Positions 1 through 64,000 of a stretch of 64,000 bases of DNA are shown here, in pieces (the stretch's first letter is position 1; each line of letters begins with the position of its first letter). Both the position numbers and the translations under genes were made by a program. This DNA is from an uncultured Candidatus Poseidoniales archaeon (GTDB lineage Archaea; Thermoplasmatota; Poseidoniia; Poseidoniales; Poseidoniaceae). The notes beneath the pieces were generated by a model that was given only the letters and a program-made list of their open reading frames with translations, was not told the DNA's origin and did no database searches. The DNA lies in NCBI GenBank assembly GCA_905182715.1, contig CAJJCP010000022.1, positions 1 through 64,000 of the forward strand. Reading direction: 5' to 3'.

Positions 1-614
1 CCAAATGCTGGTAAATCAAGCATGAGCGGTTGATTTTTTTGAATTCGACGTTGTTCTGATTCCAAGATTCTTGCTCGCCGATTCGCTCGGTTTGTTGCCT
101 TGACCTTGAACTGACGTTGGCCATCAAACTCATCGGTTGTAGTTCCAGTCCAATCATAGGTCTGGCGGTTCCATCCACTTTGAATCAGAATCTTATCACC
201 GAGGAGTCGCAAACTGGTGATTGGACTTGAGTGTGTGAAAAGATGGAGTGTTCGACCAGGAACTTCAGTGCCAATGACCCATACACTTCCATCTTGTGTT
301 GCTGCTAGATATTTTCCTAAGGTATCTTGAACCGCAGTAATTGAGCGAACAATTCCACCACCAATTGAAAACTTTTCAATCTCTTCAAGCCGTGGGAGTG
401 AAAGAAGTGTAATTCCGCCATTTGAATCGCCTATTGCTGTAATGTCGTAACATCCAGTCGGGCCTTTCAGTGCGAGAAGCACCGTAGCAATGGCGTCTAA
501 TTTGATCTGGGTGCGTGTGCCATGTGTAGGTCTCCACACAATGGCTCCATCATCCATTGCTACCAGACAACCCTCTGGAGTAACTAAACTTCGAATCACT
601 ACTCTGTTGTTCAT
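1..614 (-). CDS. WD40/beta-propeller-like hypothetical protein, C-terminus cut by window edge
   Basis: Own reverse-strand translation from ATG at 614 is open to base 1: MNNRVVIRSLVTPEGCLVAMDDGAIVWRPTHGTRTQIKL...GGGIVRSITAVQDTLGKYLAATQDGSVWVIGTEVPGRTLHLFTHSSPITSLRLLGDKILIQSGWNRQTYDW, with repeated blade-like segments. Missing from the ORF track because no stop lies in the window. Confidence 0.65.
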   Translation of the reverse strand, partial: MNNRVVIRSLVTPEGCLVAMDDGAIVWRPTHGTRTQIKLDAIATVLLALKGPTGCYDITAIGDSNGGITLLSLPRLEEIEKFSIGGGIVRSITAVQDTLGKYLAATQDGSVWVIGTEVPGRTLHLFTHSSPITSLRLLGDKILIQSGWNRQTYDWTGTTTDEFDGQRQFKVKATNRANRRARILESEQRRIQKNQPLMLDLPAF

Positions 615-685
615 ACATACGAAAGCAGAGTCGTCGGTATACCTTCTTTTCTAACACCCTTCAGTTAAACTGAAAGTGAAGAACA

Positions 686-964
686 TCAGTAGGAGTCTTC
701 AGATTTGTTATCCTTCTTCCACTTACGGTAACAACTTTTGCAGACACGGACTCGGCCCTTGCGTTCGACATAGCCGCTATCGCCCCATACATCGATTGCA
801 TTGTCAAGTGAGAGTGAACGGCCGCCGAAACTTTTGTCAGCATAGCCATCGCAGGTTTTGACACCACACGGAATCTCGCCTTCTTTGGTCGAAGACTTCT
901 TTGTTGAATCAGAATCGTTTTCAGAATTAGACGTATGCTTACGAGCCTTCGCTTTGAATCCCAT
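686..964 (-). CDS. small putative zinc-binding protein
   Basis: 92-aa ORF with paired Cys motifs IPCGVKTC and VCKSCYRKW; Lys/Ser-rich N-terminus; sits between two same-strand genes. Confidence 0.6.
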   Translation of the reverse strand: MGFKAKARKHTSNSENDSDSTKKSSTKEGEIPCGVKTCDGYADKSFGGRSLSLDNAIDVWGDSGYVERKGRVRVCKSCYRKWKKDNKSEDSY

Positions 965-1018
965 GATTCAATGGCGGTGGAGGCAATTCATCAAGGTTCG
1001 CCTAGTAAATCTTCGAAA

Positions 1019-2032
1019 TCACTGTTTAGAAACTTCACCAAGTTGACTGAGCAAGCCTTCAATCAAGCGCAGTAAACCACGCAATGTGACTTCAGAGACA
1101 TTGGCAATCTTGCACACTTCGGATTGGGTTCGAGGTGAGCCTGCTTCGTTTGAAACCTTGTAGATCAGTGCCGCAGCAACGCCCATTGGTTTCTTACCTT
1201 GCCACAATTCATCGTGTGGTTGGATAGCAGACCAAAGGTGTTCAATCTGAGTGTGGATACTTGGAGGAAGTTGCAAATCGGAGATAAACTTGTCAAAGTA
1301 CTGGTCAGGTGAGGAAATCTTGTGAAGGTTCAACTTACGTGAGACTTGGCGAATGAGGCGTGAGAGTTCTTTCTCCTTGACGTCAAAGGCTTCTGACACT
1401 TCGACAATTTGCCGCGGTAAGTTTTCTTGACGTGCAACCAAATAGGCGCAAGCTGCAGTTACGCCCGCAATTGAGCGACCGGTTACGAAGCCTTCACCAG
1501 AGAGTCTGCGGTAAAGTCGTGCAGTTTCTTCTTGCAGTGGCTTGGGAAGTCCAGAATGATCCCGAATGAATTGATTTGCACGAACGAGGTTACGTTCACG
1601 ACTCTTTCGAGTTTTTGAACGCTCATCGACAACACGACGTCGTCGCCAATCTCGGCGAGATTGAGAGGAGATTCCATGCCGTCCTGCACTTCCAGAGTTA
1701 AGGTCACGGACATCAATGGTCGTGTTCAGCCCCTTGTCAGCAAGAGTGTAGGTGAGTGGTTGTCCAACACGTGAACGGTCTTGGCTGCGATCTCTGTTGG
1801 TCCATTCAGCTCCTGGGTCAATGACATTCTCTTCAACAACGAGTCCACATGTGTTGCAAATGATCTCTCCACGAGAGTCATCCATTTGCCAATCGGTTAC
1901 TCCACAATCGACACATGGACGAGTGTGGCCTTCCAGTGTTCTACGAATAACATCGTTTCCACTACGGTTCGAATCGGCTCTTTGTTCTCGATTTGGCTCT
2001 TCACCAGCATTTCCTCCCGGATTCATTTTCAT
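1019..2032 (-). CDS. tfb: Transcription initiation factor IIB (TFB)
   Basis: N-terminal zinc ribbon CVDCGVTDW...IICNTCGLVVEENVIDPGAEWTNRD and two cyclin-like repeats (FVTGRSIAGVTAACAYLVAR; KKPMGVAAALIYKVS). Confidence 0.95.
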   Translation of the reverse strand: MKMNPGGNAGEEPNREQRADSNRSGNDVIRRTLEGHTRPCVDCGVTDWQMDDSRGEIICNTCGLVVEENVIDPGAEWTNRDRSQDRSRVGQPLTYTLADKGLNTTIDVRDLNSGSAGRHGISSQSRRDWRRRRVVDERSKTRKSRERNLVRANQFIRDHSGLPKPLQEETARLYRRLSGEGFVTGRSIAGVTAACAYLVARQENLPRQIVEVSEAFDVKEKELSRLIRQVSRKLNLHKISSPDQYFDKFISDLQLPPSIHTQIEHLWSAIQPHDELWQGKKPMGVAAALIYKVSNEAGSPRTQSEVCKIANVSEVTLRGLLRLIEGLLSQLGEVSKQ

Positions 2033-2068
2033 CTTGTTAACCTCTTGTTACATAGTCAGTGACCAGGG

Positions 2069-2076
2069 TATATAAA
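2069..2076 (-). promoter_or_regulatory. candidate TATA box for tfb
   Basis: tatataaa (minus strand tttatata) about 40 bp upstream of the tfb start at 2032, in a short AT-rich intergenic region. Confidence 0.45.
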
Positions 2077-2299
2077 TCCCGTGAGGGGATGCTCACTGTG
2101 GCTGAAACTGCGTGATGCGGTTTTACACTGTGGTTACCTTGGTTGGCTACAGACTGGAAGAATGAAGTAGTGGATATAAAGGGTTGTTTCCATAACCACA
2201 TATCATCTTCTTTCGGTGGTCAAGATACTGAAAATACCACGGTGAACAAACACATAGTTCAAAGACGGTACGCGAGGGCATTGGGGTGAGGAGAGTAAA

Positions 2300-3601
2300 G
2301 TGCCAGCCACCGTAGTTCTTGGAGCCCAATGGGGAGATGAAGGAAAAGGAAAGATTGTTGATCGTATTGCGGAACAGGCAACATGGGTTGCTCGATTCCA
2401 AGGCGGAAACAATGCAGGCCACACCGTCGTCATCGGTGATCAAGTCTTGAAATTCCATCTTTTACCTTCAGGAATCACTCGCAAAGAATGCAACCTCGTT
2501 CTCGGAGACGGAATGGTCATCGACCCTTGGGTCCTCAATACAGAATTAACTGGATGGCAAGAATCCACCGGCGAAGACCCTCGTGGTGAACGCTTGTACA
2601 TCAGCGAACGAGCCCATATTATTCTTCCATTCCATCGTTATCTCGACAGTTTGGATAAGAAAATCGGAACGACCGGTCGGGGTATTGGACCTACATATGC
2701 AGACAAAACCAACCGAATTGGTTTGCGCTTTGGAGACCTCTCTGAAGTAATGGCCGATGATGACTGGATGGATGCAACGACTGCTCGAATGAACTCAACC
2801 CTGTCAGCAGCAGGAAGTGAAGATACAATCACAGTATCTGGTTTGAAGGCTGATGTTGAATGGATTTGGAATGCATACAGTACTTCAATTCAAAACACTG
2901 GACTTATGCTTGACAATGCACTGAAACTTGGAGAACACATTATCCTCGAAGGTGCTCAAGGCTGTCTTTTGGATATCGACCAAGGAACATTCCCCTACGT
3001 CACCTCCTCAATCACGTGCCGTGGTAACGCATCTCATGGGGCTGGAATTCATCCAGGCCATGTCGAAGAAGTCATTGGAATTACCAAAGCCTACATCACT
3101 CGTGTTGGTCATGGAGCCATGCCAACTGAACTTGATGATGAAAACGGTGTACACCTTGGAACTGTCGGCCATGAATTTGGTACAACCACAGGCCGTAAGC
3201 GTCGTTGCGGTTGGTTTGATGCAGTGGTCATGCGCCATGCAAATCGAATCAACGGATTCACAGGACTTGCATTGACAAAACTGGATGTTCTCGGTGGACT
3301 TGATGAAATCAAGATCTGTGTGGCTTACGAGTTGGATGGAAAAGAGATTTTGGAAATGCCTTCGAGTGCAACAGCTCTTGAACGTTGCAAGCCAATCTAT
3401 GTCTCCATGCCTGGTTTCCCTTCGTATTCACTCGAAGAATGGCTCGGAATCGCAAAGAAAGCAAATGATGAGGGTATTGGCTACGCTGCCTTACCTTCAG
3501 CAGCTCAATTGTACATCAAGAAGGTCGAAGCACTTGTAGGCGTTCCTTGCACCAGTATTGGTGTTGGTCCGGACCGTTATGCAACGATTGATGCAGTTTG
3601 A
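2300..3601 (+). CDS. purA: Adenylosuccinate synthetase
   Basis: VVLGAQWGDEGKGKIVD, QGGNNAGHTVV, GTTGRGIGPTYADK, EGAQGCLLDIDQGTFPYVTSS, TTTGRKRRCGWFD. Confidence 0.97.
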   Translation: MPATVVLGAQWGDEGKGKIVDRIAEQATWVARFQGGNNAGHTVVIGDQVLKFHLLPSGITRKECNLVLGDGMVIDPWVLNTELTGWQESTGEDPRGERLYISERAHIILPFHRYLDSLDKKIGTTGRGIGPTYADKTNRIGLRFGDLSEVMADDDWMDATTARMNSTLSAAGSEDTITVSGLKADVEWIWNAYSTSIQNTGLMLDNALKLGEHIILEGAQGCLLDIDQGTFPYVTSSITCRGNASHGAGIHPGHVEEVIGITKAYITRVGHGAMPTELDDENGVHLGTVGHEFGTTTGRKRRCGWFDAVVMRHANRINGFTGLALTKLDVLGGLDEIKICVAYELDGKEILEMPSSATALERCKPIYVSMPGFPSYSLEEWLGIAKKANDEGIGYAALPSAAQLYIKKVEALVGVPCTSIGVGPDRYATIDAV

Positions 3602-3658
3602 AACGAGTCGCTTTGAGGTGAAGACTCAAAAAGGATTGGCTCGACGCCATAAATACAG

Positions 3659-3731
3659 GGGCGTTTAGCTCAGTTGGAAGAGTGCTTGGTTTGCAACCAA
3701 GAAGTCGGGGGTTCAAATCCCCCAACGTCCA
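3659..3731 (+). tRNA. tRNA-Ala (anticodon TGC), followed by encoded CCA (3732-3734)
   Basis: Cloverleaf: acceptor GGGCGTT/AACGTCC, anticodon arm CTTGG-TTTGCAA-CCAAG, T-arm GGGGG-TTCAAAT-CCCCC. Confidence 0.95.
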
Positions 3732-3854
3732 CCAAAACCCTGCTCAAAGAGTTAGAACCCCGTAAGGTTTGAACGCACAAGAATCCGGCCAAACGTTCAC
3801 CAAGAAAGGTCTGTAAGGGGCGTAACTTGAAAGCAAACAAGTAAAGCGCCAACT

Positions 3855-4253
3855 ATGGAGGTTGATTGCCCACTTTCTCAACAAGAGCAAAGGTGGCTTG
3901 ATGCCGGCATTATCAAGTTCAATACAGGTCGTTACTGGCATGCCCATGAGGACTGGGAAGAAATGTGGAAGTCACTCAAAGCCAGGGAAGTTGAGCAGCG
4001 ATACATCCTCGGTATCCAAGGTCTCATCCAGACGACAGCTCTGATGCTCCAATACGAGCGACAAAAGACCCAAGGCATCATCAAGATGTGGAAGAAATTG
4101 ACCGACAAAATCGGCACGCCTGAATCACCCCTGTTTGAGATGTTATGGTGTGTTAACATTCCCAAAGTGCTTCACGATGTTCTCCCCTTCCATACCGATG
4201 CAACCGCTGATGAACCCACGTGGAGTCTCCATCCAAACGCAGTTCAAATGTGA
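3855..4253 (+). CDS. DUF309 domain protein
   Basis: FNTGRYWHAHEDWEEMWK matches the DUF309 signature (FNxGxYWeaHExWExxW). Confidence 0.8.
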   Translation: MEVDCPLSQQEQRWLDAGIIKFNTGRYWHAHEDWEEMWKSLKAREVEQRYILGIQGLIQTTALMLQYERQKTQGIIKMWKKLTDKIGTPESPLFEMLWCVNIPKVLHDVLPFHTDATADEPTWSLHPNAVQM

Positions 4254-4279
4254 CTGATGGGATTGAGCAACTTTTTCGA

Positions 4280-4660
4280 TCATTTTGCATGAAGGTAATA
4301 CGCAGTATTGATGGCAGCAGCAAAGCTAATCCATGCGAGATAGGGCCAAACCAACATCGATGCGGAGGGAATCTGTGCATAGGTGAGGTATGCATAGATG
4401 AGCGTAAAGACAATCATCAAGACGATCATCACCAGTGAAAGGAGATAACGTTCAGAATTGAAGACTGAAGGCCAAGCAAGATTCAGTGCAAGTTGAACGA
4501 GAAACAACGCGATGACGATATTGGAATGTTTTAACTCATCACGGTGGTTCAAAACTGAACTGAAGCTGAAGGCAATACAGGTGTAAAGGACCGCCCATAT
4601 CGGTGCAACAACCCATCCAGGGGGTTGGAAGAAAGGTTCGTACTCTGAATCAAATGTCAA
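4280..4660 (-). CDS. TspO/MBR family membrane protein
   Basis: Trp/aromatic-rich 126 aa: FQPPGWVVAPIWAVLYTCIAFS, LNLAWPSVFN, WPYLAWISFAAAINTAYY. Confidence 0.88.
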   Translation of the reverse strand: MTFDSEYEPFFQPPGWVVAPIWAVLYTCIAFSFSSVLNHRDELKHSNIVIALFLVQLALNLAWPSVFNSERYLLSLVMIVLMIVFTLIYAYLTYAQIPSASMLVWPYLAWISFAAAINTAYYLHAK

Positions 4661-4807
4661 CTTCTTCGCCTTATTCTCTGATTCAATCTGTGTTTAATAA
4701 AAACTTGTTCTGTAATTTGGCAGAGTGAACACAAGGGTTTGCCAACCATTGGTTTATGCTCTCATACCCGTCTGCGAACATCGTGAACACCTTGGGGCAC
4801 GATTAAG

Positions 4808-5716
4808 ATGAAGAAAATCGGAATTAAATGGAAGGCTGAGCACACTCAAAACCAGAATGGAAAACTCGTTGTCGTGACCGGTTCAAACACTGGAATCGGT
4901 TATCACATGGCACTCACTTTGGCAGACAAAGGTGCAGATGTCATTCTTGCATGTCGAAATGAAGAGAAAGCAGAATCGGCGAAGGCAAAGATGCTCAAGA
5001 CCTCTCCTGGTGCCAACATCACAGTACAACTGCTTGATCTTGCAGACCTTGCAAGCATCGAAGGTTTTGCAAACCGAATGAAAGAATCTCACAAGCATCT
5101 GGACCTTTTGATTAACAATGCCGGCGTGATGATTCCGCCAAAATCGATCACGAAGGATGGATTTGAACTACAGATTGGTACAAACCACTTTGGTCATTTT
5201 GCACTCACTTCGCACCTCATGCCGCTTCTTTCTGCGGCAAAAGCACCCCGGATTGTCACACTGTCGAGCATCGCCCACTGGTCGGGTCGAATTGATTTTG
5301 AAGACATCAATGGTGAGAACAAAAAGTACGACAAATGGGGCATGTACAGTCAAAGTAAATTGGCAAATCTTCTGTTTGCTCTCGAACTTGACCGCCGTCT
5401 CAAAGCAGCAGGTTCCCATATCGAATCGCTCGGTAGTCATCCCGGCTATTCCGCTACTGATTTGCAACGGCACTCGATAGCGCGAATCCTGAATCCACTG
5501 TTGGGAATAGCACCTGTTAAAGGAGCGGCTCCAACACTTTATGCAGCCACTGAATCCGATGCGCTCATACATCGTTACTGGGGTCCTGTGGGTGCTCTTG
5601 AGGCAAGAGGCTGGACTGGTAAAGCCAAAATCACAGACCGTGCAGCAGATGAAGACGTTGCCCGCCGACTCTGGGAGATGACTGAGAAGGTCACGGGTAT
5701 TCAATTTGAAATTTGA
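4808..5716 (+). CDS. Short-chain dehydrogenase/reductase (retinol dehydrogenase-like)
   Basis: VVVTGSNTGIGYHMAL, LLINNAGVM, YSQSKLANLLF (YxxxK). Confidence 0.92.
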   Translation: MKKIGIKWKAEHTQNQNGKLVVVTGSNTGIGYHMALTLADKGADVILACRNEEKAESAKAKMLKTSPGANITVQLLDLADLASIEGFANRMKESHKHLDLLINNAGVMIPPKSITKDGFELQIGTNHFGHFALTSHLMPLLSAAKAPRIVTLSSIAHWSGRIDFEDINGENKKYDKWGMYSQSKLANLLFALELDRRLKAAGSHIESLGSHPGYSATDLQRHSIARILNPLLGIAPVKGAAPTLYAATESDALIHRYWGPVGALEARGWTGKAKITDRAADEDVARRLWEMTEKVTGIQFEI

Positions 5717-5742
5717 AGAAAAAACCTTCGACGCCTCTGGCA

Positions 5743-6141
5743 TTACAACAGCCAAATCTTGATGACGCGCTGGTAGAACATGAACGAAAACACGAAGATG
5801 GTCGGAATAATCCAACCGTAATACAAGCCTTTGCTCACAGGCTTTAATTCAGTTTCACCACGCTGTAGTGCTCGAAAAGATGCCCACAGCATATAGACAA
5901 AAGCGGCATAGATCAACGGAGTTCCAGGATTAAAGTCAACGGCGGCTGAAATGTCAAAATGAGTGATTGCAACAAAACCCCGTGTCATTCCACAAAATGG
6001 GCAGAGGTGGCCTGTGAGATGATACAAGGGGCACAATTTCAACCCGTCGACTCTTCCATGTGGTAAGATTGCTGAAACCACTAAGGCACCACCAGTGATT
6101 GCAGCAGTAATTGATGCGGCATTCACCCCCGTCCACTTCAT
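5743..6141 (-). CDS. DUF2752 membrane protein
   Basis: CPLYHLTGHLCPFCGMTRGFVAI motif followed by TM segments. Confidence 0.8.
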   Translation of the reverse strand: MKWTGVNAASITAAITGGALVVSAILPHGRVDGLKLCPLYHLTGHLCPFCGMTRGFVAITHFDISAAVDFNPGTPLIYAAFVYMLWASFRALQRGETELKPVSKGLYYGWIIPTIFVFSFMFYQRVIKIWLL

Positions 6142-6216
6142 AAATTGACCTTTACTTCGCAGTTAATGTCTTTTTTCCTGCACAATTATTAAATGGTAAT
6201 AGAATAACCAGCAGAT

Positions 6217-6465
6217 ATGCAACCACAAGGAATGCAACAACAAGGAATGCCAATGAACTCAGATAAAGACTGGATGACTACTTTGCTTTTGGCTATTTTA
6301 GTCGGCGGTTTAGGAGTCGACCGATTTTATGCTGGAAGCATTGGTCTAGGAATCCTCAAGCTCTTCACTCTCGGTGGCTGTGGGCTTTGGGCATTGATTG
6401 ACATCATTATGATCGTTACAGAATCATACAAAGACGGTAACGGTCTTGTCATCAAGAAGCAATAA
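6217..6465 (+). CDS. TM2 domain protein
   Basis: LLLAILVGGLGVDRFYAGSIGLGILKLFTLGGCGLWALIDIIMI; Gln/Met-rich N-terminus. Confidence 0.9.
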   Translation: MQPQGMQQQGMPMNSDKDWMTTLLLAILVGGLGVDRFYAGSIGLGILKLFTLGGCGLWALIDIIMIVTESYKDGNGLVIKKQ

Positions 6466-6498
6466 TCGTAACGATTTCGCATCATACCAACTCCGAGT

Positions 6499-6510
6499 GA
6501 GTACGTACTC
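6499..6510. repeat. 12-bp perfect palindrome GAGTACGTACTC
   Basis: Read directly in the TM2/NYN intergenic region. Confidence 0.6.
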
Positions 6511-6654
6511 GACCGGTTGATTTGGTAACACGGATTCATCCATTCGTTCGTTCATGTAATGATAAAAGGCACTTGATGCCTGGCAAACATCTTTGAATAC
6601 TCAACGAATACAGAACCGGAAGTGACGGGTCTTTGAGATTTCGTACACAAGAAC

Positions 6655-6669
6655 CAGTGTAGTACACTG
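6655..6669. promoter_or_regulatory. 15-bp perfect palindrome CAGTGTA-G-TACACTG, candidate operator
   Basis: 7-bp inverted arms with 1-bp centre, 45 bp upstream of the ATG at 6714. Confidence 0.45.
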
Positions 6670-6713
6670 TTGCAAAGACTTATCATTCGTCGGTGGTAAC
6701 ATATCGTGTTACT

Positions 6714-8101
6714 ATGGGTCTCTTTGACAGGTTTAGGAAGGGGGACTCTCCTGAGAATAAGCAAATTGCTCTGGTTTACGTTGATGCGGAGAACGCTCAT
6801 GCACAACCGGATTCGATACGTGAATCAATTGAAAATCACTTTGGCGGTGATGCAACACAGATGTATTCCTATTCGAAATGGAGTGCGAAGAGTGTTGAAA
6901 GTAAGAAATACAGAAACGCTGGTTTCCGTTTAGTTCAGGCTGATTCTGGAGATAATAATGCCGACATCATGATGTCCTTGGATGCCTATGAAACGGTGAG
7001 AGATTTCTCTGAACGGGGAATCACTGGAGTTGCATACATTAGTTTTCATGGAGACAAAGGATTCACTCATTTACTTGAAAAAATCAAGGCAATCCCTGGT
7101 TGGTCTTCAGTTTGGGTTACATCCAATAAAGCACCAACGAAGATGATCGTAAATTCTGCTTCTGAAGTTCTCAAAATAGTTCCACCACTTTCCGCTACCG
7201 AAAAGGTCAGTCAAAGGTCAAAGCCTCGAAGCCGACAAAACAAGTCGAGAAGAAAAAAGAATCGAAACAAAACCAAAAGTCAGACAAAGAAAAGCATTCC
7301 AAATCAACGAAAAAACCGGCGAGTCAATCAAAACCTCAACCCTCTAAGAAAGTACCCGCTCTTTCTGGTTCGAAAAATACAGGAAGTAAGACCGCTCGTT
7401 ATCCATCAGTGCCCTATTTGAATACGGCAAATAAGGGGTTGCGTCTTCCTCGGGAACCCGAAGACTTCGCAAAATCAGTGAATTGGTTTGTTATGAATTA
7501 TAATGGTTTTTCGACGTACAAACAGTGCGTTGAGTCGCTCAAAGAGTCTGGAATCGTTTCTAAAAGTCGAACCAGTATGGTTTTGAAGCCTATTTTACGG
7601 GCTTTCTCAACAGATGGTGAATTTAATTCAATCACTCAGCAATCATTGGATATGGATCAAAGCCTCATGATTCAACGAATATTGGAAGATATTTACTCAA
7701 GAACAGGTCAAGCAGATTACATTGAAGAAAAGGAACTTTACAGGCAGAACGTTGATGATTATTTTCAAAAGGTCACTCAATTCTTGAATCCAAACAAGTC
7801 GCCAAAAGTCGTTTCAAATGTCTCTGCAAATGCTGTTCCAAATGGACACCAAGAATGGGATTTCAAGCCTTTCATCTTACAACTTATACGTGATGGCGCT
7901 ACTGATTCTCAAAAACTAGGAATGGCTATTATTGAATATCAAAGTGCGAATAATTGGGATGAGACCGGTAAAGAGGCCTTTAATCTCAAATCAGGACTAA
8001 AGAAAACACAATCGTACATCAATACCATCCGTGATTCCATGAAGGATTCTGTCGAGATCGAAGGTACGGGGCCAAAATTCAATTTCTCTATTCTGAACTG
8101 A
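6714..8101 (+). CDS. NYN-domain (PIN-like, LabA/DUF88-type) protein, split into two ORFs by a -1 frame change
   Basis: Track ORFs 6693-7421 and 7409-8101. The first has VYVDAENAHAQP...ADSGDNNADIMMSLDAYETV...ISFHGDKGFTHLL. My translation of the second frame is open from 7166 through a Lys/Ser linker (KVKASKPTKQVEKKKESKQNQKSDKEKHSKSTKKPASQ...) into the C-terminal domain. Confidence 0.7.
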
Positions 8102-8131
8102 GTCCGTCAGTGGATTACTGTTGAGTCAGCA

Positions 8132-9475
8132 TCAATCTCGACGTTGTCGGGAATCCCCTTGTCTTTGAGAACGGGAATTGTTGTTTCGACCCCCGCCACC
8201 ACGGTTCTTCTGTTGAGGTCGAGAACCTCTCTGTGAATTTCCTCCTGAGCTTTGGTTACGATTGTTGTCACGTGGGCGTTTCTTAGCACTTGATTTTTCT
8301 TTAATCTTTCCAGCTTTTTGGCCAGGTTTTGGAATCGCACCAATAAAGTGGAATTCATGGCTGCTATCTACTGGAATCTCTTTTCCAATCAACTCCTGAA
8401 TTCCAACAAGGTAGCCGCTTTCTGAGTCGTCGCAGAAGGCGTATGCAATGCCGCTCTTACCTGCACGTGCTGTTCGCCCAATTCGGTGAACATAGCTTTC
8501 AGGTTCGTTTGGTAAATCATAATTGAACACGTGGGTGATTCCATCAACATCGATTCCTCGACTTGCAATATCAGTTGCCACAAGTATTGGAATCGTTCCA
8601 TCCTTAAATCCAGCTAATGCCTTTGTGCGGGCACCTTGACTTTTGTTTCCGTGTATCGCAGCAGCTGAAATATTGCTTTGGTCCAGTTGCTTGACCAATC
8701 GGTTGGCACCGTGCTTTGTTCGAGTGAAAACAATACCACGCTGTACCCGTTCATCTTTGATCAGTTGAACGAGTAAACGTCGCTTATCTGCTTTTCTCAG
8801 GAACATGATTTTCTGTTGAATTCGGTCAACAGTCAACTCTTTTGGACTGACATCAACCATGACGGCATTGTTCAGGAAACTTCCTGCAAGTTTAGCAATT
8901 GATTTTGGCATTGTCGCACTGAATAACAAGTTTTGGCGTTTCTTTGGCAAGAGTTTGATGACCTTTTCAATATCTCGAATGAAACCCATGTCGAGCATTC
9001 GGTCTGCTTCATCGAGAACGAAAAATTCGACTCTTCCAAGGTCGATATGACCTTGGCCGATGAGATCCAATAGGCGGCCAGGAGTTGCCACAAGAATGTC
9101 TAAGCCCTTTTGCAAGGCACGAACTTGTGGGTTTTGGTTCACTCCTCCGAAGATGACACGATGTCGAACATCCATATGTTCACTGTATGCAGCAAAACGT
9201 TCATCGATTTGAGCTGCAAGTTCTCGAGTAGGTGAAAGAATGAGCGCTCGAATAAATCGCTTACCTTGCGGTTGTTTACGGCTCATTATTTGGAGAACTG
9301 GTAATGCAAATGCTGCAGTTTTCCCGGTTCCAGTTTGTGCTACACCGAGCACATCTCGCCCTTCTAAGAGAGGTGGAATGGATTGTTCTTGTACGGGCGT
9401 TGGGGTGGTATAACCCTCCGTTTTTACAGCGCGAAGTAAGGTCTCTGAAAGACCAAGAGATTGAAAGTCAGTCAT
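8132..9475 (-). CDS. DEAD-box RNA helicase (RhlE-like)
   Basis: AQTGTGKTAAF, VLDEADRML, SATMP, HRIGRTARAG; basic Gly/Arg/Asn-rich C-terminal tail. Confidence 0.95.
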   Translation of the reverse strand: MTDFQSLGLSETLLRAVKTEGYTTPTPVQEQSIPPLLEGRDVLGVAQTGTGKTAAFALPVLQIMSRKQPQGKRFIRALILSPTRELAAQIDERFAAYSEHMDVRHRVIFGGVNQNPQVRALQKGLDILVATPGRLLDLIGQGHIDLGRVEFFVLDEADRMLDMGFIRDIEKVIKLLPKKRQNLLFSATMPKSIAKLAGSFLNNAVMVDVSPKELTVDRIQQKIMFLRKADKRRLLVQLIKDERVQRGIVFTRTKHGANRLVKQLDQSNISAAAIHGNKSQGARTKALAGFKDGTIPILVATDIASRGIDVDGITHVFNYDLPNEPESYVHRIGRTARAGKSGIAYAFCDDSESGYLVGIQELIGKEIPVDSSHEFHFIGAIPKPGQKAGKIKEKSSAKKRPRDNNRNQSSGGNSQRGSRPQQKNRGGGGRNNNSRSQRQGDSRQRRD

Positions 9476-9612
9476 TGAAATCCTGTTCCGTTAGTAGTCC
9501 TAATATCGTGATTTACGGTGGACTACAAGCACGCCTCAATTCTCTTTGCCTAAATACTCGATTGTTGAATAGAGGTGCTATCTGCTGGTCTAGCCATTCA
9601 CTCTCAACGCCG

Positions 9613-11097
9613 TCAAAGGATTGGTTGGTTTCGCAACCATTCCAAATCAGAGATGTAGAGTTGCCGGATATCGTCAAGCCCAAGAACCAACATTGCCAAT
9701 CGTTCAAGTCCCATCCCCCAAGCAAGAACTGGAGTTGAAATTCCGAGCGGTTCGGTGACCTCAGGTCGGAATATTCCGGCTCCACCCAACTCAAGCCACT
9801 TACCTCGCCATTTGACTTCGATCTCAAGGCTCGGTTCTGTGTAAGGGAAATATGCAGGACGAACTCGAACTTCAGGGTAGCCCATCTTAGCGTAGAACGT
9901 TTTGAGGGTTGTAACAAGCATTTGCAGGTTTGCTCCTTCCTCCATAATGATGCCTTCGATTTGATGGAATTCAGGCAAGTGTGTACGGTCAATTGCTTCT
10001 TTTCTAAACACACGGTCAACTGAAAATACTCGACAAGCATCTTTCGGATTTGCTGCAAGATATTGAATCGTATTGACCGTTGTATGTGTTCTCAACAAAG
10101 CTTTCTCGGAAGTTTCAGCGGAAAACTTCCCGCCCCATCCTACGGAGCCAGTTTCTCCACCGTGTTCGTGAATTGCACCCCATGCATCGGTGAGGTGCTT
10201 TGGTAGTTCGATTGATTTTGGGTCCTCAAGGTAGAATGTGTCTTGCATTTCCCGAGCAGGATGGTCTTGTGGAATAAATAATGCATCCATATTCCATCCA
10301 GCGGTCTGAACATAATCATCAACTAACTCTGAAAATCCCATCTCTAAGAAGATACTTCGAACTCGTTCAATCAGCGCCTGCATTGGATGGCTTCGACCAG
10401 TTCGAGGTGTAGCAGACTCGAGCGTTACATCGAAGGGTCGGTAGTCTGCATCTTTCCAAGCATCTGATTGAAGTAACTCAGTCGTGATTTCACTGATGGA
10501 TTGTTTCTCAACTAACGCTTCACTTTTGACGGATTGGCCTTGAGGTGTAATGGACCAAGTGCGGGTGGTTGAAATCACCGACTCAATCAATCCGCGTCGA
10601 GTTTTGAAATGTTCCATGAGGTCACCATCGAGTGCTTCTGAGGGTGCCGGTAAAGAATGGATGAATGCTGTACGTGCTTCGATAGCCGTGTCGACATCAG
10701 AAGGGGTTGCAGCAACAAAAACTCCGCCTTCAAGTTGAACGCCGAGTCGCTTTAACAGTCCGACGCCAGGTCCTGCCTCATGGCGTTCAAATTGCGATTG
10801 CAAGTCCGCCATACTCGGCGTATCGGAATCTGAAATCCATTTCCAAATTCGAGCCTCAAGAAGTCCATTGTCCTTCGCTTTCTGCCCTTCTTCGGCAAGA
10901 CGAACAATGGCTGAACTGGTTTCGGTTGTTGAGACAAATCCCGAATTACTGAGTCCGTGTCCTGCACCGGCAGCAACTGCTTGGTCTACCCACTCGCAGG
11001 CGCTGAGGATTTCAGCAAGTGTCCAATCATGTCCACTTTTCCCCTGCATGACGCGTAACATTCTACGCTCAGGGTTGAGCAAAGCGTCTGCGTCCAT
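9613..11097 (-). CDS. pheS: Phenylalanine-tRNA ligase alpha subunit
   Basis: Class II motifs: HPMQALIERVRSIFLEMGF, FRKEAIDRTHLPEFHQIEG, YFPYTEPSLEIEVKW, GMGLERLAML; archaeal-type N-terminal extension. Confidence 0.95.
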   Translation of the reverse strand: MDADALLNPERRMLRVMQGKSGHDWTLAEILSACEWVDQAVAAGAGHGLSNSGFVSTTETSSAIVRLAEEGQKAKDNGLLEARIWKWISDSDTPSMADLQSQFERHEAGPGVGLLKRLGVQLEGGVFVAATPSDVDTAIEARTAFIHSLPAPSEALDGDLMEHFKTRRGLIESVISTTRTWSITPQGQSVKSEALVEKQSISEITTELLQSDAWKDADYRPFDVTLESATPRTGRSHPMQALIERVRSIFLEMGFSELVDDYVQTAGWNMDALFIPQDHPAREMQDTFYLEDPKSIELPKHLTDAWGAIHEHGGETGSVGWGGKFSAETSEKALLRTHTTVNTIQYLAANPKDACRVFSVDRVFRKEAIDRTHLPEFHQIEGIIMEEGANLQMLVTTLKTFYAKMGYPEVRVRPAYFPYTEPSLEIEVKWRGKWLELGGAGIFRPEVTEPLGISTPVLAWGMGLERLAMLVLGLDDIRQLYISDLEWLRNQPIL

Positions 11098-11183
11098 GTT
11101 GGTTCGTAATGTTTCATGCCCTTCAATTCTATGGAGTGGAACAGTCCATACGAGGCTTTTTCCTGACTTCTTCGATTTGCCAG

Positions 11184-11558
11184 TTATTCTTCTTCATCCC
11201 AGAGGAGAATTGAACAGCCAGGGCATGTATATTCAAGTGGACGATCTGTTTCTAGAGATTCTAAATGTCCACAGGGCCCGCAAAGCACCGTACATTTTTT
11301 CGGCTCATCTAATGTTACATCAACGCGGTACATGACTCGTCCAGCATCGGGGAGTTGGGTTGATTCAGGAGCCCAGTTTGCAATTTCTTCCGGTGATAAG
11401 CCTTGATCTGATTTCATCGACATTCCGATTAAAAAAAGTACGACTCCACTCAAACCGATTGTTCCTGCCAGTGAATAGATGCCTGCAACGCTAAAGAAGG
11501 CGCCAGCAGGTATACAAATCATACTCGCAATGAGAAAGTTTTCACGAACATTTCGCAT
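11184..11558 (-). CDS. membrane protein with C-terminal zinc-ribbon-like motif
   Basis: Two TM segments, then CTVLCGPCGHLESLETDRPLEYTCPGCS. Confidence 0.65.
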   Translation of the reverse strand: MRNVRENFLIASMICIPAGAFFSVAGIYSLAGTIGLSGVVLFLIGMSMKSDQGLSPEEIANWAPESTQLPDAGRVMYRVDVTLDEPKKCTVLCGPCGHLESLETDRPLEYTCPGCSILLWDEEE

Positions 11559-11567
11559 GATAAGACC

Positions 11568-12962
11568 TCATTGAAGCGCGTGAGCTAAGGCCTCGGCAAC
11601 GCGAGGTACATGACCTAAAGGAACAGCACATAGTCCGATACGAACGCCACCTGTAAGAGGGACGAGGAAGACATTCTGTTGAGCGCATTTTTCAGCAATT
11701 GCTTCTGGATCATCATGTTCGAGCCAAGCAAAAAACCCATCATGTGTTGGATTGATTGGAACGTTGAGTTTTTCACAACACTCTTTGAAGAGGTCCCTAC
11801 GGGTCACAAGTAGAGACTTCAATCGGTCTCGTTCTTTGCCCCAAGCATCTCCGCCTTCGGAAGATGAATGCATTTCACTGATGGTGTACTGTGCAATTCT
11901 TGGTGCGGCGGACCAAGTTTGTCGACCAGTGACTCCCATCACGGTTCCAATCTTTTCAACGACTTCAGCATCAGGGTGAATACTCACTAAAGCGCCGGTG
12001 CGCAATCCATAGATTGTATGAGATTTCGAGAGTGAAACAGCGAATGTAATCAGTAAGTTTTCGGTCCAAGGCCAGCCTTGTTCAATCGTTTCACGAATTG
12101 TTTGTCCCCACCCATGTGGCTCCTCTGCATACAAGTGATATGCAGAATCAATCAGCAAGGTATGCCCGACGTGCTCGTTTGTAGAGGCACTTTCCATGAC
12201 CGCTTCTAAAAAGGCCATACGCCCTTCTGGAGTCAACGAGAGTCCAGTCGGATTGTGCGCAGGATCGTTTAGCCAAATCATCACCTTATCCTGTGATGAA
12301 CAAAGTGAGGCGAGTTTGTTTCGAAATCCTTCAATGTCGACAAATGGATTCAATTTACTTGGCGTCGATGGCAAGAGTGGATACGTTTCGATACCAAGGT
12401 CACAACCCGATAAGAAGCCTTTGAATGGACCCCAATGCCGGTCGCGGAGCAATACTTTCTCTCCTCTATTGGCGAAATTTTCTGCAGCAAGGTACAGTGC
12501 ACCAGAGCCACCAGGAGTTGCTGTAGCCGTCATCGAAATTCCGAGTTCGTCGAGGGGCTCTCGATGCTCTCCAAGCGCTAATGTTTTGGCCAAATCAAGA
12601 AATGCAGGGAGTCCTTTCAACGGCGCATAAGCGGCGATTTCAACCGGAGGGGCGACTCGAATCGCTTCATCAACAACTTGGTTTATCGCAAGAGAACCAT
12701 CGTCTTCGAGTAAAGCACCGATTGTTCCATTGACTGCATCAATGCCTTCAGCGACTGCTTTTTGATAACGTCCCCACCATCCAAAAATGGTATCGTTCCC
12801 TACCTTGGTCCGTGCATAGGAGTTGAGCAATCCATCACCAGCATCAGGGTTCATGCCTCTCCGAATACGGCACTGTTCTTTGACTTGTCTCTTCGATTCG
12901 TTCATCTTACAGAGACTTTGAATCATAGAATCTCCTTGTATTCTATCCGTTTCATTCATCAA
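11568..12962 (-). CDS. Aromatic/aspartate-type class I aminotransferase (start probably internal)
   Basis: ATPGGSGALYLAAEN, WLNDPAHNPTGLSLT, LLIDSAYHLYAEEP, AVSLSKSHTIYGLRTGAL. Likely start at MNPDAGDGLLN. Confidence 0.85.
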   Translation of the reverse strand: MMNETDRIQGDSMIQSLCKMNESKRQVKEQCRIRRGMNPDAGDGLLNSYARTKVGNDTIFGWWGRYQKAVAEGIDAVNGTIGALLEDDGSLAINQVVDEAIRVAPPVEIAAYAPLKGLPAFLDLAKTLALGEHREPLDELGISMTATATPGGSGALYLAAENFANRGEKVLLRDRHWGPFKGFLSGCDLGIETYPLLPSTPSKLNPFVDIEGFRNKLASLCSSQDKVMIWLNDPAHNPTGLSLTPEGRMAFLEAVMESASTNEHVGHTLLIDSAYHLYAEEPHGWGQTIRETIEQGWPWTENLLITFAVSLSKSHTIYGLRTGALVSIHPDAEVVEKIGTVMGVTGRQTWSAAPRIAQYTISEMHSSSEGGDAWGKERDRLKSLLVTRRDLFKECCEKLNVPINPTHDGFFAWLEHDDPEAIAEKCAQQNVFLVPLTGGVRIGLCAVPLGHVPRVAEALAHALQ

Positions 12963-12987
12963 GGGTAAGTGTGTGGGACAGTTCGTC

Positions 12988-13060
12988 GCCTGTGTAGCAT
13001 AGCTGGTAGTGCATCGGATTTGTAATCCGAAGGCCGGGGGTTCGAGTCCCTCCGCAGGCT
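12988..13060 (+). tRNA. tRNA-Thr (anticodon TGT), CCA not encoded
   Basis: Acceptor GCCTGTG/CGCAGGC, anticodon arm TCGGA-TTTGTAA-TCCGA, T-loop GGTTCGAGTCC. Confidence 0.93.
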
Positions 13061-13245
13061 CCTTATCATTCGCTTTGAGCGAGAACTGATTAGAACTCCC
13101 AAGTTGATGGATTCTTATGCTTTCCTTTTATTCTCATCCAAGTTCGAGATTTAGCACAAACTGAATGACTGACATGATGTCTTGGGATGAGTTGACTTCA
13201 GTGGATGAATCAATTTTTTATACCAACTGCAGGTGAGTCAAGGGT

Positions 13246-14004
13246 ATGTGGAGAGCCGGTTCAGTGTTGGTTCTTCTACTCTGTTCATCCAGCCTTGTTG
13301 GCTGCTTAGCGCAAAGTGAAAATGAAACGAATTTCGAACTCATCGTCGAAGCAAGCGCAATGAACGGAACGGTCGTTGAGTCGTACTCCGAGGGTGAACA
13401 AGTGTCTTGGTCAAACGTGAGCATTGATTTTGATTTCTCAAAGACAATCAGCAAGAATAGTTTGGTGACTTTCGGTATTGATCTTTTGGATGGGAGCGCC
13501 CCTGTCACAACAGATGCTTCAACAAGTTCGACCGTTTCAATCGAATTCTTTGAACATGGAATCTACAACATTACTGCCTATGCGATCGATGCTTCAAACT
13601 TGCAACTCAACACTTCACTTGACATTCAAATCGATTTGCGTATCGACTGGACTGAATCAAACACAAATGAACCTCAAACATTGATGTACAATCCGAACCC
13701 AGCCAATGGCGGTGTAAAACCACTGTTTGTGGTCATCAACTCAACCATTGAAAACCCAACACTTCTTGATGGAGTTGGGGTTGGTGGACGGTCTGTTGAA
13801 ATCTCTTGGAACATTGCTGATGAGTACAACGATGTCTGTCAGAGTAAAAGAAGTCAGGTGAATGATGGTGAATCGGTGACTTGGGACACTCTTCATTTCA
13901 GCACGTATCTTGCCCATGAATTAAGAATCAACTATGAAGATGGACAGGATTATATTTCCGTGCAGCAATCAGTTTCAATTTTCTATTCAGACGATAGTTC
14001 TTGA
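13246..14004 (+). CDS. secreted lipoprotein, PKD/beta-sandwich-like
   Basis: Signal peptide with lipobox MWRAGSVLVLLLCSSSLVGC; extracellular Asn/Ser/Thr-rich body. Confidence 0.7.
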   Translation: MWRAGSVLVLLLCSSSLVGCLAQSENETNFELIVEASAMNGTVVESYSEGEQVSWSNVSIDFDFSKTISKNSLVTFGIDLLDGSAPVTTDASTSSTVSIEFFEHGIYNITAYAIDASNLQLNTSLDIQIDLRIDWTESNTNEPQTLMYNPNPANGGVKPLFVVINSTIENPTLLDGVGVGGRSVEISWNIADEYNDVCQSKRSQVNDGESVTWDTLHFSTYLAHELRINYEDGQDYISVQQSVSIFYSDDSS

Positions 14005-14156
14005 ACAGAATTCTGCGATTCTGTTCATCCCGTCTAAGCCTCAGCATTGTGCCTTTGATTTCAGTACAGATTACACATACAGTTCGCCCAGAACCGTTGT
14101 TGGTGATTGAGTACCGTAAAGCGAATCCTCAAAGTCAAGAGTTCAGTGGGTTGGCC

Positions 14157-15035
14157 ATGGTGGCCCAACGATTAGATGGTAAAGCCTGCGCTGCGGAAGT
14201 CGAAGAGGAACTCCTTCTCCGAATTGCAGCATGTAAAGAAAAGGGCATCAAACCTCATTTGGCTGTTGTCATTGTAGGTGATGACCCTGCAAGTCATGTC
14301 TATGTTGGTTCTAAAGTTCGAGCATGTGAACGTCTTGGCATCCAAAGTACACACATTGAATTGGCTGCTGATTCGACAGAAGAACAGGTTCGTGATGCAA
14401 TTCTCTCCCTCAATGAGCAAGCAGGTCTTCATGGAATCCTTGTTCAATCTCCACTGCCGAATCACATGAATGAAGAAGCATTGACTGATTTGATTGATCC
14501 TGTCAAAGATGTCGATGGTTTCCATCCACAGAACCTTGGACGATTGGTTCAAGGGCGTTTGGATGGAATGTTACCGTGCACGCCAAGCGGTGTCATGCGC
14601 ATGTTATCTTGGGCAGGGATCGAGACTGAAGGGAAAACAGCCGTCATTCTCGGCCGTTCTCGCATTGTTGGTATGCCACAATCGCTCTTACTCGGTGCTA
14701 AAGGTGTTGATTCTACGGTTACTGTAGCTCATTCACGTACCCAAAATACCGCTGAATTGTGCGCAAGTGCAGATATTGTCATCGCTGCTGTTGGACGCCC
14801 CGAAATGGTGACTGCAGATTGGATTAAAGATGGCGCAGTAGTTGTCGATGTTGGAATCAATCGAGTAGATGACACCAGTCGTGAACGTGGTTGGCGCCTT
14901 GCTGGCGATGTCCATCCCGATGTTGCAAACAAAGCCTCCTGGCTTTCTCCAGTCCCTGGTGGCGTAGGTCCAATGACAATTGCCATGCTGATGGAGAATA
15001 CTGTTCGAGCCGCAGAACAATCTTATATCGCTTAA
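14157..15035 (+). CDS. folD: Methylenetetrahydrofolate dehydrogenase/cyclohydrolase
   Basis: VGDDPASHVYVGSKVRACERLGI, GILVQSPLPNHM, DVDGFHPQNLGRL, PVPGGVGPMTIAMLMENT. Start moved to 14157 because family homology begins at MVAQRLDGK. Confidence 0.95.
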   Translation: MVAQRLDGKACAAEVEEELLLRIAACKEKGIKPHLAVVIVGDDPASHVYVGSKVRACERLGIQSTHIELAADSTEEQVRDAILSLNEQAGLHGILVQSPLPNHMNEEALTDLIDPVKDVDGFHPQNLGRLVQGRLDGMLPCTPSGVMRMLSWAGIETEGKTAVILGRSRIVGMPQSLLLGAKGVDSTVTVAHSRTQNTAELCASADIVIAAVGRPEMVTADWIKDGAVVVDVGINRVDDTSRERGWRLAGDVHPDVANKASWLSPVPGGVGPMTIAMLMENTVRAAEQSYIA

Positions 15036-15073
15036 CAACCCTCATAGGTTGGTGACTTTTAGGCTCAATCGTC

Positions 15074-15874
15074 ATGGACCCAAAAGCACCAAGAATCGCT
15101 ACGGCGACCCTCATTTTGGGAATGGTTACCTGGGTTTTGTCTCTGGTAAGTGTTGTTCTCAAACTTGGCTTTTCCAATGGCTTTGGAAATGAAGAGATCA
15201 TACTTCTTATCATCGGTGGTCTACTTTTCGCCACTTCTTTTTGGGCTTCTCGGGAGCGAACCGAAATTCTAATGATTGAATCCATGACGGTCGAAGAGCA
15301 ATTTGCAGCAATGGAAACAATGCCAAGCACAACCATTTCATCTACCACGGAAGTCGACCAATTCGGGTTTGAAACAAAACCTCCAGTCAGTACGGAGACG
15401 CAAGGTATTGTCGCCTCGATTTTAGGGACAACTGCAAGTGTAAACCCCGAAGATGTCAGCACAGCAATGGCTGCCTTATCATCAGGTGATTCGGGGAATA
15501 TCGGGGCTGAATCGGTCCGGAACAATCCTGCACCACATGCGCATACTGAACAATTCCGTGAAGTGTTCAAGTCTTCAAGCACCACTCAAGATGGTTTTGA
15601 AAGAATGAAGGTTGAAAATATCCCCTTACCTGGCGAAAAGGAAGTTCGTTCAACACCTGATTTACCATGGCTAACCCCCGCGCACGATTTCCAAACGTCC
15701 GGCGCTGCTCACGTCCCCTTACCTGGTGCGCCTCAACCGACACCAGATGTCGAGCCGACTCAAATGGTCGTGCCTGGAATGCCCGATCTTGATGATTTAT
15801 TTACCGACGACAACCAACAGACCATGGATAAACCCAAAACTCAAGAACTACCAAACCTTGACGATTTGTTCTGA
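15074..15874 (+). CDS. membrane-anchored protein with duplicated C-terminal LDDLF motif
   Basis: Two N-terminal TM segments, long disordered Pro/Thr-rich region, MPDLDDLF and C-terminal PNLDDLF. Confidence 0.7.
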   Translation: MDPKAPRIATATLILGMVTWVLSLVSVVLKLGFSNGFGNEEIILLIIGGLLFATSFWASRERTEILMIESMTVEEQFAAMETMPSTTISSTTEVDQFGFETKPPVSTETQGIVASILGTTASVNPEDVSTAMAALSSGDSGNIGAESVRNNPAPHAHTEQFREVFKSSSTTQDGFERMKVENIPLPGEKEVRSTPDLPWLTPAHDFQTSGAAHVPLPGAPQPTPDVEPTQMVVPGMPDLDDLFTDDNQQTMDKPKTQELPNLDDLF

Positions 15875-15906
15875 TATATTTCCATACTTCCATAGAGGTT
15901 GGACTC

Positions 15907-16833
15907 TTGGCTCAACACATGTGGACTGAGAAGTTTGACCTTCATAGCCATTCCACAAACAGTGATGGCCAGCACGCGGTTGAAGACGTTGCACGCATGA
16001 TGTCGGAATCGAATGTTCGTTATTGGTCCCTCACCGACCACGACACGATCTCTGGATGGGGTGCTGCCCAAACTGCTGCAGAAGCAAACGAGATGGTCTT
16101 TATTCCGGGTGTTGAAATCACTTGTATGCCAGGATTACCTGCGGACCCCTCCATTCTTGAACTCCGAAATCAACAACGAGCTTCAGACTCGTGGCATCTG
16201 TTAGCCTATTTCCCTTCAATGAAATTTCAAAGTGCGCATCACCTCGACTTTCAAGCATGGCTGGCGCCTTTAGGGGAAGGAAGAGTTCCTCGTATGCTCA
16301 CCATGATTGAGAAACTGGGCGAACTTGGAATGCCAGTCGATTTCAATGCTGTTGTCGCACGTGCTGGTGACTCAGTTGGCCGGCCGCACTTAGCAGATGA
16401 GATGATGGCTTTGGGTTATATCGAAACACGACAAGAAGCGTTTGATAAGTGGATTGGCGATGGTAAACCTGCTCATATATCCCGCCCCCAACCAAGTATT
16501 GCTGAAGCCTGTGCAGCAGTTCATGCAGCCGGAGGTATTACCTCACTTGCCCATCCATTTTATTACTGCATTGATACGGTTGCTTTAGTTGCCTTTTGCC
16601 TTGAATTTGGCGTTGATGCGATTGAATGTTTTCACCGCAGTCACAGTGACGCTTACCGCTTCCAACTTTGGTCAGCAGCCAAAGGTTCAGGCCTTTCAGT
16701 GACTTGTGGTTCTGATTTTCATGGTACCCAGTACAACCAAACTCCAGGTCGTATGGCAGTCCCAACGATGACTCTGCCGGCTTCTCTCAAGAATTCGTTA
16801 TCGTCTCGGCCCGAGAGATTGCATCAATCATGA
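15907..16833 (+). CDS. PHP-domain phosphoesterase
   Basis: FDLHSHSTNSDGQH, WSLTDHDTISGW, GVEITC, SLAHPFYY, TCGSDFHG. Confidence 0.93.
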   Translation: MAQHMWTEKFDLHSHSTNSDGQHAVEDVARMMSESNVRYWSLTDHDTISGWGAAQTAAEANEMVFIPGVEITCMPGLPADPSILELRNQQRASDSWHLLAYFPSMKFQSAHHLDFQAWLAPLGEGRVPRMLTMIEKLGELGMPVDFNAVVARAGDSVGRPHLADEMMALGYIETRQEAFDKWIGDGKPAHISRPQPSIAEACAAVHAAGGITSLAHPFYYCIDTVALVAFCLEFGVDAIECFHRSHSDAYRFQLWSAAKGSGLSVTCGSDFHGTQYNQTPGRMAVPTMTLPASLKNSLSSRPERLHQS

Positions 16834-17632
16834 GAGCGACTTCAAACAAGATGACAACAGGCATCGCTACCAAAAAGAGCGAGAGTGGGTCGGGAGGCGA
16901 AAGGAATGCTCCCAGCAAAAATGCTGCAAACCAAATGTGCCTCCGATACGAGCGTACGGTCGAACGCCCGACAATTTCCATTCTCAAGACGAGTAAAGTC
17001 ACCAGCGGGGCTTGGAATCCAATGGCTGATGCAATGGCTAAATTCGCAATGAACCCAATGTAACTGGTAAGTCTCCATTCTGTTGCTAAACCAGCAGTTT
17101 GTGCATCCGTTGTCAAATATTCAAGGAGCATTGGGATGAGCCAATTCCATGCATAAGAGATTCCTCCTGCTAAAAGTAGAAGTGCAAAAAGTAAGGTAGT
17201 AACCAATGTTTTGTTTGGGCGAGGCGACTGAATCTTCAACTCAGTTAAGCGTTGTCGGAATGCTAAATTCTTACTTGCTTGCCAACTTCCTTCCGACAAG
17301 AACACCACCACCATGCACATCAAACCTACATGTGCGGCAAGACGAACTTGGAGCAAAATGAATTCAACAGGGGTGATGACAATTATTTCAACATCTTCTG
17401 GTAATCGAGTCGGGTCGATCAACCATGCAATGACATTCTTTGTCAGTGGAAATGTGGCTATGAAGCCCAGAGCAAAAATCACAGCAAGCATTTTGAATCT
17501 TTTTCGGAGATACAACTGCAATGAAGCAAGAATTTCCCCACCAGGTGAATCAAGCAGTTCATCAACTGCATTGACCAATCTTTCACCTTCTGCCATTGAT
17601 GTATGCACGAGGTGGACCCTCATAACACACAC
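16787..17632 (-). CDS. tatC: Sec-independent translocase TatC
   Basis: Multi-TM protein with LLGAFLSPPDPLSLFLVAMPVVILFEVALM, typical of TatC. Confidence 0.85.
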   Translation of the reverse strand: MCVMRVHLVHTSMAEGERLVNAVDELLDSPGGEILASLQLYLRKRFKMLAVIFALGFIATFPLTKNVIAWLIDPTRLPEDVEIIVITPVEFILLQVRLAAHVGLMCMVVVFLSEGSWQASKNLAFRQRLTELKIQSPRPNKTLVTTLLFALLLLAGGISYAWNWLIPMLLEYLTTDAQTAGLATEWRLTSYIGFIANLAIASAIGFQAPLVTLLVLRMEIVGRSTVRSYRRHIWFAAFLLGAFLSPPDPLSLFLVAMPVVILFEVALMIDAISRAETITNS

Positions 17633-17644
17633 TCATGGGTCATG

Positions 17645-17956
17645 TCATTCTTGTTCCCAAAGGTGGGAAGGTGTAGAATCGTAGAACTTGCGTTGATACT
17701 TTTTCAATCGGCGAATACGGTTGATGACAAAGCCAGTCATCCATAGCGATGCCAATGACAAAAATATGGCCTGGCCCATCAGATCTTGATGATAATCATT
17801 CAAGACTCGGACTTGTATGACGTCGCCGGAATCTGCATCACTTGGGTTATGCATCATGATGTAGTGGAATACCATTGGTGAATCAATAACTAACTGAAGG
17901 GTGGTTTGGGGTTCAACGGTGTACGCTCTCACCAAGTGATCTGAGCCATCGCCCAA
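17645..17956 (-). CDS. small membrane protein
   Basis: 103 aa with TM segment AIFLSLASLWMTGFVINRI; overlaps the upstream PAP2 gene by 28 bp. Confidence 0.55.
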   Translation of the reverse strand: MGDGSDHLVRAYTVEPQTTLQLVIDSPMVFHYIMMHNPSDADSGDVIQVRVLNDYHQDLMGQAIFLSLASLWMTGFVINRIRRLKKYQRKFYDSTPSHLWEQE

Positions 17957-19155
17957 TCAATGGACCCATTCTCCATTATTGGCGGAGCAAGGTCGACCAT
18001 GATGACCACGACCTCCATTGTCAACGATTCATCGAGATTTGTCACGTTTGAATGAACTTGCATCCCTGGGTCAAACTTCTGAATAATTTCAAAGCGAGAA
18101 TCTTCAGGCCCCAGTTGGTATGAAATACGCTCATCAATCGTTTCGGTTTGAACTTGGACGGCCATGAGAATGGTCGTCAACATGAGTAAGGTGATGATGC
18201 CTTCAACAAGGATGTGTTGTCGGATTTTTCTCGTTGTGAATCCTTTGAAGAAACTCCCATGGTCGTTACGCAATCGCGGCTGGAGGTGGTGAATGAACAA
18301 TGCCCCAACTCCTCCGATGAGCATCCCCAATGGGATGTCGACAAACCAATGAATTCCAAGATACAAGATGGTGAAAATGAACAGTAATGTGTTGAGCAGG
18401 ACAAACATGTGGTATCGGTAGTGTCGCCATTCTTTGAGCGTTCCACCTGTCTCTCTAACGTGCAAGTAGTTCAACATAAGAATTCCAAAAGGAATGGCCA
18501 CATGGAGAGAAGGAACTGCATTGTCGAGTGGGTCATGGGTTGCATAAAATACACTGTACCAGCCTTCATGGTAAAGCAGTGATTCCATTCCTGGAATCCA
18601 CGATGAAGTCACTTCAACATTGAAAAACAGATAATAGGGTACAGCAAGAGCATAAATGAGTAAGTAATTCAAGGTGACTTTATCGGTCATGTCACGATCT
18701 CCAGAGTAGGCAAAGTACACTGTTGTGACATAAATCAAAAACAGGTAAATGAATAAATAATGGAAATTCAAAAAGGTGGTGAGTGTGTCATTGAGGAAGA
18801 ATTGTTGGACATGGTAGGTGAAATCCCCCTCGAGAGAGTAGACTGCTTCTGTCCAATGTCCAGTCTTGAGTTTGATTGGTTCATTCAATTTATCAGTGAT
18901 GGATTTCCATTTAATAATGACAACATAGCCCATCGCATGCAAGTAATAGCGTTGGTCATGAATGACTTGTAACCATTTCTTGAACGGTATTCGTACCGAT
19001 ACATCGTGGGTTGTAAAGAACCAGCAAATAATCGGAGTGAGTAGAAGAATGAGACCCATCATGATTTGGTATGGGTCCATATTCAAGGGGCAGTGGTGGT
19101 TCATATAAGGCATTATGATTGGACGAGGAGAAAGGCACTTCTCATCAGAACCCAA
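17929..19155 (-). CDS. PAP2-superfamily (Aur1/IPC synthase-like) membrane phosphatase/transferase
   Basis: PLDNAVPSLHVAIPFGI and LGIHWFVDIPLGMLIGGV motifs with multiple TM segments. Confidence 0.82.
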   Translation of the reverse strand: MGSDEKCLSPRPIIMPYMNHHCPLNMDPYQIMMGLILLLTPIICWFFTTHDVSVRIPFKKWLQVIHDQRYYLHAMGYVVIIKWKSITDKLNEPIKLKTGHWTEAVYSLEGDFTYHVQQFFLNDTLTTFLNFHYLFIYLFLIYVTTVYFAYSGDRDMTDKVTLNYLLIYALAVPYYLFFNVEVTSSWIPGMESLLYHEGWYSVFYATHDPLDNAVPSLHVAIPFGILMLNYLHVRETGGTLKEWRHYRYHMFVLLNTLLFIFTILYLGIHWFVDIPLGMLIGGVGALFIHHLQPRLRNDHGSFFKGFTTRKIRQHILVEGIITLLMLTTILMAVQVQTETIDERISYQLGPEDSRFEIIQKFDPGMQVHSNVTNLDESLTMEVVVIMVDLAPPIMENGSIDWAMAQITW

Positions 19156-19208
19156 TGACCCTCACATTTTGATGATAGGCCTTAGAAGGGAGTTCTACAC
19201 AGGGTAGT

Positions 19209-20369
19209 TTGGTGAAGTCTATGTGGCAACAGGCACCCGAGAATACTGTTGAGAGTCTTCGTCACGGAATACAAGCCAATGATGGCATCGAATTTGATCT
19301 CCGAATGACTCAAGACGGAGAATTAATCATTCACCACGATGCCAATGTTTCCGTCCCTCAATCGAAACTTCCTCATGAATATTCATGGGTTGAAAACCAC
19401 ACACTTGAGGAATTGACTTCACTTGGTTTCCCTTCTTTCCGTTCGATGTTAGAGGATGCAGGCATTCAAAAAGAATGGACAGAGCAAGGTAAAATGGGGT
19501 GCGTAGAATTCAAACGCCCTCATCCTCGTGCACTGTATGGTGGTGGAGTTTTTGGTAAACGCCAGCATATTTCACATGTTTCGGCGATGATGGAAAAAAC
19601 TGAATCATTATTGAAAGAGTTTGAAATTCCATCCGAAAACACCGTGTACTATTCATTTCACAAAGGCATGAAAGCCTCTGTTCAATCATCTGGCTCGGTA
19701 CGACCATGGGCAGAATTAATGCCTTATATCCCACCTTTTGGAACTCATTTCACGAAACGTATGAGAGGGAGTATCCAATTTTTTGCAACATCAATTGCTC
19801 GGTTAATCAAATCCCACCGCCGTTCTGGGGCCTCCATGGCTCCATGCGCAATTGACTATTTCATGCCTCCAACAAGTCACATTCCACTGGGTTTTGCCGG
19901 TGGGTTACATGGTGCAAAAGCAGCGCGATTAAGTGCAAACCAACGAGGTTTCCCAATCTATGTCTGGCCAACATCTTTGGATGTCGAGCATGATGTACTT
20001 GCCGCAGGTCTCACTGGACTTACTGATTGTTCTGACCCTGATGTCACTTGGCTTCCATCAGGCCATGTGCGTTGGAACCGACCGGGGACTCTTCCTTTGG
20101 ATGCACTTCAACAACACACTTTGGAACAGGCAACAAAAGAAAACCACAAAGAAATTTTGCATGAACTCCAAAGTGAAACGGTTCCTTGGTTGGAATGTGA
20201 TGCTTCACGTCGGAGTGAACTGGTCGATATGTGGCGAAAGAAGTGGATGTGGGACAAATCTACTTCTGAAATTCTTGAAGAATCCAGTTCTGCATCTCCG
20301 CCATGGCAAGCGATTCGACTCATTGGGCATCGGGGCTCTGGTAAAACTTCACGGCCAGTTCTCGAGTGA
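19209..20369 (+). CDS. Glycerophosphodiester phosphodiesterase family protein (atypical termini)
   Basis: APENTVESLRHGIQANDGIEFDLRMTQDGELIIHHDANV; YVWPTSLDVEHDVLAAGLTGLTDCSDPD. N-terminal HRG absent; C-terminus LIGHRGSGKTSRPVLE. Confidence 0.8.
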   Translation: MVKSMWQQAPENTVESLRHGIQANDGIEFDLRMTQDGELIIHHDANVSVPQSKLPHEYSWVENHTLEELTSLGFPSFRSMLEDAGIQKEWTEQGKMGCVEFKRPHPRALYGGGVFGKRQHISHVSAMMEKTESLLKEFEIPSENTVYYSFHKGMKASVQSSGSVRPWAELMPYIPPFGTHFTKRMRGSIQFFATSIARLIKSHRRSGASMAPCAIDYFMPPTSHIPLGFAGGLHGAKAARLSANQRGFPIYVWPTSLDVEHDVLAAGLTGLTDCSDPDVTWLPSGHVRWNRPGTLPLDALQQHTLEQATKENHKEILHELQSETVPWLECDASRRSELVDMWRKKWMWDKSTSEILEESSSASPPWQAIRLIGHRGSGKTSRPVLE

Positions 20370-20372
20370 ATC

Positions 20373-21569
20373 TCACTCGATATGACGCAATGTTTGTGCT
20401 TCAGCAATGTACTTTGGACGGTAGATTGGTGTACCTTTTCCGTTGCGGAAAATACTGCGTTCATCGACAATTTGAGCACCGATTCCAGCAACACGTGCCC
20501 ATCCGAAGAAGGTCGTGTAATAGGTTGGGTCTGTCAAACCAGCGTGATGTAGCAAAGCACCACTGGCAATGTCGACATTGGCATTTGGATTACTAATTTT
20601 GGGATTTTCTGCTAAGACTCGAGGGGCGACTTCTCGAAGTGTTGTGACGATCTTGAAGTTTTCATCATCGGGGCAGATTTCTGAGCCCAACTTGAATTGG
20701 ACTGTAGCACGAGGGTCTTCGCTCCGTAGAACTGCATGACCAAATCCGAATATAGGCCTGTTCGCTTTCAATTCCGCTCGAACAAAAGCTTCAACTTCAA
20801 CCGGGTCGCTTGTTCCAACTTTGAGGACGAATTCCAAACATGATTGGTTTGCACGGCCGTGCAGTGGGCCTGACAACGCATTCATTGCACCTGCCATTGA
20901 AGAATAAACAGTGGCCTTACTCGAGGCAATGGCTTTGCCTGTGAAAGTGGAAAGGTTACCGCCTCCATGGTCCATATGCAGGACGAGGTAAGTGGAAATG
21001 ATTTGTTTCATCTTTTCATCATCTGAATCATGAAGGTCCAATGTGCGGACAAAGCGTTCAACCATCGAAAGAGAGGTGTCATCGGCTGGGATGTTTTCCT
21101 CTCGTCCTTCACGAATTCGGAATATGAGTCCCATCAATCGGGGCATTCGTGCGATAAGGTTGAGTGCATCCTCTTTCCAGTCATTGGTGGTTTCAAGCAT
21201 TCCAAGAGTGTGAATGCCGACGCTTAGCCAATCCATTGGATGGCCGAATTTAGGTAGTGCTTTGAGGACGGATTCGAGGTCGCCAGGAATGGCAGCTCGA
21301 GAAGCGAGGTCTTGGCGGATTGCAACTGATTGTTCCGCTGTTGGAAGTTCTTTGTTGAACAAGAGGTAAATGATATCTTCAGGTTCAAAACTGGCCAATT
21401 CTGTAATTGGATAACCGCAATAATGTACGCCTTCTGAAGGCGTGACGAAAGACGTTCGACAGGTGCCAACTGGGACACCTCGCAGACCAGTGTTGAGGTG
21501 CTTCTCTGTAACTTCCAAAAGCACCTCATTCTTAGCCATTGTATCCCCTTCGGTACTTCCCACATACAT
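20373..21569 (-). CDS. gltA: Citrate synthase
   Basis: GVHYCGYPI, LHMDHGGGNLSTFTGKAIASS, LSGPLHGRANQ, FGFGHAVLRSEDPRA. Likely start MAKNEVLLE at 21539. Confidence 0.94.
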   Translation of the reverse strand: MYVGSTEGDTMAKNEVLLEVTEKHLNTGLRGVPVGTCRTSFVTPSEGVHYCGYPITELASFEPEDIIYLLFNKELPTAEQSVAIRQDLASRAAIPGDLESVLKALPKFGHPMDWLSVGIHTLGMLETTNDWKEDALNLIARMPRLMGLIFRIREGREENIPADDTSLSMVERFVRTLDLHDSDDEKMKQIISTYLVLHMDHGGGNLSTFTGKAIASSKATVYSSMAGAMNALSGPLHGRANQSCLEFVLKVGTSDPVEVEAFVRAELKANRPIFGFGHAVLRSEDPRATVQFKLGSEICPDDENFKIVTTLREVAPRVLAENPKISNPNANVDIASGALLHHAGLTDPTYYTTFFGWARVAGIGAQIVDERSIFRNGKGTPIYRPKYIAEAQTLRHIE

Positions 21570-21646
21570 CTTTCGTATAAAGACGGCTCTCCCCTAAGAA
21601 ATCGATAAAGCAGGAAGAACGGTCTTTTGGCTAAGAAGTCGAGAAT

Positions 21647-22114
21647 CTATCTTTTATTGTGGGGCGGCCAAGAGCGGAATCCTTTAGTCGATTCTCGGTC
21701 TGCAAATACATGGATTCGAACGGTTTCACCGTCGATGAGAATTGCATCATCTGCATCTATACCAGGGCAGGCATCTTTCACTTTATTCCATGCTCGGTCT
21801 GTTGCTAAGTTTTCACTCCACCATGGGAATGCTGCGCATTGTTGGGGGCGAACTTCATAAATCGAGCATTGCTTCTTTTCATCTAAATAAATACAGATTC
21901 CATCATCGGGACGGCTGTTTAACACGTATCGCCCATCGAGTGTTTGTCGACAATCGCGTTCAAGCCAGTCTTCGACATTCATTTCATGTTCTGCTGAAAT
22001 TCGTTCAGCATCTGTAATGGAGAGGTAAACAATACCACCAGGCTCGTCACAACATCTTCCGCAACTTGACTGGCAAGAGAAGGCAACGCCCTTCATCCAC
22101 CACGGCGCTCTCAT
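21647..22114 (-). CDS. YkgJ-family cysteine-cluster protein
   Basis: CQSSCGRCCDEPGGIVYLS, CSIYEVRPQQCAAFPWW. Confidence 0.85.
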   Translation of the reverse strand: MRAPWWMKGVAFSCQSSCGRCCDEPGGIVYLSITDAERISAEHEMNVEDWLERDCRQTLDGRYVLNSRPDDGICIYLDEKKQCSIYEVRPQQCAAFPWWSENLATDRAWNKVKDACPGIDADDAILIDGETVRIHVFADRESTKGFRSWPPHNKR

Positions 22115-24141
22115 TCCTCTTCACCTTGGAGTCTGCTGGCGGTGGGATTGAGTCGTCCAAGTCGAATCTTCCGAATGTTCTCACTTTCGAGCAAGTCCGA
22201 CATTTCGACATCTTCGGCGTCGATATTCCATTCACCTTCAGGCTCATGACTCTCTAAATGTTCGATGGGTGAAGTCGCTTTTTGACGGCCAACGGTACGC
22301 TTTTTCTTTGAAGGTGTTTCCGATTCCATCTCTGGCCAAGGTTCGCGTTCAGGATCTAAATCAATGAGATTCCCTTCCATTGCTCGCAATTCATCAGCAA
22401 TCAAAATCAATTCATCCAGTGATGCCTCTGGTGTTCTATCATGCATGTTAGCCAACTTTGATTCGATCTGAGCGAGTTGAAGAGAACTTTGTCTTAATTC
22501 AGTTTCAAAAGAATGTATCTGTGCGTCAAATGCTCCGTCCAACTCAGTAAGTAAGTCTGCAGCAAGTCCATGGTCTCGTTCCTCAATGTGGCCTTTACGA
22601 GTGATGAGGTGTTCTTCCCGCTCATGTAAGGCGAGAACCGAAGGCGCAGCAGGAGCGGTATCTTCGAGTGCGACCTTGAGGTAAGCGGCATGTCGAGCAT
22701 CAGATTCGTCAGCCATAGCTTGCGTATCAATCGCAGGAGGCTGATACAAATCATCACCAATTTCAGGAAGTTCAGAATACAGGTCGATTCCACCATACAC
22801 GGTGTCGCTGTACACGGTATCCACAGCTGAAGTGACCAAACGTGTTGCAATATCCTCGACATTTTCACGTATATCTGTGACTAACGGCCCACGCGCCTCC
22901 ATTTGGTTTGACAGGAGTGCAGTTACATCATCGCCATCGAGAACATTTTGACCCGATTGAAGGGCAAGAGCGACCAAATCGAAGTTTCCTTTGGTTGCTC
23001 TCCATCCCACAGTATCTTGTAACACGATGCTTGTAAGTTGTCCGTCATCCAGCATAAGGCTCTTTTTTTGAGCTAAATTACGTGCGTACAAGACCATACT
23101 GGCAGGTTTTGGAGTTTCGAGATGTACTGAGGCAGCATGACGAGTTAACTCCCACAAACGAGATGCCGGCCAAACATCCGGTTCAGAATTGGAAGAGAGA
23201 AGGACATGAACTCCCATATTGAGTGCATAATCGAGCATTGTACCCAGTTCATGCGCCAGTTCGGGACTCATGGCATGCTCATGGAGGTCATCAATAGCAA
23301 GTAATCTTGCATTCACGAGCGTATCTTGCCACCCGTCTGGTAAGCGTTCCAGACCGGACAAATCAGGCGTTGAGAGAAGGTAGACATTCCCTTCTTGACG
23401 TCGTAGAACTGCCTGAGCAGTTGCATGAAGAAGATGAGAGCGCCCAGTTTCCGAAGGTCCAATGAACATCAGCGGATTGAGTGAGCCTCCAGGGGAATCA
23501 ACAACAGCTTCAGCCGCTTGGGTAGCGCGAAAGTTTTCGTCGGTGATGAACCATTGCTTGAAACTCATGCGAATTTCAGGCCGCAAACGTGGAGGCCAAG
23601 CACCTTCTGTTGGGAGAATGACATCATGGTGGAACGGCGAGTCCGAATCAACGGGGGCTAAATCTGCCGGTAAGGTGACAGATGCACGGCCTCGTTGGTC
23701 ATCGAGAATACGTTCCCATACAGGGCGACCATCCTCTTCCATTCCGAAGTAACCATCTTCAGTTTCTTCCGTACCTTGTTCTATTTGCTCATAGGTTCGT
23801 TGGCGTAAAGACCGAATGCGTCGAGCAGCGATATCAGCGAGTGAATCGCTCTTCGAAGTGAGTTCGAGTGCTGGTCTTCTGCGCTTACTTTCTTTCCCTA
23901 ACACTTTGTCAGCAACGATATCAAATGTCGGTCGCTCGACAATACCTGTTCGTTGCAGAAGCGTTCCTTGACGTTGGTCTTGGACGCCCTGTTTCCCAAT
24001 TAATCGATTCATTTTCGAGAGGGGTGGTGGGGTTTGATTGTCTGATTGTATGGTGATTTTGTGGAGTCCAGTTCCATTCTCATTGAGTTGTTGCTTTGCT
24101 AACTTCAACGCAAGAGCTAATTTTTCACGTCGGGCGTTCAT
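22111..24141 (-). CDS. DnaA/Hda-like AAA+ protein with degenerate Walker A
   Basis: SFKQWFITDENFRATQAAEAVVDSPGGSLNPLMFIGPSETGRSHLLHATAQAVL and RLLAIDDLHEHAM...HVLLSSNSEPDVWP...RLWELTRHAASVHLETP follow the order of the bacterial DnaA AAA+ core. ATGA overlaps on both sides. Confidence 0.75.
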   Translation of the reverse strand: MNARREKLALALKLAKQQLNENGTGLHKITIQSDNQTPPPLSKMNRLIGKQGVQDQRQGTLLQRTGIVERPTFDIVADKVLGKESKRRRPALELTSKSDSLADIAARRIRSLRQRTYEQIEQGTEETEDGYFGMEEDGRPVWERILDDQRGRASVTLPADLAPVDSDSPFHHDVILPTEGAWPPRLRPEIRMSFKQWFITDENFRATQAAEAVVDSPGGSLNPLMFIGPSETGRSHLLHATAQAVLRRQEGNVYLLSTPDLSGLERLPDGWQDTLVNARLLAIDDLHEHAMSPELAHELGTMLDYALNMGVHVLLSSNSEPDVWPASRLWELTRHAASVHLETPKPASMVLYARNLAQKKSLMLDDGQLTSIVLQDTVGWRATKGNFDLVALALQSGQNVLDGDDVTALLSNQMEARGPLVTDIRENVEDIATRLVTSAVDTVYSDTVYGGIDLYSELPEIGDDLYQPPAIDTQAMADESDARHAAYLKVALEDTAPAAPSVLALHEREEHLITRKGHIEERDHGLAADLLTELDGAFDAQIHSFETELRQSSLQLAQIESKLANMHDRTPEASLDELILIADELRAMEGNLIDLDPEREPWPEMESETPSKKKRTVGRQKATSPIEHLESHEPEGEWNIDAEDVEMSDLLESENIRKIRLGRLNPTASRLQGEEE

Positions 24142-26132
24142 TTCTTAGCACCTTCCAATTCCTTTCGCAATCGTTCTCTGTCTTCGACTTCCCAAACACT
24201 GAGTTTCATTTCGACCGATGATTCAGTCTGTTGGCGTGAAGCGGATTCACGAACCGTTTCGTCTGTTTGCGACGGACTTTTGACGCCAGGTCGAGCCAAT
24301 AAAGGTGTGAGTTTCGTGTGAGTATTGATCGGTTGACGCCCATGTATCGCTTCGAGGGGGCGTTTTGGAAGTGGCGTTTCAGGGAGATTCAATTCTCGAC
24401 GGTTGTTCTGCTGTCGTGTCGCATCATTGAGCGATGAATCACTCTTTGCAGAATCTTTCACACGCATACTTTCGACCGCTTTCTTTTGACGCTCATCGTA
24501 ATCTTCAAGAGAATTCGAAAAGGAGTTGTGTGGTGTTCGGTTTGAACCTCGAATGTCAATCAATTCTTTTGCATCATGTGCATTAGCGGCAGCCGCTTGG
24601 ATGCCTTGTTGATTACGGGGGGGCGTCCGAGTTACAGTCGTTTTACTGCGCCGTCGGATTCGCTGTGCTTTCCGTGGTTGACTGACGGTGTGCTTTCCAT
24701 CCATCGGATGTGCGGGAGTTGATGTGAGAGTTTTCTTGTCTGGCTTGTTTGAAATTGGTTCAAGAGGTACTTCCTGAGATTCATTCGTATTGTTATGGCT
24801 TTGAAGGACCATTTGGTCGGTGAGAATATCAGCTTGTTCAGTTCGGGTCGATGTTTCCATGGTCTCAGGTTCAATGTAGACGTCGTTGTCTTCGAGAGGT
24901 TGTACCGCTGGCGTAGCCCATTCTCGAGCTACTGTGCTCAGTGATTCAGTTGCGGCTTGAACATCTTCAGAATCTGGCGTTTCAAGTCCACCTTCCATCG
25001 TTCCAAATACCGTCGATTGCGGAGGGATAGAGCCTGATTCGGAAGGTGAAATCGCCAGTTGTAATTGTTGTTCAATCCATTGACGTTCTTCTTCACTTGG
25101 TTGTGCGCAAAGTGGATGGTCGAGAAGCAAGTCGGGTTCAAGATTCCAGTTTTCAAGCACAGACGGCTCAAGGTCAGTCATGTAACGTGACAAATTCTGT
25201 CGTGTTGTAATTGGGAAGGCATTGAAATCCCCAGTAGCCAAAAACAAATGGTCCTCAAGGCGCACACCATCGACAATATCACGCAAGAAATTCACGATAC
25301 GGTCATCGCCATGGAGGCTTGAGAGGTATTCAATTCCCTCAAGAACAACAACGGCGCGTAGATTCTCCCAAAGGAAAGCATCTATCTTTCTGCGGATATT
25401 TTCCAATGTAGGTTCAGTCGAGCGTACATCGCCATTTTGAGATAACCATGAACTGGAGGCGATTGGAATGTTGTGTTCAACATTGAGCGCTTCTATTTCA
25501 TGCCGAGCCAGTACGAATAACGGGCGTCCATGAACGGCGAGATGCCCGGCTAGATCGAACATCGGTGCAGGATCCTTCGAGTCAAAGAAATAGGCATCTC
25601 CTGGCCGTAACATTTTCTCGATTCCATCAAAACGTTGCATCATTGCTTTGCTACGGTGTCGAATTGCTTCAGGTGCTTCGACCGTGACTTCGAGTTCAGG
25701 TAAGCGTTCCTGACGCCTCCAACTGCTTGTTCTCAATTTTGAATTCGACCACCATTGATGACCATCATCTGTTTGTTGCTTTTCTTCATCGAGCTGAAAG
25801 TGTGCTTCGGGGTGGAGATTGAGGATTTGATTGAGGTCAGATGATGGTAGTTCGTGAATCGCCAGTAAAGCATCAACGAGTGCAGCATCACTTTCAATAT
25901 CCAATAACGCTTCAAGAGACATGGAGATTGCATCTGCTTCATGCAATGCTAACATTGGCTTTCCTTCACGGAATACAATGAGCCCAATACGAGGCATTTG
26001 CTCTTTGGGCCGACGTTCGATTCGGATATAACCTGAGGTGCCTAATCGGGCGATATCCATGGACAGTATACGCAGTGATTCAGGTCCGCCACGGCGAACT
26101 TCTGTTACATCTCCTTGCGGCAGTTCCACCAT
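24138..26132 (-). CDS. DUF835 domain protein with PATAN/DUF4388-like N-terminal region and long disordered C-terminus
   Basis: GDAYFFDSKDPAPMFDLAGHLAVHGRPLFVLARHEIEALNVEHNIPIASSSWLS...TLENIRRKIDAFLWENLRAVVVLEGIEYLSSLHGDDRIVNFLRDIVDGVRLEDHLFLATGD matches the DUF835 pattern. Confidence 0.78.
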   Translation of the reverse strand: MVELPQGDVTEVRRGGPESLRILSMDIARLGTSGYIRIERRPKEQMPRIGLIVFREGKPMLALHEADAISMSLEALLDIESDAALVDALLAIHELPSSDLNQILNLHPEAHFQLDEEKQQTDDGHQWWSNSKLRTSSWRRQERLPELEVTVEAPEAIRHRSKAMMQRFDGIEKMLRPGDAYFFDSKDPAPMFDLAGHLAVHGRPLFVLARHEIEALNVEHNIPIASSSWLSQNGDVRSTEPTLENIRRKIDAFLWENLRAVVVLEGIEYLSSLHGDDRIVNFLRDIVDGVRLEDHLFLATGDFNAFPITTRQNLSRYMTDLEPSVLENWNLEPDLLLDHPLCAQPSEEERQWIEQQLQLAISPSESGSIPPQSTVFGTMEGGLETPDSEDVQAATESLSTVAREWATPAVQPLEDNDVYIEPETMETSTRTEQADILTDQMVLQSHNNTNESQEVPLEPISNKPDKKTLTSTPAHPMDGKHTVSQPRKAQRIRRRSKTTVTRTPPRNQQGIQAAAANAHDAKELIDIRGSNRTPHNSFSNSLEDYDERQKKAVESMRVKDSAKSDSSLNDATRQQNNRRELNLPETPLPKRPLEAIHGRQPINTHTKLTPLLARPGVKSPSQTDETVRESASRQQTESSVEMKLSVWEVEDRERLRKELEGAKK

Positions 26133-26301
26133 CTTTTCTCACCCCTTTGGGATGATGCTTACGAGACACTTCTTGAAGGGTGCGGCTCGTTTGAACTTAG
26201 AATGGTCCTTTCTTCAATCTCTCTCTTGAGCCGAATGCATTTTTAGTTCGAACTTTTGTTCATCACCGTGAAGTTGAAAGACAGCGAGTCTATGGTCCAT
26301 T

Positions 26302-26952
26302 ATGGGCGAGGTACGGGGTGAATTGTCAATCGAAATGCGCCGCTTCAATTCCTTAGATGTCGCCCGACCATTTCTGTATAAATTCCTCGGTATTTTCATC
26401 ACCTATGAACTGCTTATAGTCGGATTGCTGTTCTTTCTCTTCTCTCTTGAAGCAGGTCTTTTCGCAACTCTCATGGTCATCTTTCTCGGCAGTTTTGGTG
26501 CATTTTTCATCTATCAGAAATCCCCCTTGCTACGCGTTCCATTGGCAGTAAACCTCAATCATCCATTCATGGGTGACCTCGAACTTGGAACTGCGATTGT
26601 CATGGTGCAATTTTCAGATGGCACTTGGGGCGATGTAGGCGAAGGAAGAGTTCGATTAACAGTTGATGAATTAATCGGAGGTTCCGTACTCATTCGTGAT
26701 GATGAAACATACGGGGTCATCGGGCATTTCAGTTCCTTACATGAAACCCATCCGACTCTCAAGCGATATGTGATGATCATCAACCAAGCCATCTCTATGC
26801 GTGATGCTGTCAATGGTGATGAAGATTCGATTGAATCTGCTCGTGAGCGTGAACAACTCGATTCAGGCTTGCTCGAGCGCTCATGGCTTGAAGAGCAGAA
26901 CACAATCGAAATCGAACCCGAGGGATTGTTACATAAATTGCGTAGAGAATAG
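26302..26952 (+). CDS. membrane protein of unknown function
   Basis: 216 aa, N-terminal TM pair, cytosolic C-terminal domain. Confidence 0.65.
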   Translation: MGEVRGELSIEMRRFNSLDVARPFLYKFLGIFITYELLIVGLLFFLFSLEAGLFATLMVIFLGSFGAFFIYQKSPLLRVPLAVNLNHPFMGDLELGTAIVMVQFSDGTWGDVGEGRVRLTVDELIGGSVLIRDDETYGVIGHFSSLHETHPTLKRYVMIINQAISMRDAVNGDEDSIESAREREQLDSGLLERSWLEEQNTIEIEPEGLLHKLRRE

Positions 26953-27009
26953 AGTTATTTCCACAAATTATAGCCTTTACATTGAAAGCCTCAACCTCTA
27001 CCGCAGAGT

Positions 27010-27624
27010 GTGGAATCTTCAGTTCGATGGCAAGGTCGCCTCGAGGCGCTCAGTCCAAAAGAGCGTGAGACTCTGTTAGGGACCTCACTTTCACGGCGAT
27101 TCACTCAATTACCACTTTGGATTTCTCATCCTTCGAATATCTCTGCATTTTACGGGTTGCTCGTTTCACTTGCATTACTGCTTCCGTACAGGTTTGCTCA
27201 AGCATCCGAGAGTTGGTTTACAAATTGGATTTTCCATTCGGCATTAATTATGGTCGCTTGTCTTCTCTTAGGGATGATTTCTTTGTTGATAGTAAGTGTC
27301 TCAAAACGTTTCCCAGTGACTCCCCCTCGTATCATACTCTATCCAATGCCGTTTGTAGGATTTGGTTTATTGACAATTTCTCATACGGGAATGGTCGATT
27401 TACCGCCATACCTCTACATGTTCTTGTTGTTGCTCCCTGGTCCAATGTACGTACATCTTTCATGGGCACCCCGATGGCGCTTGTTGTGTCAATTAGAAGA
27501 TGGAGCCAACCCCTTTGAAGGTCATGAGGTGAATCACTACGCTGAAGATTCAAACGGTGCAGAAGAAATCGCTGATGGTGATGAAGAATTGCTTTCAGTC
27601 GTCAATTCACTCGAAGCTGAGTGA
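27010..27624 (+). CDS. membrane protein of unknown function
   Basis: 204 aa with about four TM segments and an acidic tail; co-directional with the preceding gene. Confidence 0.6.
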   Translation: MESSVRWQGRLEALSPKERETLLGTSLSRRFTQLPLWISHPSNISAFYGLLVSLALLLPYRFAQASESWFTNWIFHSALIMVACLLLGMISLLIVSVSKRFPVTPPRIILYPMPFVGFGLLTISHTGMVDLPPYLYMFLLLLPGPMYVHLSWAPRWRLLCQLEDGANPFEGHEVNHYAEDSNGAEEIADGDEELLSVVNSLEAE

Positions 27625-27626
27625 GT

Positions 27627-28808
27627 TCAGATCAAGTCTAGTGTTGGTCCCACTTTTTCGAACAAACGGAGCACTTCATCTAAATCCTCTCGTGTAAGGG
27701 CTGCTGACATTTGTGTTCGAATTCGTGCCTTGTCGCGGGCAACCATTGGAAATACAATTGCACCAGCCATGACGCCTTCATTGCCGAGTGCTTTGGTCAT
27801 GGCTTTGGCAACGCTTGATTCTCCACACATCACCGGAATAATCGGAGTTACGGAATTACCAGTATCAAATCCAAGTGATTGCAATTCTTTACGAAAGTAG
27901 TCTGTATTTTCCCAAAGTCGAGCATGATGTTCAGGTTCGTCCATCAAGACTTCAATCGCTGCTTTTTGTGCTGCCGCAACACCGGGCGGCTGTGAGCCAG
28001 AAAGAAGCCATGAGCGTGAATGATTCAATGCGTGGGTGCGGGTCATTTCAGTGCCGGCAAGAATCCCTCCTTGAACACCGAGTGCTTTGGAAAAAGAGCC
28101 AGTCTCAAAATCAACTTTGCCTTGGAGATTGAAATGATCAACAATTCCTGCTCCCTTGTCACCAAGTACTCCCTCTCCGTGGCAATCGTCAACATAGACC
28201 ATTGCCCCATATTCTTCCGCCAATTGCGTCACCTCATCAAGTGGTGCAATATCCCCGTCCATCGAAAATACACCGTCTGTAATGATGAGTTTTCGCTCAG
28301 AACTTTCATGGGCTCGAAGAACCGCTTCCAATTCACCCATATCGTTGTGAGCATAGACACCTCGACTGGCTTTCGTTAAGCGAACGCCGTCGATGATTGA
28401 CCCGTGATTCAAGGAATCGCTGATGATGACATCTTGAGGTCCTGTCACCAAAGCTGGTATGAGTCCAACATTTACCGTATAACCTGCAGAATAAATGAGA
28501 GCTGCTTCTACGCCTTTGAATTCAGCAACTTTTCTTTCTGCTTCCAAATGAATATCCATTGTACCTGCAATTGCGCGAACACTCCCACTCCCAGCACCGT
28601 ATTTCATCGTCGCATCAAGCATGGCTTGCTTGACTTTTGGATGGGTTGTGAGGTTCAAATAATTGTTTGCTGAGAGCATGATTGTCGGCTTGCCGTTCAT
28701 TTGACACCGAGGCTGATTCGGACTTTCGAGTGTTGGTGGTTCCCAGAGAAGAGATTTCTCAGATAATTCATCAAATCGAGTTTTCATCCATGTCATGTCA
28801 CCCGGCAT
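27627..28808 (-). CDS. kbl: Glycine C-acetyltransferase / 2-amino-3-ketobutyrate CoA ligase-type PLP enzyme
   Basis: LSANNYLNLTTHPKVKQAM, GAGSGSVRAIAGTMDIHLEAE, ITDGVFSMDGDIAPL, VYVDDCHGEGVLG, FSKALGVQGG. Start trimmed from 29009 because that end overlaps ribK on the other strand. Confidence 0.88.
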   Translation of the reverse strand: MPGDMTWMKTRFDELSEKSLLWEPPTLESPNQPRCQMNGKPTIMLSANNYLNLTTHPKVKQAMLDATMKYGAGSGSVRAIAGTMDIHLEAERKVAEFKGVEAALIYSAGYTVNVGLIPALVTGPQDVIISDSLNHGSIIDGVRLTKASRGVYAHNDMGELEAVLRAHESSERKLIITDGVFSMDGDIAPLDEVTQLAEEYGAMVYVDDCHGEGVLGDKGAGIVDHFNLQGKVDFETGSFSKALGVQGGILAGTEMTRTHALNHSRSWLLSGSQPPGVAAAQKAAIEVLMDEPEHHARLWENTDYFRKELQSLGFDTGNSVTPIIPVMCGESSVAKAMTKALGNEGVMAGAIVFPMVARDKARIRTQMSAALTREDLDEVLRLFEKVGPTLDLI

Positions 28809-28922
28809 ACGTTCTCCCCAACTCAACGCACTGGCTCCCCGTTCAAGTTCTTTCGGGCTGATGGGGATGAAAACACCTTTGAGCATCCATGCACTCAAAA
28901 AGGAGTTCGTTTTGGCCGTGAC

Positions 28923-29390
28923 ATGCGTCTGACTGGAACGGTAAGCAGTGGCTTGGGTCGAGCGCACATCTTCATGGCACAGCCACATTATCAAGAACAA
29001 TTCAAGCACTTGCTTGGAGGGACTGCTTGGCCTGGGACATTGAATCTCTCAATTGACGGTCAAGATTTAATCAATTATATCGCATTACGAAAAAAATCGG
29101 GTATTGATACACTGGACGCATCAGATGAAGATCGCTCGGCTGCATCCTCTTTGGATGTTTCAATGTACGATGCTCACCGAGTCCGTGGATTTTTACGCGA
29201 TGGAGTTTCTTTTGGTGGTGCAACTGCCTATTCAGCCGTCTTGGAATACAATGGCGAAACTGTCGAATGTGCCATGCTTATTCCTGATTTGACACGGCAT
29301 ACCGACGTCGTGGAAGTCATCGCATGTGCTTTCTTACGAGAACGACTCTCACTGGAAGACGACCACATCGTTCAGATTGTGGTTAAGTAA
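28923..29390 (+). CDS. ribK: CTP-dependent riboflavin kinase (DUF120)
   Basis: LTGTVSSGLGRAHIFM...FKHLLGGTAWPGTLNLSIDG; C-terminal DVVEVIACAFLRERLSLEDDHIVQI. Confidence 0.88.
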   Translation: MRLTGTVSSGLGRAHIFMAQPHYQEQFKHLLGGTAWPGTLNLSIDGQDLINYIALRKKSGIDTLDASDEDRSAASSLDVSMYDAHRVRGFLRDGVSFGGATAYSAVLEYNGETVECAMLIPDLTRHTDVVEVIACAFLRERLSLEDDHIVQIVVK

Positions 29391-30303
29391 GCGTTGTGTG
29401 TTTTACAATTGGTAACTCACCAATCTCAGCCCATTCTTGATACAAGAGGTTCTTGAGTTCATGTCGAGCACCTTCTCTCCACCGTTTTCTCATCGTTCGC
29501 TCAACAGCCGGCCCCGTTGGTGGTGCAGTCAGTGTTGTCACTCCAGAAACTGTCACTGGCAAGGGGACTTCGTCCCAATCGACTCCCCAAAGTATGAGCC
29601 AGTCCGGTGGAGCAACCCCAAAGTCCGCTTCGATTTCAGGATGATGAATCGCTTGGAGTACCTGGTCGGGTTCGAGGTCACCGATGCACATTCGATGCAA
29701 TGCCATTGCCGTTCTCCGAACTTGATTCCAAAGAAAAGCCTCACCTATGATCTCAAACCCAATTGTTCGTCCATCGACCACCCAAGGTGTGCATGAAAGT
29801 ATTGTTCTCATCGGATTTTTCCCCTCTTCCAAACGTGCAAAATTGGTTGCATTATAGGTCCCTTCGAACATCTTCAACCAATCCACAAATTGTTCTCCGG
29901 GGTATTTCCAAAATTCGAGACCTTCAAGTCGATAGCGATACACTCGATGGTTTGCCATCCGTGGATTCCAATGTTCATCGATTTCACGAACATCAAGGAA
30001 AGCGATATCTTTTGGTAATCGGTCGTCTAAAGCACGAATCATTTTCCGAGGTGTTAATGCCTCCCAGAGTTCTCGTTCAATTCGGACTACGCCGCCATTG
30101 AGGCGTACATGAACTCCAGCATCTGTTCGGCTTGAAAGTACCAGATTGTGTTCAGTGCTTGAGGAGTCGAGCCATTTGAGACTACGAAATACCCGTATTA
30201 ATTCACCCTGTACAGTTTTGACATCAGGTTGAATCTGGCTTCCGTGATATGCATCACCGAGATATCCTATACGAAAAGCAAGGCGAACGCTCTGGTCCGC
30301 CAT
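29383..30303 (-). CDS. truA: tRNA pseudouridine synthase A
   Basis: IGYLGDAYHGSQIQPDVKTVQGEL, SSRTDAGVHVRLNG, GEAFLWNQVRRTAMAL. Confidence 0.92.
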   Translation of the reverse strand: MADQSVRLAFRIGYLGDAYHGSQIQPDVKTVQGELIRVFRSLKWLDSSSTEHNLVLSSRTDAGVHVRLNGGVVRIERELWEALTPRKMIRALDDRLPKDIAFLDVREIDEHWNPRMANHRVYRYRLEGLEFWKYPGEQFVDWLKMFEGTYNATNFARLEEGKNPMRTILSCTPWVVDGRTIGFEIIGEAFLWNQVRRTAMALHRMCIGDLEPDQVLQAIHHPEIEADFGVAPPDWLILWGVDWDEVPLPVTVSGVTTLTAPPTGPAVERTMRKRWREGARHELKNLLYQEWAEIGELPIVKHTTLT

Positions 30304-30312
30304 AAGTCCACC

Positions 30313-30834
30313 TCAATCTTCACGTTGTAGAGTTTCAATTGCGTCTTCAGCGGAATATCCTAATCCGCCTATTGACCAGATGAGTGCTTGCTTCAACCAT
30401 GGTTGAACCATTGGATTTTGACGACTTGGGTCCATCACTTCAATTGCATCGACAATGTTTCGACTTGCTGTGAATAGAATTTCATCGACAGGGATGTCTT
30501 CGAGTTCAAGGCGAAGTGCATAGCGTTGGAATTCTTTGACTGCAACAGGTATGCGGCGGCATTCAAGAGCAAAAGTTGCGAAATCTCCGATGTATTCTAG
30601 GTTATCTTCATCCATTTGCATGGCCTTTTTGTAAGCCATCATAATTTTGCCACCCGGGATGACGTCTTCTTGAGCTTCAGCATTTTTCATGTTGGCAAAC
30701 TCTGCAAACATGTGGTGAACTTCTGCATTGGTTTTGTGAATTCCCATCATCTCATCAAGGTCTGCAAGAGCACCATCAAGGTCGCCACTGCGTAGTTTTT
30801 CGATTGGTCCTTGGAGTATTTCTTCATTGCTCAT
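30313..30834 (-). CDS. TPR-like helical repeat protein
   Basis: Repeated helical pairs (LRSGDLDGALADLDEMMGIHKTNAEVHHMFAEFA; YKKAMQMDEDNLEYIGDFATFALECRR). Confidence 0.6.
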   Translation of the reverse strand: MSNEEILQGPIEKLRSGDLDGALADLDEMMGIHKTNAEVHHMFAEFANMKNAEAQEDVIPGGKIMMAYKKAMQMDEDNLEYIGDFATFALECRRIPVAVKEFQRYALRLELEDIPVDEILFTASRNIVDAIEVMDPSRQNPMVQPWLKQALIWSIGGLGYSAEDAIETLQRED

Positions 30835-30899
30835 GTTCTCGCCTCTATCTCTACGCGGTTGTGTTCAGTTTTTGAAACCCTCGCCGGTCCAATTAGGAA

Positions 30900-32036
30900 T
30901 CAGTTCTCTTCGCTTGTAGCGACGATTGTGTCCTTTAAGTCTCTCAAAAGGTTTGATTGACTGTGTTCCTTATGCTTTTCGTTAAGAAGTGCCTTTGCCT
31001 TTTCCCAGTTACGAATGTTGTACATGCAGTGCTTTGGGTCTGGGCGAACAACACGAATTGTTCGCTGGTAGGTAAGCAGCCCAATCATTGAGCGAAGAAT
31101 GCCTTTTCCAGCTTTTTCAGCTGTGGAGTCGCCTTCTCTTTCGGTTGTACCAGGTATAGCGCCAGCAATACCAGGGCCTGTGTTCTCCTCGACAATTCCA
31201 ACACCAGAGTCAGTGAGGATTGTTACGGTCGCAAAACCAAAAAGAGTGCCAACAGGTGTTCGTTCAACCATGACTTCTGAAATACGATCGAAGAGGATTC
31301 GGCGATGTGAACGTGAAAGCAAGAAACTGTGTTCGAAAATAACCGCATCCGATGTAACTGCATAGTTGAAACTTCGCTGATAGTAGAAGGTCAAGGCCAT
31401 GAACACTCCAACATAGCCTAATCCGAATAACACGTAGTTGTAGCTGTCAAGTGGAATAAAGTTACCAATTGGTTCATCCATCCAAAGGTCGGTGATCCAG
31501 AACAGTACGTCATCTAATTGGATGACAACTGGAGTCAAAGAAATGATGAGAAGACCGATTGTAACCCATCGTCCAGATGTCGATGCATTCACCAAACGGT
31601 TCATCCAAGTGATGAACAGCATGACAAAGACAAAACCAAACGGCCAATCTTCGCCACCAGATATATCGATGATGGTCAATGCGATTTTCATAAATCCACT
31701 TGAATCTTCGGAAGAGAGTGAATTCGCATTGTCGAAAACAAAGTGAATTGCAAGGACCAGTATTCCAAGTAAATACATGCCAAGGAACGCAAAAGTGCTT
31801 GGACGCTTTGTCAACAATACCTCTTCTCCGGCAATCAAACGGAAAGCCTTTGCTAAGCGTGCTTGTTCAGCCTCTTGCTTTGCTTCATCAGTAGTATGAA
31901 CATCTGTTTTTGGTTCTTCTGTAGCATCGGATTCTTCGCTCATAGCAATCTCTCCTCTTCCATGTCTAACACTCCACGCACATAATACCTTGCACGGCCC
32001 AGCATCTGAACAGAGGTGTAACGTTTTCTTTTCCAA
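30900..32036 (-). CDS. bacterial-type PH-domain (bPH2-like) membrane protein
   Basis: Several TM segments, then YAVTSDAVIFEHSFLLSRSHRRILFDRISEVMVERTPVGTLFGFATVTILTDSG. Confidence 0.72.
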   Translation of the reverse strand: MEKKTLHLCSDAGPCKVLCAWSVRHGRGEIAMSEESDATEEPKTDVHTTDEAKQEAEQARLAKAFRLIAGEEVLLTKRPSTFAFLGMYLLGILVLAIHFVFDNANSLSSEDSSGFMKIALTIIDISGGEDWPFGFVFVMLFITWMNRLVNASTSGRWVTIGLLIISLTPVVIQLDDVLFWITDLWMDEPIGNFIPLDSYNYVLFGLGYVGVFMALTFYYQRSFNYAVTSDAVIFEHSFLLSRSHRRILFDRISEVMVERTPVGTLFGFATVTILTDSGVGIVEENTGPGIAGAIPGTTEREGDSTAEKAGKGILRSMIGLLTYQRTIRVVRPDPKHCMYNIRNWEKAKALLNEKHKEHSQSNLLRDLKDTIVATSEEN

Positions 32037-32042
32037 TTGCGG

Positions 32043-33245
32043 TTAGTGCAATAAGCCCCATGAATGTTCAGCATTCCCTCTCGCCCATTCATAATCGGAT
32101 TCTTTACGTGTTCCAAATTCATCTTGAATACGAAGATATTTCATTTCAAGTGGATATTCATTGTAAGTGAGATGAGATTTCAGTCCACCCCGAGTTGGTT
32201 GGTTAAAGGTCCAATGTGCCCGTTCAATTGCCTGAACTCGAAGTTCGATGACTGTACGACCATTCCACATCTTGATTTCAAAAAGAGGCAAAGGTGCTCC
32301 AGGGCTTTGCCCATGTTCGCCCTCAGTTAAGTCAGATGACATCTTTCGCACCAGAACTTTAGTGAAACGTTCTGTACGTTTGTTGATTGGATCATGGAAC
32401 AAACCGCCTTGGGAGAGTCCGAGGTGACCTGTGTCTCGTCGCTTCCAAGGCCGGTTATCACGGGCACTGACCGTAAAGGAAACGTGCGGGAGGAACCAAT
32501 CAATGTATGTTCCATCATTGAGATGGAGCATACCCCAATACCAAGGGACAGAGGGTGCTTGAACGCACACCTTCTGGAAATATGCAGTACCTGAAACTTC
32601 TTCATCATCTAATTTTCCATGGACACGAGTTCCGTGCAAACGGAGAATGTCATAGCCCATATTTGCGGCGTAACTCGCACTTGCTTGACGGGCGGTGGAC
32701 AGTGCAGTATTCCAAGGGGTGAGATGGAGGTCGAATTTTTTAGGAACTTGAGGGTGAGACGCATCTTCATCGGTCGTTAATTGAATCCAAAAGGAACTCA
32801 AATCACTCTTCAGTCCCATTGAAAGGTCTTCTTTCAATAGTGGTACGACTGCCCCACCTCCTTGACCTGAATGGAATGACTTGTTCGGCCAACTCGAGTG
32901 GGTATCTGGAAGTGAAATAATACGGCAGATCTGTTGAATAACAGGTTCATGCATTTGCTTTCCATCGAACCACCATGCACAAACCATTCCATCCAAGGCC
33001 ATCGCCTTTTCAGCATCAAACCCAGGCCTTCCTTCTGGCGCCCATGGCATTCCATTGACTTCAACCAGAGCGTTATCCTTGGTAGACCAGAGTACCATCA
33101 GTTGGCGACCACTCGGTCGTCCGTCCGGGTCATCAAGCATGACCAGCCACCACCACCAATCCCATGTGAGATGGTTGAGAGGTGGGCGTTCTTGAAGCGT
33201 CCAAAGTTTCGAAAGGTCTCCGGCGAAACTCGTCATTTCTGACAT
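32043..33245 (-). CDS. putative lipocalin-like (AttH/CrtC-type) protein
   Basis: LTWDWWWWLVMLDDPDGRPSGRQLMVLWST and SGTAYFQKVCVQAPSVPWYWGMLHLNDGTYIDWFLPHV resemble the paired AttH/CrtC strand motifs. Confidence 0.5.
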   Translation of the reverse strand: MSEMTSFAGDLSKLWTLQERPPLNHLTWDWWWWLVMLDDPDGRPSGRQLMVLWSTKDNALVEVNGMPWAPEGRPGFDAEKAMALDGMVCAWWFDGKQMHEPVIQQICRIISLPDTHSSWPNKSFHSGQGGGAVVPLLKEDLSMGLKSDLSSFWIQLTTDEDASHPQVPKKFDLHLTPWNTALSTARQASASYAANMGYDILRLHGTRVHGKLDDEEVSGTAYFQKVCVQAPSVPWYWGMLHLNDGTYIDWFLPHVSFTVSARDNRPWKRRDTGHLGLSQGGLFHDPINKRTERFTKVLVRKMSSDLTEGEHGQSPGAPLPLFEIKMWNGRTVIELRVQAIERAHWTFNQPTRGGLKSHLTYNEYPLEMKYLRIQDEFGTRKESDYEWARGNAEHSWGLLH

Positions 33246-34576
33246 TATTGAATCTCCTTACCCTTGAATAACGCCCCGCCAATAAACCAGAATATTGCGG
33301 CTTGGAACAGCAGGACCAACGTCGCAATGATTGAACCGAAGAGCGGTGAAAGGCCGAGGCCAGGTTTGGAAGAAAAGAAATCGAGCGGTACGGAGCCATC
33401 GAGTGATGAGTCAAATCTCCCTCCGCCATCTCCACCGCCGCCCCAGTTGCCCATTAAAATGAACAAATCGATATTTGGCCAAACGATCATTGCAGCAGAA
33501 TCAACAATCATTAGTGCCCATCCGATGACCGAAAACCTCAGTAAAAAGGCATCAGGCGCTCCCATCGAAAGTAAGGCCATTCCCAATTCCCATGCTGCAA
33601 ACGGTATGGCAAGAATAATTCCGTATTTCCATAGAACTCCAAGCGCATTGAATAACATCCCATACACGAGTGTTGCCATCATCGTGGCAAAGATGATTGC
33701 CAGCCAAACGCCGAGGTCTGCAAATCGGAAGAACGCATCCCCTGAGCCTGCAAAGCCGGAAATAACTGCGCCGAGGACTCCAAGGACAATGACATACGGC
33801 CAAACAATACAAGGTACCCCAATGTACGGTAGAGGAATACTTCTGAACGAGCAATTGGTTTTGCGAGCATGAAATGCATTGTTCCCGAAGTCATTTCATC
33901 ACGAATAAGGCCAGTTGCCATGAAGAGTGGCAAGAAGATTCCAAGGAGTAATACGAAGCCTAATTTTCCAATCGAGAGAACAAATGCCAAGTGGATTGCT
34001 TCTCGTGAATATGCATCTTCGTCTGGGTCCTCGTCCACGCCAGAGTCTGCAGAAACAAAGGTGTAGACATTACCGTCTGACGATTTGAAATATTCGACAA
34101 TAATGTCACATGGTATGCCGTTACCATTGGTGTCTTTTTGTGAACTGGTTTTGTTTGAGTTCAAACAGTCACCATCATCATCGAGACCAGTTGTTTGTGT
34201 TCCAAGTTTGGATGTAATGTCCCAGTCAAAATCATCTTCATTGATGTACATCGATGCTGGTTCAGGTTCAATTGGAGTGTCAAATAAACCTGGGTGAGAT
34301 TCACTATCCCAAGGGTCAGTGCCTAGACGAATCTCTTGACCCCTTGGATAACCATCGTTATCATAATCGGTAGAATCTCCATCATTATCAATCGACTCAA
34401 ATTCAGACCCCCATCACATCGAGGTAGATTAAGAAAATCAAAGCCAACGCGGTAAAGCCAACACCAAGTACAACCCAAGTGGATGTTTTGGTTCGGTATT
34501 GACGTAGGGTGAATTCGACAATGGCTGAAGCCTTACGGTCAAAAGCGCGATATACAGTGTCCGGCTTGGTGGCCAT
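33245..34576 (-). pseudogene. ABC-2 type permease with Asp-rich Ca-binding-like extracellular loop; reading frame broken twice
   Basis: Manual translation in three frame segments: MATKPDTVYRAFDRKASAIVEFTLRQYRTKTSTWVVLGVGFTALALIFLIYLDVMG / SEFESIDNDGDSTDYDNDGYPRGQEIRLGTDPWDSESHPG...GLIRDEMTSGTMHFMLAKPIARSEVFLYRTLGYL / PYVIVLGVLGAVISGFAGSG...LVYGMLFNALGVLWKYG. Track shows only 33245-33682 and 33679-34251. Confidence 0.7.
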
Positions 34577-35556
34577 CACATTCCACCTCCTGAAGTCAAG
34601 TAGCCCAAAATGGAAGCTAGATCATCATCTGGATTGTCGATGGTCGACACTTTGTGGTTATTATCGACGATGATTCGCGGCAATTGGGAATGAATCGCTC
34701 CCAGATTATGTGTTTGAATCGAGAGGTTTTTTCCGTCTGGGAAAGAGATTCCAAACACTTCATCGATGTCAATGACGTCTTTTGCTAATTGCTTTGGATT
34801 TTCTGCTTGAATGGAAATACGGTGAGGGATTTTATCGAGGCGTTCCCTGATTGAATGAAGATTGCCTAAGGCAAGCAACCTTCCTTGATGCAGAATCACA
34901 ATCTGTTCAGTAATACGTTCGATTTCTTGTAAGATGTGGCTGCTAACCAGTACAGTTCGCCCCATGCGTCCAAGTTCTCGAATAACATTCATGATTGTCG
35001 TTCGAGCAAGAGGGTCGCAACCTTGGAGCGGTTCATCAAGAATAATCAGGTCGGGGTCATTTACCAAAGCATGAGCAATTTTCACCCTTTGGCGCATGCC
35101 TTTGGAATATTGTCCAATTTTCTTGTGCGCTACATCGGCTAATCCTACAAAATCCAAGACTCTGTTCGCCTCAACGCTTGCTTCATCTCGGGTCAAACCG
35201 TTGAGGCGAGCAAAGGTCGAAACAAATCCATGTCCAGTCATCCAATCGTACATCTTTTCATGTTCTGGTACAAAGCCTACACGTGCATAAGGTGCGGGGT
35301 TTTTCCAAGGGTCAGTTCCGAACAATTTGACGGAACCTTGACTTGGTTTGAGTTTGCCCATGAGTAAATTAAACAAAGTAGATTTCCCAGCTCCATTCAT
35401 TCCTAAAACGCCCGTAACGCCTCCGTTTAAGGCCAACGTAACGTTCGACAAAGCGAAGATTCTCCCGTAACTCTTGGATACATTCTCCAAAAGTATTGCT
35501 GGTGCAGTTACTTCCGGGACCCACTCCTCGGTTTGGGCCCTGTCCTTGTTGGTCAA
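34576..35556 (-). CDS. ABC transporter ATP-binding protein
   Basis: GVLGMNGAGKSTLFNLL, YSKGMRQRVKIAHAL, LIILDEPLQGCDPLAR. Confidence 0.95.
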   Translation of the reverse strand: MTNKDRAQTEEWVPEVTAPAILLENVSKSYGRIFALSNVTLALNGGVTGVLGMNGAGKSTLFNLLMGKLKPSQGSVKLFGTDPWKNPAPYARVGFVPEHEKMYDWMTGHGFVSTFARLNGLTRDEASVEANRVLDFVGLADVAHKKIGQYSKGMRQRVKIAHALVNDPDLIILDEPLQGCDPLARTTIMNVIRELGRMGRTVLVSSHILQEIERITEQIVILHQGRLLALGNLHSIRERLDKIPHRISIQAENPKQLAKDVIDIDEVFGISFPDGKNLSIQTHNLGAIHSQLPRIIVDNNHKVSTIDNPDDDLASILGYLTSGGGM

Positions 35557-35565
35557 AATCAGGAA

Positions 35566-36660
35566 TCATTCTCGAGTCACCTCCATCGATGAAACACGTG
35601 TGCTTAGCACATACAATGCGATTGCATTCATGGCCACGACAGACGCTAACGACCAGGTCCAAGAGTATTGGTCATAGGTCGGTTGAGTTCCAATAATCGC
35701 TTGGCCAACATGGGCGAGGCAATCGTAGGGGGATATGAGATAGAGAATTTCACGGTCAAAGAGATTGGAGACGATAAATGCCAAAACTTTCGTTCCGAGA
35801 ACGATCGAAAGTAGGGCGATACCTGGGAAGAATTTGCCTTTGGATACACTGGATAAAGAGAGTCCAATGCTGGTATATGTGAAAATAAGTAAGAGAGCGC
35901 TCAGTACAGTTGCGAGGAACATCGGGAAGGTATCAATAATCCAGGCCCACCCACGGCCCATTGTCGCAATTTCTGCAAAGTAGTAGAGGGCTAATGTCAC
36001 CAATATGATCAATGCTTGAATAATCGCCACAGAAAGAAACTTCATCCCAACATAATCAAACCTCGTGATTGGGCGTGAAAAGTAGAGTGCAGAGGTGCCA
36101 TGTTGTCGGTCCTCGGAAATAACACCGCCAACAAGCAAGGCAGCTACTACTGGATAGTAGAGCATATTCCGTGGGAAGAATCCAAGCACATGGCCGTAGA
36201 GGTTATCGCGGCTCACACCCCAGATAGAATGCAGTCCAGAGTCGCCGATAAGCCCCGAGAGCAAGGTCATACCAACATCAGAAAGTGAAGCAATAAAGAC
36301 CACTAAGAGGTACAATCGTATTGGCATTCCCCAAGGCCGATGACCTTTTTTGAACACACCGAGTAAGTGGTGACGTAGAATCGCCCAATTCCGCATCCAG
36401 CGAGGATTCAATTCCCCGTTCCATTGTTTGTATTGTTGTTTGAAGACTTGACCATCTGCTCTCGGTGCTGCAGTTTCGGTCAGCGTAAGGTCTTCATCAC
36501 CTTCTGTCGAACCCCAAGCGGCTTCCAATCGAACCTTTCCAGTAACGGGTGCTGCCGAATCATATCCGTCCGTCAGCGATTCCATTGGTGGTGTACTCTG
36601 CGGAGCGATTGGTAGTGCAGCCAATTCATCAGCAGGTGCCGAGTCTTCTGCAGGGTTCAC
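35566..36660 (-). CDS. ABC-2 type transporter permease
   Basis: Multi-TM protein with GGVISEDRQHGTSALYFSRPITRFDYVGMKF, typical of ABC-2 permeases. Confidence 0.85.
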   Translation of the reverse strand: MNPAEDSAPADELAALPIAPQSTPPMESLTDGYDSAAPVTGKVRLEAAWGSTEGDEDLTLTETAAPRADGQVFKQQYKQWNGELNPRWMRNWAILRHHLLGVFKKGHRPWGMPIRLYLLVVFIASLSDVGMTLLSGLIGDSGLHSIWGVSRDNLYGHVLGFFPRNMLYYPVVAALLVGGVISEDRQHGTSALYFSRPITRFDYVGMKFLSVAIIQALIILVTLALYYFAEIATMGRGWAWIIDTFPMFLATVLSALLLIFTYTSIGLSLSSVSKGKFFPGIALLSIVLGTKVLAFIVSNLFDREILYLISPYDCLAHVGQAIIGTQPTYDQYSWTWSLASVVAMNAIALYVLSTRVSSMEVTRE

Positions 36661-37667
36661 GCTGAACCACCCCCCATGTGTTCGGGTGCATCGACCTTGC
36701 GCGCTTGTGATGGAGATGCTAACAAATCTTCACTGGATTTGACTTCATAGCCGAGATTTTCCATGATGGAGAGGAATAAATCTTCCAAAGATGCCTCATA
36801 TTCATGCATCCGGCGTATTTGTGCTCCAACATCAGCAGCACAACCTAGAATCAGCGATGTTGTATCTTCTTGTTCATGGAGAATTCGCATAACTCTGCCT
36901 TCTCTTCGGACCTTCAAACCCCGTGATATCATCAAATCTTCAAGGCGAGAGGCGCCACCCCATACATGAATCTCAATTTCACGGTCAAAGCCTTTGAGGT
37001 CCTCAATGCGGCCTTGCGCTGCTAATTTGCCCTGGTGCAAAAGGATAAAGTTATCACATACTCGTTCGACATCATCCATTAAATGTGATGCCATGAGTAC
37101 AGAACGGTTCCCTGTTTTTACTGTGTTGGTAAGGGTTTCAATCATGTAATTACGTGCAGAAATATCAAGACCATTCGACGGTTCATCTGCAATGATCAAT
37201 TCTGGGTCATGGACAAGGGCACATGCAAGTTTCGTCGCTTGTTTCATTCCAGTCGAGTAGCTACCTATATTCCGGTAACGCTGTTCTCCTAATCCAACAT
37301 ACTGCAATGTTTCGTGTGCTCTGGCAAGTGCGACGGTCGGATTCATGCCGAGTAATTCTCCTGAATACCGAACCTGATGAATCGCTTCCATATCCGGGTT
37401 TAAGCAGTCATACTCCGGCATATATCCGATTCGTGAGCGGATTGCATCACCTTCAGTGCGAATATCAAGTCCAAGCACAGTGCCTTCTCCGTCGGTTGTT
37501 TGGATGAGACCAAGAATTGTTTTCAAGAATGTAGACTTCCCTGCCCCGTTGGGACCAAGTAATCCAGTAGCTCCTTTGGGTACGGATAAATTGAGTTGAT
37601 CCAAGGCTACATGTGGGCCGTATGATTTGGTCAAATTAGTAGTTTTAATGATGAGGTCGTCTTGCAT
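36657..37667 (-). CDS. ABC transporter ATP-binding protein
   Basis: GLLGPNGAGKSTFLKTILG, YSTGMKQATKLACALVHDPELIIADEPSNGLD. Confidence 0.95.
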   Translation of the reverse strand: MQDDLIIKTTNLTKSYGPHVALDQLNLSVPKGATGLLGPNGAGKSTFLKTILGLIQTTDGEGTVLGLDIRTEGDAIRSRIGYMPEYDCLNPDMEAIHQVRYSGELLGMNPTVALARAHETLQYVGLGEQRYRNIGSYSTGMKQATKLACALVHDPELIIADEPSNGLDISARNYMIETLTNTVKTGNRSVLMASHLMDDVERVCDNFILLHQGKLAAQGRIEDLKGFDREIEIHVWGGASRLEDLMISRGLKVRREGRVMRILHEQEDTTSLILGCAADVGAQIRRMHEYEASLEDLFLSIMENLGYEVKSSEDLLASPSQARKVDAPEHMGGGSA

Positions 37668-37743
37668 AATCTACTCCCTCAAATTGAAGAGAGTAGAGAC
37701 GCTCTTTGAAGTATACCACGTTTTGTCGAGGTTCAACCCAAAT

Positions 37744-40041
37744 TCACAGGTTTATTCCGCCACGTGTTTTCACGGCAACACCCTTCTGGAAATGTTGCAT
37801 GTCAGCATGGGTTCCTTGAGATATACCATGCCCAAGCAGGTCGCCTTTTTGGTTGACGATGAGACAGGTATCTCCTGGCGATACCCAAGAATCGCATGCA
37901 AGAATAAATCCGTGGAATACATTCCGGCCTTGACGGACAAAAGGTTCCGCATCATCACTGACAACAACCCAAGCAAGACCCTTCAAAAGATGACTTTCAC
38001 CCTTCACCTTTTCAAAATTTTGAGGCAGAGGATTCTCACGCAGGGCATGAATTTCTACTGCTCCACCGTTGGTCAGTGATAGTCCTCCATCCGTCAACCT
38101 CGGGCTGACGATGTGCGTTCCATTCGAGAGCAATGCATTCTTCACTCGACCTAATCGATTGACTACGAAGGTAGAATCAATTAACAGTTTCTGAACATCA
38201 TCGTAGTTCATGTTGAACAGGAGGACCATTTTATCGGCGACATGGCGTCGTTGCAGTTGCATTCTCGCTTCTTCTCGTTGTTCTTTTTCAAGAGGCTGAG
38301 CACTTGCATCTGTATCCTTAATTCCTTCAAGAACACCTGCTTCATACAATGCGTTAAGCGCCCGAGATTGAATTCCATCACCCAGTAAATCCACGAGAAT
38401 TATGCGGCGTTCACCTAACCCGTAGTTTTCGAGTTCTTCTCGCAGTGCTGTGAGATTTGGTCTTCGTCGCCAGAGCCATTGTGGGCCGTCAATATGAGTG
38501 AACGGGTTGAGGTCTTCAAGTGAGTATGGCAGTAAACCAATCGGTGTGTGAATCATCACTTCCAATCCAGGGCAATGATGTTCCAACCGGGGCATGAGGT
38601 CGCTTAATCGTTCTCGCCAAGGACCCGATGTTCCGTAAGCAATGAGCACTTCACCTTCGCCTTTTCCGCCTCTGTTCAGAGGTCTCCAATGTTGCCTCAA
38701 TGCTTTCTTTGCAGCATTGACGTGCGGACGGACATGTGTATCCTCGCCACCCCAAGGCTCGCCACCTTTTCGTGGAGATTCTTGCGATTCCACAATCCAA
38801 TCCCATGCATGTTCCCACTTGCCGGCATTTTGATCACGGTCTCGAGCAGCATCACGGTCATCGAGAACAAGGTCTTCCAAAAATTGTAAATTGAGTTTCT
38901 TGTTGTGAGGGCTCGTAGAAATCCACAAGAAAGCTTCTCGTAGAGCAGGATGTTGGTGGCTACGACGTTCAGCTAATCGCCAAATTGTGCCATCACGAAT
39001 GGCTTGCTTACATCGGTCGAGTTCCGCTAAAGTTACTTCGAGATTATACCGTGCCAAAAGCGCAGTCATCTCTTTTTTAGCCAATTTCCTAACTTCTGCT
39101 GGTGTACAAGCGGATACACATGGCATTCGTTCTGGCCACTCGGTCATCGATTCAATTTTTTGCGTACCCCACGGAGTTAACAAACGCCCATCGCGGGCAA
39201 AGAGTGCATAGGCGGCTGAGTCAAAGAGGTCTGCACCCAAAGCAATCGACATTGGAAACAACATCGGATGCCCACAACCAAACATATGGACCGGCCGATT
39301 TGGTGGGAGATGTGGAAGTGAAGCCAACATTATTTTCGCATAATCTTTGTAGAGATGGCGTTCCATGACGGGGACAATTCCACCTATTGGATGGATGGCG
39401 AAATCGAATTTACTCATGCCTTGAGCCGATTCAGTCCGCAGATGCTTGAATAAGCCTCCCTGGATTGGACCGTTGAGCATTGTTGTCCCTGAGGCTGCAA
39501 TACTTGCAGGAGCACGCTCAATAGTTTCTTGAACACATTTCGCCACTTGATCTTCAGTCATGTCAGGGCGGGAAAATACATCGAGCATGGTTGCAATGTC
39601 AACACCAATGCTTCGTTGGAATTCAACAATTTGTTCGACACCGACTTCAACATCTCCGTAGATATAAGCCTGGAATGTACCCGAATCAGTCATCACAACT
39701 CCTGGATAATCCAAGAGTTTGTGAACGCCTTCTGCGATAGCGACATCCTTGAGTCCTTCGTGCTTCCAGATGATATAGGAATTCGTAATAAGTGCACCAA
39801 TCCCATAGCGGTCCCACATTTCTCGAGGTTCAATGGTTCGAATGTTCGGATTGATTACCGGCAGTAAGGCTGGAGTTTCGAGAATTCCGTGAGCGGTGTG
39901 TAATCGCCCTAACCGTGCACGGCCGTCTCGGGTTGTAATTTCAAACAAACCGTTGTCGGCCTCACGGCATGGTACAGGGTCTTCTCGACGGCCTTCAGTC
40001 CATGCTCCCATACTGTCGACCCTTTCCTTCGTCTCTTTCAA
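37744..40041 (-). CDS. tgtA: Archaeosine tRNA-guanine transglycosylase with C-terminal PUA
   Basis: VMTDSGTFQAYIYGDVEVGVEQIVEFQRSIGVDIATMLDVFS, NGPIQGGLFKHLR, FGCGHPMLFPMSIALGADLFDSAAYALFARDGRLL; PUA-like C-terminus CDSWVSPGDTCLIVNQKGDLLGHGISQ. Confidence 0.92.
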   Translation of the reverse strand: MKETKERVDSMGAWTEGRREDPVPCREADNGLFEITTRDGRARLGRLHTAHGILETPALLPVINPNIRTIEPREMWDRYGIGALITNSYIIWKHEGLKDVAIAEGVHKLLDYPGVVMTDSGTFQAYIYGDVEVGVEQIVEFQRSIGVDIATMLDVFSRPDMTEDQVAKCVQETIERAPASIAASGTTMLNGPIQGGLFKHLRTESAQGMSKFDFAIHPIGGIVPVMERHLYKDYAKIMLASLPHLPPNRPVHMFGCGHPMLFPMSIALGADLFDSAAYALFARDGRLLTPWGTQKIESMTEWPERMPCVSACTPAEVRKLAKKEMTALLARYNLEVTLAELDRCKQAIRDGTIWRLAERRSHQHPALREAFLWISTSPHNKKLNLQFLEDLVLDDRDAARDRDQNAGKWEHAWDWIVESQESPRKGGEPWGGEDTHVRPHVNAAKKALRQHWRPLNRGGKGEGEVLIAYGTSGPWRERLSDLMPRLEHHCPGLEVMIHTPIGLLPYSLEDLNPFTHIDGPQWLWRRRPNLTALREELENYGLGERRIILVDLLGDGIQSRALNALYEAGVLEGIKDTDASAQPLEKEQREEARMQLQRRHVADKMVLLFNMNYDDVQKLLIDSTFVVNRLGRVKNALLSNGTHIVSPRLTDGGLSLTNGGAVEIHALRENPLPQNFEKVKGESHLLKGLAWVVVSDDAEPFVRQGRNVFHGFILACDSWVSPGDTCLIVNQKGDLLGHGISQGTHADMQHFQKGVAVKTRGGINL

Positions 40042-40068
40042 CCCATCCGTTCAACTGAGAGAAATAGT

Positions 40069-40527
40069 TCAAACAAATTCAACGGCCCCGTGAGCGAGAA
40101 TGAATTCCCGTCCTAATTCGTCAAACGTGTCAAGAAGGGCAGATGAAAAACGTATTCGGTAAATCTCCTTATCTGCTTCAAGATCGTTTTTCACCCCTTC
40201 GAGTGTTCCAGGTGCAGCGCCGCATGAAAGGCAAGCACCGGTTAAATCCAAAACGAGGTCAAGTTCTGAAACATCGCTTTCACCCCAGTCCAATGCTGAG
40301 ACTGCAATCCCGCCACCGTGACCGTCGAGTGCAGCTCGAACATCACCTAAACGTGAAAGTAAAGCAGGAACAAAATCACCTGTTCCGATGAATGGAAGTA
40401 ACGAAGATGAACGAAGCCTTTCTTCTTCAACAGGGTCGGTCATCTCATCAACTCGACGACTTGCTTCAGCGGACATTGCAGCCTTTGCTTCGGCCGCATA
40501 TTTTGCCACGAGGTCATCGTCGGTCAT
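40069..40527 (-). CDS. NifU C-terminal-domain-like Fe-S protein
   Basis: VRAALDGHGGGIAVSALDW...LDLTGACLSCGAAPGTLEGVKNDL (NifU-type CxxC); divergent from the suf operon. Confidence 0.75.
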   Translation of the reverse strand: MTDDDLVAKYAAEAKAAMSAEASRRVDEMTDPVEEERLRSSSLLPFIGTGDFVPALLSRLGDVRAALDGHGGGIAVSALDWGESDVSELDLVLDLTGACLSCGAAPGTLEGVKNDLEADKEIYRIRFSSALLDTFDELGREFILAHGAVEFV

Positions 40528-40642
40528 GACTCTCGCTCACTCCTCTTCTTCTTCAATTGTATTATTGAGTGGTATATCCGCTGTTACCGGTATCGATGAA
40601 GATTACACCACTTGATAAAGGAGTTCCGCGAGGGGTAATTGG

Positions 40643-41395
40643 GTGAGGGAAGTGGCTGAAGAAATCTTGCGAATCGAAAACCTTCATGTTAGCGTCGAAG
40701 GAACGGCCATTTTGAAGGGGGTAAATCTCACGATTCATCGCGGTGAAATCCACGTAATCATGGGTCGAAACGGGGCAGGGAAGTCTACTTTGGCGAATGT
40801 CGTTATGGGCCATCCAGCCTACGTAATCACAGAGGGTAGCATCTTTTACAAGGGTCAACCTCTGGAAGAACTTGCTGTCTTTGAACGCGCTCGAGCAGGT
40901 ATGTTCCTTTCGTTCCAATACCCGGCAGTCATCCCCGGTGTTCAAGTGGGAACATTCCTCAAAAAGTCAGTTACTTCAGTTCGTGATGAAGCGCCTAAGG
41001 GTCGAGCATTCCGCAAAGAATTGACTGCGGCTATGGAGCAATTATCCATGGACAAAAGTTTCCTTTCACGCTATGTGAATGATGGATTCAGTGGCGGCGA
41101 AAAGAAGCGACTTGAAATTTTACAGATGCTTTTGCTAAAACCTCATCTGGCCCTACTCGACGAAACTGATTCCGGTTTGGATATCGATGCTTTACGTATT
41201 GTTGCGAAAGGAATTAATGAAGTCGCTGTCGATTCGGCATGTTTGATCATTACACACTATCAGCGCCTCCTTGATTTGGTTAAACCAGATTATGTCCACG
41301 CCATGATTAACGGAGCAATTGTTCAAACTGGTGGGCCAGAATTGGCGCTAAAACTTGAAGACCGTGGCTATGATTGGCTCGATGTTACTGCATGA
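40643..41395 (+). CDS. sufC: Fe-S assembly ATPase SufC
   Basis: HVIMGRNGAGKSTLANVVMGHPAY, FSGGEKKRLEILQMLLL, LALLDETDSGLDIDALRIVAKGIN. Confidence 0.96.
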   Translation: MREVAEEILRIENLHVSVEGTAILKGVNLTIHRGEIHVIMGRNGAGKSTLANVVMGHPAYVITEGSIFYKGQPLEELAVFERARAGMFLSFQYPAVIPGVQVGTFLKKSVTSVRDEAPKGRAFRKELTAAMEQLSMDKSFLSRYVNDGFSGGEKKRLEILQMLLLKPHLALLDETDSGLDIDALRIVAKGINEVAVDSACLIITHYQRLLDLVKPDYVHAMINGAIVQTGGPELALKLEDRGYDWLDVTA

Positions 41396-41404
41396 GGTGT
41401 TTAG

Positions 41405-42811
41405 ATGACTGATGAAGCACAAGACGTTATTGGCGATTATCGCTATGGATTTCACGACCCGGAGAACTCAACGATTCGTTTTGACCAAGGACTCTCCGAA
41501 CAAGTCGTTCGAGATATTTCCGAACTCAAAAACGAACCACAATGGATGACGGATATCCGCGTCAAAGCATACCGTCATTTCGTCGAACGGGTCATGCCCG
41601 AATGGGGAAATTGTGATCTCTTGAACATGATTGACTTTGAGAGCATTACATATTTCCTGCGTTCCTCGAATAAAACTGAAAAGTCTTGGGACGACGTTCC
41701 GGATGACATCAAGAACACCTTCAACCGACTTGGAATTCCTGAAGCCGAGCAAAAATGGCTTGGTGGCGTAACAGCACAATACGAATCGGAAGCAGTATAC
41801 CACTCCATCCGAGAAGATTTGGAAGAGCAGGGTGTCATCTTCCTGGACATGGATTCAGGACTGAAACAATTCCCTGAAATCATCAAAAAGTATTTTGGAA
41901 CCGTTATTCCTTACAGCGACAATAAATTCTCTGCGCTTAACACAGCTGTTTGGTCCGGAGGTTCATTCCTCTACATCCCGAAAGGTATCAGCGTTGAAAT
42001 GCCGGTTCAAGCCTATTTCCGAATTAATGCCAAGAACATGGGCCAGTTTGAGCGAACGCTCATTATTGCTGATGAAGGAAGTTCAGTGCACTATGTGGAA
42101 GGCTGCACTGCTCCGAGTTATTCGACAGACTCATTGCATTCAGCAGTGGTAGAACTCATTGCTATGGAAGGTGCAAAAATCCGTTATTCTACCGTTCAGA
42201 ATTGGTCCAGCAACGTCTACAATCTCGTGACAAAGCGTGCTGTAGCTCACAAGAACGCAACCATCGAATGGGTCGATGGAAACATTGGCTCCAAGTTAAC
42301 CATGAAGTACCCCTCGGTACTCCTCAAAGGCGAAGGTGCGCATGCAGAAGTGATCTCTGTGGCTTATGCTGGAGAAGGGCAACATCAGGATACAGGTGCT
42401 AAAGTTCACCATCTCGCCTCAAACACAACCTCGAATATCATTTCAAAGTCCATCTCAAAGAAAGGTGGGCGTTCCTCATACCGAGGATTGCTTCAGGTTA
42501 CTCCGAAATCCTCGGGCTGCCGCTCAAAAATCGTTTGTGACGCCCTTATTCTTGACGAGAATTCACGTTCAGATACCTATCCTACAATGGAAATTGGAAA
42601 TTCGACTGCTGACTTGGAACACGAAGCAAGTGTTTCGAAAGTTTCGAGTGACCAACTGTTCTATCTCATGAGCCGTGGATTCACCGAAGAGGCCGCAATG
42701 GGACTGATTGTCAATGGTTTCTTTGAGCCCTTTACCAGAGAGCTTCCGATGGAATATGCATTGGAGTTGAACAAGTTACTCGAATTGGAAATGGAGGGCT
42801 CCATTGGATGA
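41405..42811 (+). CDS. sufB: Fe-S assembly protein SufB
   Basis: [87 protein letters not shown]. Confidence 0.96.
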
Positions 42812-43848
42812 TCTACCAACAGATGGCTATCCCCCCTCGTTCAGAACATTTGTGGCGCTATACACCTTGGCCTCGTATTCATCCAACTGTTCCCACTGAA
42901 GTACCGATTGCCGATGAAGTCATTTTTTCCCTTGAAGGCGGTGGCGCTCTTGAGGAAGTTCCATCGACGATGAGTTCTGTTGACGATATTGCTCGAGCCT
43001 TTTTACAGGCTGCTGGTGGTTCATCAAATCGTTTGCTCATCAACGATGAATCAGAACCGATTCATATCAATGCTCGAGCATCTGGGCATGTGGCGGTTGG
43101 TCATTTAGAACTTGAAATCAAAGGTTCTGCGGTCGTATTCATTCACATTTCTGGTGAGCCAGAATGGGTTGGCGTTCATATTACGGGCAAAATACATCCA
43201 AATTCTCACCTCTCATTTGGTTTTATCAACGAACTCGATTCGAACACTAAATTTCTTCGATGTGAAGATTGGATGATTGAACGTGATGGTGAACTCGAAC
43301 ATGCTACCCTCTCCGTTGGTGGATTCCGATGCAAGTCTGATATTCGTAGCACTTTGAATGGAACGGGCGCATCAATTCGTCAATCTGTTACCGTCAATGC
43401 CGATGGCGCTCGACATGAAGATGAGCATGTAGAAATTCATCATCTCCACGGTCACACAAATTCCGATTTGGTGATGAATTCAGCTTGTGCTGGAAACAGC
43501 CATTTCATCGGCACAGGTTTACTCACGATTGCAGAAGGTGCCAATAAATCAGATGCATCTCAAGTTTTCCGTAACCTCCTTCTTTCAGAAAAGGCAAGGG
43601 CTGAAGCAATACCTGAACTCGAAGTTCTCGCTGACGATGTTTCTGCTGCTCACGGGGCTGCAAGTGCACCTGTTGACAAAAACCAATTGCATTATTTGAT
43701 GTCAAGGGGATTAAGCCCCGAAGAATCGCAAGCAATGATTGTCAATGGCTTTTTACTCAATGCTTTCTCAAATCTTACCAACAAATATCTCATCGAGGAA
43801 ATGCGAACTCGGCTAACTGTACATCTTGAATGTGAACTCAAAAGGTGA
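42808..43848 (+). CDS. sufD: Fe-S assembly protein SufD
   Basis: [97 protein letters not shown]. Confidence 0.93.
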
Positions 43849-43852
43849 TTGA

Positions 43853-45046
43853 ATGGCAATTCGTGATGATTTCCCGATCCTCAAGCGCGAGGTTAACGGT
43901 TTCCCGTTGATTTACCTTGACAATGCTGCAACCACTCAAAAACCACAAGTCGTTTTGGATGCAATGAACGATTACTACACCTCTTCAAACGCCAATGTTC
44001 ACCGAGCAGTTCACACACTTGCAGGTGAAGCAACCGAAGGGTATGAATCATGCAGAACCAAGCTGAAGGATTGGTTTAACGCAGAACGAGCAGTTCTCAC
44101 CAGTGGAACAACAGAAGCCATTAATCTGGTCGCTCACGCATGGGGTCGAGCAAATCTTTCCGAAGGTGATGTCATTGTCTTGACCGAGATGGAACACCAT
44201 TCAGATATTGTTCCTTGGCAAATGCTCGCTGAGGAGCGAAAGATCGAGTTGCGATATGTCCCCGTCATGGAGAACTTCACGCTCGATATGGATGCATATG
44301 CAGCATCTTTAGATGGTGCAAAACTTGTCTGTGTCGTTCATACTTCCAATGTTTTAGGCGTGCGTAACCCAATGGAAGAAATCATTGAACTTGCCCATGC
44401 AAAAGGTGCCTTGGTCCTGGTAGATGCAGCTCAAGGAGTTCCTCACGAACGAATTGATTTTCAAGAATTTGGTGCTGACTTTATGGCATTCTCTGCTCAC
44501 AAAATGTGCGGGCCGACAGGTATTGGCGCACTTCTGATAGAACCAGATGTGTTTGAGACCATGCAACCATTCATGGGTGGTGGTGACATGATTGAAACCG
44601 TCACAATCACGGGCTCAACGTATCAAACGGATGAGCATAAATTCGAAGCAGGAACTCCTCGAATCGCTGAAGCGGTTGGTTGGTGTGCGGCATTGGATTG
44701 GATGTCAAAACTCGATTTAGAAAAAGAACATCAACGCTTGATTGGTATCGGTCGCTGGGTCGCAGCAGAATTACGAACTCTCGGTATGGCGGTCTATGGT
44801 CGTCATGAGAAACAGGACAGTGCCGTTGTTTCCTTTAATCATCCAACAATTCACAGTGAAGACTTGGCTCATTTGTTCGATGCACGAGGCTTTGCAGTTC
44901 GAACTGGTCACCATTGCGCACAACCTTTGCTTAACCGACTCGGTGTGAGTGGCACAGTTCGAGCATCCTTCTATCTGTACAATACGATGGAGGAAGCAGA
45001 ACTCTTTGTCCAACAACTGAAAGAAATAACGGAGAGATTTGGATGA
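43853..45046 (+). CDS. sufS: Cysteine desulfurase SufS
   Basis: IYLDNAATTQKPQVVLDAMNDYY, VDAAQGVPHERID, FSAHKMCGPTGIGAL, FAVRTGHHCAQPLL. Confidence 0.96.
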   Translation: MAIRDDFPILKREVNGFPLIYLDNAATTQKPQVVLDAMNDYYTSSNANVHRAVHTLAGEATEGYESCRTKLKDWFNAERAVLTSGTTEAINLVAHAWGRANLSEGDVIVLTEMEHHSDIVPWQMLAEERKIELRYVPVMENFTLDMDAYAASLDGAKLVCVVHTSNVLGVRNPMEEIIELAHAKGALVLVDAAQGVPHERIDFQEFGADFMAFSAHKMCGPTGIGALLIEPDVFETMQPFMGGGDMIETVTITGSTYQTDEHKFEAGTPRIAEAVGWCAALDWMSKLDLEKEHQRLIGIGRWVAAELRTLGMAVYGRHEKQDSAVVSFNHPTIHSEDLAHLFDARGFAVRTGHHCAQPLLNRLGVSGTVRASFYLYNTMEEAELFVQQLKEITERFG

Positions 45047-45453
45047 CCTATCCTGAAGAACTCTCTGAATTAATTGAAGAGTTTAAAGAAATTGAGGATA
45101 AAATGGAACGCCTTGAAATGGTGTTTGATATGGCCGACGAAGTGATTCCTTATCCGCTCGATCAATGGAATGATGATTCGAGAGTTTTGGGCTGTCAATC
45201 AGAAGCACATGTATTTGTGGACTTAGATGACGGCAAAGTTCTCTTGCTCGCCGGTGCTGATGCAAAATTGGTTCAAGGTCTCATGGGAATCTTGAGCATT
45301 GCCATCAACGGAACAGCCCCGGCTCAGGCTTTACTTCTCTCTCCAGACTTTGTCGAAGAAATGGGGATTCTCAACACACTTTCACCCAGTCGCTCAAACG
45401 GATTTAGAAACATGTTCGACAAAGTGATGAAAGATATTCGAGGACTTGAATGA
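45043..45453 (+). CDS. sufE: Sulfur acceptor SufE
   Basis: DDSRVLGCQSEAHVFVDLDDGKV (active-site Cys context GCQS); overlaps sufS. Confidence 0.92.
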   Translation: MTYPEELSELIEEFKEIEDKMERLEMVFDMADEVIPYPLDQWNDDSRVLGCQSEAHVFVDLDDGKVLLLAGADAKLVQGLMGILSIAINGTAPAQALLLSPDFVEEMGILNTLSPSRSNGFRNMFDKVMKDIRGLE

Positions 45454-45462
45454 GGTTTTATT

Positions 45463-45780
45463 ATGGTTGAAAAGCAAGATGTTATGACGCAGTTAGATGA
45501 AGTTGAGGACCCTGAATTGGAATTATCCATCGTCGAATTAGGACTTGTTTACGATGTTCGCTTCGAAGAAAAGGACGACGCACTTCATGCGGAAATCGAT
45601 TTGACATTAACTTCACCTGGTTGCCCAGCAGCACCCGAAATCATGGCAGCAGCTCATCGAGCAGCATTACAAACTGAAGGACTCGAAAGCGTTCACATCA
45701 ATCTTGTCTGGACACCTCGATGGGATCCAAAAATCCATGCGACTGAAGATGCCCGTATGGACATGGGTATTTGGGATTGA
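45463..45780 (+). CDS. MIP18/DUF59 (SufT-like) Fe-S protein
   Basis: LDEVEDPELELSIVELGLVYDVRF, LTLTSPGCPAAPEI, VHINLVWTPRWDP. Confidence 0.92.
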   Translation: MVEKQDVMTQLDEVEDPELELSIVELGLVYDVRFEEKDDALHAEIDLTLTSPGCPAAPEIMAAAHRAALQTEGLESVHINLVWTPRWDPKIHATEDARMDMGIWD

Positions 45781-45781
45781 A

Positions 45782-46939
45782 TCAGCGACGAACGACAATC
45801 GTGATTAAATCGCCATCTTGGAGAAGATGGTCGAGACCGACACGCTGCCAGTCGAATTTCGCACTTGGACCCTTCACTCGGGCATACCGGAACTTGCGAA
45901 CAAAATCTCTGTGCAACTTGTTACAGATGTGTTGGACCGTTGTATCGTCTTTGACGATAAGTGGCTCTTCCATGTCTGCATCTTGACCTTGAGGTTTGAG
46001 AAAAACTCGCATGAATCCAAGATTGTCATAAATGAAATCTTTCAATTCATCGAGACCAATATCCTTGAATGCCGAGATTCGCATGACTGGCCAATCAGCC
46101 GGTAAGGACTTTCGTGAGCGAACTAAATCTTCCTCGGTTGCAATGTCGATTTTATTGATTGCAATAACTGCTTTTTCATAAATACGGTTCTCGGCTAAAC
46201 AGTCGACGATTTGTTCTGCAGTCGTGTTATTACGCAAGGTCACAATGGCTGATGTGTATCCAAAAGAACGAATGATTTCACTCATTTCTTCATCGGTGAG
46301 GAAGGTTTGCTCAACGGTTGTGCGAACGTCGATTCCACCTCGTTCTGTGCGCTTGATGAAGACGGGAGGTTTGGTTTCATTGAGTCGAAGACCTGCATTG
46401 TGTAATTCACGATGTAAGACATTGAAGTGGGCATCTTGGAAGGGGTCAACGATGTACAAGACCATGTCTGCACTTCGAATTACATTGAGAATTTCCCGTC
46501 CACGACCCTTTCCTTCCGCTGCACCTTTAATCAGACCGGGTAAATCCAGAATCTGAATTTTCGCACCTCGGTGTTCCATGACACCCGGAATACATGTCAG
46601 TGTAGTAAAGGCATAACCTGCTACCTCTGAGTGAGCATCGGTTACTTTTGAGATTAATGTGGACTTTCCTACCGAAGGGAAACCAACCAGTGCTACGGTT
46701 GCATCACCTGACTTTTTGACTTCAAACCCTTTACCGCCACCACTTGCTTTCGAGTGAGCATGCGCTCTTTCTTCCTTGATTTTTAATTGTGCAATTTTGG
46801 CTTTGAGTTTGCCAATGTGCGCGTTTGTGGCCTTGTTCTTTTGGGTCTTATCAATCTCGACGCGGATCAAATCGATCTGCTCCTTAATTGTCGCCATAAC
46901 AAAGCCTCCATGTGACTCGGGCCAACCGTTCTTCTTCAA
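45782..46939 (-). CDS. DRG/Obg-type GTPase with TGS domain
   Basis: VALVGFPSVGKSTLISKVTDAHSEVAGYAFTTLTCIPGVMEHRGAKIQILDLPGLIKGAAEGKGRG; C-terminal TGS. Likely start MATIKEQ at 46897. Confidence 0.93.
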   Translation of the reverse strand: MKKNGWPESHGGFVMATIKEQIDLIRVEIDKTQKNKATNAHIGKLKAKIAQLKIKEERAHAHSKASGGGKGFEVKKSGDATVALVGFPSVGKSTLISKVTDAHSEVAGYAFTTLTCIPGVMEHRGAKIQILDLPGLIKGAAEGKGRGREILNVIRSADMVLYIVDPFQDAHFNVLHRELHNAGLRLNETKPPVFIKRTERGGIDVRTTVEQTFLTDEEMSEIIRSFGYTSAIVTLRNNTTAEQIVDCLAENRIYEKAVIAINKIDIATEEDLVRSRKSLPADWPVMRISAFKDIGLDELKDFIYDNLGFMRVFLKPQGQDADMEEPLIVKDDTTVQHICNKLHRDFVRKFRYARVKGPSAKFDWQRVGLDHLLQDGDLITIVVRR

Positions 46940-46957
46940 TGCTCTTCTCTTGAATCA

Positions 46958-47713
46958 GTGGATTCACTGCTTTCATTTCTTCAGCACGATGCCGATGACA
47001 TCAAACCACACCACCTTTTGGATTCAATTATGGGCATAGAATTGGTTCTCTTGCTTGTCGATACGCCAAGTTTGGAGATGCTTCTCGAACGCTCTTGGAC
47101 TGAACTCTATCAAGGAATGGAAAAGGGCCAATTTCGCGACCAAAGACCTCCTTTTGATGGACGATTAAAGCGTACCTTTGATATCGATTGTGAAGCAGAA
47201 ATCCTCGATTGGATGGATTCAGTTGAGCACGAGAGTTCGGGTACGGTTTTAGAGGTCTTACGGACAATAAACGATGGTCCACAAGGTTTGCTTCATCTCA
47301 TGCAATGGGCTAGCCCCGGTGCTTGGGAAGTTTGGGAAGGCCGTGCTTTCCTCTACCTCGATGTGGCATTGGAACGAACCATTGCAGACAGTGAAGACTT
47401 GTATTCTGAATCCACCTGGCATGAACTCACAAACCGACTCAAAGGTATTCCAGAGGAGGAATTCGCAGAACTCGTCTGTTTAGATTGGATGAGTCGTCGA
47501 AAAGAACTCGGTGAAACACTTGATGAAACTGAGGATGCGAAAATTGTTCCAACCTATGAGGCGCATGACCGAGCGACCCGTGCCTTGGTCTACACGATTA
47601 CGCTTTGCGAAACTTCCCCGACACTTGTCGGGGTCTTGGGAAGAGAACATCTCAAGGCAGCCCAATGGGGACATGGCCAGTGGAATCTTAGGCAGTACCT
47701 TCTCGATGAGTAG
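46958..47713 (+). CDS. hypothetical protein
   Basis: 251-aa ORF with no overlapping convincing alternative; Trp/Glu-rich and helical. Confidence 0.6.
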   Translation: MDSLLSFLQHDADDIKPHHLLDSIMGIELVLLLVDTPSLEMLLERSWTELYQGMEKGQFRDQRPPFDGRLKRTFDIDCEAEILDWMDSVEHESSGTVLEVLRTINDGPQGLLHLMQWASPGAWEVWEGRAFLYLDVALERTIADSEDLYSESTWHELTNRLKGIPEEEFAELVCLDWMSRRKELGETLDETEDAKIVPTYEAHDRATRALVYTITLCETSPTLVGVLGREHLKAAQWGHGQWNLRQYLLDE

Positions 47714-47746
47714 AGGGGTTCAAAGACCACTTCCGTAACGCCTTAC

Positions 47747-48328
47747 ATGATGAGTGACGAATTGCCTTCGGAAGAACCTGAAGAAAACATCATCGAAAAC
47801 GATGATTCAATCCCAATTATCGAAGAAGGAACCGATACAATCGACTTGGCGGATTCCATTGAAGTGGAAGTCCTCGACCCGTTGGAAGAAGCTCTTGCTC
47901 GTGCTGAAAAAGCAGAGAAAGAGATTGCGTACAAAGATGCTGAAATTCAGAATGTACGAAAGCGACTTATGGCCGAAAAAGCAGACCTTGTCCAGTACAG
48001 TGGAATGGGACTTGCACGACGCATGCTGACTGTATTAGGTGATGTTGACCGTGCACTCAACAACCTCGACAAAGACGACTCTTCGGCAGTGGCCCAAGGT
48101 CTCCGACTCTTGAGAAACAAGATGTGGCATGAACTGTCTGCAGATGGAGTTACTCCTATTGAAGCGAAAGATCAACCGTTCGATCCGGCAAAGATGGAGG
48201 CAATCACAACAATTCCTGCTTCTGATACCTTTGCTGCAGGTTGTGTCGTCGATGTTCTTGAAGCAGGTTACATGTACAAACAACGAATTCTTTTGGCTGC
48301 ACGTGTTGTTGTGGCATCGGATGAATGA
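47747..48328 (+). CDS. grpE: Nucleotide exchange factor GrpE
   Basis: Acidic N-terminus, coiled coil, then FDPAKMEAITTIPASDTFAAGCVVDVLEAGYMYKQRILLAARVVVA. Confidence 0.85.
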   Translation: MMSDELPSEEPEENIIENDDSIPIIEEGTDTIDLADSIEVEVLDPLEEALARAEKAEKEIAYKDAEIQNVRKRLMAEKADLVQYSGMGLARRMLTVLGDVDRALNNLDKDDSSAVAQGLRLLRNKMWHELSADGVTPIEAKDQPFDPAKMEAITTIPASDTFAAGCVVDVLEAGYMYKQRILLAARVVVASDE

Positions 48329-48365
48329 GGCAAAGTTTCTTGTGTGTCGGGCCTCTCAAGTAAAC

Positions 48366-48614
48366 ATGGTCAAAAAACTCGCAGGTAAAGCAGCCGAAGC
48401 CGCAGGTACTGCTGCAAAAAAAGCATCAAAGGCTGCCGCACAATCCGTCAAGCGTCAAGTGATTGATGAAGTTACACAACCACTCAAGAATGCGGCTAAA
48501 GATAAATTATCCTCGATGACAACCGGAATCAAAGCTAAAGCGGAAGCAAAGGTCCAAAGTGTAGTTAAAGAGCAGATGAAGAAAGAAGTAAAAAAGAAGT
48601 TCTTCAAAAAATAA
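48366..48614 (+). CDS. Lys/Ala-rich amphipathic helical small protein
   Basis: ATG at 48366, in frame with track ORF 48129-48614: MVKKLAGKAAEAAGTAAKKASKAAAQSVKRQVIDEVTQPLKNAAKDKLSSMTTGIKAKAEAKVQSVVKEQMKKEVKKKFFKK. Confidence 0.65.
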   Translation: MVKKLAGKAAEAAGTAAKKASKAAAQSVKRQVIDEVTQPLKNAAKDKLSSMTTGIKAKAEAKVQSVVKEQMKKEVKKKFFKK

Positions 48615-49166
48615 TTATCCAGCATGGACTCCAGTTTCAAAAGTCGAAAGCCGGAACAATCCATCCGTTTCAATCAACCATTCGATTACCGATGTTGGAA
48701 TACTGGCCTTGAGCACTTCTCGCACCGCCTCATCATCGTACACTGTTGAGAGCATTTTTGCTGTCTGACGCACACGCCATCCTTCAAATTGGTCACGTTG
48801 ATTCATTTCGGGATTCCGCACTTCATATCCTGCCTCACGGTACAAGTGCGATGTTGCCTCATCGGTCGTAACGAGTATTCCTTGCCCGTGAATCTTTTCA
48901 GCATGAGCAACCCAATTTGGTGGGTCGTTAATGTCTTCAATCGCTACAATTTCAATATCCATATCGGCCTGAGCAGCCCAAGCCTGAATCATGGCTTGTC
49001 GCTCTTCCGCTGTCCACGGATTATCCGGCTCCCAACCAGCCTGTTTTGAACCGATAGCCACGACAAGTTGGTCTCCGTCTTCAACATGCTCGAAGGCAGA
49101 CCTTACCAAATGTTCATGGCCCATGTGAAAGGGTTGAAAACGCCCTAACACGATGTATCTCGCCAT
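48615..49166 (-). CDS. Nicotinamide-nucleotide adenylyltransferase (archaeal type)
   Basis: YIVLGRFQPFHMGHEHLV, NPWTAEERQAMIQAW. Confidence 0.9.
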   Translation of the reverse strand: MARYIVLGRFQPFHMGHEHLVRSAFEHVEDGDQLVVAIGSKQAGWEPDNPWTAEERQAMIQAWAAQADMDIEIVAIEDINDPPNWVAHAEKIHGQGILVTTDEATSHLYREAGYEVRNPEMNQRDQFEGWRVRQTAKMLSTVYDDEAVREVLKASIPTSVIEWLIETDGLFRLSTFETGVHAG

Positions 49167-49175
49167 AATGTAGCC

Positions 49176-50432
49176 TCATGCAAAATACGATTCAACATCC
49201 ACTTCGGGAAGTTCCATTCCGGATTGCGTGAAGCACTCAATCATACGCTTACATCCTTCGATCATTTCGCCGATTGGTGTTTCTCCCATTGAACCTACTC
49301 GGAACATTTTCCCTTTGAGGTGGTCTTGTGCCCCAATAACTTGTGTGTTGAACTCTTCTTTAAGACGAGCCCTCCATGTATCATTGATGCCTTCAGGATA
49401 AAGTATTGAAGTGACTGTGCTGCTTCGTTGTTCCGCATCTGCAAGCAATTCAAATCCAAGGTCTAAGAAGAGATTTCGAACTCCATTCGCCATCTTTTCA
49501 CAGCGGTCCCAACGCACCTTGTTGGACTCATTCTTGAGCACATCCAAAGCAGCTCCCCAGCCCATGGCGAGGTTAATTGCGGGTGTCCAAGGTGTTTGGT
49601 CATCTCCACCTTTTTTCAGAGCAGATACCAAATCGAGGTAGTAGTTTGGATTTGAATCCCCTTGGTCTCGAATCGCATGCACGCGTTCAATGAATTTCGA
49701 ATTCATGGCAATTGCAGCGATACCCGATGGCCCAGCAGTGCACTTCTGCGCTCCAACAACCACTGCTTCAGCATTCCATTCAGTTGGGTGTACTGGCATA
49801 CCCCCAACCGAAGTGATGCCGTCGAGAATAAACGAAGTATTGTGCCGTGCACACATCTCAGCAATTGCAGCAGCATCTTGGGCAATTCCAGTACTGGTTT
49901 CATTGTGACAAATCAAAAGAGATTCATAGCACCCACGTTCCAATTGCCGTTCCAGTTCATACAAATCAAAGGCACGACCCCAGTCATATTTGAGGTGTTT
50001 AACGTTGCAAAAGCGTTGGCACATCTCTGCAACTCTTTCCCCAAATTTGCCATTGGTTGGAACCAAGACTAAATCATTTGAACGAAATCGATTTGCTATG
50101 ACCATTTCCATGGCTGCAGTTCCACTTCCCGATACAACGACAACTTTGTAATCATCATCTCCCGACCACGACTGAACTCCACGAACTGGTTCGGAAGGTG
50201 CCAAATTGAAGGCATTTCGTAACCCTGAGTTGAGATGAGCCATGACGTCTCGGAATTCCGGTCCGCGGGCAGTCATCACTGGGTTGGCCAGTGCATTGAG
50301 ACATGGTTGTCCCATGCGTACGGGGCCTGGGACGAGGAAACAGTCTTGACTGAGGTCCATGAGTTGTTGCAATACATGGAGGTTCTTCAAGTCCATGGAT
50401 AGAACACCTCGTTCAATGCTCTCCACCCTCAC
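49176..50432 (-). CDS. Class V aminotransferase (alanine-glyoxylate/serine-pyruvate type)
   Basis: FLVPGPVRMGQPCLNALANPVMTARGPEFRDVM, ETSTGIAQDAAAIAEM, LDGITSVGGMPVHPTEWNAEAVVVGAQKCTAGPSGI. Confidence 0.9.
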   Translation of the reverse strand: MRVESIERGVLSMDLKNLHVLQQLMDLSQDCFLVPGPVRMGQPCLNALANPVMTARGPEFRDVMAHLNSGLRNAFNLAPSEPVRGVQSWSGDDDYKVVVVSGSGTAAMEMVIANRFRSNDLVLVPTNGKFGERVAEMCQRFCNVKHLKYDWGRAFDLYELERQLERGCYESLLICHNETSTGIAQDAAAIAEMCARHNTSFILDGITSVGGMPVHPTEWNAEAVVVGAQKCTAGPSGIAAIAMNSKFIERVHAIRDQGDSNPNYYLDLVSALKKGGDDQTPWTPAINLAMGWGAALDVLKNESNKVRWDRCEKMANGVRNLFLDLGFELLADAEQRSSTVTSILYPEGINDTWRARLKEEFNTQVIGAQDHLKGKMFRVGSMGETPIGEMIEGCKRMIECFTQSGMELPEVDVESYFA

Positions 50433-50458
50433 TTCTCCGTCGTCGAACTCTTAGGGAA

Positions 50459-51163
50459 GTGCTTCCACCCTCCTCCATGGTGCGTGTTGGACTCGCAATG
50501 TTACAGGGCGCTCGCCATGAGCATGCAGAGGCGCTGCGCGCAGCATCATCACAACTTCATCAAGAGATTGAAATTGTTGAATTACGAAGGGCCGTGGAAG
50601 TCAATGAACACCTCGATTGTCTGATCCTTCCTGGTGGTGAATCAACTGCGATGCGGAAGGCCAGTCAAAGTGAGTCGCTCCTTTCTGCTTTGTATTCATG
50701 GATGGAGCAATATCCACAACGACCTGTTCTTGGTACCTGTGCCGGAGCAATTCTTCTGGCCAATCCTGGTGAAGCACAATCTCCATTTCTTCGTGCTGGC
50801 ATCTCACGAAATGCTTGGGGACGGCAACGAGATTCCTTTGAAGCAGAAGTCGAAGTTTCTCTTGATACTCCGTCTGGAGGTCGAATCTCTACAAAGATCG
50901 CCACACGTGATCAGTTCAACCACCAACCACTTCCAGTCGGTGATACTGCTTCTCTCAATACCAACTCTACATTCCACGGCGTCTTTATTCGGGCTCCCCG
51001 GTTTGAGCAAACAAGTGTCGAATGTATACCCGTGGCCACTTTAGGAGAAGAGATTGTAGGTGTTCTTGACGGGTCGCGATTGGCATTGACTTTTCACCCT
51101 GAACTCACCGGCGATTACCGTTTTCACCGGTGGCTCATTCATCAGGCAAATGTGACCCAATAA
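50459..51163 (+). CDS. pdxT: Pyridoxal 5'-phosphate synthase glutaminase subunit
   Basis: GLAMLQGARHEHAEAL, LDCLILPGGESTAMRK, VLGTCAGAILLA, LTFHPELTGDYRFHRW. Confidence 0.93.
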   Translation: MLPPSSMVRVGLAMLQGARHEHAEALRAASSQLHQEIEIVELRRAVEVNEHLDCLILPGGESTAMRKASQSESLLSALYSWMEQYPQRPVLGTCAGAILLANPGEAQSPFLRAGISRNAWGRQRDSFEAEVEVSLDTPSGGRISTKIATRDQFNHQPLPVGDTASLNTNSTFHGVFIRAPRFEQTSVECIPVATLGEEIVGVLDGSRLALTFHPELTGDYRFHRWLIHQANVTQ

Positions 51164-51219
51164 GGATGGGGCCATGCGAGAGGTTGAAACCCCAAAGGCG
51201 ACAGGAGTGTTTGAGTTCA

Positions 51220-52305
51220 ATGACTTTGTCTTTGCCAATGGCGACCGAAATCCTCCCCGCAGAAGACGGTGAGGCTGAAGGATGCATTCAGTGTCAACGA
51301 GGTAGTAAACTGGTTTTGTTTGTCACAGGTAAATGCCATTGGGGCTGCGATTATTGCCCTCTCTCGGACAATCGACGAGAATCACCCGACATGTTTGCAA
51401 ACGAACGACGATGCTCTTCTTGGGCTGATGTGATTGAAGAAGGCCATGCTATGCGTGCCACAGGTACTGGAATTACCGGTGGAGACCCAATGCTTGACAT
51501 GGAGAAGTCACTGGAAGCCGTTCACCAACTAAAAGCTGCTTTTGGAAAAGAGCATCATATTCATCTCTACACTTCCATACCTTTCCAAGTCGACCGTGCA
51601 GCCGATTTTGGAGCAGCAGGATTAGACGAGATTCGTTTCCACCTTCTGGATGGAACATTGACCAAATACCTCCCCATCATACAGGCCTGTGCCGATGCAG
51701 GAATCCATGTAGGGATTGAGTTGCCGTGTGAACCAGACAAAGAGGAACAACTGTTTGCCTTGCTCGATGTCTTACATGACTCTCCAGTGGAATTCCTTAA
51801 TCTCAATGAACTCGAAATTACTGTCGGCAATCAAGAAAATATGGATGTCCGTGGCTTCAATCTAAGCGGTGGAATTACAGCAGCAGCTGAAGGTTCTGCA
51901 GAATTAGCACTGCGATTGAAAGATGCAGCCCAAGACATGAACTTCCATCTGAAGTTCTGTTCATCACACTACAAGGACGCAGGACAACTTCGAGCTCGTT
52001 TCCGCCGGAGAGGCCAAGCAAATTTGCGTCCTTACGAAACATTGAGTGATGACGATACGATTCTGTTTGGCTCCATACCTACAACACTTGAGGATGCATC
52101 TGAAGACGTCGCTGAATTAAAGGAAGAACTTGGAGTTGCAGAAGGATGGATTCGATATGATGCCGAACATCAGCGCATTGAATTGCCCCTTTCGTTAGCC
52201 GAGGAATTAGCGGAAGTCCTCAATGTACCAGTTCATCTCATCGAAGTTCACCCGACCCATGACCGACTTGAAGTTGGTATGGTTCATCTCAACGCTCACC
52301 GTTAA
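51220..52305 (+). CDS. Radical SAM protein
   Basis: LFVTGKCHWGCDYCPLSDNRR (CxxxCxxC), GTGITGGDPMLDMEKSLEAV. Start set at ATG 51220 to limit overlap with pdxT. Confidence 0.88.
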   Translation: MTLSLPMATEILPAEDGEAEGCIQCQRGSKLVLFVTGKCHWGCDYCPLSDNRRESPDMFANERRCSSWADVIEEGHAMRATGTGITGGDPMLDMEKSLEAVHQLKAAFGKEHHIHLYTSIPFQVDRAADFGAAGLDEIRFHLLDGTLTKYLPIIQACADAGIHVGIELPCEPDKEEQLFALLDVLHDSPVEFLNLNELEITVGNQENMDVRGFNLSGGITAAAEGSAELALRLKDAAQDMNFHLKFCSSHYKDAGQLRARFRRRGQANLRPYETLSDDDTILFGSIPTTLEDASEDVAELKEELGVAEGWIRYDAEHQRIELPLSLAEELAEVLNVPVHLIEVHPTHDRLEVGMVHLNAHR

Positions 52306-52361
52306 CGTAGATGTTCGACGGGGAGTCTTATATCACCCCGGCTTTACGACGGTTTACCTTA

Positions 52362-52434
52362 GGGCTCGTGGTCTAGGGGTTATGATGTCGCCTTCACATG
52401 GCGAAGATCGAGAGTTCAAATCTCTCCGAGCCCA
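52362..52434 (+). tRNA. tRNA-Val (anticodon CAC), CCA not encoded
   Basis: Acceptor GGGCTCG/CGAGCCC, anticodon arm TCGCC-TTCACAT-GGCGA, T-arm GAGAG-TTCAAAT-CTCTC. Confidence 0.94.
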
Positions 52435-52659
52435 CTTCACTGCCGAACCCACTCTCGCATGCTGATTTTTGTTGGTTTCCAATCCCTGTAGTCTCAATGG
52501 CAAAACTTCGTCATGTTCATTGCAACACTTGAATCTGAAACCATGAATACATCGTGCACTCAGTAACGAACAAACCACCATTTTGGCCTCTTGCGCCCAT
52601 GACTCCAAATCTTGTATGTCGAAACGTCCGCGCATTTACATTCCTTCTCGATTGGATAA

Positions 52660-54264
52660 ATGGGCAGACCTCTCATCGGACCGCTCACCATAGCATCCCA
52701 TTATGTTCAAGTGGTGCGGCGTTTTGGTCGAAGAGGTATGGGGTTCATCGGAAAGGCTGGTGGTTCAATCAAGTCCTTTGGATTGAACCTTTACGAACAG
52801 GCTGATTTCGGTGTTTTCAAGCGAAGCGAAACTTGGAAGGCTTTCGGCATTGCCGCTTTGATGTTTGTGACAATTTCCTTTGCTGCGTTGTCAATGTTCG
52901 ACAGCATGGATGAAGTGTTTGCATCGGATGCAGAACCAGCACCAATCCCAAATCTCATATTCGAGTCTCTGAACCGAACTGGAATTGAGTCCAATGTTTC
53001 CAATGACACGGGTTGGATTCATCTTGATGACTACCGTGGCTCAATTATAATTCTCGATTTCATGGCACATGATTGTAGTAATTGCCATGCTGTCCAAGAA
53101 CATATTGAAGAAAATATGGATGAATGGCAAGCCATGGCCGATGCTTCGAATAAGTCATTGAAAATATTTGCATACGGTGCCTGGTATACCGAGGACATTG
53201 ACTATCTGAACTCATCATCCGGCTCCTACCATGTTCCGTATTACCCCACTGGAATCGGCTCCGATTCTGCCGCCATTCTCGAAGACGGTTCGACAGCCGA
53301 CCCCGTCCGCTTGTTTACAACCAAAGGTGCGGGGCAAATTCCAGTAATCCTCATTCTTGATGAAGAAGGTTACATCATCGAAAAACAATCGACTGGCACA
53401 CCAACAGATGGCTGGTCAAGTTTCGATGGGACATTAGCAGATGTGTTGTCGGAAAACCCCTCCGATAAGGTACTCGATGACCTTGTGTCATCACGGCTTG
53501 CATGGGAAGAGCCGAGCACATCCTTTGTCGCTGTTTTCCTTCTTGGGATGGTCTTGTCGATTTTGGTTTATTTCTCACCATGCGCTTTCCCTGTTCTGCC
53601 TGGTTTCATCTCGTACTATCTCTCACTGGGAGCACGAGAAGACGAATTGATTGAATCGGGTCAACTCAAAAAGAAAATGCCAAATTCATTGGTCATTGGA
53701 ATACTCTCAGGCCTTGGCATGTGGACTTTCTTTGCCTTGATTGGCATTGTTGCCTTGATTATGGGTGAAGCGTTTGCCAAGTCCGGCCTCATTCATTACA
53801 TTGCGATTTCGATTGCCTTACTTTTGATTGTATTAGGTTCGATGATGTTAGTGGGAATCACTTCACATCTTTTGGGATTCGTGGACAAATTCGTACGGAA
53901 ATACAGTACGACTGAAGAAGATGACACGTTTACTCCACGCCGTAACATGTATCTCTATGGATTTGGTTATGCCGCTGCATCGATTGATTGTACTGCGGCA
54001 GCAGTTCTGCCATTTATCATCTATCTGATGACACTTGGTCCGTCGGCCATCGGAGTTGGAGTGAGCGGATTGATGGTTGGTTTGTTGATTTTGATGGTTC
54101 TTGTGACGACCATGGTAGGCTTGGGCCGACAGGTCATGATTAATTTCCTCAAGCGAGCGACTGGTATGATCAAAATGGTTGGTTCTTGGATGATGTTGAT
54201 GGCAGGAATCAGTTTGACTCTCTTCCTAACACGACCTGACTTAGTCGGGCAACTCTTTGGTTAA
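52660..54264 (+). CDS. Thioredoxin-like domain fused to CcdA/DsbD-type membrane domain
   Basis: IILDFMAHDCSNCHAVQEHIEENMDEW, then VYFSPCAFPVLPGFISYYLSLGA and TM bundle. Confidence 0.88.
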   Translation: MGRPLIGPLTIASHYVQVVRRFGRRGMGFIGKAGGSIKSFGLNLYEQADFGVFKRSETWKAFGIAALMFVTISFAALSMFDSMDEVFASDAEPAPIPNLIFESLNRTGIESNVSNDTGWIHLDDYRGSIIILDFMAHDCSNCHAVQEHIEENMDEWQAMADASNKSLKIFAYGAWYTEDIDYLNSSSGSYHVPYYPTGIGSDSAAILEDGSTADPVRLFTTKGAGQIPVILILDEEGYIIEKQSTGTPTDGWSSFDGTLADVLSENPSDKVLDDLVSSRLAWEEPSTSFVAVFLLGMVLSILVYFSPCAFPVLPGFISYYLSLGAREDELIESGQLKKKMPNSLVIGILSGLGMWTFFALIGIVALIMGEAFAKSGLIHYIAISIALLLIVLGSMMLVGITSHLLGFVDKFVRKYSTTEEDDTFTPRRNMYLYGFGYAAASIDCTAAAVLPFIIYLMTLGPSAIGVGVSGLMVGLLILMVLVTTMVGLGRQVMINFLKRATGMIKMVGSWMMLMAGISLTLFLTRPDLVGQLFG

Positions 54265-55019
54265 TCGAGTGCCATTCGAGCATCGAACTGTTCGATGAAT
54301 TCTTCTGTCTTCAATCGTTCAAGGCACGGTTTCATCCAATACACCCAACCGAGTCCAGCCACCAACATCGCAGTTGCGACATCCCAGATGTAGTGTTGTT
54401 TGATGGTCATCGTCGAAATGACGAGTAAGATCCACATGATGAGCAGTAAGGCGTGTGCGATTCGCAGACGTGTCGTGGCTGGAGGATACCAATATCTGAG
54501 GACCAACACCACTTGCATGCTTTGAACAATGTGAAGGGATGGCCAAGAATTCCAAGGTGTATCGATTGCATGCATGGATGCATAGAATGGTTCCCACACG
54601 GTTCCTTCAATGCCATGAATCAGATGCCTCAAGTCAATTTCGACTGGCAGAAGTATGAATATTGCATCCACTCCCCAGCATGTCAGCAGCATCATTTGGT
54701 GAAACACTACATTTTGTCGCCACATGACTTCATTTTTACTACCGAGCCACGCAGCTACAGGGTAATACAAGTACAGAGTCATGTAAGGGAGAATCATCCA
54801 TGCTAGAAATGGAATGTCGATGTCGAGTTGAAGAGTCGGGTCAAAGGCTGCCCAATCTCGAACTGATGCAAAGCGGTTGATGAGGGTATATGGAATTGCA
54901 GCAAACAGGCCCATTGCGGCCAAGATCGCAAAGGTGACACGTCTGCCACCAAGCGTCTGACGGCTCTGCCAATGTGAACGCCAAATCATCCACGGCTGAG
55001 ATCCCCATTTTAGGAACAT
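54261..55019 (-). CDS. PAP2-superfamily membrane phosphatase
   Basis: TPWNSWPSLHIVQSMQVVL and IKQHYIWDVATAMLVAGLGW. Confidence 0.82.
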   Translation of the reverse strand: MFLKWGSQPWMIWRSHWQSRQTLGGRRVTFAILAAMGLFAAIPYTLINRFASVRDWAAFDPTLQLDIDIPFLAWMILPYMTLYLYYPVAAWLGSKNEVMWRQNVVFHQMMLLTCWGVDAIFILLPVEIDLRHLIHGIEGTVWEPFYASMHAIDTPWNSWPSLHIVQSMQVVLVLRYWYPPATTRLRIAHALLLIMWILLVISTMTIKQHYIWDVATAMLVAGLGWVYWMKPCLERLKTEEFIEQFDARMALD

Positions 55020-55092
55020 GATATTTGCAAATCTGTTGATGGTGTAATACTTGTGCCGGCATGCGAGTGTTCACATCGATTCGATGAGTGAA

Positions 55093-56304
55093 TCAGCGTG
55101 TCGAACCACAATGTGGGCAGGCTTTCCAATCAGGCATCATGGTTGCCTGGCAGTTTTGGCAGACTGCTGCAACTGGAGGAGTTGTTGGTGCATTTGGATT
55201 GGTACCATCAATCGCTTTCTGTGCAGTTTGCTGACGAAGGAATTCTTGCATGACTTCAGGCGTTAATGCACCTTGTTCTGCTGCCATTTCCATCATTTTG
55301 GTTTGGATATCATTTTGCTTATCCATACGCTGGTCCTGATGTTCTTGACTTTGCTGAATTCGGTCCCGCTTTCTTGCCTGCACTTGCTCAAACAATTCCA
55401 TTGCCTGGCTCGTCTTATGAGATGATTCTTTCATGCGCAGGTCAGATTGACCTTGATCTCGCTTGAGTTCTGCTTCCCATACGGATTCCTGTTTACGGAG
55501 CTCAAGGAGTTCACTCTCCGCTTGTACAGTGACTTCTCCTCGCTTCTTAGCACGTTCAACATTCACTTCACATTCGATCCGACGTAGTGTCGCAGCCTCT
55601 CGTATAGCGATACGCTCCATGAGAGCGTCTGCATTCGCACCTTCAGTTTGTGTCGCAGAGTCAAGGTCGGCTTTGAGTCGAGCAAGTTTCTCTTGGTCCG
55701 TTTTACTGGTCGAAATAAATGCACGTAAGAACGTGAATCCAAGCGTTGAGAGCGTCTGACGCATTTCAACTTCAGCATGCATCTCAAGATGCTCTTGGAA
55801 TTCGGAACTCCGCAATTCTTCAACACTGGAGCACTTCGCCATTGCAGGTACAATGCATCGTGTTGTGACCTCATGACCGAGGAAACCGATGAGTCCTGCC
55901 CGATCGAGAAGTGGTGCGTGATTCGCAAAAATATTGAGCAACTTTGGAATGTCTTCCTTTCGCAATTGAACTCGAAGATTCATGTGGCCAGTGGCTTCAG
56001 AACCATCGGAGAGGTTGGCTGCAAAAGGAATCCACAAATCAAGCGGTCCAGTCATTGCGAACAGCATTCGTCGATCCGTTGCAGTTGCCCCAATCATCTC
56101 AGCGATGTGTCGGCCAAGACCTCCACCGATGCTACTGACAACTTTTTCAGAAATAATATCTCCAATTCGACCATCAATAATGAAGGCACATGCTTCATTT
56201 GGTTTCAACACAACTTGTTGAGATTTCCATGTTTGAATATCGTTTCCATCAACCAGTCGTGCTACAATATTTGGATTGCTTCGCCATTTAAAATTCGTCG
56301 CCAT
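55093..56304 (-). CDS. SPFH-domain protein with C-terminal zinc ribbon
   Basis: WRSNPNIVARLVDGNDIQTWKSQQVVLKPNEACAFIIDGRI, long coiled coil, C-terminal CQNCQATMMPDWKACPHCGSTR. Confidence 0.85.
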   Translation of the reverse strand: MATNFKWRSNPNIVARLVDGNDIQTWKSQQVVLKPNEACAFIIDGRIGDIISEKVVSSIGGGLGRHIAEMIGATATDRRMLFAMTGPLDLWIPFAANLSDGSEATGHMNLRVQLRKEDIPKLLNIFANHAPLLDRAGLIGFLGHEVTTRCIVPAMAKCSSVEELRSSEFQEHLEMHAEVEMRQTLSTLGFTFLRAFISTSKTDQEKLARLKADLDSATQTEGANADALMERIAIREAATLRRIECEVNVERAKKRGEVTVQAESELLELRKQESVWEAELKRDQGQSDLRMKESSHKTSQAMELFEQVQARKRDRIQQSQEHQDQRMDKQNDIQTKMMEMAAEQGALTPEVMQEFLRQQTAQKAIDGTNPNAPTTPPVAAVCQNCQATMMPDWKACPHCGSTR

Positions 56305-56306
56305 TT

Positions 56307-56846
56307 TTACACCTTCTTTTTCTGCCGTAGTCCATCAAGAACAGTAGACCTCGCACTGTAATAGCCACGTGAACTGGTTATCATTTGTTCACATTTTCGG
56401 ATTATAGATTTCACTTCATCATCTGTTTTGTCTGAAGCAAATGCGTGTTCAACACTGTTCGAAATATTCACGGCCTTTGTCATCATTTCAATGACGTCGT
56501 GGTCGTGTTTGATAAGTTTCTTGAGTACGGAAACCGATGCAGAACGCTGTCCGGAAAAGAAGGCATGCGTCATGCCGGTTGGAGACTTATCAATGTCTTC
56601 AATCAAGAGATCAATTGTATTGCAGCAAGCCTTTGCAGCCTTTGTGATGTCGATTTTCTTTTCACGAAAACTGTTGTCATGGACATTCAAGAGATGGTTG
56701 CGTGCTCGCGTTCCACACCGCTTAATCTCTTCTCGAATAGCAAGGTCAGCATCACGACGCTTCCCCTTTGTATATCCCTCATAACCTGAGAGAACCATTT
56801 GGATACCCCGTACATACGGGAGCACATCGAGCGGGGTTCCTACCAT
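56307..56846 (-). CDS. hypothetical helical protein paired with SPFH gene
   Basis: 179-aa ORF immediately upstream of the SPFH gene on the same strand (2-bp gap). Confidence 0.65.
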   Translation of the reverse strand: MVGTPLDVLPYVRGIQMVLSGYEGYTKGKRRDADLAIREEIKRCGTRARNHLLNVHDNSFREKKIDITKAAKACCNTIDLLIEDIDKSPTGMTHAFFSGQRSASVSVLKKLIKHDHDVIEMMTKAVNISNSVEHAFASDKTDDEVKSIIRKCEQMITSSRGYYSARSTVLDGLRQKKKV

Positions 56847-56911
56847 GTTGACCGTTTAGAAATAATTCGGGGCCACTTATTATGGTATCCTTGAATTGAT
56901 GTTACCGCAAT

Positions 56912-57556
56912 TCACTCTTCTTCCGTTCTCAAAGAGGTAATTTCTCTCCAATCTAAGACTCGATCTGCAATAATCTCGGCTTCTTCAGGATCATGGGTAA
57001 CATGTATGGCTGAAGTCTTTTTAGATTTGAGAAAGGCTCTTGTGTCTTGTGCAATTTTCCTGCGAGTCGGAATGTCCAATGCTGAAAAGGGCTCATCGAG
57101 TAGCAAGAGTGTTGGTTGGTTGAGCAATGCTCGCACAACTGTAACTCGCTGTGCCTCACCGCCTGAAAGAGATTCAATTTTCCGAGAAGAAAACCCTTCA
57201 AGTCCGACAAGCCTCAATTCATTTGCAATTTTTTCTTTACGCTTCTTCTTCGTGATTTTTTCTCCAATTCCGAGCGCCACATTACCTGCAACATCCAGAT
57301 GGGGATAGAGAATCGGCTTCTGGAAGACATAACCAACATCTGTTTGCATTGATTCTGCAAATTCTATTGTCCCCGTATCAACTGATTCTAACCCTGCAAT
57401 CATACGTAAAAGAGTCGATTTTCCACATCCACTTGGCCCAAGTAGAGCGACGATTTCATTTTCATGTACCTCGACATTTAAATGTTCAAAAATAAGTTGA
57501 GAATCAAAGGTCTTGGCAAGGTTCTTCAAACGTAGTGTTGTTACAAGTTCTTTCAT
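56912..57556 (-). CDS. ABC transporter ATP-binding protein (thiamine-type, ThiQ-like)
   Basis: ALLGPSGCGKSTLLRMIAGLE, LSGGEAQRVTVVRALLNQPTLLLLDEPFSALD. Confidence 0.9.
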   Translation of the reverse strand: MKELVTTLRLKNLAKTFDSQLIFEHLNVEVHENEIVALLGPSGCGKSTLLRMIAGLESVDTGTIEFAESMQTDVGYVFQKPILYPHLDVAGNVALGIGEKITKKKRKEKIANELRLVGLEGFSSRKIESLSGGEAQRVTVVRALLNQPTLLLLDEPFSALDIPTRRKIAQDTRAFLKSKKTSAIHVTHDPEEAEIIADRVLDWREITSLRTEEE

Positions 57557-59388
57557 CAGAAACCACTCCTTTGGTCGTGCGCTCTAAAGCGTTCTGCAAG
57601 TAGGAACAATGCAAATGTGAGTAACATTAACATCGTTGCCGCAGCCATTGCAGTCGGGTGAATCAGAGGGTCGAAATTTGGTCGACTCATTAATTGGTCA
57701 ACGACAATTGAAAGTGTGTCCCAAGTGCCTGAACGTACGAGCAGCCAAGATGCTCCAAACTCACCAAGGGAAAAGGCAAGGGTGAGTGAACCAGCAACGA
57801 CAGCCGGCCCACGTAAAAACATAAATGTTCCATGGTGCCACGTTCGTAGAGGTGATAGTTTCAACATTTTACATTGTTCAGCATATGCAGGGTCCAGTGA
57901 ATGGTAAGCTGGCAACATTACCCGTACCACAAACGGAACGGTAAGGAGAACATGCGGATAAACCGGTAGAAGGAACCAATTGAACATCTCGGGATACCAT
58001 CTTAATCCACCGAGTAGAACGCCAAGACCTACCATCAAAGCAGAAATCGCCAGGGGTAACATACATGCTAAGTCCAACAGTTTTGAAGATTTAGACCATC
58101 CCGATTGTTCGAGCTTGAAAATCGTTGAAGCCAAAACCCATCCGAGGGGTAAAGCGACGAGAAGGGTGCACAGCGCATAGATAATCGAGTTCGACATTGC
58201 CTCACCAACTCCCATTGTTGACAAATCTCCGCTCCAGGCATTTGACCATCCCTCAAGAGTCCACTCGTATTTGACTGAACCGTTCGTGATTTTCCGGGCT
58301 TGAAAGGAGGAGAGAAGTACTGAGACAAAAGGGAGAAGGGTAAACAATATTCCGAGGAGAATGACCAACTTAGCGAGTCTTGTGGGCGGGCCATGATGCT
58401 TTCTGACGCCTTGCTCACTCAACAATGAGAGCCGCTCTGAGTAGCGCTTTTGTAACAGTGCAGTGATCCATAATGTCAAGAGTAATATCAGAAACTGCAG
58501 GAGAGCAACCGAATAAATCAATTCACTTGATTCAATACGATATCCGGCAATACCTGCGGAAGAACCGGCTTCCGCCATCAGTGACTCGAGAGTGTGGCTG
58601 GTAGGTGCTAACCATTTCACCAATGCAAAAGAAGTGAATGAAAATAAGAAACTTAACGATGCAGCACACAGTACAGCAGGACCTATGACCGGTATCCAGA
58701 GGTTTTTCAATCGTGAAATTCTTGTTTTACCTCCTGGAAGCATTGACAGTTGTTCCTCCCAAGCCGGGTCGAGTGAAGATAAAGTCGGCTCGACAAATCG
58801 AATCATGAGCGATAAGTTAAACCACGCATGAGCGGTAATAAGTGCGATAAAATGCCCAGGATGTTGCCAACCTGATACTTCAGCAAACCATCCAATTACA
58901 CCCTCTTCCAAGCGTAGATCGATGCCAATTTTAGTGAGTATTCCATCCTGCCGAATAAGACTTAGGAACCCCATGGCTGCTACAATTGCAGGTGTGACAA
59001 ATGGAACCGCTAGAAAAGCCCGTAAGAGTCTGATTCTCTTCCATTGGTGACGGCTTAAGAACCACGCAATTGGTAATCCTATAATCACTGTTAGCATCGA
59101 GGATGCAAACGCTTCAAGGAGTGTGAATCGTAGTGCTTCGCTACCGCCATAGACGGTATCAAATCCACTCAGTGCTTGCCAAACAGTCCAACCAGTGACC
59201 ATCTTAAGTCGTATGAAAGCATAGACAAAAGGTAGCATTGTCCCGATGAGGAATACAGCGACAACAAGGGTGCGGAAAGATTTCTGGACTTGACTTTGAC
59301 TCGGTTTCAACCTCTGCTTCACCGTAGCACCGGCCACGAGAATCATCCTCAGTTTATTCGAACTGCATTCTGCCAAGATTCCAGCCAA
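57556..59388 (-). CDS. ABC transporter permease, two fused BPD-type domains (ThiP-like)
   Basis: Two EAA-type motifs (EPTLSSLDPAWEEQLSMLPGGKTRISRLKNLWIPVI; PAYHSLDPAYAEQCKMLKLSPLRTWHHGTFMFL). Start probably at 59346. Confidence 0.88.
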   Translation of the reverse strand: MAGILAECSSNKLRMILVAGATVKQRLKPSQSQVQKSFRTLVVAVFLIGTMLPFVYAFIRLKMVTGWTVWQALSGFDTVYGGSEALRFTLLEAFASSMLTVIIGLPIAWFLSRHQWKRIRLLRAFLAVPFVTPAIVAAMGFLSLIRQDGILTKIGIDLRLEEGVIGWFAEVSGWQHPGHFIALITAHAWFNLSLMIRFVEPTLSSLDPAWEEQLSMLPGGKTRISRLKNLWIPVIGPAVLCAASLSFLFSFTSFALVKWLAPTSHTLESLMAEAGSSAGIAGYRIESSELIYSVALLQFLILLLTLWITALLQKRYSERLSLLSEQGVRKHHGPPTRLAKLVILLGILFTLLPFVSVLLSSFQARKITNGSVKYEWTLEGWSNAWSGDLSTMGVGEAMSNSIIYALCTLLVALPLGWVLASTIFKLEQSGWSKSSKLLDLACMLPLAISALMVGLGVLLGGLRWYPEMFNWFLLPVYPHVLLTVPFVVRVMLPAYHSLDPAYAEQCKMLKLSPLRTWHHGTFMFLRGPAVVAGSLTLAFSLGEFGASWLLVRSGTWDTLSIVVDQLMSRPNFDPLIHPTAMAAATMLMLLTFALFLLAERFRAHDQRSGF

Positions 59389-60494
59389 TCATCCATATTT
59401 TGTTCAATAAGGTCTTGGGTAATCGCCGTACTTACGTTTGCCTGATCGGCGTGATATCGGTATCCATTCGTTTCAGGTAAGTCTGTATCATTTCGGACCG
59501 AATACATGGAATTGTAGTCAGGCATATTGGCGTTGACTTCTATTGATGTTATGAATTCAATGAATTGGTTTGCTGCATCGACTTCAGCAGCACCGTTGAT
59601 GATTCCCGTATATTCGACTTGATGGAATGAAGCTCGTGGAAGCACTAATGATGTTGAATGGGTATAATTTTCTGAAAAATACGCTTCGACTCCAGGCGAA
59701 TGGCAATACGATACGGTAAGGTAGGCTCCACCGATGTGACCCTCCATGTATTCACCATAGCCACCGGTGTAGTAGTTGACGTAAGACTCGGTCCATCCGG
59801 ACGTGAAAATGGCTCCATTTTGGGCAACGGCATTCCACCAACTTGACATGTTTCCGCTTTCGTTACCCGGTGAGTTGCCAAAGTAATCGACAGTCGCAGC
59901 CAAAAAAGCTCGACCGGGTGAAGAAGTCATTGGCGAGGGAAAAGTCATCTTACCGTTCCATTCCGCTTCGGTGAGATTCCAGAGGCTTGTTGGCACAGAC
60001 ATGTTTGCAGCTGCTAGTGCATCCTCGTCGTAGTTGAGGCAGACATCACCTTCATCGAATGGAAGTGCAAGTGGACCATCATAGAATTCCATCGAGGTAG
60101 CGGTAAAGGATTCATTGGAGACTGAATGTTCCATCAAAAGACAGTTCTGAATTGCAGTTGGAAGATAGGTGTTATCCAATCCAATCATCAAATCAGCAAG
60201 CGGTGCAGATTTGGTAAGCATCATTTGGTCCAAGATTCCTCCAGCATCATCTGTGCGGATAAATTCAACTTGAACCCCCGTCTCATCGGTAAATTGAGCG
60301 ATGAGTTCATCAGAAAAACCAGCAATGTCATAGGTCAAAATCTTCAATGTTCCATCACTTTCTCGAACCTGAATTTCTGATGTGCAGGGGTTTTCAGATT
60401 CGAGTGATTCCAGAGCCTCTTCAGATAAACAGCCGCTTACCGAAGAGGTGAGGAGTAGGGTGAAAAACAAATACGCTTTGATTTTTGAATTCAT
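59349..60494 (-). CDS. Thiamine-type ABC transporter substrate-binding lipoprotein
   Basis: Lipobox LLLTSSVSGC; LKILTYDIAGFSDELIAQFTDETGVQVEFI...ADLMIGLDNTYLPTA, as in TbpA/ThiB. Confidence 0.85.
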   Translation of the reverse strand: MNSKIKAYLFFTLLLTSSVSGCLSEEALESLESENPCTSEIQVRESDGTLKILTYDIAGFSDELIAQFTDETGVQVEFIRTDDAGGILDQMMLTKSAPLADLMIGLDNTYLPTAIQNCLLMEHSVSNESFTATSMEFYDGPLALPFDEGDVCLNYDEDALAAANMSVPTSLWNLTEAEWNGKMTFPSPMTSSPGRAFLAATVDYFGNSPGNESGNMSSWWNAVAQNGAIFTSGWTESYVNYYTGGYGEYMEGHIGGAYLTVSYCHSPGVEAYFSENYTHSTSLVLPRASFHQVEYTGIINGAAEVDAANQFIEFITSIEVNANMPDYNSMYSVRNDTDLPETNGYRYHADQANVSTAITQDLIEQNMDDWLESWQNAVRIN

Positions 60495-61354
60495 TTCATC
60501 CCCTCGATTGCAGAAAGTACCTGGTGAGTTCGATCGATAAGGTCAAGCGGGTTATGAGCCAATATGTACAGTGTAGGTTCCCATCCAAAGTCACCTTCAT
60601 CGAGCAATACATCGATACGCCCCCCTTGACCATTGACTGCTCCCTTCGGTGCGAGTGAAAAATTGTAACCAAGTTGTTTGCAAGCTTCCTCGACTCGTGC
60701 TGTGTCAACGCCTTTTGCCCCTAGGGGTGGGCGGATGTTGAGGATGGATACTTTACTCGAATCCAGTGCATGGGTTGCAAGTAAGACCGATGCGAGGTGG
60801 TTGGAGGAACCAAAACTTGGGGTTTCATGGTGGCGTAGAGCGCCATCGACAAGTGTTATGCGGCCAGGGAATGCAGCAACTTCCGAAGTCGAAGTCGCAT
60901 CGACGCTGCACGATGCTATGTTGAGCCCAACTGCCGGGATCGAATGTTCGATACGGCGCACATCCAATCGGCCCGCTGCCCATTCAAGTCGTCGTAAGAG
61001 GGCGCGTTGTTCTTGCCCTTCTTCCAAATCGAGTCCAGTCAAGGTTTTGTCATAGCGAATGGTATTGTTGCCTGTGAATTGAAATTCAACAACCAGACGT
61101 TGTCGTATCACTCGTGATCCTGGACCCATCGAATTCAAAGCAAGGGATAACTCATGCCCCCATCCATCGACTGTTGCTTCATCTGCACTTGCTCCAAGTG
61201 ATGTCGGTGGCTTCTGCATTTGACGAGAAATAGTACTTTGTGTCGAACCTAAAATATCAGCAATCTCTGTTTGCGACCAACCTTTCGTACGCAAATCCTT
61301 CGCAACATTTTGATGTAAACGGCTGAGCCATTTGTCTCCTACTTCTCCGAGCAT
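60491..61354 (-). CDS. HTH + ThiN-domain regulator (ThiR-like)
   Basis: HTH DLRTKGWSQTEIADILGSTQSTISRQM; ThiN-like VAAFPGRITLVDGALRHHETPSFGSSNHLASVLLATHALDSSKVSILNIRP. Confidence 0.8.
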   Translation of the reverse strand: MLGEVGDKWLSRLHQNVAKDLRTKGWSQTEIADILGSTQSTISRQMQKPPTSLGASADEATVDGWGHELSLALNSMGPGSRVIRQRLVVEFQFTGNNTIRYDKTLTGLDLEEGQEQRALLRRLEWAAGRLDVRRIEHSIPAVGLNIASCSVDATSTSEVAAFPGRITLVDGALRHHETPSFGSSNHLASVLLATHALDSSKVSILNIRPPLGAKGVDTARVEEACKQLGYNFSLAPKGAVNGQGGRIDVLLDEGDFGWEPTLYILAHNPLDLIDRTHQVLSAIEGMK

Positions 61355-61398
61355 GAACGGAACTCGAGCAAAGTCTTATTCAATGTTACTCATGATTT

Positions 61399-61411
61399 AT
61401 GCAGGTTGCAT
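61399..61411. promoter_or_regulatory. 13-bp inverted repeat ATGCA-GGT-TGCAT, candidate regulator operator
   Basis: About 45 bp upstream of the ThiR-like start; another ATGCA copy at 61422-61426; overlaps TATA-like cataaat on the minus strand. Confidence 0.4.
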
Positions 61412-61625
61412 GGCTTTCTTCATGCAGATCCATCATATCCGAGCATTACTTGTTGGTAAAGGAGGATTTCAGTTAATTCATCCATTCGTCCCTCGACCTC
61501 GGCTCGATAAATCAATATCATTTCTATTCTCACGAGATTGTTTCGATGAATTTAACTATTTTCAGCTTTGTATTGTCTTTTTATTGGATGTGCATACTTT
61601 CCTATTCATTTCAATTTTAACAGCA

Positions 61626-61634
61626 TTTATATAT
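61626..61634 (+). promoter_or_regulatory. candidate TATA box (tttatatat)
   Basis: Strong AT-rich TATA-like element about 80 bp upstream of the decarboxylase ATG. Confidence 0.5.
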
Positions 61635-61711
61635 GCTTTTTCGTATTCAACATCTCTCTTTCCGAGATACATTCTTCAAGAACACTAAGAACCCCGACCA
61701 CCCCCCCGCAA

Positions 61712-63145
61712 ATGGTTGGGATGGAGTTAGAGATATTCATCGGAGAGATTGCTGATCGGGTTTTGAAATATCTCCGTGCTGCAGATGAACCTGGTAAAGT
61801 GGCTGAACCAATGCCACATACATCTCTTTCCAAGACTACAGACCTCAAATTGCCACTTGAAGGAAACGGCATGGATGCAGTACTCGATGATATCGATACC
61901 TACCTTCGTTCATGCGTCAAAACCAATCGCCCAGAATTCATGAATCCACTTTGGGGTGGAATAAACACTGCAGGACTTGCAGGTGAAATCATTGCTACGC
62001 TCACAAATACCTCGATGTACACGTATGAACTGGCACCTTTGGCTACTCTCATTGAACAAACCATCCTCAATCGTATGGGTGAGCTTGTTGGTTTCTCAGA
62101 CGGTGCGGGTACACTCACGACCGGTGGTTCCAACGGAAACATGCTTGGAATGTTATGCGCTCGACAAAAAATGCACCCATCTTCGACTCAAACTGGATTT
62201 GACGGTCGTTCGCTGGTTGCCTATGTTTCAAGTGAATCGCATTATTCAGTCCTCATGTCTGCTAATGTGATCGGAATTGGCCATCAGAACCTCATCAAAG
62301 TCGCTTGTGATGAAAATGGCTGCATGCGCCCATCGGCATTAGCAGATGAAATTGAACGAACCCGTCGAGAAGGTGGCATTCCATTCTGTGTTGTCTCTAC
62401 CGCAGGAACTACTGTTCGTGGGGCATTCGACCCACTCAAAGAAATTGGTGACATTGCTCATGCAGAGGGGCTTTGGCACCACGTCGATGCCGCATGGGGT
62501 GGTTCGGCTTTGTTTTCAACGGAACACCGTTCACTTATGGAAGGGGTCGAATCAGCAGACAGCGTTTGCTGGGATGCCCACAAAATGATGGGCTTGCCTT
62601 TGATTTGTAGTGCGTTTTTGGTGAAGGATTCAGAACTTTTAGCTCGAGTCTGTGCCCATGGAAACGTTGCCCACTATCTGTTCCATGAAGAATCTCGTAA
62701 CATTGATGCAGGTCGTTATTCACTCCAATGTGGTCGGCGAAATGATGCTCTCAAACTCTGGCTCGCTTGGCGGGAATGTGGTGATGCCGGATGGGCTTCG
62801 CTGGTTGATGACTACATGGATCTGGCAAAACATTTGGAAACACGAATTCTCGAACACGATGATTTACAATTGATGTCATCTCGAATGTGGACCAATGTCT
62901 GTTTCCGTTTCTCTCCAAAAGACTACGCTGGTGACCTCAACGAATTGAATTCAGAAATCCGTCGTCGAATGATGCAAAATGGAAACTTCATGGTCAGCCG
63001 TTCAAATATCGGCGAAGATGTAATTTTCCGTGCAGTGATTTCTAATCCAAAAATCAGTACGCATACGCTTGATAGCTTGCTGGAGGAACTCACGCTCCTC
63101 CTCAGTGAAGTTGTTCGTGGATTGCCGAGTGAACATGCATTTTGA
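61712..63145 (+). CDS. Group II PLP-dependent decarboxylase (glutamate/aromatic-L-amino-acid decarboxylase family)
   Basis: MNPLWGGINTAGLAGEIIATLTNTSMYTYELAPL, GTLTTGGSNGNMLGM, HHVDAAWGGSALF, DSVCWDAHKMMGLPLICSAFLV. Start moved to the internal ATG at 61712. Confidence 0.9.
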   Translation: MVGMELEIFIGEIADRVLKYLRAADEPGKVAEPMPHTSLSKTTDLKLPLEGNGMDAVLDDIDTYLRSCVKTNRPEFMNPLWGGINTAGLAGEIIATLTNTSMYTYELAPLATLIEQTILNRMGELVGFSDGAGTLTTGGSNGNMLGMLCARQKMHPSSTQTGFDGRSLVAYVSSESHYSVLMSANVIGIGHQNLIKVACDENGCMRPSALADEIERTRREGGIPFCVVSTAGTTVRGAFDPLKEIGDIAHAEGLWHHVDAAWGGSALFSTEHRSLMEGVESADSVCWDAHKMMGLPLICSAFLVKDSELLARVCAHGNVAHYLFHEESRNIDAGRYSLQCGRRNDALKLWLAWRECGDAGWASLVDDYMDLAKHLETRILEHDDLQLMSSRMWTNVCFRFSPKDYAGDLNELNSEIRRRMMQNGNFMVSRSNIGEDVIFRAVISNPKISTHTLDSLLEELTLLLSEVVRGLPSEHAF

Positions 63146-63147
63146 AC

Positions 63148-63181
63148 TCTTGAAGCACTCAAGAAAGAAACGACCTTTTTT
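63148..63181 (+). terminator. hairpin TCTTGA-AGCAC-TCAAGA followed by a T6 run
   Basis: Read directly just after the decarboxylase stop; T-run at 63176-63181. Confidence 0.4.
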
Positions 63182-63199
63182 GAACCCAAGGTGTGAACA

Positions 63200-64000
63200 A
63201 TGACCATGGACGAAGAAACTGAAAGCGTTCCTGTGTGGGAAAGGGTGTATTTGCATGCAATCTTTTTCCCACTCGTTTTCCTTCTCGGGTTTCTTCTTTC
63301 AGTGTTTGAACCGATCTATCGTTTTCTTTCTGGCAAAGATATCAGTGATGCTATTTGGCCATATGCATACCGAACATTGCAATGGACCATGTCATTGCGT
63401 GAGGGTATCTCTGTCTTCACGCTCTTGATGAGTGCTTTACTTTTCGTCACGTTTTTAGTTCTCCAACGGCAACTCAAAGGCCGTGAGAATCAGCGTTGGG
63501 CCAATGCCATTGGCACTCTTCTCATTGGTTTTATCGTTGGTTTCATTGGACTCTTTTTCGCTCTTGACCAATTTTACTTGCGGGGTGCATTCCTTTTACT
63601 CCCAACCTTGTATGGTTTCCTTCTTCTTTCGATCTTGTTGATGGTCGGTGGATTCCCACATCTTCCTAAAGACGGCAAACCACTCTTGATTGGAAAGCAT
63701 GCATTGCATATCGCAGGGGTTTTCTTTGCTGCATGGTTGGTTATGCCAGGTATTCCTGCAATGATTGGAATGGCTCCATCGCCTCCGCCTGCACCTCTTA
63801 TCGGCTACGGTGCTGACCCGGGACCGTTTGACACTTCACTTTCCATCCATCCTTACCCTGTGCCTCAGGAAGTTCAGGATATTCGTGGTGACCGAGAAAA
63901 AGACATCGAGTTTTCCGTGTATTTGACGCTTCCATTACTGCCTGAAGATTCGCAGATTCAAACCATTCCACTTGCGATTTTAACCCACGGTTGGGGTTAT
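63200..64000 (+). CDS. membrane protein with C-terminal alpha/beta-hydrolase-like region, cut by window edge
   Basis: ATG at 63200, open to 64000; several TM segments, then IPLAILTHGWGY (HGWG-type oxyanion motif). Not in the ORF track because it lacks a stop. Confidence 0.7.
   Translation, partial: MTMDEETESVPVWERVYLHAIFFPLVFLLGFLLSVFEPIYRFLSGKDISDAIWPYAYRTLQWTMSLREGISVFTLLMSALLFVTFLVLQRQLKGRENQRWANAIGTLLIGFIVGFIGLFFALDQFYLRGAFLLLPTLYGFLLLSILLMVGGFPHLPKDGKPLLIGKHALHIAGVFFAAWLVMPGIPAMIGMAPSPPPAPLIGYGADPGPFDTSLSIHPYPVPQEVQDIRGDREKDIEFSVYLTLPLLPEDSQIQTIPLAILTHGWGY

Follow-up and report, generated by a model that had tools for sequence, protein, structure and literature searches.

A DnaA domain III-type AAA+ protein with altered ATPase motifs is encoded beside a DUF835 protein in Poseidoniales archaea

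The window analyzed here is a stretch of 64,000 nucleotides from an uncultured Candidatus Poseidoniales archaeon (contig CAJJCP010000022.1, positions 1 to 64,000). It encodes on its minus strand a DnaA-like AAA+ protein, P0001, that lies between the genes for a DUF835-containing protein, P0002, and for a CxxCxxCC protein. The genes and features of the locus are given in window positions:

21647..22114, minus strand: CxxCxxCC protein, downstream of P0001 and here in the same operon, with an ATGA overlap
22111..24141, minus strand: DnaA-like AAA+ protein P0001, 676 aa (ORF; orthologues in 60/60 same-genus genomes)
22912..23571, minus strand: DnaA domain III-like AAA+ core and lid of P0001, residues ~191-410 (Pfam Bac_DnaA, TIGR00362, hhalign)
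22999..23001, minus strand: sensor-2 Arg381 (GWR), with Arg in 57/78 Poseidoniales
23110..23163, minus strand: box VII region SRLWELTRHAASVHLETP, residues 327-344, with Leu332 at the arginine-finger position (alignment to DnaA DRLRSRF)
23188..23208, minus strand: sensor-1 region HVLLSSN, residues 312-318, in which the polar residue varies
23287..23304, minus strand: Walker B LLAIDD, residues 280-285, with the second Asp in 76/78 Poseidoniales
23437..23460, minus strand: Walker A GPSETGRS, residues 228-235, with Arg234 in place of Lys (orthologue conservation)
24138..26132, minus strand: P0002, 664 aa, N-terminal domain plus DUF835, upstream of P0001 (ORF, Pfam, synteny)
25215..25544, minus strand: DUF835 (inactivated KaiC-like) domain of P0002 (Pfam)
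25788..26132, minus strand: GYIRI domain, N-terminal in P0002, weakly DUF2226-like

An initial annotation, made from the nucleotide sequence, had reported the ORF of P0001 without a strand and had assigned it to an archaeal host. This ORF was confirmed, and its strand is the minus strand. A search of 60 same-genus genomes, among them its own, found the gene in every one, so that neither a sequencing error nor contamination accounts for it; contamination is further ruled out by the synteny of the locus in dozens of archaeal genomes. The host is confirmed as an archaeon of the Poseidoniales (Marine Group II). The DnaA core pattern that had been read from residue 193 onward starts with the entry motif SFKQWF...AVL, and the motifs that had been named follow in the order given, i.e., Walker B, HVLLSSN and the box VII-like stretch RLWELTRHAASVHLETP. 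The P-loop with Arg for Lys was likewise found as described, the Arg234 codon being CGC. Pfam reports Bac_DnaA with 37.5 bits (cut-off 23) for residues 191-322 and otherwise only a sub-threshold AAA match. The C-terminal DnaA-box helix-turn-helix domain (domain IV), which had been noted as absent, has no Pfam match in P0001. Residues invariant among the orthologues include W142, W380 and D441. P0001 ends in GEEE (window 22114-22125), a tail that is common to most orthologues.

The AAA+ domain of DnaA is regarded as a part of bacterial replication, and archaea are expected to initiate replication with Orc1/Cdc6. When a profile of 31 P0001 orthologues (A1) was searched against the PDB, B. subtilis DnaA ranked first with E=9.6e-22, followed by EccCb1 (5e-5), DnaC (5e-4), IstB (0.02) and Hda (0.8), and the alignment to B. 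subtilis DnaA extends from the entry motif past box VII and reaches into the lid. Orc1/Cdc6 gave no match to P0001 or to this profile among the NCBIfam or PDB results, and neither Cdc6/Orc1 nor IstB is preferred over DnaA. On P0001 itself the NCBIfam models for DnaA (TIGR00362, residues 191-387) and Hda (TIGR03420) score 41.5 and 40.6 bits, both far below their equivalog cut-offs of 343.9 (full-length DnaA) and 194.8 bits, respectively. Distant relatives from other Thermoplasmatota families reach 102-228 bits with Bac_DnaA and 287-352 bits with TIGR00362, and two of the ten scanned exceed the cut-off of the latter. Over 232 aa, the AAA+ region of one of them (L099) shares 57% identity with domain III of B. 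subtilis DnaA, and L099 scores 352 bits with the DnaA profile vs. 123 bits with the Hda profile. By hhalign, positions 190-448 of the Poseidoniales profile match these relatives, in which the AAA+ domain is fused to DUF835, with E=9.1e-27 and a probability of 99.7. Foldseek also ranked DnaA domain III first for the predicted AAA+ model, yet the TM-scores were about 0.37 and the predictions, made from alignments of 5 and 4 rows, had a pLDDT of 45-46, so that little weight was put on this ranking. It is well supported that P0001 carries a DnaA domain III AAA+ region, the resemblance being modest when P0001 is taken by itself and strong in its relatives. The earlier assignment to the DnaA/Hda family is corrected in that the family is closer to DnaA, which ranks first in profile and PDB searches, than to Hda. 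A gene in a sister-family MAG (G374, L097:3093-4466) looks like genuine DnaA from bacteria, its C-terminus being of the domain IV type; it is probably contamination and was left out of the analysis.

Orc1/Cdc6 was detected in 100 of 100 relatives searched, with or without the DnaA-like gene and in 98 above the cut-off. This rules out P0001 as a replacement of Orc1/Cdc6. The own genome shows a weak TIGR02928 match at a separate locus (C32); the weak or apparently absent Orc1/Cdc6 fits the assembly completeness of 73%.

The stop codon of P0002 overlaps the start codon of P0001 (ATGA), and at the Poseidoniales loci examined a P0002-type gene lies directly upstream of the P0001 orthologue wherever the contig reaches. 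In the sister family both genes are present in the same 10 of 40 genomes, and the pair stays together at loci in which the CxxCxxCC gene is inverted; as the latter holds for most sister-family loci, the CxxCxxCC protein probably does not belong to the unit. Outside of the Poseidoniales, an N-terminal domain, the DnaA AAA+ domain and DUF835 are encoded in this order in a single ORF at 12 fetched loci (the N-terminal domain being absent in L093), and when the phylum sample was searched with a profile of the fused proteins, about 18 genomes gave long matches within a single ORF. The fused relatives also carry a zinc ribbon. By this order, the core of P0001 matches the central part of the fused protein, and P0002 matches both of its end parts. 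A partnership of P0001 and P0002 is well supported by gene order and fusion, and the two proteins may form a physical complex. P0001 shows both sequence characters of what we call here the DnaA-DUF835 family of Thermoplasmatota, i.e., the AAA+ homology and the linked N-terminal domain and DUF835, here encoded in the upstream gene. The initial annotation is supported in part; it had overlooked this pairing, and the fusion in other Thermoplasmatota is the best clue to the function.

Further arrangements of the AAA+ domain were seen elsewhere. In two proteins (L094:4995-6587 and L098:5350-6954) the DnaA AAA+ domain shares a chain with an N-terminal part of the Fn3 type and an apparent membrane segment; in L098 the gene adjoins genes for KaiC and for a 7TM-DUF835 protein. 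L083:3270-7085, L087 and L088 encode proteins about 1200 aa in size that lack DUF835 and have a DnaA-type AAA+ region after long stretches resembling coiled coils; the one in L083 also has zinc ribbons. In the own genome, a second DUF835 gene region lies beside a zinc-ribbon/EF-hand-like protein (C13, L133:4074-4712).

DUF835 has been labelled iKaiC, i.e., an inactivated KaiC domain (PMC5847659). KaiC-family genes were found near fused or related genes at five loci (L091, L096, L100, L098 and L094), and a scan of 57 neighbours revealed zinc-ribbon domains in 10 and Ras-like GTPases in two. Within the sister family, a close KaiC homologue accompanies the DnaA-like gene in 9 of 10 genomes, and 1 of the 30 that lack the gene has such a homologue. 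At 24-38% identity to Poseidoniales KaiC, the neighbouring KaiC proteins may not be its orthologues, which was counted against the best explanation. One or two events of genome reduction may explain the co-occurrence; as the genomes are related, the independent events are fewer than they appear, so that neighbourhood and co-occurrence together constitute moderate evidence, pointing to a possible link to KaiC. Partners from the archaellum and from chemotaxis were ruled out: archaellin (PF01917) is present in two genera without the gene (g4, g11) and absent in two with it (g7, g12), and none of the 100 relatives has CheF. The own genome also contains three tandem KaiC-type genes near V-type ATPase genes (C34, L131:7890-10102), of which the second and third are apparently degenerate.

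The state of the ATPase motifs was counted in 78 sequences from Poseidoniales and in 19 from other Thermoplasmatota. At the position of the Walker A Lys, the Poseidoniales sequences have Lys in 30, Arg in 42 and Cys in 6 cases, and the Lys is kept in 19/19 sequences outside, for which reason it is most likely ancestral; on a quick tree the position changed at least six times. The K-to-R change is thus shared by many orthologues but not fixed, since 30 of the 78 retain a normal GKS/GKT motif. The position of the arginine finger, which we take to be the second Arg of the DnaA box VII motif DRLRSRF, was assigned by alignment to this motif. A finger is present in 16/19 sequences from other Thermoplasmatota and in 0/78 Poseidoniales, which have Leu, Val, Ile or Ala instead. 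The loss of the finger is thereby wider than that of the Lys, and sequences with the Lys but without the finger would fit a loss of the finger prior to that of the Lys. Between Walker A and Walker B there are 41-46 residues, compared to 49-51 in the majority of intact relatives, which suggests a shortened initiator-specific region.

The dN/dS ratio of the AAA+ domain is 0.04-0.08 in four pairwise comparisons, mostly below that of the flanking regions, and 0.08-0.11 for the whole of P0001. Together with the retained Walker B motif, this indicates a maintained protein and not a relic. A decaying relic without function, as the repeated loss of catalytic residues might suggest, is therefore highly improbable: besides the purifying selection, the gene is present in every genome of the genus searched, the Arg at the Walker A position is kept through all six Arg codons, and W142, W380 and D441 are invariant. 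There is a slim chance that the protein is still an active ATPase, in which the Arg supports nucleotide binding and another subunit supplies the finger in trans. The Walker B Asp pair and the sensor-2 Arg are mostly kept, the exchange of Lys for Arg is conservative and maintained, and a Walker A motif with Arg may still bind ATP. However, six sequences have Cys at this position, two catalytic features are lost, and no candidate partner that would donate a finger was found.

Two further explanations place the protein at DNA or at the replication machinery. An Hda-like regulator of replication acting on Orc1/Cdc6 or on the PCNA clamp would account for the missing domain IV and for the shortened stretch between Walker A and B, as the initiator-specific region is shortened in Hda as well, and the Hda and DnaA models score almost equally on P0001. 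Yet no clamp-binding (QLxLPL-like) or PIP motif was present in any orthologue tested, the intact relatives are far nearer to DnaA, 30 of 40 sister-family genomes have Orc1/Cdc6 without the DnaA-like gene, and the constant partner is the DUF835 protein, which makes such a role decidedly unlikely. A regulator binding single-stranded or promoter DNA, with the AAA+ domain as a scaffold coating the DNA, is unlikely too, albeit in line with the Walker A-B spacing in the intact relatives, where it is as long as in domain III of bacterial DnaA, with the basic patch SKKKRTVGRQK near the C-terminus of P0001 and with the zinc ribbon of the fused relatives. P0001 lacks domain IV, the basic patch is missing from some orthologues, and none of the Poseidoniales sequences counted has the finger that ATP-bridged filaments would be expected to need.

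The explanation that we somewhat favour takes P0001 as a subunit derived from the AAA+ domain of DnaA, impaired in its ATP cycle, that works together with the DUF835 protein in regulation of the KaiC type and not in initiation. In the other lineages, the AAA+ domain between the N-terminal domain and DUF835 would presumably form an ATP-dependent assembly switch within one chain. In the Poseidoniales the module would have become a separate subunit encoded beside its DUF835 partner, and ATP cycling between neighbouring subunits is probably gone, since the finger is lost in all Poseidoniales seen and the Lys was lost repeatedly. What would be left is a protein that serves the DUF835 protein as a structural partner in signalling of the KaiC type and perhaps senses nucleotides, and P0001 may, as proposed by the initial annotation, be a hydrolysis-impaired scaffold or regulator. 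A more far-reaching scenario, which we regard as possible but rather doubtful, is that an archaeal phylum captured the ATPase domain of a bacterial DnaA and made it an oligomeric, ATP-driven switch of KaiC-based signalling; in the marine Poseidoniales it would then have become a separate subunit, lost the finger and repeatedly the P-loop Lys, and persisted as a pseudo-ATPase whose binding alone controls its DUF835/KaiC partner.

The DnaA-type AAA+ domain itself is known; new are its architecture and its host, and no report on archaeal DnaA-DUF835 proteins was found in the open-access literature searched. An archaeal family spread across Thermoplasmatota joins DnaA domain III to a KaiC-like domain. 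Automatic annotation can therefore label archaeal signalling proteins as DnaA, given that two of ten scanned relatives score above the DnaA equivalog cut-off. For studying the origin of pseudo-ATPases, the family provides a natural gradation of ATPase decay, from members with intact motifs through those without the finger to those without the Lys.

Compared to known systems, P0001 shares with DnaA domain III (PF00308, TIGR00362) the order of the AAA+ core, the entry motif (SFKQWF in P0001, TFDNFVVG in DnaA), NPL before the P-loop, the Asp pair of Walker B, the box VII region and the lid with the sensor-2 Arg. It differs from DnaA in having no domain IV, no match to domains I/II, a shortened Walker A-B stretch, no arginine finger and a replaced Walker A Lys, and its archaeal host has its own Orc1/Cdc6. 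With Hda (TIGR03420) it has in common a DnaA-type AAA+ domain without domain IV and a shortened initiator-specific region, but it lacks the clamp-binding motif, is much longer and has a different partner, and its intact relatives score far lower with the Hda than with the DnaA profile. Orc1/Cdc6 (TIGR02928) likewise belongs to the AAA+ initiator superfamily and occurs in the same genomes, although as a separate gene whose profile and PDB entries do not match P0001. Unlike the DUF835 (PF05763; iKaiC) proteins and archaeal KaiC-like ATPases, P0001 has a DnaA-type AAA+ domain and not a RecA/KaiC fold; DUF835 resides in the adjacent P0002, and other Thermoplasmatota have these parts in one chain.
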